Assembly (NCBI GenBank): GCA_919902045.1
Contig: CAKKSP010000003.1
Coordinates: forward strand, 26,210-63,412
Reading direction: 5' to 3'
Origin: Omnitrophica bacterium GWA2_41_15
GTDB lineage: Bacteria > Omnitrophota > Gorgyraeia > Gygaellales > Profunditerraquicolaceae
Length of the DNA stretch: 37,203 nucleotides
Shown piece after piece: positions 1 to 37,203 of the stretch (position 1 is its first letter; every line of letters begins with the position of its first letter). The position numbers were made by a program, and so were the translations under genes. The notes under the pieces were generated by a model that made no database searches, was not told where the DNA came from, and saw only the letters and a list, made by a program, of their open reading frames with translations.

Positions 1-25
1 GTTTATGCATTATAATGTTTTGCAT

Positions 26-1954
26 ATGGCTCAATACGAACTTAACCTCCGCGACTACTGGCAGATAATCCGCAAGCGACAGACTGTTATAATCGCAGTT
101 TCTCTTGCTACTTTTTTTTCCGTATTTTTTTATACCGCTATGCAGGTCCCGCTTTATCAGGCTTCTTCATCGGTTGAATGGATGGAGCGTAAAACCTTGG
201 GAAGTATGCTTACAGAACTTGTGGTTGCCAGTTCCAATGACCCGTTATTAACCCAGGCGCGGATTATTAACAGTTTGCCTATCTTAGAGAAAGTTGTGAT
301 TGAACTGGGTACGGTAAATAAAGATGTGCCTGAATCTGAAATTTCAGCAGCTGCTTTGGGTTTGCAGGCGGCAGTAACAACAGAAGTTGTAAGAGATACA
401 AATATTATTCGTATTGATGTTGCGCTTCCGGTTGCAAAAGATACCGCGGAAGTGGCTAATGAAATAGCAGAAGTTTATGTGCGCGAAAATATCCTTGACC
501 GAAATAAACAAAATCGCACTGTGCGTGAATTTATCGAGCGTCAGCTTGCGGAAATTAAACAGAAGCTTAGTGAGTCTGAAGAAAGTGTGGCAAGGTTTAA
601 AGAAACAGAAGCTCCTTCTGGTATTGCAATGCCTCTTGAAGGCCGGCTTGCGGATTTAGAAAAACAACATTCCGAACTTCTTCAACAGTATACCCCGTTA
701 TATCCTGTTGTAAAAAATGCCGAGGAGCAGATCAAGCAGATTAAAGAGCAGTTAAAAACACTTCCTTCTAAAGAACTTGATTATGTGCGCCTTACAAGAG
801 AAACAGAGATAAATTCTAAGCTTTATCGTGAGCTTAAAGATAAACTTGAGGGAGCCAGAATTGCAGAGGCAGAAAAAATTGAAGAGGCAAGTATAGTTGA
901 CAGGGCAATAGTGCCTACTGCTCCTGTGGGGCAAAATAAAGCGCTGAATTATTTCCTTGGCATTGCCATGGGCCTGCTTCTTGGCCTTAGCTCTGCTTTT
1001 ATCGTTGAACAACTTGATACTTCTATCGGGACCATAGAAGACGTGGAAGGATATTTAAAAACTCCTTCTTTGGGGATCATACCTTATCTGCGTGTTAAGG
1101 GAGAGAAAAATAAAAATTTAATTGAAAAATTTTTCCCGCATAAAGTTAGCTATGAGGAAAAATACGCGCGTTTGCGTAAACAGCTTTTAGTTTACTACTC
1201 TGCATCTTCTCCGATTTTTGAAGCATACAGGATCCTGCGCACAAATATTCAACGGGAAGTTTTTAAAGAAGAGATCAAAGGAAAGGTCCTGCTTTTTGCC
1301 AGCTCCGGGCCCGAAGAAGGCAAATCTATCACTGTATCTAATCTGGCGATTGCTATGGCTCAGGGCGGGTTAAAGACTGTTATAGTTGATGCGGATATGC
1401 GGCGTTCCACGATCCATAAGATCTTTGGTTTAAAAAACCGTGAACCCGGGCTTTCTGATGTATTAAGCGGGACAGTAAAGATTGAAGATGCTTTAAGATC
1501 TTTTACTGATATCTTAATGGGCGACTTAGGTTTTGATGATGTGTTAAAAGTTGCCGGCCTTGATAACTTAAGTATATTAACCAGCGGCGCTTCGTTACTT
1601 TCTCCGGCAGAGTTATTAGGCAGCCATGAGATGGATTCATTACTTAAGAGTTTAAAAAATAAATTTGACTTGGTGCTTGTAGATTCGCCTCCTGTTTTAG
1701 CGGTAGCAGATGCGGTAATTCTTGCCCCGCGCATGGATGGGGCAATATTAGTTTATCGCGTAGGTAAGAGCGCGCGTTCCGTGCTAGGCAGGGCAAAGAC
1801 GCAGCTTACTGAATCCGGAGCGCAAGTAAAAGGCGTGGTCCTCAATAATATTTCACCTGAGATAGAGATGCGTTACAGTTATTATTATCAAAATAAAAGT
1901 TATGGTAAATATTATGGGGAGAAGAAAGAGGAGCAAAAAGAGAGAAAAAAATAA
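26..1954 (+). CDS. Wzc/Wzz-type polysaccharide chain-length determinant fused to a BY-kinase (tyrosine kinase)
   Basis: Wzz-like N-terminus with two TM segments, Walker A-like SSGPEEGKSITVSN, VDADMRR and LVLVDSPP motifs, Tyr-rich C-terminus YSYYYQNKSYGKYYGEKK. ORF opens at 5; Met at 26 (MAQYELNLRDYW) is the likelier start. Confidence 0.88.
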   Translation: MAQYELNLRDYWQIIRKRQTVIIAVSLATFFSVFFYTAMQVPLYQASSSVEWMERKTLGSMLTELVVASSNDPLLTQARIINSLPILEKVVIELGTVNKDVPESEISAAALGLQAAVTTEVVRDTNIIRIDVALPVAKDTAEVANEIAEVYVRENILDRNKQNRTVREFIERQLAEIKQKLSESEESVARFKETEAPSGIAMPLEGRLADLEKQHSELLQQYTPLYPVVKNAEEQIKQIKEQLKTLPSKELDYVRLTRETEINSKLYRELKDKLEGARIAEAEKIEEASIVDRAIVPTAPVGQNKALNYFLGIAMGLLLGLSSAFIVEQLDTSIGTIEDVEGYLKTPSLGIIPYLRVKGEKNKNLIEKFFPHKVSYEEKYARLRKQLLVYYSASSPIFEAYRILRTNIQREVFKEEIKGKVLLFASSGPEEGKSITVSNLAIAMAQGGLKTVIVDADMRRSTIHKIFGLKNREPGLSDVLSGTVKIEDALRSFTDILMGDLGFDDVLKVAGLDNLSILTSGASLLSPAELLGSHEMDSLLKSLKNKFDLVLVDSPPVLAVADAVILAPRMDGAILVYRVGKSARSVLGRAKTQLTESGAQVKGVVLNNISPEIEMRYSYYYQNKSYGKYYGEKKEEQKERKK

Positions 1955-1985
1955 ATTAAATTTTCTCCTAACTCGTTGATATCTC

Positions 1986-2013
1986 TTGACAACTGAGAGA
2001 GCTATAGTATATT
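1986..2013 (+). promoter_or_regulatory. Putative sigma70 promoter TTGACA-N16-TATATT
   Basis: TTGACA at 1986-1991 and TATATT at 2008-2013; the ATG of the next CDS is 9 nt downstream. Confidence 0.5.
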
Positions 2014-2021
2014 AAAATCAA

Positions 2022-2855
2022 ATGTACGAAGAATACTGGAAGTTAAAAGAGAAGCCTTTTGAGAATACGCCGGATTCGCGTTTTTTCTTTTGTTCGCCTG
2101 AACATGAGGAAGCGCTGATGCGGCTTCTTTATTCTGTGGAGGAGCGTAAAGGAAGCGCTATGCTTTCCGGTGAATACGGAAGCGGGAAAACCCTGCTTAG
2201 CCGCGTGATTTACGGAAAACTTATGCAGCAGGAAGAGGCGTATAAAGTAGCATTAATTGTCAATCCTGCGATTCCGGTGCTTGAGCTTTTAGGTGAAATT
2301 GTCTATCAGTTGGGTGGTGAAAATTCCGCTGCTGACCGGAAAATAGATATTTTACGCAGCCTGAATGAGATCCTTTTTCAGACTGCCAAAGAAGGCAAAC
2401 ATACCGTGGTAATAGTTGATGAATCGCAGGTTATAGCCGATGAGTCTGTGTTTGAAGAGTTACGCCTGCTTTTAAATTTCCAGCTTAATGAGCGTTTTTT
2501 GCTTACACTGCTTTTGCTGGGCCAGCCGGAGCTAAGAGAAAAAATTGATCGTATTCCTCAATTTAGACAGCGCCTTGCTTTACGTTTTCATCTTACTACG
2601 CTTAAACCTGATGAAGTGCGTAGTTATATTGAACACCGCCTGCGCGTTGCAGGAAGGCAGGATAATATGTTTTCCGATGGGGTTTATCGTTTAATTTACG
2701 AGCATTCTCAAGGGGTACCGCGGCAGATCAATAATTTATGTGATTTAAGTTTAGTTATTGGTATGGGCAGGAAAGTTAATATTATTGATGAGCAAATAAT
2801 TAGCGATGTGGTTAAAGATATGTTTTATCACCAGGAAGCTATAGCAAATGGTTAG
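2022..2855 (+). CDS. AAA ATPase, ExeA/XrtA-system-associated type
   Basis: MYEEYWKLKEKPFENTPDSRFFF start typical of this family; Walker A GEYGSGKT; Walker B VVIVDESQ. Confidence 0.85.
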   Translation: MYEEYWKLKEKPFENTPDSRFFFCSPEHEEALMRLLYSVEERKGSAMLSGEYGSGKTLLSRVIYGKLMQQEEAYKVALIVNPAIPVLELLGEIVYQLGGENSAADRKIDILRSLNEILFQTAKEGKHTVVIVDESQVIADESVFEELRLLLNFQLNERFLLTLLLLGQPELREKIDRIPQFRQRLALRFHLTTLKPDEVRSYIEHRLRVAGRQDNMFSDGVYRLIYEHSQGVPRQINNLCDLSLVIGMGRKVNIIDEQIISDVVKDMFYHQEAIANG

Positions 2856-3957
2856 AATATCCGATATTCTTAGAAAAAAACCAGAGCCAGAACCAGAGCC
2901 TTCCAAAGAGCCCAAAAAAGAAGAAATAAAGGCTCCTTTGCAAGATAATTCCGGGAGCGAAGAAGCAAAAGAGATAAAAGCTAATCCTGTGGAGGCTCAG
3001 GCGCCGCAGATGCAGATTGCGCAGGCTATGAAAGAGCTTGAGCCGGATATGAGCCGCTCTCAGAATTTATATGGCCGCGGGATTGTATTGATCGAAAAAT
3101 TGCTTAATGATATTCAGAATGCCAAGGATATTGATATTCTGCCGGTGCGGGCGTTTGTTGATGAAGTAGTCAATTCTTTTATTCTGGGCGATAAAACACT
3201 ACTTATAATTTTTCATGAAGATTTAATTAAGGATGATTATCTTCCTTATCATATGTTAAATGTTATGCTTATGTCAACGGCGATGGGCTTAAAGTTTGGT
3301 TATAATAAATCGCGCTTAGATGATCTGGGCCTAGCAGCTTTTTTGCATGATGTGGGAATGACAAAATTAAGGGGGATAGTTAATTCTCCGCGTTTTCTTT
3401 CCGACGCAGAATATGGTAAAGTTAAGGAGCACACGCTTTACAGTGAGCAGATGCTTTCTCAGGTGAAAGATATGCCGGCATCTGTGCTTGAGGCGGTCAG
3501 GCAGCAACATGAACATTCTGACGGAAAAGGTTATCCTCAAGGGCTGCGTGGCCAGGAGATCTGTGAGTTTGCCAGAATAATTTCTACTGTTGATATGTAT
3601 GAAGCGCTTACGCATCGGCGCGCTTACCGGCAACAGCTCGCTCCGTATGAAGCGATTAAAGAGATGCTTACTACCAGTAACGCTCTTTTAGACCACAGGA
3701 TTTTTAAGATGTTGATTAATATCGTAGGAGTTTATCCGGTTGGTTCTTATGCCGAGCTTAATACCGGAGAGGTTGCTAAAGTTATGGCGCCTAATGATGA
3801 TTTTCCGCTTCGGCCTGTAGTAAATATTATTTTTGACGCAAATCGTAATACTCTTGCGCAATCGAGAATTATTAATTTGGCCCGGCAGTTTAATGTGAAT
3901 ATTAAGAGGCCGCTATCAGGGGAAGAAGTATCGCGGCTTGCGCGCGGCGCCGGTTAA
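2848..3957 (+). CDS. HD-GYP domain protein (putative c-di-GMP phosphodiesterase)
   Basis: HDVGM, HEHSDGKGYPQGL, DMYEALTHRRAYR motifs; overlaps the preceding CDS by 8 nt. Confidence 0.85.
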   Translation: MVRISDILRKKPEPEPEPSKEPKKEEIKAPLQDNSGSEEAKEIKANPVEAQAPQMQIAQAMKELEPDMSRSQNLYGRGIVLIEKLLNDIQNAKDIDILPVRAFVDEVVNSFILGDKTLLIIFHEDLIKDDYLPYHMLNVMLMSTAMGLKFGYNKSRLDDLGLAAFLHDVGMTKLRGIVNSPRFLSDAEYGKVKEHTLYSEQMLSQVKDMPASVLEAVRQQHEHSDGKGYPQGLRGQEICEFARIISTVDMYEALTHRRAYRQQLAPYEAIKEMLTTSNALLDHRIFKMLINIVGVYPVGSYAELNTGEVAKVMAPNDDFPLRPVVNIIFDANRNTLAQSRIINLARQFNVNIKRPLSGEEVSRLARGAG

Positions 3958-3971
3958 CGTGGAGGTAGGGT

Positions 3972-4142
3972 ATGAAAGACTTACCCGTAGTTTTAATTGC
4001 GTTGGCAGCAGTGTTGGTGGTGGTAGCATTATTTTCGCGGTTGAGCTTGCAGATGGTCGGTGGTATTGAATCGCGTGCTATGGTTGGGCTTGCGGCAATT
4101 TTACTGCTTTTTGCCATTGCTATCCAGGGCTTAAAGAAATAA
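3972..4142 (+). CDS. Small hydrophobic membrane protein (56 aa)
   Basis: GGAGGT upstream of ATG; MKDLPVVLIALAAVLVVVALFSRLSLQMVGGIESRAMVGLAAILLLFAIAIQGLKK; two predicted TM segments. Below the supplied ORF length cut-off. Confidence 0.65.
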   Translation: MKDLPVVLIALAAVLVVVALFSRLSLQMVGGIESRAMVGLAAILLLFAIAIQGLKK

Positions 4143-4186
4143 GTTAAGTTTTTTGTCCAGCCCGTTAGCTTATTCCGTTAATTAAT

Positions 4187-6100
4187 ATGGTAAAAAATAT
4201 CAGGATCGCAGAAAAAATTATTATCAGGGTACTGCCGATTTTTGTATTCAGCCTTATTTTAATTATAGCCGTTGAATTACATGATCGGTTAAGTTCTTCG
4301 CATAAACAGGAAATCAGCAAAGTAGAGATGGTAATTAAAACGCTTGAAATAAGCACGACGAATGATTACCTTGCTCATGATTTTGGCGCGCTTCAGGAAT
4401 ACGCGAAAAAATTTCTGCGCTGGAAAGAGGTGAAATACCTTTATTTTCAGGATAGGCAAGGTAAGGTTATCGGCTCAAGCAATCCGGAAATGATAGGAAA
4501 GACGATTAGTAATCCTTCCATCCTTAAACTTTCTCTGCAAAATAAGGAATACGATGTTTTTGACCGGCCCAACCATACCTATGAAGGGATAATCAAAGTA
4601 ACATCAGGCGATACTTTATTAGGTTTTATCGTGGCGGGTTTTGATCATTCCTGGGTATATTCTGCGATTGTTAAATTTTCCGTTCTGATTGTGTTTTTGG
4701 GGATAGTTTTTGTGCTTTTTTTGGCGTATACAGTTTACTTGTTTATTAATCGGTTGGTTACCTTGCCATTAAACAAAATAGTCGAAGGGTTTTGCGCTAT
4801 AAGCCAGGGAAATTTTGACTATGATCTTAAAGTTGATTCTGAAGATGAAATCGGAAGATTGTCAGGCGGCTTTGTTCAAATGGCTAAAATCCTTAAAAAC
4901 TCTTGCAAGGATATGGAAGCGTATAACAGCGAGCTTGAGGCGCGAGTGCAGGAGCGCACTCAGCGCATTGTTGATACCACTACGATGCTTAATGCCGTTA
5001 CAGATAATGTTACTGAAGGGCTGATGCTTATAGATAAGGACTGTAATGTGCATTGGGTAAATAAAAAAGCCGTGGAATTATCTAAAGGAAAGGATGAGCG
5101 TGAGCTTATTGGCTTAAAATGCCATCAACTTTCGCATCATTTTGACCGGCCATGCAATGAAATGGGGGAGGATTGTCCTTTATTTGATGCTACTGATATG
5201 CATAAACCTACAAGCCTTTTGCATCGCCATCTGGGGGCTGATAATGAGGTATCTTATGTGCAAGTTTCCGTGGTCCCGCTTTTTGATGAAAAAGGTAATA
5301 TTTGGATGTATTTGCATGAGGCTCTCGACGTGACTGATCGTGTTAAAGTAGAGAATAGCGTAAAAGACGCTTTTGAAAAACTACAAGCTACCCAGTCGCA
5401 GCTTGTGCAATCAGCAAAAATGGCAGCTCTAGGGCAACTTGCAGGAGGGGTAGCACATGAAATTAATAATCCTTTAACCGGAGTGCTTAATAATATCCAG
5501 TTGATTAAGATGGAGATGGATGATAAGGGATGCGATCCTCAAACTTTTAAAGAAATCTTGGATGTGGTTGAAGAGGCGGCAATGCGTTGTAAGCGTATCA
5601 CCACGGGGTTACTTGATTTTTCGCGTTCAGATAAGAAGAGTTATCAGCCTACTGATCTAAGCATGGTGGTAAAGAAAACAATCGATCTTGCAGGCCATGA
5701 TATGAAGTTAGATAATATTAAAATTGTTTCAGAGTTTGCTAGTAATCTACCTCCGATTTTAGCTGATGCCAACCAATTACAGCAGATATTCTTAAACCTA
5801 ATTAATAATGCCCGCTGGGCAGTAAAAGCAAAACCCGATGCGACGATCAGTGTAAAAACTTACGCATCAAGTTTTGATAAAACCGTGAATATCGAAATTT
5901 CTGATAACGGTTGCGGTATAGATAAAGAGCATTTAAAGCGTTTGTTTGAGCCGTTCTTTACAACTAAAAAACCGGGTGAAGGTACGGGGTTGGGGCTTTC
6001 CATTTGCTACGGAATAATTAAGGAACATCGTGGCACGGTGATGGTGAATTCTGAAGTGGGGCTTGGGACGACGTTTAAAATCACTTTTCCGCAAGTTTAG
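4187..6100 (+). CDS. Membrane sensor histidine kinase (HAMP, Cys-containing PAS, HisKA, HATPase)
   Basis: TM segments, HAMP-like region, PAS region, VAHEINNPLTG H-box, DNGCGI and GEGTGLGLSI ATP-binding boxes. Confidence 0.88.
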   Translation: MVKNIRIAEKIIIRVLPIFVFSLILIIAVELHDRLSSSHKQEISKVEMVIKTLEISTTNDYLAHDFGALQEYAKKFLRWKEVKYLYFQDRQGKVIGSSNPEMIGKTISNPSILKLSLQNKEYDVFDRPNHTYEGIIKVTSGDTLLGFIVAGFDHSWVYSAIVKFSVLIVFLGIVFVLFLAYTVYLFINRLVTLPLNKIVEGFCAISQGNFDYDLKVDSEDEIGRLSGGFVQMAKILKNSCKDMEAYNSELEARVQERTQRIVDTTTMLNAVTDNVTEGLMLIDKDCNVHWVNKKAVELSKGKDERELIGLKCHQLSHHFDRPCNEMGEDCPLFDATDMHKPTSLLHRHLGADNEVSYVQVSVVPLFDEKGNIWMYLHEALDVTDRVKVENSVKDAFEKLQATQSQLVQSAKMAALGQLAGGVAHEINNPLTGVLNNIQLIKMEMDDKGCDPQTFKEILDVVEEAAMRCKRITTGLLDFSRSDKKSYQPTDLSMVVKKTIDLAGHDMKLDNIKIVSEFASNLPPILADANQLQQIFLNLINNARWAVKAKPDATISVKTYASSFDKTVNIEISDNGCGIDKEHLKRLFEPFFTTKKPGEGTGLGLSICYGIIKEHRGTVMVNSEVGLGTTFKITFPQV

Positions 6101-6127
6101 CAATGGTTCAGTTCTTGGAAGTAACGT

Positions 6128-6203
6128 GTGTCTTTGCGAGGAGCGTTAGCGACGAAGCAATCACTTTTTTAGATTGCTTCGCAAAAAGCGCTCGCAATGA
6201 CAC
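6128..6203. repeat. Imperfect inverted repeat, dispersed-repeat type
   Basis: gtgtctttgcgag...gacgaagcaatc / gattgcttcg...ctcgcaatgacac; arms pair with few mismatches. Confidence 0.65.
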
Positions 6204-6221
6204 TTTAAAAAAGGAGGCAAT

Positions 6222-7427
6222 ATGAGGCTATGGAAGTTATATGGGGTGGTTTTGCTGGGGGTTTTGATTGTCTATTCACCGGTATATGCCACCAATGGTT
6301 TTAAAACTATTGGCGTAGGCGCGATTAACCGGGCAATGGGCGGAGCAGGAGTAGCAGCGCCTCAGGATGCTAATGCTATGGTGATCAATCCTGCAGGGAT
6401 GACAGAATTAGAAAATCGCATGGATATTAGTATTGATATGCATAAAACTACAGCGCATATGGATACTACGGGTACGTATGGTAATACTGCCGCAGGCAAG
6501 CAAAAAAGCGGACGCGACCCAAGCTTTATTCCTACTTTTGGGTTAGTGCATAAGTTAAAAGACTCTTCTGTTACTTTAGGCGCAGGCTTATTTGGTTTAG
6601 CCGGATGTGGTGTGGATTATGAAAAATCACGCGTAGGTTCAGGTTTTACTTCAAATGAATTTGATAAATATACGGATTACAAATTTATGACCTTGAGTTC
6701 AGGCCTCGCTTATAAAGTAGATGAAAAATTGTCTTTGGGTTTAGCTGCAAATCTTGATTATTCTACTTTTAGGTCAGATGTAGCTGATAGTTCATTTGCT
6801 GAGACTAGAGGTATTAGAAGGGTTGATCAGGCTTTTGGAGGTGGTTTTGTTTTAGGAGCGCTCTATAAGCTTAATCAGGAACTTTCGCTTGGTTTATGTT
6901 ATACCAGCCGTCAGTGGATGCAGGAGTTTGCTAAATATCAGGATGTTGTGCCGCGGCTTGATATGCCGCAGGAGTTGGTAGTTGGCGTTGGATATAAGTT
7001 GTCAGATAAATGGCTTTGGGCCTTTGATTTTAAATGGCTTGATTGGAACTCTGTAAGTACTCTCCGTGAGCAGCCGGCTGAAGGCGGATTTGGCTGGCGC
7101 GATCAGTATGTTTATTGTTTAGGAAATCAATACCAGCTTACGGATAAGGTCGCTTTAAGAATGGGTTATAATTATGGTAGGTCAGCTATTCCAAATGATA
7201 AGGTATTTGCTAATGCATTATTTCCGGCAGTTACCGAGCATCATGCAGGTATCGGTATAGGAGTTAATACTTCTAAAGATTCGCAGCTTAGCTTTGCTTT
7301 TGATCATGGTTTTAAAAATAGTATGGAAGATACCGGTTTAGGAGATAGCTATAGCATAAACGGCAAAGGTACAAAAATCGATTTAACATGTAATGCGTTT
7401 GTTTTAGAGTGGAGTAAGGTGTTTTAA
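6222..7427 (+). CDS. FadL/OmpP1-family outer membrane protein
   Basis: Signal peptide then ATNGFKTIGVGAINRAMGGAGVA; beta-barrel-like repeats; terminal Phe; SD aaggagg. Confidence 0.85.
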   Translation: MRLWKLYGVVLLGVLIVYSPVYATNGFKTIGVGAINRAMGGAGVAAPQDANAMVINPAGMTELENRMDISIDMHKTTAHMDTTGTYGNTAAGKQKSGRDPSFIPTFGLVHKLKDSSVTLGAGLFGLAGCGVDYEKSRVGSGFTSNEFDKYTDYKFMTLSSGLAYKVDEKLSLGLAANLDYSTFRSDVADSSFAETRGIRRVDQAFGGGFVLGALYKLNQELSLGLCYTSRQWMQEFAKYQDVVPRLDMPQELVVGVGYKLSDKWLWAFDFKWLDWNSVSTLREQPAEGGFGWRDQYVYCLGNQYQLTDKVALRMGYNYGRSAIPNDKVFANALFPAVTEHHAGIGIGVNTSKDSQLSFAFDHGFKNSMEDTGLGDSYSINGKGTKIDLTCNAFVLEWSKVF

Positions 7428-7438
7428 ATATAACGTCT

Positions 7439-7481
7439 GGGACATTTCTTAACAAGTAATTTGCCTGTTAAGAAATGTCCC
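7439..7481. repeat. Palindromic repeat, GGGACATTTCTTAACA family (possible terminator)
   Basis: Perfect 16-bp inverted arms gggacatttcttaaca / tgttaagaaatgtccc separated by 11 nt. Confidence 0.8.
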
Positions 7482-7512
7482 TAAAGTAGCCTATAGAATT
7501 GGAGGTGAACAT

Positions 7513-7737
7513 ATGTCAGATATTAAACTTGATGTAAAAGGCTTTAGCTGTCCGATGCCGATTGTGCGGGTTTCACAGGAGATGCGTAAGCTTATTCCGG
7601 GGCAGACCATTGAGGTTCAAGCTGATGATCCTGCTTTTGAAGAAGATATTAAGGCGTATTGTCAGATGACCAATAATATTTTAGAAGAGTTCACTAAATC
7701 CGGCGGCGTACTTATTGCCCGGTTAAAAAAGGTATAA
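7513..7737 (+). CDS. tusA: TusA/SirA-family sulfur carrier protein
   Basis: LDVKGFSCPMPIVRVSQEM with CPxP motif; SD ggaggtg. Confidence 0.85.
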   Translation: MSDIKLDVKGFSCPMPIVRVSQEMRKLIPGQTIEVQADDPAFEEDIKAYCQMTNNILEEFTKSGGVLIARLKKV

Positions 7738-7740
7738 ATT

Positions 7741-8223
7741 ATGAATGAAAAAAAAGATGGAAAAACATTTATTGTTTTTAGTAGTGATTTAGATAAAGTA
7801 TTGGCAGCGTTTAACCTGGCAGTAGGTTCTGCTTCTATGGGGTTTCCTGTGACGATGTATTTTACTTTTTGGGGATTGTCGGTTTTACGTAAAGAAAATC
7901 ATCAACCTGTGAAAAAGAGCATCATCGACCATTGTATTGGTTTTATGCTTCCTAAGGGGGAAAGCGGCCTGGTTTTTTCTAAGATGAATTATTTTGGAAT
8001 GGGAACCTGGATGATGAAAATCCTGATGCGCAAAAGAAACCTTACAATGCTGCCTGAGCTGATGAAAGTGGCTAAAGAGATGAATGTAAATATTATTGCC
8101 TGTGATATGGCAATGAAGATGATGGGAATAAAAAAAGAAGAGCTGATTGACGGTATTACTTTCGGAGGAGTTGCCGCTTACCTTAAAATTTCCCAGGAAG
8201 CAGATTTAAACCTTTTTATTTAA
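7741..8223 (+). CDS. DsrE/DsrF-like (DsrE2-type) family protein
   Basis: FNLAVGSASMGFPVTMYFTFWG and IIACDMAMKMMGIKKEEL with the conserved Cys. Confidence 0.8.
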   Translation: MNEKKDGKTFIVFSSDLDKVLAAFNLAVGSASMGFPVTMYFTFWGLSVLRKENHQPVKKSIIDHCIGFMLPKGESGLVFSKMNYFGMGTWMMKILMRKRNLTMLPELMKVAKEMNVNIIACDMAMKMMGIKKEELIDGITFGGVAAYLKISQEADLNLFI

Positions 8224-8240
8224 CCCGTTAATTAATATAT

Positions 8241-9440
8241 ATGGAAGAAAATAACCCTATTGATAAATATTTTTTTGAATACGAAGACAGGCTTAAAGAG
8301 GTCTGCAAGCCGGATTATATAGCTGAAGATCTAAAAAAGCTCAAAGAAATTTTACAGCATATGTTCAGCCGTTGCCTTCAGGCTGAGGAGCAAATTAGTG
8401 GCAATGAGCGTAAACAGCTTCAGGGTAGGTCGGATTTATTGGCGCTTGCCAATGCCAATGCCGCGATTTTATTAGCTGATGCAGATGAGAAAAATAAGGC
8501 TTTGATAGGGATAACTAAGCAGTTTGAAGAAAAAAAGCGCCTGATGGATGAGCAGTCAAGGAATTTAGCTAAAGCTAATGTGAGCGCTGCTTTTTTGGTC
8601 GCAGAAATTGAAACAAAAAACACAGAACTAAAGCAAATAAACGATGAGCTGAAAAGTACACAGGCCCAGCTTGTGCATAGCCATAAGATGGCGGCAATGG
8701 GGCAACTCGGCGCAGGGCTTGCGCATGAATTAAACCAGCCGCTTTGCGCTATTAAAGGCTACGCGCAGATGATGATCTCAAGCGTCCCTCCAGATGATCA
8801 AAACCGGGAATTGTTAGAAGAGATAGTCACCCAGACTAACCGGATGAATAAAATCATCAATAGTATTAGAAGTTATGCGCGCACAGCAGGCAACGAATAT
8901 AAGCCGATGGATTTAAATAAGTGTATAGAAGACGCATTTATGCTTTTTGAAAGCCAACTGCGTGAGAAAAACATTAAAACTAGTTTTGAGCTTGGAGAGC
9001 AGCTACCTCAAATAAAAGGTGATTTAAATCAATTACAGCAGGTTTTTATGAATCTGATCTCAAATTCTATGGATGCTATGGTAAGTTCAGGAGCACAAGA
9101 AAAACAAGTGAAAGTAAAAACCGTTTTCTTAAATGAAGATAATGCGGTTGAGGTTATTTTTAGCGATAACGGGGTAGGTATCCCGCAGGAGATTGTCAGC
9201 GAGATTTTTAATCCCTTTTTTACTACAAAACCGCAAGGGTCCGGAGCTGGTTTGGGGTTATCTATTGCCAGCGGCATAGTTAAAACGCATATGGGTGAGA
9301 TTGGTGTAGTATCGGAGCCGGGAAAATTTACGGATTTCCATATAATATTTCCTACGGTATCATCTGAAAAATCAAGCCGCGTAGGAGAAACAAAAGAACC
9401 GATTGTTAAGTATAACTTGGGGACTTTAGGGGAAGGTTAG
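8241..9440 (+). CDS. Soluble sensor histidine kinase with coiled-coil N-terminus
   Basis: LAHELNQPLCAIKGYAQ H-box, SDNGVGIP, GSGAGLGLSIASGIV; two LAxANxxAA..ExKN repeats before the DHp. Confidence 0.87.
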   Translation: MEENNPIDKYFFEYEDRLKEVCKPDYIAEDLKKLKEILQHMFSRCLQAEEQISGNERKQLQGRSDLLALANANAAILLADADEKNKALIGITKQFEEKKRLMDEQSRNLAKANVSAAFLVAEIETKNTELKQINDELKSTQAQLVHSHKMAAMGQLGAGLAHELNQPLCAIKGYAQMMISSVPPDDQNRELLEEIVTQTNRMNKIINSIRSYARTAGNEYKPMDLNKCIEDAFMLFESQLREKNIKTSFELGEQLPQIKGDLNQLQQVFMNLISNSMDAMVSSGAQEKQVKVKTVFLNEDNAVEVIFSDNGVGIPQEIVSEIFNPFFTTKPQGSGAGLGLSIASGIVKTHMGEIGVVSEPGKFTDFHIIFPTVSSEKSSRVGETKEPIVKYNLGTLGEG

Positions 9441-9443
9441 TTT

Positions 9444-10193
9444 ATGATAAGCGTATTGGTTGTAGATGATGAAAAAGTAATCCGGGATTTTATCAGGCGG
9501 CTTTTAGAGCATGATGGCTCTTTAAGTCTTTTTTTTGCAGAGGATGGATATAAGGCAGTTGATATTGCCAGAAAAAACAAAATCAACCTGGCATTTATTG
9601 ACCTGCATATGCCGGGAATCGACGGAATTAAAACTTATAAAGAAATAAAAAATTTATATCCGGATATAGCCTGTGTGTTTACTACTGGTTATGCGGTTGA
9701 TGAAGTAGTGGTAGATAAGGCTAATAACGAAAAAATAATCTGCCTTAAAAAACCTTTTGAAGATATACTGCAGATTAGAAGGATTGTCCGGGAAGTGCAA
9801 AATAAAATAAAAGCTAAAGAGCAGGATCCTCAGAAAAAGGTTTCTACTGTGGGAAAAGACCGCCGGACGCACGTGAGAATAAATACTACTTTAGAAGTTG
9901 TTTTTAAAATTCACGATGGAACAGGCGAGCTTATTTCAGCTTTGGGCCAGGATATTTCACCAGGAGGGGTTAAGCTTGTTTGCCAGCAACAACTGCAAGT
10001 AGGGGCGCACTTAGATTTAATGTTAAAGGTGCCCGGCCATAGTAATGCCTGTAAGGCTACCGGAGAAGTGACTTGGCAAAAGAAAAACGATTCAGAAACC
10101 GAATCTTATGCTATCGGGTTAAAATTCACCCAGATTAATTTATCTGAGCTTGCAGAGCTTGTAGTAAATTGTGGCTCAATTAAAGATTTGTAA
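9444..10193 (+). CDS. Response regulator with C-terminal PilZ domain
   Basis: VVDDEK and LAFIDLHMPGIDG receiver motifs; DRRTHVRI ... GQDISPGGVKL PilZ-like motifs. Confidence 0.82.
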   Translation: MISVLVVDDEKVIRDFIRRLLEHDGSLSLFFAEDGYKAVDIARKNKINLAFIDLHMPGIDGIKTYKEIKNLYPDIACVFTTGYAVDEVVVDKANNEKIICLKKPFEDILQIRRIVREVQNKIKAKEQDPQKKVSTVGKDRRTHVRINTTLEVVFKIHDGTGELISALGQDISPGGVKLVCQQQLQVGAHLDLMLKVPGHSNACKATGEVTWQKKNDSETESYAIGLKFTQINLSELAELVVNCGSIKDL

Positions 10194-10196
10194 CCT

Positions 10197-10219
10197 GATT
10201 CGACCTACGCGGTCGAATC
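10197..10219. repeat. TCGACCTACGCGGTCGA-family palindrome
   Basis: gattcgacc-tacgc-ggtcgaatc, perfect 9-bp arms. Confidence 0.75.
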
Positions 10220-10237
10220 GTCTGAAAGGAATGTTTT

Positions 10238-10975
10238 ATGGAAGAGCGTAAAATGCGGGCTTTAATTGTAGATGATGAAAAAATCATCCGTGATTTTTTT
10301 AGCCGCCTGCTTAGTTTACAGGGTGTAGATGTGGTTTTGGCAGAAGATGGTTATAAAGCAGTAGAATTAGCAAAAGAGACAAACTTCGATATTTATTTTA
10401 TTGATGTCCGGATGCCGGGTATAAACGGCCTTGAGACATTTCGCAAGATAAAAGAAAGCCGGCCTGATGCAGTAGTAGTAATGATGACAGGTTATGCGGT
10501 TGAAGAGGTTTTAGCCGAGGCGCAAAAAGAGGGGGCATTTAGCGCCTTGCATAAGCCGTTTGATATCAGCGAGATTAAAGGTATACTTGATAAAGTGCTT
10601 TCTGAGAAAAAAGGCGCTTTAAATATATTAGTCATAGACGATGACGAAGCGGTGCTTAACTTTTTTTCCGCGTTTCTTAAAACTAAAAACCAGAAATATA
10701 AAGTTGCCCATGATAAGAATGAGGCGCTGGCTTTAGCAAGTAAAGAAAAATTTGATATGGTATTCCTGGATTTGGTCTTAAGAGATGAAGGAGCCATGGT
10801 TTATAAGGAAATAAAACAGCTCCTGCCCGATGCCAGCATTATAGTAATTACCGGGTATCCTCAGAAAGCCAAAGAACTTGAGAACGCTCCGGAGATTTCC
10901 GGTTGTCTTTATAAACCGTTTGAAATTGATGGTATCCTTGATTATATAAAAAGCGTCAAAGCCAAAAAGCAATAA
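10238..10975 (+). CDS. Dual-receiver response regulator (REC-REC)
   Basis: Two receiver domains: VDDEK/YFIDVRMPG/KPF and IDDDE/VFLDLVLRDEG/KPF. Confidence 0.85.
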   Translation: MEERKMRALIVDDEKIIRDFFSRLLSLQGVDVVLAEDGYKAVELAKETNFDIYFIDVRMPGINGLETFRKIKESRPDAVVVMMTGYAVEEVLAEAQKEGAFSALHKPFDISEIKGILDKVLSEKKGALNILVIDDDEAVLNFFSAFLKTKNQKYKVAHDKNEALALASKEKFDMVFLDLVLRDEGAMVYKEIKQLLPDASIIVITGYPQKAKELENAPEISGCLYKPFEIDGILDYIKSVKAKKQ

Positions 10976-12525
10976 TGGGGGAGTTAGAGCATCTTATAGA
11001 GGAAAATAAGCGGCTAACTCAAGAGCTGAAGCAAAGGGCTTTTGAGCTTGGTGTGCTCTATGACATATCAAATAGCATAAGTTATACGCTTGATTATGAC
11101 GATCTCTTGCGGCGGATTATGGATTCGTTGCATCAGATCGTTGCTTATGATATTTGCGCTTATTTTGTGATTCCGGCTGAAGGAAGAATGAAGTTGTCTG
11201 TCAGGCTTTCCCGGCCGATAGCGCGGGTTTTTATAAATGAAGTAGAAGAGAAAATTATTGCTTCTTTGCGTAACTTGCGTAACCAGTTTATTTCGCGCGA
11301 AGATATTTCTACCGATATAAAAGGGGAAATTGTCGAAAGCCCTGCTAGAGGCCAAAGTATAAAATCATCATTTGATGTGCCTCTTTTCGTAGGTGATAAG
11401 GCGGTAGGGCTTTTAACCGTAGCCAGTATTCAAGATATAGTTTATTCAGATGAAGAAATAAAGCTTCTTTATACCCTTGCTTCACAGGCTTCCATTGCTA
11501 TTGAACGTATACAGGCATTGTTAGTAGCAGAAAAAAGTAAGATGAAAGTGATGGTAGAAGGTATGTCAGAAGGGGTTTTGATGTTTGATGAGACTGATGA
11601 GTTGGTTATTTTTAATAGTGCTGCCAAGCAGATGCTTGCCGGAGATTTAGATATTATTGGTAGCATCGAGGAAATTAAAAAATACCAGAGGCAGAAACCG
11701 TATAAGCTTGATTTACAGGTTGAAAAGCCGCTTGCGCATATTGTACATGTAGAAGGAATGCGCATAGAAGACGAAGAGCGCCGTTTTTTGGGGACAACAG
11801 TACTTTTACGCGATGTTACTAAGGAGCGTGAAATTGATTTGATGAAGTCGGAGTTTGTCTCTTTGGTTTCGCATGAATTACGCACCCCCCTTGCTGCTAT
11901 AAAAGGTTCGGTAGATAATTTGCTTGATGGGGTTGTGGGGCCCCTTAATGATTTGCAGAATGAATGCTTGGTAGTTGGAAAGCGCAATATCGACCGCCTA
12001 GCCCGTTTAATCTCTGACCTGCTTGATGTTTCGCGGATTGAAGCAGGTAATATTTTGTTACATAAACAGGCAATGGATATGACAGAAGCTGTTAGGGATG
12101 TTTTAAAACTTTTTCAGGAACCGGCTAGGGGGAAAGGAATAATTTTAGAAAACCAGATCGAAGGCGTTATCCCTAAAATTAATGCCGATCCGGATAAGAT
12201 TATCCAAGTATTGACAAATCTCGTCGGCAATGCGATGAAATTTACTCTGGAAGGCGGAACTATAAGCTTAAAATTGTCTTTATCTGAGAAAATAATTAGG
12301 GCAGAGGTAAAGGATACCGGTTCGGGGATTCCGCTTGAGGATGTAGAGAAGATATTTGATAAATTTTTTCAGGTGACGCGTACCGGGCATCAGGCAGTAA
12401 AAAAGGGGACTGGTTTGGGTTTAACTATATCTAAGGGAATAATCGAGAAACACGGCGGAAAAATCTGGGCGGAAAGTGAATTAGGTAAAGGAAGTAGTTT
12501 TATTTTTACGCTTCCGGTAGAATAA
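10975..12525 (+). CDS. GAF-PAS sensor histidine kinase
   Basis: GAF-like N-terminus, SHELRTPLAAIKG H-box, DTGSGIP, GTGLGLTISKGI. Confidence 0.88.
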   Translation: MGELEHLIEENKRLTQELKQRAFELGVLYDISNSISYTLDYDDLLRRIMDSLHQIVAYDICAYFVIPAEGRMKLSVRLSRPIARVFINEVEEKIIASLRNLRNQFISREDISTDIKGEIVESPARGQSIKSSFDVPLFVGDKAVGLLTVASIQDIVYSDEEIKLLYTLASQASIAIERIQALLVAEKSKMKVMVEGMSEGVLMFDETDELVIFNSAAKQMLAGDLDIIGSIEEIKKYQRQKPYKLDLQVEKPLAHIVHVEGMRIEDEERRFLGTTVLLRDVTKEREIDLMKSEFVSLVSHELRTPLAAIKGSVDNLLDGVVGPLNDLQNECLVVGKRNIDRLARLISDLLDVSRIEAGNILLHKQAMDMTEAVRDVLKLFQEPARGKGIILENQIEGVIPKINADPDKIIQVLTNLVGNAMKFTLEGGTISLKLSLSEKIIRAEVKDTGSGIPLEDVEKIFDKFFQVTRTGHQAVKKGTGLGLTISKGIIEKHGGKIWAESELGKGSSFIFTLPVE

Positions 12526-12549
12526 AGTTTCTAAACATGGAGGAAAAAA

Positions 12550-12945
12550 ATGGCGCAAGAGAATGTAATGGCTACAAAAAGAATACTTATCTGCGATGAT
12601 GATAAGGCGGTATCGGATTTTTTAGAACGGTTTTTGCAGAAAGAGGGGTATTCACAGATAGAGACCGTAACAAGCGGGGAAGCAGCGGTAGAAAAAATGA
12701 AAAATAATAATTACCAACTGGTGCTGCTTGATATTCGTATGCCGGGTATTGACGGGATTGAAACTCTCAAACGTATAAAAGAAATTAATAGCAGCGCCGC
12801 GGTTATTATGATTACGGGTTTTCCTGAAATTGAGACCGCACAGCAAGCGGTTAAAATGGGAGCGTATGATTATATTGTAAAGCCTTTTGACTTGGCTTAT
12901 CTTAAGCTGGTGGTATTAACTAAAATTCTAGTTGATTCTAAGTGA
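12550..12945 (+). CDS. Single-domain response regulator
   Basis: ICDDDK, LVLLDIRMPGIDG, MITGF, VKPF. Confidence 0.87.
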   Translation: MAQENVMATKRILICDDDKAVSDFLERFLQKEGYSQIETVTSGEAAVEKMKNNNYQLVLLDIRMPGIDGIETLKRIKEINSSAAVIMITGFPEIETAQQAVKMGAYDYIVKPFDLAYLKLVVLTKILVDSK

Positions 12946-13184
12946 AAAAAATTCATTTAGGGACTAGCCGCACATTTGGCCATGACTTACGCTCAATATT
13001 GGCTTCTGTGCGTTGGTCGGTAGGCCTTATCAAGACCGGCATGTTAGGGCCTGTGAGTAGTAAGCAAAAAAAATATTTGCAAATTGCAGATGATGGCATA
13101 GCTAAAGCCGTAGAGCTTATCGGCAGGCTAAATAAGGTTTCGGTTAATAAGGAGAAAAATGCGGCCAAATCCAAAACTAAATAA
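12942..13184 (+). CDS. Orphan HisKA/DHp-like protein (80 aa) without ATPase domain
   Basis: GTG start overlapping the previous TGA (GTGA). FGHDLRSILASVRWSVGLIKTGMLGPVSSKQKKYLQIADDGIAKAVELIGRLNKVS aligns by eye with the DHp of the kinase at 10975-12525. Confidence 0.7.
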   Translation: MKKIHLGTSRTFGHDLRSILASVRWSVGLIKTGMLGPVSSKQKKYLQIADDGIAKAVELIGRLNKVSVNKEKNAAKSKTK

Positions 13185-13554
13185 TAAAAAAAAGATATTA
13201 GTAGTGGATGATGATGATAATTTGCGCCAATCATTAAAAGCCGGACTTGAAGAGCAAGGATTTAAAATTTTTCTTGCTTCTGACGGAGAAGAAGGTTTTG
13301 AAAAGGCAAAAGAAAATTTACCGGATTTAATATTGCTTAATATTATGATGCCAAAGATGGACGGGATGATGACTACCCTGAAATTAAAAGGCGAGAAAGA
13401 GACGCGCCATATCCCGGTTTTGATTATGAGTGGTATCAGAGAAAAAGAAGAGCGGATTCTTTCTCATAATGTCGGGGCAGCAGATTATTTGATAAAGCCA
13501 TTTACTACTGAGCAGTTATTAGAGAAAATCCACAAACTGTTATTAGGCAAATAA
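13159..13554 (+). CDS. Receiver-domain protein with degenerate phospho-acceptor (Asn61)
   Basis: VVDDDD, LILLNIMMPKMDG (Asn in place of Asp), MSG, IKPF; SD aaggag. Confidence 0.85.
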   Translation: MRPNPKLNNKKKILVVDDDDNLRQSLKAGLEEQGFKIFLASDGEEGFEKAKENLPDLILLNIMMPKMDGMMTTLKLKGEKETRHIPVLIMSGIREKEERILSHNVGAADYLIKPFTTEQLLEKIHKLLLGK

Positions 13555-14331
13555 ATGGTTGAATATTACGAATTTTTACGCGGTGAAAACGCATATTTTG
13601 ATAAAGTTATACTTAAAAACGAAGAGACTTGTTATCAAGGTTGCCTGTCTTTCATAAAAAAAGTTTATCTTGTCGGAGATGCATTTAAGGAAGAAGATTT
13701 TAGTTCACTTTATGAATTTGCTAAACAACTTACGAATAAAGCTATTTACCATGAGTCCAAGATTAATCTTTTAGCCAGTTTTCCTTACAATAATGATTAC
13801 CAGGCCTATCATACGGTTAATGTCGCTGTTCTTTCGCTGGAATTAGGAAAGTCGATTTTTTCCAATTCCGATGAGTTAGTTAATTTAGCCATGTTTGCGC
13901 TTTGCCATATTTTGGTATGGGAAGATGTAAAACCAATAAATTTACGTTTAGGGTTAAGCGAAGATTTTTTGAAAAGTGTTTTTGGTATTATTTCTGTAGC
14001 AGACGTTTATGAGACTTTTACGCATACCCGGCCTTACCGGGATAAACTCGCACCTTATGATGTATTAAAAGCGATGGTTTCTGCTGCGGATGTTGTTTTT
14101 ATGCCTTCGTTAGCAAGGAAGGCTCTGAAAGTTTTTTCGCTTTATCCATTAGGCAGTGTTGTACGCTTAAGTAACGGTGAAATAGCCCAGGTAACCAAAC
14201 TTAACAGAAAGTATCCTTTAAGGCCCGAGGTATTGATACTTACAGAGCCAGAAGCAGGTAATCTGGATTCATTAAAAATTTTTGATTTATCTGAACATCT
14301 GGAAGTCTATATAAAAGAAACCAAGGTATAA
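13555..14331 (+). CDS. Degenerate HD-GYP-like protein
   Basis: Aligns by eye with the 2848-3957 protein (YHTVNVAVLS..., ISVADVYETFTHTRPYRDKLAPYDVLKAM, YPLGSVVRLSNGEIAQV...YPLRPEV) but HD and GYP motifs are missing. Confidence 0.75.
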   Translation: MVEYYEFLRGENAYFDKVILKNEETCYQGCLSFIKKVYLVGDAFKEEDFSSLYEFAKQLTNKAIYHESKINLLASFPYNNDYQAYHTVNVAVLSLELGKSIFSNSDELVNLAMFALCHILVWEDVKPINLRLGLSEDFLKSVFGIISVADVYETFTHTRPYRDKLAPYDVLKAMVSAADVVFMPSLARKALKVFSLYPLGSVVRLSNGEIAQVTKLNRKYPLRPEVLILTEPEAGNLDSLKIFDLSEHLEVYIKETKV

Positions 14332-14340
14332 AAATATAAG

Positions 14341-14940
14341 ATGAGCAGCCTTCTTGAAAAATTAACTCTTACCTTTATTCCGATTTTTGTAGCAGTAGAT
14401 GCTATCGGAAATATCCCTATATTTATTTCTCTTGTTTCTGATCATGGTAAAAAGCAGCGCGTTAAAGTGATCCGGGATTCGGTATTTACTGCGACTATGC
14501 TTGCGGTAATTTTTGTGTTTGTGGGAAAAGTAGTGTTACGCTTTATTGGGATTACTATTACGGATTTCCAGATTGCAGGAGGGATCTTACTTTTTGTAAT
14601 TTCTCTTAGGTTGCTTTTGCCGGGATTGACTAAAGTATCTCTGGTTAATGGCCATGAAAAAGATGTCGGGGTTTTTCCTCTCGGCACTCCCTTAATAACA
14701 GGGCCTGCTGTCCTGACAACTACGCTTATGATGCGGGATAGTTACGGGCTATGGATTACATTATTGTCGTTACTTCTTAATATGGCGATTGCCTGGTTGA
14801 CTTTAGTCAGGGCAGATATAATAATGAAACTGTTGGGAGTAGGGGGTACAAGGGCATTTTCAAAAATTATGTATATACTTCTGGCTGCTATCGGGGTAAT
14901 GATGGTGCGTAAAGGCCTAACAGGGGTATTTGGCTTATGA
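14341..14940 (+). CDS. MarC family (UPF0056) membrane protein
   Basis: FIPIFVAVDAIGNIPIFISL start, multiple TM segments, PLGTPLITGPAVLTT motif. Confidence 0.83.
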   Translation: MSSLLEKLTLTFIPIFVAVDAIGNIPIFISLVSDHGKKQRVKVIRDSVFTATMLAVIFVFVGKVVLRFIGITITDFQIAGGILLFVISLRLLLPGLTKVSLVNGHEKDVGVFPLGTPLITGPAVLTTTLMMRDSYGLWITLLSLLLNMAIAWLTLVRADIIMKLLGVGGTRAFSKIMYILLAAIGVMMVRKGLTGVFGL

Positions 14941-16163
14941 TGAAAAAAGTCCTTACTTTTATTATGGCAGGCGGAAAAGGAGAGAGGCTCTGGCCGTTAA
15001 CTAAAGACCGCACAAAACCAGCAGTGCCTTTCGGAGGGATTTACCGGATTATTGATTTTACGCTTAGCAATTGCATCAATTCAGGCCTGCGTAGAGTTTA
15101 TATTTTAACGCAGTATAAATCCGCGTCTTTACACCGGCATATCCGCCTGGGTTGGAACATTATGTCTTCAGAGCTCGGGGAATATATTGAGATACTTCCT
15201 GCCCAACAGAGAGTTAGTGAAACCTGGTATCTTGGCACTGCCGATGCTATTTACCAAAATTTATATACGCTGGAAATGGATAAACCCGATGAAGTGCTTA
15301 TATTAGCCGGTGATCACGTCTATAAAATGAATTATTATACGATGATTGATTTTCATCGTTATATGAATGCGGATTTAACGGTTAGTGTTGTAGAGGTGAA
15401 TAAAGATCAATCAAATCAGTTAGGAGTTGTTGAAGTAGATGATAAAGGAAAGCTTATTGGTTTTCAGGAAAAACCCAGTGATCCGAAGACTATTCCGGGA
15501 AATCAAACGCATATTTGCGCTTCGATGGGCATATATATATTTAAGCACGGAGTACTTGAAGAAGAGTTGCATGAAGATTCTAAACGTCAAAATTCTTCAC
15601 ATGATTTTGGTAAGGATATAATTCCGCAAATGCTAAAGAAAAAACGCAATATCGCAGTTTTTAATTTCAGCCAGCGTTCCAGAAAAGAAGGTAATCATTG
15701 GCGTGATATCGGCACAATGGATGCATATTATGAAGCAAATATGGATTTAGTCCGGGTTGACCCGACTTTTAACCTTTATGAGAAAGATTGGCCGATAAGG
15801 ACGTATCAGGAGCAATTTCCTCCTGCAAAAACCGTTTTTTCCGGAGATGAGACTACCGGGCGAGTGGGGTTGTTTCTTGATTCTTTGGTGGCGGGAGGTT
15901 GTATTATAAGCGGAGGCAGAGTACAGCGTTCAATACTGTCTCCTAATGTACGCGTAAACAGTTTTTGCGAGATTTATGATTCCATATTAATGGAAGGGGT
16001 AAATGTAGGAAGATACGCAAAAATCAAGCGCGCGATTATTGATAAAGACGTTAATATTCCTCCGGGGATGGTGATCGGATATAATCCGGATGAAGATAAG
16101 AAGCGTTTTGAAATAAGTAAGTCTGGAATTGTGGTAGTGGCGAAGGGCACCGAAATAAAATAA
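14937..16163 (+). CDS. glgC: Glucose-1-phosphate adenylyltransferase
   Basis: IMAGGKGERLWPLTKDRTKPAVPFGGIYRIIDFTLSNCINSG and HWRDIGTMDAYYEANMDL. Confidence 0.93.
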   Translation: MMKKVLTFIMAGGKGERLWPLTKDRTKPAVPFGGIYRIIDFTLSNCINSGLRRVYILTQYKSASLHRHIRLGWNIMSSELGEYIEILPAQQRVSETWYLGTADAIYQNLYTLEMDKPDEVLILAGDHVYKMNYYTMIDFHRYMNADLTVSVVEVNKDQSNQLGVVEVDDKGKLIGFQEKPSDPKTIPGNQTHICASMGIYIFKHGVLEEELHEDSKRQNSSHDFGKDIIPQMLKKKRNIAVFNFSQRSRKEGNHWRDIGTMDAYYEANMDLVRVDPTFNLYEKDWPIRTYQEQFPPAKTVFSGDETTGRVGLFLDSLVAGGCIISGGRVQRSILSPNVRVNSFCEIYDSILMEGVNVGRYAKIKRAIIDKDVNIPPGMVIGYNPDEDKKRFEISKSGIVVVAKGTEIK

Positions 16164-16168
16164 CCATT

Positions 16169-16206
16169 TCGACCTACGCGGTCGAATTTGCGACCGCGTA
16201 GGTCGA
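16169..16206. repeat. TCGACCTACGCGGTCG-family long palindrome
   Basis: Perfect 16-bp arms tcgacctacgcggtcg / cgaccgcgtaggtcga. Confidence 0.85.
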
Positions 16207-16217
16207 GGAAGGTTTAG

Positions 16218-16673
16218 ATGGGGATATTGAGAAAAGCAAAAATAATCGATATAAAACAAATACAGGCGTTAATAAATAGTTTTGCCAAGAAAGATCTCAT
16301 GTTGCCGCGTTCGTTAAATGAGATCTATGAGAATTTGCGCGATTTTTGGGTTTATGAGGATAAACTAAAGATTCTTGGGTGCGCTGCTTTACATATCTCA
16401 TGGGATGATCTGGCAGAGATAAAATCAGCTGCGGTTATCAGTTCTTCTCAGAAAAAGGGTATTGGCACAGAGCTTGTCAATGCCTGTTTTAAAGAAGCAA
16501 AAGAGCTTGGCGCACGGAGAATCTTTGTGCTTACTTACAAGCCTGAATATTTTAAGAAGTTCGGTTTTAGAAAAGTAAAACATGAGGACCTGCCGCATAA
16601 GGTTTGGGCGGAATGTATTAACTGCTGCAAATTCCCCAATTGTCAGGAGACTGCCCTCCTAAAAAACTTGTAA
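16218..16673 (+). CDS. GNAT acetyltransferase, ArgA-like N-acetyltransferase
   Basis: LRKAKIIDIKQIQALINSFA..., SSSQKKGIGTELVNACFKEAKELGARRIFVLTYKPEYFKKFGFRKV. Confidence 0.8.
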   Translation: MGILRKAKIIDIKQIQALINSFAKKDLMLPRSLNEIYENLRDFWVYEDKLKILGCAALHISWDDLAEIKSAAVISSSQKKGIGTELVNACFKEAKELGARRIFVLTYKPEYFKKFGFRKVKHEDLPHKVWAECINCCKFPNCQETALLKNL

Positions 16674-16706
16674 AAAAAATATTATATGATACAATTACTT
16701 CGTTTG

Positions 16707-16791
16707 CCCCCTTGCGTAAGCGCTCGTAAATATTGTCGCCAGTCTCGCCTTCGGCGGACGGCTCCAATATTTATTTCGCACGCTGCGGGGG
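16707..16791. repeat. Large imperfect inverted repeat (~85 bp)
   Basis: ccccc...cgctcgtaaatattg...caatatttatttcgcacg...ggggg, with a nested gtctcgcc/ggcggac stem. Confidence 0.6.
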
Positions 16792-16880
16792 TAATTTTCA
16801 GACAAGTAAATTACGGAAAATTTATGGTATAATTTTTGCCGTTGTGAAATAAACCGAATTATGTAGAAAGGAAAATTTAA

Positions 16881-18035
16881 ATGAACTATTATTTAAGCGA
16901 CGAACAGAAGATGGTACAGGACCTGGCACGGAAAATCGCGCAGGAAAAAATGATTCCGGTTGCTGCAAAATATGATATTACCGAAGAGTATCCGTGGGAT
17001 ATTATTAAAATAATTGCTGATGCAGGGCTTTTTGGGCTTTTTATACCGGAAGCTTACGGCGGTATGGGAGTTGGCGTGCTTAATCTTTGTCTTGCTACAG
17101 AAGAGTTATCGCGTGCTTGCGGAGGAATTGCGGTTTGCTACGCGGCTTCTGCCTTAGGCACATTTCCGATAGTATTGTTTGGAAACGACGAGCAGAATAA
17201 AAAATATCTTCCAGATTTGGCTGCCGGAAAAAAAGTGGCAGCTTTCGGGATTACAGAGCCTGAAGCTGGATCTGATGCTTCAGCAATTAAAACTACTGCC
17301 CGTAAAGAGGGAAATCACTATGTGCTTAACGGAATTAAACATTTTATTACCAATGGTGGCGACGCAGAGACCTATGTAGTTATTGCTATGACCGATAAAA
17401 ATAGGGGCGCACGCGGTGCATCCGCTTTTATTGTAGAAAAAGGCACTCCCGGATTTACTTTTGGCAAGAAAGAAGAAAAGCTGGGTATCCGCGCTTCTTC
17501 AACCAGTGAACTTATTTTTACCGATTGTAAAATTCCTAAAGAGAATCTTCTGGCAAAAGAAGGAATGGGTTTTATCGTTACAATGAAAACTTTTGATATG
17601 TCCCGGCCAGGGGTTGCAGCGCAGGCATTAGGGATTGCGCAGGGCTCACTTGATGTAGCAGTAAAATATTCCCGCGAAAGAGTGCAGTTTGGTAAATCAA
17701 TTTCGAGTTTCCAGGGTATACAGTGGATGCTTGCTGATATGGCAACACAAGTAGAGGCATCAAGGGCCCTTGTTTATGCGTGTGCGCGTGAAATTGATAA
17801 TGGCGAAAAAGATGTTGCTAAAGATTCAGCAATGGCAAAGATGTATGCTTCTGATGTGGCAATGAAGGTGACAACCGATGCCGTGCAGATTTTAGGCGGC
17901 TATGGTTATATGAAAGATTACCCGGCAGAAAAATTTATGCGTGATGCAAAAATTACCCAGATTTATGAGGGTACAAATCAGATCCAGCGTAACATTATTG
18001 CGCTACAGTTAATTAAAGAAGCAGCAAAGAAATAA
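16881..18035 (+). CDS. Acyl-CoA dehydrogenase
   Basis: AAFGITEPEAGSDASAIKTTA, QILGGYGYMKDYPAEKFMRDAKITQIYEGTNQIQR. Confidence 0.93.
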   Translation: MNYYLSDEQKMVQDLARKIAQEKMIPVAAKYDITEEYPWDIIKIIADAGLFGLFIPEAYGGMGVGVLNLCLATEELSRACGGIAVCYAASALGTFPIVLFGNDEQNKKYLPDLAAGKKVAAFGITEPEAGSDASAIKTTARKEGNHYVLNGIKHFITNGGDAETYVVIAMTDKNRGARGASAFIVEKGTPGFTFGKKEEKLGIRASSTSELIFTDCKIPKENLLAKEGMGFIVTMKTFDMSRPGVAAQALGIAQGSLDVAVKYSRERVQFGKSISSFQGIQWMLADMATQVEASRALVYACAREIDNGEKDVAKDSAMAKMYASDVAMKVTTDAVQILGGYGYMKDYPAEKFMRDAKITQIYEGTNQIQRNIIALQLIKEAAKK

Positions 18036-18039
18036 TAAA

Positions 18040-18822
18040 ATGAACATAATTATATGTATCAAACAAGTTCCTGAAACAACCGAAGTCCGGATCAATCCTG
18101 AAACTAATACATTAATCCGCGAAGGTGTAAAATCAATTATCAATCCTTTTGATATGTATGCTATCGAGGAAGGTGTAAGGCTTAAAGAAAAATTAGGCGG
18201 TAAGGTTACGGTTGTTACTATGGGCCCGCCTCAGGCAGAAAATGCCCTTAGGGAGGCAATTTCTCTTGGCGCAGATGAGGCAATACTTGTTTGCGATCGT
18301 GCCTTTGCCGGAAGTGATACTTGGGCGACAAGCTATATACTTTCAGAAGTTATCCGTAAAATTAAAGATTTTGATCTGATCATCTGCGGAAAACAGGCTT
18401 CTGACGGAGATACTGCACAGGTTGGGCCGGGTATTTCTATGCATCTTGATATACCGCAGGTGACCTATGTGAAGAAAATAGAGGATATTAAAGATAAATC
18501 CATGCGCGTAGAAAGAATGATGGAAGAAGGTTTCGAAATTATCGAACTTCCTTTGCCGGCGCTTTTGACTGTAGTTAAAGAGATCAATGAGCCGAGGCTT
18601 CCTTCCTTAAAAGGAATGATGCGTGCAAAGTCGGCTAAAATCAATCTTTGGACGCAAAAAGAGTTGGATCTTGATCCAAATAATGTCGGGCTAAACGGTT
18701 CTCCTACACAGGTAGTAAAGATTTTTACACCTGCGCAGCGCACCGGAGGCCAGATGTTAAGCGGCGAGCCTCATGAGATCGTAGAGAAATTGGTGGCGCT
18801 GATTAAAGATGAGGTAAATTAA
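18040..18822 (+). CDS. etfB: Electron transfer flavoprotein beta subunit
   Basis: MNIIICIKQVPETTEVRINPETNTLIREGVKSIINPFDMYAIEEGVRLKEK. Confidence 0.93.
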   Translation: MNIIICIKQVPETTEVRINPETNTLIREGVKSIINPFDMYAIEEGVRLKEKLGGKVTVVTMGPPQAENALREAISLGADEAILVCDRAFAGSDTWATSYILSEVIRKIKDFDLIICGKQASDGDTAQVGPGISMHLDIPQVTYVKKIEDIKDKSMRVERMMEEGFEIIELPLPALLTVVKEINEPRLPSLKGMMRAKSAKINLWTQKELDLDPNNVGLNGSPTQVVKIFTPAQRTGGQMLSGEPHEIVEKLVALIKDEVN

Positions 18823-18824
18823 TA

Positions 18825-20027
18825 ATGGGTATCCAGATTATTATTGAGAAATGCACCGGCTGCACGCTTTGTATTAAAGCCTGCCCTTTTAATGCCATCA
18901 GAATTTTAGATAAGAAGGCAGTGATTGACTTGCATAAATGTACCATTTGCGGGGCGTGTGCTTCTGCTTGTAAATTTAAAGCAGTGTTTATAGAAAAAGA
19001 ACCTGTTAAATGTCAGCTTCCGGATATAACCGGTTATAAAGGTGTATGGGTTTTTATTGAACAAAAAAAGGGTAAAGTGCAGTCGGTTTCTTATGAGTTG
19101 CTTGGAAAAGCGCATGAGCTGGCAAAGAAACTTAACTGCCAGGTAGGGGCAATATTTATCGGTAATAACCTTGGTGATCAGGTTGATGAATTAATTATCT
19201 ATGGAGCAGATATTGTTTATTTAGTTGAAGCTCCTGAAATTGCTAATTTTCAAGATGAGCCTTACACGAATATATTGATCAATCTTATTCAGAAATATAA
19301 ACCCGAAATACTGCTTTGTGGAGCAAGTACGATTGGCAGGTCGCTTATTTCGCGGGTTGCAGTAAAATTGAAAGTCGGGTTAACCGCGGATTGTACGGGG
19401 TTAGATATTGACCCGGAGAAAAAGATTTTACTTCAGACACGCCCTGCTTTTGGCGGAAATATTATGGCTACTATCACCAGCCCAAATTATCGTCCGCAGA
19501 TGGCTACAGTCCGCCACAAAGTCATGCAGCCGATAGCGCCTGATAAACATCGTAAAGGTAAAATTATCCGCGAACAGTTTCCGGCTAAGGTGTATGTTTC
19601 CCGGGCTAAATTACTTGATATAGTTGAAGAAGTAGAATCGCTTGTTAATCTCACCGAGGCAGATATTATTGTTTCCGGAGGCCGCGGTATGGGTGGGAAA
19701 GAAAATTTTAAGATCTTAGAAGAGTTTGCGCAGGCCTTAGGCGGCGCAGTTGGTTCATCGCGCGCAGCAGTAGATTCCGGTTGGATGCCTTATTCGCATC
19801 AAGTTGGGCAGACCGGGCGTACGGTTGCGCCGAAAATTTATTTTGCCTGCGGTATTTCCGGCCAGATTCAGCATTTGGTAGGTATGCAGTCTTCAAAAAT
19901 TATTATTGCTATTAATAAGGATCCCGAAGCGCCTATTTTCAAAGTAGCTACTTACGGTATAGTAGGAGATCTTTTTCAGATCGTTCCTGCGCTTACTAAG
20001 AAGTTCAAAGAGAATCTACGTAAGTAA
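18825..20027 (+). CDS. etfA: Electron transfer flavoprotein alpha subunit with N-terminal 2x[4Fe-4S] ferredoxin domain
   Basis: CTGCTLCIKACP and CTICGACASACK; C-terminal VSGGRGMG...GSSRAAVDSGW...QVGQTGRTVAPKIYFACGISGQIQHLVGM FAD-binding region. Confidence 0.93.
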   Translation: MGIQIIIEKCTGCTLCIKACPFNAIRILDKKAVIDLHKCTICGACASACKFKAVFIEKEPVKCQLPDITGYKGVWVFIEQKKGKVQSVSYELLGKAHELAKKLNCQVGAIFIGNNLGDQVDELIIYGADIVYLVEAPEIANFQDEPYTNILINLIQKYKPEILLCGASTIGRSLISRVAVKLKVGLTADCTGLDIDPEKKILLQTRPAFGGNIMATITSPNYRPQMATVRHKVMQPIAPDKHRKGKIIREQFPAKVYVSRAKLLDIVEEVESLVNLTEADIIVSGGRGMGGKENFKILEEFAQALGGAVGSSRAAVDSGWMPYSHQVGQTGRTVAPKIYFACGISGQIQHLVGMQSSKIIIAINKDPEAPIFKVATYGIVGDLFQIVPALTKKFKENLRK

Positions 20028-20108
20028 ATTTAAAGTTTCGGGAGATTTTCCAACATCTCTCTATACAAATTTTAACTTCCTGCTATAATTAATCCGGAGA
20101 GATAAATT

Positions 20109-23100
20109 ATGTATCTTAAAGAACTAGAGATAGTCGGATTTAAATCCTTTCTAAATAAAACCAACCTTCAATTTGAGCCTGGGGTCACTGCGGTTGTCGG
20201 CCCTAATGGGTGCGGAAAGTGCCTGCATTATGACTCCTTAGTTACATTATCAGACGGTTCCTATGTAAAAATAGGGCAACTTGTTGAATCAGTTTTAAAG
20301 AGTTCGGTATCTCTTGAAAAAATAGATGACGGGGTTATGACGCTTGACAACCCCCTTAATATTAATATCTTTTCATTAGATCCGCATACACTTAAGATCA
20401 AACCGCAGCCAGTATATGCTTTTATAAAAAGAAAATCCCCTAAATATTTACTTAGGATTGAAACAAAATCCGGTAAATACGTTACTACAACCCATTACCA
20501 TCCTTTTTTTGCTCTAAAAGAAGGCAATGTTATTGCTTTGAAAGCAGAAGAATTAAAGTCAGGTATTAGAATTGCTGTTCCCCGCGTTTTAAAAACTAAT
20601 CCCTCTGAAAAGAAAATTAAACTTTTGGATGTTTTAAAAAAATTCTCTGAGCAAGATTTAATGTATATACCGTTTTCTGCGGAATTGTCAGAATTTGTAA
20701 TAAATTCTGTTTCCAGTCGGAACCTTGCTGTTTCTTCATTTTTGCATGGCCAGGCGATCAATGTGGTAAATTTTATTAAGATATTGGAAGGCCGCGGTAT
20801 TCAGGAATTACCCGAATACGTGAATTCTTTAAAGTCCCGTAGTTCAGGAGAGATTACTGTTCCTAAAAAGATGAACGGGGAGATTGCTAGGTTTTTGGGT
20901 TACTTAATTTCAGAGGGCAGGAGTACAAAAGGAAATCAGGTTTGGTTTGTAAACGAAGACTCGTCTTTAGTTGAAGATTTTGTCCGTAGCGCCAAAGAAG
21001 GGTTTGGCGTAGAAGCAAAAGTTTTTAATTATAAAGAAAGTGCTAAGGATGTGATAATATTTTCGCATGCGCTTTGCCAGTTCCTTGAAAAGGCTTTTGA
21101 ATTTAAAGTCGATGGGTTATCTAAAGATAAAGTCGTTCCTGCTCTAATGTTTGAAAGTGATGACCGGATAATTAGGGAATTTTTATCTGCTTTATTTGAG
21201 GGTGACGGGTATCTTTGTGTTGATAGGCAGGGTGTTAATAAAAGAAGGGTCGTTTATTTTGAATATGCTAGTGCTTCTAAATGCCTGGCAGAAGGAGTAA
21301 GTAGCCTATTGTTGCGTTTAGGGGTACAATCTGTAGTAAGGAAAAAAATAAAATCAGCTACGAATTCAAAGGAAAAAATAAAAAGGAGTTATTATTCGGT
21401 ATATATTTATGGCTTGGATAATGCCAAGAAGCTTGCAGGATTACTTGATTTTAAAGGCAAGAAAGCAGAAAAATTACATGAAATTCGCAGCCTAAATTAT
21501 AAGACCAACCTTAACTTGGACCTGATTCCTGAAATTAACGGCTTGGTTAAAGAATTAATTAAATCCGCAAAAATCAAAGTTAAAAGATTCAAGAAAATCT
21601 CCCCCAAGCTAGTTGCTTATTATGAAAATAGATGCTTGATTACCAGACAGGGGTTAGAAGAAGTTTTGAGTATTATTGCCGAACATGCAGAGCTTTCAGG
21701 GTTATCCAGAAATATCTATGATTACCTTAAAACATTAGCAAGTTCTGATATTTATTGGGATGAAATAATTAATATAGAAAAGGTTCATAAAGAAGAATGG
21801 GTTTATGATTTGTCGATTCTAGGAACGCATAATTTTGTTGCCCAAGACATGGTTGTTCATAACAGTAATATCTTTGATTCCATGCGTTGGGTTTTAGGCG
21901 AGCAATCGGTAAAATCCCTGCGCGGTTCACAGATGGAAGATGTTATTTTTAACGGCACTGATACTAAAGAGCCGTTAGGCATGGCAGAAGTCTCCCTTAC
22001 TTTTGATAATTCCCAGCGTTTTTTTAATTTTGACCATCCCGAAGTATGTATTACCCGCCGCATATTCCGATCCGGAGAAAGCGAATATCTTCTTAATAAA
22101 GCGCCTGTGCGGCTTAAGGATATTCTCGACCTTCTTATGGGCACAGGAATTGGCGCGGAAAGTTATTCTCTTGTTGCGCAGGGTAAAATTGACCTTGTGT
22201 TAAGTTCCCGTCCGGAAGACCGTCGGTTAGTTTTTGATGAAGCAGCCGGAATAACCCGTTACAAAGGGCAAAAAAGAGAGGCCTTAAGAAGGCTTGAAGA
22301 AACCGAGGCAAATCTTTTACGCGTCAGTGATATTATTACGGAAGTAAAACGCCAGATCGGTTCTCTTGAGCGCCAGGCGAATAAAGCACGCCGTTACAAA
22401 GAGACCTTTGAGGAATTGAAAGTCAGAGAATCTATCCTTGCATTTTTACAGCGCAAAGTTTTGACTTTACGCAAAGAAGAGATTGTTTTAGATATCGCAA
22501 AACTTGAAGAATCTCAAAAAAATCTTTGGTTAAAAATTGAAGAGCAGGAAAGCAGATTTAATTCCCGTAATGCCCAACTTAAAGAATTTGAGGATGCGAT
22601 CATGCGCATCCGGGGAGAGCTTCTTAGTTATGATAATCAGTCAAAGGGGAATCTTCAGCGCGTAGAGTTTAATCGCGAGAAAATAACCGAACTGATTAAA
22701 AACGCAGAAGAATTTGAGCGTAAGAAAAATCTTGTTCAGGAAAAATTGCACGCTGATGAAGAAAAACTTGCTACTTTCCGTTCTGAATACGACGGAATTA
22801 ACGGCCAGATGCTTATTAAACAGGAAGAATTTAAAAAGCAGGAATTTGAGCATGACAGTATCATTGCATCTATCAATAAATCCTTGGATTTTATTACTTC
22901 TGCAAAAAAAGATATTCTTGGGCTTGCCTCAAGTGTTGCCCATATTCATAACGAAATCGGTGATTTGAATTCAAAAGAACAGATCCAGCTTTCGCGTAAG
23001 CGCCGCCTTGATACAGAGTTGCTTAAAGTGCGGGAGGAAAAACAGGTATCTCAGGCGCAAGTTGTAGTAATCAAAGAAGAGTTAGAAAAATTAGAGCAGT

Positions 23101-24971
23101 ATTTTTCTTTGCTTAATAATAATCTTGTAAGCGCAAAAGAAAAATTTTGTAACGAAAAGCTTTCTTTAGATGATATCCTGCGTAATATCGAGCAGCTTGA
23201 GCGGCAGAAACTTTCTTTAGAGTCGCATCGTGAGTTTATTGAGCAGCTGCGTACAAAATACGACGATATCAGTGAATTTATGAACGCGCAGATTTTTCTG
23301 GATAGGCCATGCGATAAGGTAAGCGGTATACTGATTAAGGTAAAAGGATTTGAAGATGAAAACCGTAAACTTATCGGAGAAGCAAAGCCTATAGATTTAG
23401 ATACTGAAAAAATTAATGCCCGTTTAATTCAGATCTGCCAGGAGATAGAACGGCTTAAAGGCCAGAAGATCCACCAGGAAAACCATGCAGCTTCCATAGA
23501 TGCGCAGATACAAAAACTTGGCGAAGATTTACGCGCCCAGGATATTGCTTTAGCAAATAAACGCGCAGGATTTCAATCAGTAAGTGAAAAACTGGTTAAT
23601 ATAGAAGAAGAAGAAATGATTGTTTCGGATGAATTAAGTGAGGCTCAAGAGGAAATCCGGGCTGTGTCCGAGAAGTTGGTGAGTTTTAATCAAAAAAGGG
23701 CGGAGTTAGAAATAGAGCAAAAGAACTCAGAAATGGCGATTATAGAGCACCAGAATGTGGTAACTACCCAAAATTATGCCAAAGAAAAGGCATTAGTGGC
23801 GATTACGCAACTTAGGGCGCAGGTAGAGGCTCTTGTTAAACGCCTGGATTCTGACCGGGATACGTTACATATACTTGAGGAAGCTTTTAGGCGCGAGAAT
23901 GAAAATATTTCAAACTATGATCGCCAGGCGCAGGAATCGCGCTTTAAAGAAAAAGCATTGGCAGATGAAATAAATTTACTAGAGGAAGAAAATTTACGTT
24001 TTGAAAATGAAGTAAAAACTTATCAGATAGAGCTTATCAGTAAAGAAGAAGAGCGGCTGAAAGTTGCCGACGGTGGAAACGCCTTGTTTAAGCAGCTTGA
24101 AATTGATCGTAAGGAATTAGATATCATAAAAAACCGGCTTTATGAATTACAGATGGAAAATAAGGATTTAGAATTTAGGTTTTTAAGTATCAAGGAGAGG
24201 ATGCTTCAGAATTACAAGATAGATGCGGAGAGTTTAACTGAGGATATCGTAGTCGGGGTGGAAGAAAATGTAATTGTACCTGAAATTGAGCGACTAAAAG
24301 AAAAACTTGATTCTTATGGAAATGTAAATTTAGTAGCGATCGAAGAATATGATGAACTGAAAACACGCTATGATTTTCTTACGCAGCAGCAGGCAGATCT
24401 AGTTAATGCTAAAGATGCCTTGCATGAAGCTATTATAAAAATTAACCGCACCACTAAGAAAATGTTTTTAGAGACTTTTGAAAAAGTCAAAGAAGAGTTT
24501 CGTAATTATTTCCGTTTGCTTTTTAACGGAGGGGACGCGCAGGTGTTTCTTACAGATGAACAGGATCCTTTGGAATCAGGTATAGAAATTATCTGCAGGC
24601 CTCCGGGTAAAAAATTACAAAATGTCCTGCTTTTATCAGGCGGTGAAAAAACTATGTCGGCAATAGCGCTCATCTTTGCTATATTTAAGGTAAAGCCGGC
24701 ACCTTTTTGCGTATTGGATGAGATTGATGCGGCTCTTGATGAGGCGAATGTAGACCGTTACGGTAGGATGTTGCAGGAATTTGCCAAAGGCTCGCAATTT
24801 ATCGTGATCACCCATAATAAGCGCACTATCGCTAATGCTGATGTGATGTATGGAATTACCATGGAAGAATCCGGAGTCTCAAAAATCGTCTCCGTAAAAC
24901 TCGGGCAAAAACAGCCTGAACAAATTGTAACCCCGCCTCAAGCTACCGAAGAAGTTTCCGCAGCAAATTAA
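20109..24971 (+). CDS. smc: Chromosome segregation protein SMC, interrupted by an in-frame intein
   Basis: MYLKELEIVGFKSF...GPNGCGK[intein]SNIFDSMRWVLGEQSVKSLRG; DEAAGITRYK; LLSGGEKTMSAIALIFAIF; VLDEIDAALDEANVDRY. Confidence 0.95.
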   Translation: MYLKELEIVGFKSFLNKTNLQFEPGVTAVVGPNGCGKCLHYDSLVTLSDGSYVKIGQLVESVLKSSVSLEKIDDGVMTLDNPLNINIFSLDPHTLKIKPQPVYAFIKRKSPKYLLRIETKSGKYVTTTHYHPFFALKEGNVIALKAEELKSGIRIAVPRVLKTNPSEKKIKLLDVLKKFSEQDLMYIPFSAELSEFVINSVSSRNLAVSSFLHGQAINVVNFIKILEGRGIQELPEYVNSLKSRSSGEITVPKKMNGEIARFLGYLISEGRSTKGNQVWFVNEDSSLVEDFVRSAKEGFGVEAKVFNYKESAKDVIIFSHALCQFLEKAFEFKVDGLSKDKVVPALMFESDDRIIREFLSALFEGDGYLCVDRQGVNKRRVVYFEYASASKCLAEGVSSLLLRLGVQSVVRKKIKSATNSKEKIKRSYYSVYIYGLDNAKKLAGLLDFKGKKAEKLHEIRSLNYKTNLNLDLIPEINGLVKELIKSAKIKVKRFKKISPKLVAYYENRCLITRQGLEEVLSIIAEHAELSGLSRNIYDYLKTLASSDIYWDEIINIEKVHKEEWVYDLSILGTHNFVAQDMVVHNSNIFDSMRWVLGEQSVKSLRGSQMEDVIFNGTDTKEPLGMAEVSLTFDNSQRFFNFDHPEVCITRRIFRSGESEYLLNKAPVRLKDILDLLMGTGIGAESYSLVAQGKIDLVLSSRPEDRRLVFDEAAGITRYKGQKREALRRLEETEANLLRVSDIITEVKRQIGSLERQANKARRYKETFEELKVRESILAFLQRKVLTLRKEEIVLDIAKLEESQKNLWLKIEEQESRFNSRNAQLKEFEDAIMRIRGELLSYDNQSKGNLQRVEFNREKITELIKNAEEFERKKNLVQEKLHADEEKLATFRSEYDGINGQMLIKQEEFKKQEFEHDSIIASINKSLDFITSAKKDILGLASSVAHIHNEIGDLNSKEQIQLSRKRRLDTELLKVREEKQVSQAQVVVIKEELEKLEQYFSLLNNNLVSAKEKFCNEKLSLDDILRNIEQLERQKLSLESHREFIEQLRTKYDDISEFMNAQIFLDRPCDKVSGILIKVKGFEDENRKLIGEAKPIDLDTEKINARLIQICQEIERLKGQKIHQENHAASIDAQIQKLGEDLRAQDIALANKRAGFQSVSEKLVNIEEEEMIVSDELSEAQEEIRAVSEKLVSFNQKRAELEIEQKNSEMAIIEHQNVVTTQNYAKEKALVAITQLRAQVEALVKRLDSDRDTLHILEEAFRRENENISNYDRQAQESRFKEKALADEINLLEEENLRFENEVKTYQIELISKEEERLKVADGGNALFKQLEIDRKELDIIKNRLYELQMENKDLEFRFLSIKERMLQNYKIDAESLTEDIVVGVEENVIVPEIERLKEKLDSYGNVNLVAIEEYDELKTRYDFLTQQQADLVNAKDALHEAIIKINRTTKKMFLETFEKVKEEFRNYFRLLFNGGDAQVFLTDEQDPLESGIEIICRPPGKKLQNVLLLSGGEKTMSAIALIFAIFKVKPAPFCVLDEIDAALDEANVDRYGRMLQEFAKGSQFIVITHNKRTIANADVMYGITMEESGVSKIVSVKLGQKQPEQIVTPPQATEEVSAAN
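20220..21863 (+). mobile_element. Intein (548 aa) with LAGLIDADG (DOD) homing endonuclease motifs, inserted in the SMC P-loop
   Basis: Starts CLHYDSLVTLSDGSYVKIGQLV (Cys1), block B-like YVTTTHYHPFFAL, endonuclease motifs FLGYLISEGRS and LSALFEGDGYL, ends VYDLSILGTHNFVAQDMVVHN followed by extein Ser. Confidence 0.95.
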
Positions 24972-25002
24972 ATTCTCAGGGGCATTTCTCTATTTAGTTG
25001 AT

Positions 25003-26166
25003 TTATCCGCAGGTGAGGTTTTTGCCTTTATCTTTTGCCTGATAAAGCATCTTGTCGCAGTAGTGTATGAGTTCGGCGGCATTTGCGCCGTTTTCGGGGT
25101 AGGTTGCAAGCCCTAAGCTGACAGTGAATTTTTTATGCGGGAGAATTTCTTCGTGTATAAAACGGTGTTTTTCTACGTTTTGCCTTAATCGCTCGGCAAT
25201 CATAAACGCTTCTTTTTTGTCTGTCCGCGGCAGGATTACTGCAAACTCTTCGCCGCCGTAACGGCAGACATGATCCATTTTGCGGGACTGGTTTTTTAAA
25301 AGTTGAGCCAGTTGCCTTAAGATCGCGTCTCCGTCTTGATGCCCGAGAGTATCGTTATAAACTTTAAAATCGTCAATGTCAATCATGATAAGGCTGAGCG
25401 GGCTTGTTGTGGCTTTTGTTTTTTCAATTTCGCTGTGCAGCAGGAACTGAAAATATCCGTGGTTCCAGATTTCCGTAAGAGAGTCAGTATGGGCGCGGAT
25501 AACCGTTTTTTCAAAAAGCTGGGAATTTTCAATCGCAAGCCCTGCCTGGTTTGAAAGCATGATTAACATGCGAATATCATCTTTTGTTATCGGTTTTCTG
25601 GTGACAAAATTATCCGCGATAATTATTCCGTTTACTTTATCTTTGGCTTTTAAGGGCACCAGGACTAATTCGTCGTTGCGGAGTATATTAATAATCTGGT
25701 CGTCGCTGTAGTTTACGATAGTTTCAGGAGTAAGGTGGAGCGGCATTCCTTCAAGCACACTTAAAGCTAATAAGCCCCCTTGTTGTTCCCGTAAAGGAGT
25801 TTTTAGGTTTCTGATTTGCTGATTTAAACGCGAGTCTGTGGCAGAAGAGGAGGTCTTATATACACTAATTAAGTCATCTAAATCCATTTTCTCTTGTTTG
25901 ATTTGTTTCCAGATGACATTGGCTTCTTCACCGCTTTCCGGGCCGATCGCCATTTTTCCTTCGATGATGCCCTCAGTCTCGTTGATTAGAAAAAGAATAG
26001 CGCGGTTAAAGCCTAGGCCTGTGTGCGCAGTAACCCCCGTGAGGATAATATAAAGGATCTCTTCGAGCTTAAGAGTGGTGCGCATTGCATTTGAAATCTC
26101 ATAAAGGATATTAAGCTCTGTTTTTGCGCGTTCAAGGTCAGTTTTAAACTTGGTAAGTTCTTCCAT
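25003..26166 (-). CDS. GAF-GGDEF protein (putative diguanylate cyclase)
   Basis: GAF-like N-terminal region; MIDIDDFKVYNDTLGHQDGDAIL and CRYGGEEFAVILP. Confidence 0.87.
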   Translation of the reverse strand: MEELTKFKTDLERAKTELNILYEISNAMRTTLKLEEILYIILTGVTAHTGLGFNRAILFLINETEGIIEGKMAIGPESGEEANVIWKQIKQEKMDLDDLISVYKTSSSATDSRLNQQIRNLKTPLREQQGGLLALSVLEGMPLHLTPETIVNYSDDQIINILRNDELVLVPLKAKDKVNGIIIADNFVTRKPITKDDIRMLIMLSNQAGLAIENSQLFEKTVIRAHTDSLTEIWNHGYFQFLLHSEIEKTKATTSPLSLIMIDIDDFKVYNDTLGHQDGDAILRQLAQLLKNQSRKMDHVCRYGGEEFAVILPRTDKKEAFMIAERLRQNVEKHRFIHEEILPHKKFTVSLGLATYPENGANAAELIHYCDKMLYQAKDKGKNLTCG

Positions 26167-26304
26167 ATAACATAAAATTTAGCATAATATGGCTCTGACT
26201 GCAAGGATTTTCGTATTTTTTTGAAATATTTGTGTTAGATTTTTCCTTCTTTTACGTCTGTTATGTTAGAAAGGGGGAAGAAGTATTTGTAACGGACATT
26301 TTAA

Positions 26305-26333
26305 TTGACACTATCATGGCTCTAGGGTATAAT
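26305..26333 (+). promoter_or_regulatory. Consensus sigma70 promoter for recA (TTGACA-N17-TATAAT)
   Basis: Exact TTGACA at 26305-26310 and TATAAT at 26328-26333 with 17-bp spacer. Confidence 0.8.
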
Positions 26334-26369
26334 CAATTTTCTAAACTAATCTAAAATTGGGAGGTTCGC

Positions 26370-27413
26370 ATGCAAAAACAGGCTGAAAAACAAGCAGTGC
26401 AAGCAGCAAAAGATGAACCAAAAGAGCTTTCTAACCGTGAGAAAGCGTTAGAATTAGCCTTGGCGCATATTGAAAAACAGTTTGGAAAAGGCTCAATTAT
26501 GAAATTGGGCTCAAACGTTAAAATTGACGTGGATTCTCTTTCTACCGGAGCTTTGACGCTAGACTGCGCTTTAGGAATAGGAGGCCTTCCCCGCGGCCGA
26601 GTAGTAGAGATTTTTGGGCCGGAGGCTTCCGGAAAAACCACGCTCACTTTAAGTGTGATCCGTGAAACACAGGCGCGTAAAGGGGTAGCTGCTTTTATTG
26701 ACGCAGAACATGCCTTTGATTCTACTTATGCAAAGAAAATCGGTATAAATCTTGATGATCTTTTGATTTCGCAGCCGGATACCGGTGAACAGGCGCTTGA
26801 AATTACAGAAACCCTTGTGCGCTCAAACGCGGTAGACGTGGTAGTGATAGATTCAGTAGCAGCGTTAACTCCCAGGGCAGAAATAGAGGGAGAAATGGGA
26901 GATTCCCATATGGGGCTTCAGGCTCGCCTGATGTCCCAGGCTTTAAGAAAACTTACCGGCGCAATCAGCAAATCCCGCACCTGCGTAATTTTTATTAATC
27001 AGTTGCGTGAGAAGATCGGCGTAATGTTTGGTTCTCCTGAAACAACTCCCGGCGGCAGGGCATTAAAATTTTATTCATCGGTCCGCCTCGATGTGCGCAG
27101 GATTGCTACTTTAAAAGAGGGTGATGCTGTAATCGGCGGAAGAGTCAGGGTGCGGGTAGTAAAAAATAAAATTGCACCACCTTTTCGGGAGGCAGAATTT
27201 GATATTAAGCATGATGAAGGTATTTCTAAATCAGGTGCAATTTTAGATGCTGCTGTGAATGCTAATATTGTGGCAAAATCCGGTACCTGGTTATCTTTTC
27301 GTGATGAAAAACTAGGACAAGGCCGTGATGCCGCAATTAAAACTTTAAAAGAGAAACCTAAACTTCTTGCCGATCTTGAGAAGGAAGTGCGTAAGACAAT
27401 TAGTGTATCTTAA
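26370..27413 (+). CDS. recA: Recombinase RecA
   Basis: [68 protein letters not shown]. Confidence 0.97.
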
Positions 27414-27423
27414 TTATTGATTT

Positions 27424-27900
27424 TTGTTTGTGAAAACATTCACGCTTACGCAAGCTAAGAAATACGCGTTTTTACTGCTTAAATTCCGTAACCGAAGCCA
27501 AGCCGAGATGCGTAAGCGGCTTTTACAAAAAAAATTCCCGGAACAAATAGTAAATGAAACGCTCTTTTTTTTAAAAGAGAAGTCTTTTATCGATGATGCG
27601 GTTTTTGCGCGTTATTTTTGTTCGGCTCGTGCAAAAAAATACGGCCCGCGTAGGTTGATTCAGGAGTTGAAGCAAAAAGGCTTAGGAGCTTCACTTATCA
27701 GCGAGGCGCTTGCACAGAGTAACAAAAGCTGTCCGCCACAAAAAGTAGCAGAAGAAATTTTACTTAGCCGTATTGGACAGTATAAAAGCCTTGATCCTCG
27801 TAAAGCAAGACAGAGGGCGTATGCGTTATTGTTACGGCGGGGATTTGAACCGGAGCTTGCAGGAGATTTAATTAATAAATACCTTAGGGACATTTCTTAA
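27424..27900 (+). CDS. recX: Regulatory protein RecX
   Basis: AKKYAFLLLKFRNRSQAEMRKRLLQKKF, DDAVFARYFCSARAKKYGPRRLIQELKQKG; directly follows recA. Start is TTG 27424 or GTG 27430. Confidence 0.85.
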   Translation: MFVKTFTLTQAKKYAFLLLKFRNRSQAEMRKRLLQKKFPEQIVNETLFFLKEKSFIDDAVFARYFCSARAKKYGPRRLIQELKQKGLGASLISEALAQSNKSCPPQKVAEEILLSRIGQYKSLDPRKARQRAYALLLRRGFEPELAGDLINKYLRDIS

Positions 27901-27904
27901 CATG
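27887..27904 (+). repeat. Half copy of the GGGACATTTCTTAACA family at the recX/alaS junction
   Basis: gggacatttcttaacatg; no opposing arm seen nearby. Confidence 0.55.
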
Positions 27905-30535
27905 AAAGCCGATATTTTAAGAGAAAAATTTCTTAATTTTTTTAAAAGCAAAAAACACCGCGTTGTTGATAGCGATTTGCTTATTCCGCAAGATGATCCT
28001 ACGGTACTTTTTACTCCTGCCGGAATGAACCAGTTTAAAAAGCAGTTTATGGGGCAAATTACTGGTTTTAGCCGCGCTACCAGCAGCCAGCGTTGCCTGC
28101 GCACGGACGATTTAGATAAAGTCGGTAAGACAGCTGTGCATCATACTTTTTTTGAGATGCTGGGTAATTTTTCCTTTGGAGATTATTTTAAAAAAGAAGC
28201 CATAGTATGGGCTTGGGAATTTTTAACTAAAGAATTAAAGATAAGTTCTGATAAACTTTGGGTATCGGTTTATAAGGATGACGATGAGGCGTATAGGATA
28301 TGGCAGGATATTGTAAAAGTTCCTGAATATAAGATTATAAAGCTTGGTGATAAAGATAATTTCTGGCCGTCGGATGCCAAAGAAAAAGGGCCCAATGGGC
28401 CGTGCGGGCCGTGTTCAGAGATATTTTTTGATTTTGGGGTAAACCCTGGTTGTAAAAATGCAAATTGTAATCCTGCTTGCAGCTGTGGAAGGTTCGCGGA
28501 GATCTGGAACCTGGTTTTTACCCAATTTAACCGTAAAGAAGGTGGCGTCTTAGAGCCGCTTCCGCAAAAGAATATTGATACGGGAATGGGTTTAGAGAGG
28601 TTAGCGGCGGTAATGCAGGGAGTTTCTAATAATTTTGAAACTGACCTATTCGCTCCCTTAGTCAAAGAGATAATAGCAAAAATTGATACCCGTAACCCGT
28701 TGCCCGTTACCCGTGACCCGAATATCTATGCTGTTGCTGATCATCTTCGTGCAGTTGTATTTTCCATATATGACGGCATACTGCCTTCTAACGAAGGAAG
28801 AGGCTATGTGGTAAGAAAGATTATTCGCAAAGCTACATATCATTTGAGGGGATACGGGGTTAAAAAACCGCTTCTCTATAAATTAGTACCGGTGGCCGCA
28901 GATATTATGAAGGTTCCTTATCCGGATTTAGTAAAACGCAGGGAAGATATCGCGCAAATAATTTTAGCGGAAGAAAATAATTTTCATGCGACAATAAATA
29001 CTAGCGCAAATTTATTAAAAGAAAAATTTGACGGTTTTAAAGAAAATCAAAATCCCGAAGAAGCAGGAAAAACTGCTTTTTGCCTTTATGATACTTACGG
29101 AATACCTGTTGATTTGACTAAAGATTGGTTGGATAAGATGGGAATAAAATTTTCTCAAGAGGCTTTTGACGGAGAGCTTTTGGTGCAAAAAGAGCGCTCT
29201 AAGGCAAAGAGTACGATGAAAGGCGATGTATTTGATTCAGGATCTCAGGAATTAAATATAAAAGTAAAAAGCCGTTTTTTAGGTTATACCAAGGATTCAT
29301 CCGAGGCTGATATTTTAAAAATTTTTGTAAACGGAAAAGAGAAAAATAAGGTTTCATCCGGAGAAGAGGCTTGGATAGTTTTAGATAAAACGCCGTTTTA
29401 TGCAGAATCTGGTGGCCAGGTCGGTGATACAGGTAGCATAAAAAAAGGTAAAAGCATTTTTCAGGTTACTAATGCAAAGAAAATTCAAGGCGCAGTAGCA
29501 CATATTGGTAAAGTAATCAGCGGATCATTTAAGGTTGAAGGTGAAGTCAATGCTGATATTGACCTGGTCCGTAGGCAGGCGATCCAGCGTAATCACAGCG
29601 CAACGCATCTTTTGCAGGCAGCTTTGCGGCAGGTTCTAGGGGCTCATGTGAAACAACAGGGGTCTTTGGTAGCAGATAGCCGCCTACGTTTTGATTTTAC
29701 GCATTTTAAAAGTTTAAACGATGAAGAACTCTCCCGCGTAGAAGAGTTAGTGAATAATTATATTCTTTTAAATGAACATATAGAGGTAAAAGAGATGACT
29801 ATGCAGGAGGCAAAGCGTAAAGGCGCGCTTGCTTTTTTTGCCGATAAATACGGCGACAAGGTTCGCTTGGTTACAGCAGGTGAACTTTCTAAGGAATTGT
29901 GCGGAGGAACGCACGTAAGTTCAACAGGTGAAATTGGCCTTTTTAAAATCACTCAGGAAAGTTCTGTAGCAGCAGGCGTGAGGCGTATTGAGGCAGTAAC
30001 CGCTGATAAGGCGTATCAGTTTATCCGCAAGGAAGAAGAGATTTTATCAGAGGTTAGCCAGATGTTAGGCGCTCCGCAGCCGCGCATACTTGAAGAGTTA
30101 CAGAAAAAAATAAATTTAGTAAAGGATCTTGAACTGCGTTTAAAAGGCCGTCAGGAAGATTTGCTTAAGTCTTCCGTAGATGAGTTGGTTGGTAAAGCTG
30201 TAGTTTTAAAAGGCGTAAGAATTATTACCCATGTTTTTGATAATGTGGGTATGGATGTTTTAAGAAAAAATATTGATACGATTAAGGCTAAGGCGCAAGA
30301 TGCTGTAATTGCTTTAGGCGCTCGTAATGATGATAAGGCGTTGCTTGTAGTAGGAGTGGCTTCCGTTGCGCTGCAAAAAGGATTAGATGCCGGTAATCTT
30401 GTGCGTCAGATCGCGCAGTCTATCGGAGGAAGCGGCGGGGGCAGGCCGGATTTTGCTCAGGCAGGCGGAGATAATCCGCAGAATTTTCCCGAGGCTTTCC
30501 GAAAACTAGAGGAAATTATTAATAACTTACTATGA
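27902..30535 (+). CDS. alaS: Alanyl-tRNA synthetase
   Basis: LREKFLNFFKSKKHRVVDSDLLIPQDDPTVLFTPAGMNQFK, HHTFFEMLGNFSFGDYFKKEAI, NHSATHLLQAALRQVLG, ELCGGTHVSSTGEIG. Confidence 0.97.
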   Translation: MKADILREKFLNFFKSKKHRVVDSDLLIPQDDPTVLFTPAGMNQFKKQFMGQITGFSRATSSQRCLRTDDLDKVGKTAVHHTFFEMLGNFSFGDYFKKEAIVWAWEFLTKELKISSDKLWVSVYKDDDEAYRIWQDIVKVPEYKIIKLGDKDNFWPSDAKEKGPNGPCGPCSEIFFDFGVNPGCKNANCNPACSCGRFAEIWNLVFTQFNRKEGGVLEPLPQKNIDTGMGLERLAAVMQGVSNNFETDLFAPLVKEIIAKIDTRNPLPVTRDPNIYAVADHLRAVVFSIYDGILPSNEGRGYVVRKIIRKATYHLRGYGVKKPLLYKLVPVAADIMKVPYPDLVKRREDIAQIILAEENNFHATINTSANLLKEKFDGFKENQNPEEAGKTAFCLYDTYGIPVDLTKDWLDKMGIKFSQEAFDGELLVQKERSKAKSTMKGDVFDSGSQELNIKVKSRFLGYTKDSSEADILKIFVNGKEKNKVSSGEEAWIVLDKTPFYAESGGQVGDTGSIKKGKSIFQVTNAKKIQGAVAHIGKVISGSFKVEGEVNADIDLVRRQAIQRNHSATHLLQAALRQVLGAHVKQQGSLVADSRLRFDFTHFKSLNDEELSRVEELVNNYILLNEHIEVKEMTMQEAKRKGALAFFADKYGDKVRLVTAGELSKELCGGTHVSSTGEIGLFKITQESSVAAGVRRIEAVTADKAYQFIRKEEEILSEVSQMLGAPQPRILEELQKKINLVKDLELRLKGRQEDLLKSSVDELVGKAVVLKGVRIITHVFDNVGMDVLRKNIDTIKAKAQDAVIALGARNDDKALLVVGVASVALQKGLDAGNLVRQIAQSIGGSGGGRPDFAQAGGDNPQNFPEAFRKLEEIINNLL
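28688..28720 (+). repeat. In-frame ~7-bp tandem repeat (RCCCGTN x ~4.7) in alaS
   Basis: acccgta acccgtt gcccgtt acccgtg acccg, encoding TRNPLPVTRDP. Confidence 0.85.
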
Positions 30536-31764
30536 AGATTATCCGTCCGAATAATAAAGCAATAGAAAAAATTTATCAGCGCGGGCTAATGCGTTCGCGC
30601 CGTGTTGAGGAAAAAGTGCGTAGTATAATTGACGATGTGCGGCTTCTGGGTGATGAGGCGGTATTAAAATACACGCGTAAATTTGACGGTGTAAAACTTA
30701 TGCCTCGCCAGTTAAAAGTCGCAGAAATTGAAATTAGCGGTGCCTATCAGAATATTACTCCGAATTTCGTTTCTTCTTTAAAAACAATTATTGAGAATAT
30801 AAACCGGTTTTACCGCAGGAGCCTTAAAAAATCCTGGAGGATAAGATGTGAGAATGGGGTAATTTTAGGCGAGCAATATACTCCGCTTGAAAAAGTGGGA
30901 ATTTATATCCCTGCAGGAACGGCGCCGCTTGTTTCTACTGTTTATATGACGGTGCTTCCGGCGCGTATCGCAGGAGTTAAAAAAATCGTTTTAGCCAGCC
31001 CTCCTGATAAACAAGGCTATATCAATCCGCATATCCTGGTTGTAGCTAATCTTTTAAAAGTAGATGAGATTTATCGTATGGGCGGGGCGCAGGCAATTGC
31101 TGCGCTTGCCTATGGCACAAAAACAGTTACCAAGGTGGATAAGATTGTCGGGCCGGGTAATAATTATGTGACTGAAGCAAAACGCCAGGTCTTCGGGACA
31201 GTGGATATTGACATGGTTGCAGGCCCGACGGAACTTGTAATTATCGCTAATCGTCATTCTGATCCTAAGCTTGTAATTGCCGATATTTGCGCTCAAGGCG
31301 AGCATGCCGGAGGACTTTCTGTATTGATTACGAATTCTAAAGCGCTTGCCAAAGAAGTAAAAGCAAAGACCGAAGGAGTAAACGGCTTTATTATTTTAAC
31401 GAAAAATTTAAATGAAGCGACGGAGATTTCTAATCGGATTGCTCCGGAGCACCTTGAGATTATGGTAAAAAATCCGCAGAAACTTCTTAAACAAATTCAG
31501 CATGCCGGGGCAATATTTCTCGGGCCATACAGCCCGACAGCTGTGGGAGATTATGTTGCAGGCCCCAGCCATGTACTGCCTACGGCCGGTACTGCGCGCT
31601 TTTTTTCCGGGCTCGGGGTTTGTGATTTTATAAAGACAAACCATATTATTAGCTATTCTAAAAAAGCGCTTGAACAGATGCGCGAGCCGCTTGAAAAAAT
31701 TGCCGCTATTGAAGGTTTAAATCATCATTTAGAATCGGTTAAAGCGCGTTTTACGAATACTTAA
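30532..31764 (+). CDS. hisD: Histidinol dehydrogenase
   Basis: VGIYIPAGTAPLVSTVYMTVLPARIAGV, GGAQAIAALAYGT, IVGPGNNYVTEAKRQVFG, QGEHAGG. Overlaps alaS stop by ATGA. Confidence 0.96.
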   Translation: MKIIRPNNKAIEKIYQRGLMRSRRVEEKVRSIIDDVRLLGDEAVLKYTRKFDGVKLMPRQLKVAEIEISGAYQNITPNFVSSLKTIIENINRFYRRSLKKSWRIRCENGVILGEQYTPLEKVGIYIPAGTAPLVSTVYMTVLPARIAGVKKIVLASPPDKQGYINPHILVVANLLKVDEIYRMGGAQAIAALAYGTKTVTKVDKIVGPGNNYVTEAKRQVFGTVDIDMVAGPTELVIIANRHSDPKLVIADICAQGEHAGGLSVLITNSKALAKEVKAKTEGVNGFIILTKNLNEATEISNRIAPEHLEIMVKNPQKLLKQIQHAGAIFLGPYSPTAVGDYVAGPSHVLPTAGTARFFSGLGVCDFIKTNHIISYSKKALEQMREPLEKIAAIEGLNHHLESVKARFTNT

Positions 31765-31767
31765 TAT

Positions 31768-31784
31768 TCGACCGCGTAGGTCGA
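31768..31784. repeat. TCGACCGCGTAGGTCGA-family short palindrome
   Basis: tcgacc-gcgta-ggtcga; shares a 23-nt core (cgaccgcgtaggtcgaggaaggt) with 16191-16213. Confidence 0.75.
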
Positions 31785-31799
31785 GGAAGGTAATTAGCT

Positions 31800-32408
31800 A
31801 TGAAAAAAAGGAAAGCAAAAGTGTCCAGAAAAACTCGCGAAACCAATATTAATTTATTGCTTAATCTTGACGGACAAGGGAAGGCAAAGATTAAAACCGG
31901 GATTGGATTTCTTGATCATTTATTAGAGCTTTTTAGTTTTCATGCGCTTATTGACCTTGAAATATCCGCAAAAGGCGATTTTACTGTGGATATTCACCAT
32001 ACAAATGAAGACATCGGTTTAGTTTTAGGGGATGCCATAGCTAAGGCTTTGCAGGATAAAAAAGGCATTCGCAGGTTTGGATTTTTTTCTGTGCCGATGG
32101 AAGATGTTTTGGGAACTGCGGTAATTGATATTTGCGGGCGTAGTTATTTTAGCGGGATAAAATTTCAAAACCTAGCTACGGAACCTAAGGAAAACTCAGG
32201 CTATACCCTAACTTACGCCAACCATTTTTTTGAAAGCTTATCAAAAAAAGCGGGAATAAATCTGCATCTTAAGATCGAAGGCAATAACCCTGATCTACAT
32301 GCAAATTTAGAGCCGCTTTTTAAGGCGTTTGGAGTTGCGCTTCTACAGGCAGTAACTGTTGAGCCGCGCAGAAAAGGTGTACCTTCAACGAAGGGTATTA
32401 TAGATTAA
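31800..32408 (+). CDS. hisB: Imidazoleglycerol-phosphate dehydratase
   Basis: GIGFLDHLLELFSFHALIDLEI, DIHHTNEDIGLVLGDAI, ANHFFESLSKKAGINLHL, VEPRRKGVPSTKGIID. Confidence 0.95.
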   Translation: MKKRKAKVSRKTRETNINLLLNLDGQGKAKIKTGIGFLDHLLELFSFHALIDLEISAKGDFTVDIHHTNEDIGLVLGDAIAKALQDKKGIRRFGFFSVPMEDVLGTAVIDICGRSYFSGIKFQNLATEPKENSGYTLTYANHFFESLSKKAGINLHLKIEGNNPDLHANLEPLFKAFGVALLQAVTVEPRRKGVPSTKGIID

Positions 32409-33035
32409 ATGCTTGCTATAGTTGATTATGGAATGGGGAATATTCACAGCGTAAAAAAGGCGCTTCAGAAATTGGGGGGCAAGGTTAAAGTTGTAACTGA
32501 CCCCAAGGAGCTTTTAGGAGCGGAAAAAATTGTACTTCCCGGAGTAGGCGCTTTTGACGATGCTGTATCTGTTTTAAGGCGCAGAGGTTTAATAGCTGCG
32601 ATTAAAAAAGAGATAGCCAAAGGTAAACCTTTTTTAGGAATCTGCCTTGGGATGCAGCTTCTTTTTGAAACAAGTGATGAGTCGCCTAAGGCCAAAGGCA
32701 TGGCGTTATTAAAAGGGAGGGTTAGGTCATTTCCCCGAAAAAAATCTTTGCCTGTTCCGCAGATTGGATGGAATACTATTGATAAAGTTGCCAGGTTGCC
32801 AGGTTGCCAGGTTGCCAGTATATTAAAAGGTATCCCCGATAATTCTTATGTGTATTTTTGCCATTCCTATTATCCCGATCCGAAGGACAAATCAGTAATT
32901 GCAGCATCAACTAATTATGGTATAAATTTTGCTTCCGTGGTTTGTAAAGATAATATTTTTGGCATGCAATTCCATCCTGAAAAAAGCCAAGCCGTTGGTT
33001 TGAGGATTTTGAAAAATTTTATAGAACTATGCTAA
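32409..33035 (+). CDS. hisH: Imidazole glycerol phosphate synthase subunit HisH
   Basis: VDYGMGNIHSVKKAL, LPGVGAF, FLGICLGMQLLFE, GMQFHPEKSQAVGLRIL. Confidence 0.95.
   Translation: MLAIVDYGMGNIHSVKKALQKLGGKVKVVTDPKELLGAEKIVLPGVGAFDDAVSVLRRRGLIAAIKKEIAKGKPFLGICLGMQLLFETSDESPKAKGMALLKGRVRSFPRKKSLPVPQIGWNTIDKVARLPGCQVASILKGIPDNSYVYFCHSYYPDPKDKSVIAASTNYGINFASVVCKDNIFGMQFHPEKSQAVGLRILKNFIELC
32787..32818 (+). repeat. Perfect tandem octamer GTTGCCAG x4 inside hisH
   Basis: gttgccaggttgccaggttgccaggttgccag, encoding VARLPGCQVA. Confidence 0.95.
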
Positions 33036-33745
33036 TCATTCCTGCAATCGATCTAAAAGATGGCTGCGTTGTGCGCTATGTACAGGGAAAGCGCGATAAA
33101 AAAGTTTATTCGCGCGACCCGGTTAAAACTGCCAAGTATTGGATAAAGCAAGGTGCAGATCTTATCCACGTAGTTGATCTGGATGGCGCATTTGATGGGC
33201 AGCTGAAAAATTTAGCTTTTGTTGAAAAAATTGTCAAAGATACGGGAGCAAATATAGAGTTTGGTGGTGGGGTGCGTTCCGCTATTTTAATTAAGAAATT
33301 ACTGAATTTAGGAGTTAAGCGGGTGATCGTCGGTACCCGCGTAGCTCAAGATGAGAAGTTTTTAAAAGAGATCGCCAAAAATTTTAAGAATAAAGTGATA
33401 GTAAGTTTGGATGCGCAGGGCGAGCGCCTAATGATCAAAGGATGGAAAGAAGCTTCCAAAGGCCTAAAGGTGATAGATTTCGCTTTACGTTTAAAAGCGC
33501 TTGGTTTTAAGGAAGTCATTTATACCGATACATTAAAAGATGGCACGCTTAAAGGCCCGAATATTAAGGATCTTAAGAAACTCTTAAAAGAAACCGGGCT
33601 TTTAGTAATTGCTTCAGGCGGAGTTTCTTCGCTTGAGGATCTACGTAAGCTTAAAGTACTTGAAAAAGACGGTATCACCGGTGTAATCATCGGGAAAGCC
33701 CTTTATGAGGGGAAGTTTACTCTGGCACAGGCGTTGAAAGTTTAA
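33029..33745 (+). CDS. hisA: Phosphoribosylformimino-AICAR ribotide isomerase
   Basis: IIPAIDLKDGCVVRYVQGKRDKKVYSRDPVKTAKYWIKQGADLIHVVDLDGA; VIASGGVSSLEDL. Confidence 0.95.
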   Translation: MLIIPAIDLKDGCVVRYVQGKRDKKVYSRDPVKTAKYWIKQGADLIHVVDLDGAFDGQLKNLAFVEKIVKDTGANIEFGGGVRSAILIKKLLNLGVKRVIVGTRVAQDEKFLKEIAKNFKNKVIVSLDAQGERLMIKGWKEASKGLKVIDFALRLKALGFKEVIYTDTLKDGTLKGPNIKDLKKLLKETGLLVIASGGVSSLEDLRKLKVLEKDGITGVIIGKALYEGKFTLAQALKV

Positions 33746-33749
33746 AATA

Positions 33750-33793
33750 GGGACACTTTTTAACATGTACTTTGAAATTTAAAAAAGTGTCCC
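33750..33793. repeat. Palindromic repeat, GGGACACTTTTTAACA variant
   Basis: gggacacttttt ... aaaaaagtgtccc inverted arms. Confidence 0.75.
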
Positions 33794-33816
33794 TGAAATT
33801 AAAACATGGAGGTATC

Positions 33817-34254
33817 ATGATGAGATTCTTGGGTGTATGTTTCGGTTTCATTTTTCTGCTTAGCCTTTCTGGTTGTGCTACGATGCGAAAAAACGATTCT
33901 ATGGAAATGCAAGGGTTAAAAAATCAGGTTTCTGTGCTTGAGTCTCAGTTGAAAATAAAGGATGATGAGATCGCTACTCTTCAGGATTCATTACGCGTAA
34001 AAGAATCCAAGAGCGCTACGCCGGCTTTACGGCGTAATATCGGCGAAGTAAAATCGCGTCCTACAATGCGCCAGATTCAGCAATCTTTAAAAAATGCCGG
34101 TTATAGCCCCGGGTCAGTAGATGGAGTTAGCGGCCGAAAGACAAGAGAAGCAATTAAGGCATTTCAGCGTGATAATAAAATAACCCCAGACGGCAGAGCA
34201 GGAAAAAAGACCTGGGAGTTGTTGAAAGAGTATTTGGATAAGAAAAGTAAGTAA
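33817..34254 (+). CDS. Putative lipoprotein with peptidoglycan-binding (PG_binding_1-like) domain
   Basis: MMRFLGVCFGFIFLLSLSGCATMRK lipobox; IQQSLKNAGYSPGSVDGVSGRKTREAIKAFQRDNKITPDGRAGKKTWELLKEYL. Annotated ORF opens at 33772 but SD ggaggt precedes ATG at 33817. Confidence 0.82.
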   Translation: MMRFLGVCFGFIFLLSLSGCATMRKNDSMEMQGLKNQVSVLESQLKIKDDEIATLQDSLRVKESKSATPALRRNIGEVKSRPTMRQIQQSLKNAGYSPGSVDGVSGRKTREAIKAFQRDNKITPDGRAGKKTWELLKEYLDKKSK

Positions 34255-34259
34255 CTTTA

Positions 34260-34302
34260 GGGACATTTCTAAACAGGTAAATTACTTGTTAAGAAATGTC
34301 CC
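34260..34302. repeat. Palindromic repeat, GGGACATTTCTTAACA family
   Basis: gggacatttctaaacaggt...acttgttaagaaatgtccc, 19-bp arms with 2 mismatches. Confidence 0.78.
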
Positions 34303-34314
34303 TGGTAAACTAAT

Positions 34315-35073
34315 ATGCTAACTAAACGTATTATCCCTTGCCTTGACATCAAAGACGGCAGGGTAGTTAAAGGTGTAAAATTTTTAGGCCTGCGTGATGC
34401 CGGAGATCCGGTAAAAGTAGCTCGTGCCTATGAAAAGCAGGGTGCGGATGAGTTGGTTTTTTTAGATATTACCGCAAGTTACCAGAAAAGAAAAACCTTG
34501 GTTAAACTTGTTGAGGCAGTTGCAACAAATATATTTATGCCTTTTACTGTTGGCGGGGGCGTTGGGTCAGTTGAAGATATTCGGGTGCTTTTAAACGCGG
34601 GAGCTGACAAAGTCTCGCTTAACACCGCGGCAGTGAATAATCCGCGCTTGATTGCAGAAGCAAGCCGAAAGTTTGGCAGTCAGTGTATTGTGGTTGCCAT
34701 TGATGCCAAGAAGATGAGGACAGAGCAATGGCAGGTATATACCCATGGCGGCAGAACGCCGGTTAAATTAGAAGCAGTTGCCTGGGCAAAAAAAGCAGCG
34801 CAATTAGGCGCAGGAGAAATCCTTCTGACTAGTATGGATTGTGATGGGACCAAGGCCGGCTATGACCTTAAGCTTACCCGCGCTGTAGTAGATGCTGTAA
34901 ATATTCCTGTAATTGCCTCAGGAGGGGCAGGAACTTTAAAAGATTTCTATCTGGTTTTTACTAAAGCAAAGGCGCAGGCCGCTCTTGCTGCGTCATTATT
35001 CCATTATCGGGAACTTTCAATTCCACAAGTAAAAGATTATTTAAGGAGAAACAAAGTATGCGTAAGAGCCTGA
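34315..35073 (+). CDS. hisF: Imidazole glycerol phosphate synthase subunit HisF
   Basis: [76 protein letters not shown]. Confidence 0.96.
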
Positions 35074-35399
35074 AGAAAGAAGTTGTTGCTCCCGGTAAAT
35101 TTAAGTTTGACAGCCAAGGGCTTATTCCCGCAATCATTCAGGATTATAAAACCGGGGAAGTCCTGATGCTTGCTTATATGAATAAGGAATCAGTGCGCAG
35201 GACATTAAAACTTGGAAAAACCTGTTTCTGGTCGCGTTCGCGTAAGGAATATTGGGTTAAAGGTATGACTTCGGGGCATTTTCAGTTTGTAAAATCTATT
35301 GCCTATGATTGTGATTTAGATGCGCTGTTAATTAAAGTGCGCCAGGTAGGTGTGGCTTGCCATACGGGAAACAGAAGTTGTTTTTATAGGAAGATTTAG
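35058..35399 (+). CDS. hisI: Phosphoribosyl-AMP cyclohydrolase (HisI only, no HisE fusion)
   Basis: [82 protein letters not shown]. Confidence 0.95.
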
Positions 35400-35424
35400 T
35401 AAGTATTCATGTCAAAATAATAAA

Positions 35425-36912
35425 ATGATCAACCCGACATTTAAAGACTTCGTGAAATTAACCAAGCAAGGGAACGTGATTCCGGTTTACAAGGAAATCA
35501 GCGCCGACCTCGATACTCCGGTTTCTGCTTTTATGAAATTAAAAAAAAGCAGTTACTCTTTTTTGCTTGAATCAGTAGAAGGCCAGGAGAATATTGCCCG
35601 CTACTCTTTTCTTGGCAGCGGCAGTTCGTTTGTTTTTAAGAGTAAGGGGAATAAAGTTAGTTTTATTTATCCGGATAAAAACAAACTCGTTACCTTTACG
35701 CCGCAGGAATCACCCTTTGCCGAATTAAAAAAGATTATGCGGGGTTTTAAGAGTGTGCACGTAAAAGGCCTGCCGCGTTTTTGCGGAGGGTTAGTCGGGT
35801 ATATGGGTTATGATTATGTGCGTTTTTTTGAAGATATCCCTGATAAAAATACCGATGACCTTAATTTGCCTGATGCAATTTTTATGCAGACAGATACGTT
35901 GTTAGTTTTTGACCATGTTAAACATACCATAAAGATCGTACGCAATGTTATCCTGCCAAAAAAGAATAAATTTACATTAAGCAGTCTTAAAAAAATTTAT
36001 AACCAGGCAGTAACTGATATTCAAAAGATTAGCCTTGATTTTTCCTCTTCTTTTTGGGGGAAGAATATCGAGCCATTATTAAATCAGAAAATTGTGCCTG
36101 TATCCAATAATTCAAAAAAAGAATTTTGTGATAATGTGCTTAAAGCAAAAGAGTATATCAGGAAAGGGGATGTTATACAGGTAGTGCTTTCGCAGCGTTT
36201 TAGCCTTCCACTAGGTAAAAAAACTCCGCTTGATGTTTATCGCAGGCTGCGTATATTAAATCCTTCCCCGTATATGTTTTATCTTAATTTAAAAGATGTT
36301 ACTTTGGTGGGATCTTCACCTGAAATTTTGGTGCGTTGTGAAGATGGATTGGTGCAGACTCGTCCTATTGCCGGAACGCGCCCGCGGGGAAAAACCGAAG
36401 AAGAAGATAATTTACTTGAAAAACAGCTGCGTGTAGATGCTAAAGAAAAAGCTGAACATTTGATGTTAGTTGATCTGGGAAGAAATGATCTAGGCAGGGT
36501 TTGCCGCAATAGCAGTGTAAAGGTAAGTGATTTTATGTCTGTTGAGCGTTATTCGCATGTGATGCATTTAGTTTCCAATGTAACCGGTAAGTTAAATAAA
36601 GGATTAGGTTCTTTTGAAGCGCTTTCTGCATGTTTTCCTGCCGGGACTGTTTCCGGAAGCCCTAAAATCCGGGCAATGGAGATTATTGATGAGCTGGAGA
36701 ATCAGCGCCGGGGGCCGTATGCCGGTTGTGTCGGGTATTTTGATTTTTCCGGAAATATGGATACTTGTATTACTATACGCACGATCGTGATTAAAGATAA
36801 GACTGCCTATGTGCAGGCAGGAGCGGGGATTGTCGCGGATTCCCTCCCCGAAAGTGAATATCGGGAATCCCAAAATAAAGCCAAAGCATTGCTTGAAGCG
36901 ATTGCTGGGTAA
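35425..36912 (+). CDS. trpE: Anthranilate synthase component I
   Basis: GFKSVHVKGLPRFCGGLVGYMGYDYVRFFE, RPIAGTRPRGKTEEEDNLLEKQLRVDAKEKAEHLMLVDLGRNDLGRV, FPAGTVSGSPKIRAMEIIDELENQRRGPYAGCVGYF. ORF opens at 35350; ATG 35425 is likelier. Confidence 0.94.
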   Translation: MINPTFKDFVKLTKQGNVIPVYKEISADLDTPVSAFMKLKKSSYSFLLESVEGQENIARYSFLGSGSSFVFKSKGNKVSFIYPDKNKLVTFTPQESPFAELKKIMRGFKSVHVKGLPRFCGGLVGYMGYDYVRFFEDIPDKNTDDLNLPDAIFMQTDTLLVFDHVKHTIKIVRNVILPKKNKFTLSSLKKIYNQAVTDIQKISLDFSSSFWGKNIEPLLNQKIVPVSNNSKKEFCDNVLKAKEYIRKGDVIQVVLSQRFSLPLGKKTPLDVYRRLRILNPSPYMFYLNLKDVTLVGSSPEILVRCEDGLVQTRPIAGTRPRGKTEEEDNLLEKQLRVDAKEKAEHLMLVDLGRNDLGRVCRNSSVKVSDFMSVERYSHVMHLVSNVTGKLNKGLGSFEALSACFPAGTVSGSPKIRAMEIIDELENQRRGPYAGCVGYFDFSGNMDTCITIRTIVIKDKTAYVQAGAGIVADSLPESEYRESQNKAKALLEAIAG

Positions 36913-36926
36913 AATTAATTTGAATT

Positions 36927-36960
36927 AACACCCGGCGCAATCGGAATGTGCGCCGGTGTT
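36927..36960 (+). terminator. GC-rich hairpin between trpE and rpsP (terminator or leader structure)
   Basis: aacacccggcgca / tgcgccggtgtt stem with one bulge, followed by a short gttt. Confidence 0.5.
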
Positions 36961-36986
36961 GTTTAACCAACAAGAAGGGGGTCAGC

Positions 36987-37203
36987 ATGGCAACACGTAT
37001 TCGTTTAAGAAGGATCGGTAGCAATCCGAAAAAAAGGCCGCATTTTCATATCAGCGTTTTTAATGAGACGCGTAACAGGGACAGTTTATTTGTCGAAGAT
37101 CTTGGTATCTATGAACCAGTAGGAAAAGGTGTCCAGGTAAAACTTAATAAAGAGCGTTATGATTATTGGGTTAAAAAAGGAGCAGCACCTACTGATACAG
37201 TTA
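36987..37203 (+). CDS. rpsP: 30S ribosomal protein S16 (partial, runs off window)
   Basis: MATRIRLRRIGSNPKKRPHFHISVFNETRNRDSLFVEDLGIYEPVGKGVQVKLNKERYDYWVKKGAAPTDTV; SD aaggggg. Confidence 0.93.
   Translation, partial: MATRIRLRRIGSNPKKRPHFHISVFNETRNRDSLFVEDLGIYEPVGKGVQVKLNKERYDYWVKKGAAPTDTV

Follow-up and report, generated by a model that had tools for sequence, protein, structure and literature searches.

What does a gene do that encodes a histidine-phosphotransfer (DHp) domain and nothing else? The question is raised by a locus of an uncultured Omnitrophota bacterium that is represented by a draft MAG (1.14 Mb, 51 contigs, 82% complete). The window, which is the whole stretch of 37,203 nucleotides that was analyzed, lies on contig C3 and holds a two-component cluster in which a small open reading frame is wedged between two receiver genes. 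The frame is confirmed as a real gene (termed DHp gene here) that encodes a helical hairpin related to HisKA/DHp domains. The gene may be a minimal signaling damper or a fading remnant, and it is known from one draft genome.

Layout of the cluster

According to ORFs and Pfam, the cluster spans 8241-14331, from the kinase HK1 to an HD-GYP-like gene, with all genes on the plus strand (Table 1). Both neighbors of the DHp gene are receiver genes, and each of them overlaps it. The GTGA coupling to the upstream receiver that the earlier note had claimed is found as an overlap with the stop of RR1, and the 3′ end shares 26 bases with the start of RR2. The DHp frame runs straight into RR2 and is closed by two stop codons.

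Table 1. Coordinates of the two-component cluster and of the sites discussed (positions in the window)
Feature	Position	Strand	Basis and remarks
HK1 kinase	8241-9440	+	ORF/Pfam
RR-PilZ (receiver-PilZ)	9444-10193	+	ORF/Pfam; phospho-acceptor Asp kept
Double receiver protein	10238-10975	+	Pfam; part of conserved cluster; Asp kept
HK2, complete kinase GAF-PAS-HisKA-HATPase, His300	10975-12525	+	Pfam; present in seven relatives
RR1, stand-alone receiver, 131 aa, intact Asp61	12550-12945	+	Pfam, receiver alignment
RR1 phospho-acceptor Asp61 codon	12730-12732	+	Receiver alignment
GTGA, RR1 stop/DHp start overlap (translational coupling)	12942-12945	+	Sequence
Stand-alone DHp (HisKA-like) gene, 80 aa, GTG start; core hairpin residues 14-63	12942-13184	+	ORF, profiles, codon statistics, AlphaFold2, Foldseek
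Predicted phospho-acceptor His14 codon, CAT; H-box H-D-L-R-S-I	12981-12983	+	Sequence/alignment
AAGGAG ribosome-binding site of RR2, within DHp coding sequence	13149-13154	+	Sequence
RR2, stand-alone receiver, 131 aa, ATG at 13159, Asn61 instead of Asp	13159-13554	+	Pfam, receiver alignment
RR2 Asn61 codon AAT at phospho-acceptor position (LILLN)	13339-13341	+	Receiver alignment
Degenerate HD-GYP-like protein behind RR2; HD = HI, GYP loop missing	13555-14331	+	Alignment, predicted model

Coding, homology, and fold of the DHp protein

In Pfam, HisKA is the sole match to the DHp protein (residues 14-63, E 0.0014), and its 19.1 bits lie under the curated cut-off of 26.9 bits (PF00512). With a profile that was built from the HisKA segments of 30 Omnitrophota kinases, the score is 40.2 bits (E 2.6e-10 in 14,582 ORF segments), which puts the HisKA resemblance far above chance. 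The profile search that the earlier note had proposed thus falls short in Pfam and gives a clear match with the phylum-specific profile. In 1.78 Mb of sequence, the DHp gene is the single complete ORF of less than 200 aa that matches this profile. Among the family profiles, HisKA alone is matched and the Spo0B family is not, NCBIfam yields no match, and a sequence search of the PDB returns one weak match, the full histidine kinase 9m08 (E 0.0084). The match to the DHp domain of HK2 is weak (32% over 56 residues, E 7.8e-4). Codon usage favors the DHp frame, with a log-likelihood ratio of +0.23 per codon versus about -0.11 for the remaining forward frames, and this codon signal is the lowest among the 12 genes measured.

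Pfam does not find HATPase_c in the DHp protein. No ATPase domain or remnant follows the hairpin in any frame of the region behind HK2, where a 9-residue chance match is all that was found. The N terminus comprises only 13 residues before His14 and harbors neither PAS/GAF nor another sensor domain. The orphan DHp of 80 aa with a GTG start, a retained histidine, and no ATPase domain that had been read from the letters is borne out by ORF, profiles, and sequence, and the codon assigned to the histidine is CAT.

AlphaFold2 predicts two long helices (residues 2-31 and 40-79) with a pLDDT of 82 that reaches 92-95 across residues 21-60. DHp domains rank first when the model is compared with the PDB by Foldseek. 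The best match is RetS-GacS (7n0e, probability 1.00), the EnvZ P248A DHp (5b1o) is also found, and all E-values are at least 0.001, as expected with a short hairpin. The TM value of the model against the GacS DHp is 0.88 by target length.

The canonical HisKA H-box reads H-E/D-x-x-T/N-P. In the DHp protein, the pattern is broken: His14 and the acidic residue at +1 are kept, +4 is a serine, and the proline is absent, as the earlier note had claimed, with an isoleucine at His+5. The protein differs at 10 of the 18 kinase-conserved positions (those conserved in 90% or more of the set), compared to 0-5 in each of 30 kinases; conservative exchanges (E to D, T to S, and R to K) account for three of the ten. 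The hydrophobic core of residues 14-63 is kept at all 13 of its 13 positions. When ten canonical kinase segments are mutated neutrally until ten conserved positions are lost, a simulation that assumes a canonical ancestor, only 0-1.5% of the runs retain an uninterrupted frame together with the whole core and the histidine. This low neutral survival favors past selection on the DHp fold and is no substitute for dN/dS; no orthologue of the protein was found, so selection on the gene is not directly measurable.

Proteins with HisKA and without HATPase are an already recognized class, and the DHp protein belongs to it by its HisKA-like domain, its conserved histidine, and the missing HATPase. In P2CS, a protein that has HisKA but neither HATPase nor a receiver domain is classed as a phosphotransfer protein (PMC2716373), and the same functional suggestions have been made for archaeal “nonenzymatic HK-like proteins” with sensor domains (PMC5847659). 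A HisKA-like domain, the histidine, and the absence of a recognizable ATPase are common to the DHp protein, the P2CS “possible incomplete histidine kinase,” and the archaeal proteins (PMC5847659, PMC2716373). The latter carry N-terminal PAS/GAF or other sensors, however, whereas the DHp protein is a bare 80-aa hairpin, bacterial, and encoded in a receiver operon. The alphaproteobacterial ChpT and PhyT are HK-like phosphotransfer proteins as well; ChpT has no autokinase activity, and PhyT moves phosphate between receivers (PMC3433190, PMC5898713). In both, a degenerate ATPase-type domain is retained, whereas the DHp protein stops after the hairpin. PhyT is additionally membrane-anchored and has an HRxxN (HWE/HisKA_2-type) H-box, unlike the DHp protein.

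Occurrence in relatives and the neighboring genes

Seven further genomes of the order carry an HK2 orthologue (51-60% identity). In five of the seven, an RR2-like receiver follows the kinase directly, without RR1 or a DHp gene between, at a distance of 1-7 bases in G004, G005, and G071 and of about 80-160 bases in G048 and G049. No receiver stands directly behind the kinase in G124, and the contig of G078 stops about 400 bases past it. Homologues of RR1 (at most 64% identity) sit elsewhere in relatives, and no DHp-only gene accompanies them in the homologue loci read. By gene order, RR1 and the DHp gene appear to have been inserted together between HK2 and RR2, in an arrangement known from one lineage. 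The order receiver-DHp-receiver, which the earlier note had proposed to check in relatives, was found conserved nowhere. A full-length kinase at the position of the DHp gene, which had been named as the sign of a recent truncation, was not found in relatives either, and the orphan reading stands. That a conserved kinase was truncated at this site is accordingly rejected, as the relatives have no kinase there and, in five of them, a receiver comes immediately after HK2. Recent duplication of the HK2 DHp domain is not favored as the origin of the gene, as kinases of other families outscore HK2.

Among named relatives, HK2 is matched best by a protein of a Candidatus Omnitrophota MAG, and the searches at the family, order, and phylum level refer to this group. 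No stand-alone version of the DHp protein is among the listed matches in 108 family, 384 phylum, and 384 class genomes (overlapping sets), of which the phylum list extends to about E 1e-4. Each listed match falls in a frame of 286 codons or more, apart from one in a 100-codon frame that two stops interrupt. No close relative emerged when 84,980 GTDB species genomes and viral contigs were scanned by pattern.

The receiver behind the DHp gene has lost its phospho-acceptor. Where RR2 has Asn61, an aspartate is found in 18 of 18 other aligned receiver domains, among them those that take the place of RR2 right after the HK2 orthologue in five relatives. RR1 is therefore the sole adjacent stand-alone receiver able to exchange phosphate by normal chemistry, and the partnership with both flanking receivers that the earlier note had proposed has to be narrowed to RR1 for normal phosphate exchange. 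A relay from RR1 via the DHp protein to RR2 is rejected because of the asparagine. RR1 is the likely partner of the DHp protein, since the two genes overlap and RR1 has kept the aspartate that RR2 has lost.

Degeneration is also seen in the HD-GYP-like protein behind RR2. Its HD motif reads HI, the GYP segment is deleted, and Pfam detects nothing significant in it; the top match of a low-confidence model (pLDDT 66) is nonetheless the HD-GYP protein Bd1817. The window also contains, at 2848-3957, an HD-GYP paralogue that looks intact. In G007, an RR2-like receiver with an intact aspartate directly precedes a similar shortened HD-GYP-like protein (L241 4607-5344), so the pairing of RR2 with the HD protein is probably older than the change to asparagine. 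RR1 homologues occur directly behind HD-GYP-like genes and next to genes that by eye encode ExeA-like ATPases (L237 5947-7672, L236 5451-7828); RR1-type receivers thus seem to associate with HD-GYP proteins in these other loci.

Possible roles of the DHp protein

The explanation that is tentatively favored is a constitutive, kinase-less DHp that drains phosphate from RR1~P. The minimal protein would be expected to dimerize into a four-helix bundle, be co-translated with RR1, and stay constitutively bound to it as a phosphate-handling partner. Self-loading would not be possible without an ATPase domain. Instead, the protein would take phosphate from RR1~P, through back-transfer to His14 and/or hydrolysis, and would thereby damp or buffer the signal from HK2 to RR1. 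For this scheme we infer expression, dimerization, RR1 binding, the phosphorylation of RR1 by HK2, and the direction of phosphate flow. It is supported by the GTGA coupling to RR1, the intact aspartate of RR1, His14 with its acidic neighbor, the full core, and the rarity of such retention in the neutral simulation. The main specificity positions of DHp domains were defined in EnvZ as His+7, +11, and +12 (PMC2991266). The DHp protein and HK2 share Ala at His+7 and Ser at His+12, and two equal positions out of three make a common receiver plausible. Against the drain stand the third position, where the DHp protein has Trp and HK2 has Gly, the lack of an orthologue, and the changes at +4 and +5.

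The chemistry of the drain has a precedent in isolated DHp constructs of NtrB and EnvZ (domain A), which were reported to dephosphorylate their regulators and which have the same domain extent without a CA domain (PMC3510030). These constructs are artificial and carry the canonical T/N and P, whereas the DHp gene is natural and encodes S and I. In CrdS, the Asn at +4 is needed for phosphatase activity, and P+5A cuts this activity strongly (PMC3510030). For the EnvZ DHp alone, phosphatase activity was not apparent in mammalian cells (PMC8971529). By analogy, the DHp protein, with Ser in place of Thr/Asn at +4 and Ile in place of Pro at +5, may have weak phosphatase activity. Hydrolysis is no more likely than back-transfer or plain binding. 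If functional, the protein would be the natural counterpart of the laboratory constructs and the smallest possible phospho-His regulator, and a DHp would be able to persist without sensor or ATPase. It would offer a clean test case for a bare DHp as phosphatase, phosphate sink, or kinase inhibitor, for which the published EnvZ experiments are in dispute.

A strong rival to the drain, itself possible if somewhat doubtful, is a decaying remnant. On this view, the leading part of a kinase would have entered the cluster together with RR1, between HK2 and RR2, would have lost the ATPase domain, and would now drift without function, whether translated or not. The restriction to a single genome agrees with this, as do the number of lost kinase-conserved positions, which exceeds that of each of the 30 kinases, the poorest codon signal of the 12 genes, and the loss of catalytic residues in the next two genes (RR2 Asp to Asn and the HD-GYP motifs). 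However, the open frame, whole core, and histidine are seldom retained together in the neutral simulation with its canonical ancestor, an ATPase trace is absent from every frame, the gene tightly overlaps both neighbors, and some of the losses are conservative. A remnant would record the decay of a two-component operon in small Omnitrophota genomes.

Three consecutive genes (DHp, RR2, and HD-GYP-like) are without catalytic residues, which agrees with a non-catalytic module and with shared decay alike. That the DHp protein and the pseudo-receiver RR2 form a constitutive binding pair without phosphate chemistry, in a largely non-catalytic module, is unlikely.

Equally improbable is a role in mixed DHp bundles. 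The DHp protein would pair with HK2 or another kinase and block or tune autophosphorylation as a small dominant-negative subunit, by analogy with RetS, which takes over the homodimer interface of GacS and blocks its autophosphorylation (PMC12148439). The heterodimer of these DHp domains (7n0e) is among the best structural matches, and HK2 belongs to the same operon and has a similar DHp domain. This similarity is weak, however, and kinases of other families match the DHp protein better. RetS is a full hybrid kinase, unlike the DHp protein.

A Spo0B-like relay, which would lead from RR1 not to RR2 but to RR-PilZ or the double receiver, is a little less probable still. Spo0B of Bacillus sporulation sets the precedent for a DHp as relay intermediate (PMC5231405, PMC6136694), and it resembles the DHp protein as a DHp-type phosphotransfer hairpin without kinase activity that is dimeric in Spo0B (PMC3433190, PMC5231405). 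The histidine with its acidic neighbor and the aspartates of both candidate receivers are retained. Spo0B relays between two phosphorylatable receivers, whereas RR2, the natural next receiver, is not phosphorylatable. Furthermore, HK2 and the other receivers coexist in relatives without the DHp gene, which these therefore do not need.

An assembly or sequencing error, by which the DHp gene would really be fused to RR1 or continue into a full kinase, is very improbable: a single indel in this incomplete draft could fuse RR1 and the DHp gene, but a split REC-DHp fusion is disfavored by RR1 homologues that terminate at about the same residue, and the two stop codons are followed by RR2 with its own ribosome-binding site and by no ATPase sequence.

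Receiver-PilZ and double receiver, together with HK2 and a receiver, make up a cluster that is conserved in Omnitrophota (L100, L101, and L103 compared with 9444-12525 of the window). In L102, L103, and L124, a gene that by eye resembles GspE/PilB-type secretion ATPases in sequence follows directly after the cluster, hinting at control over a pilus or type II secretion.
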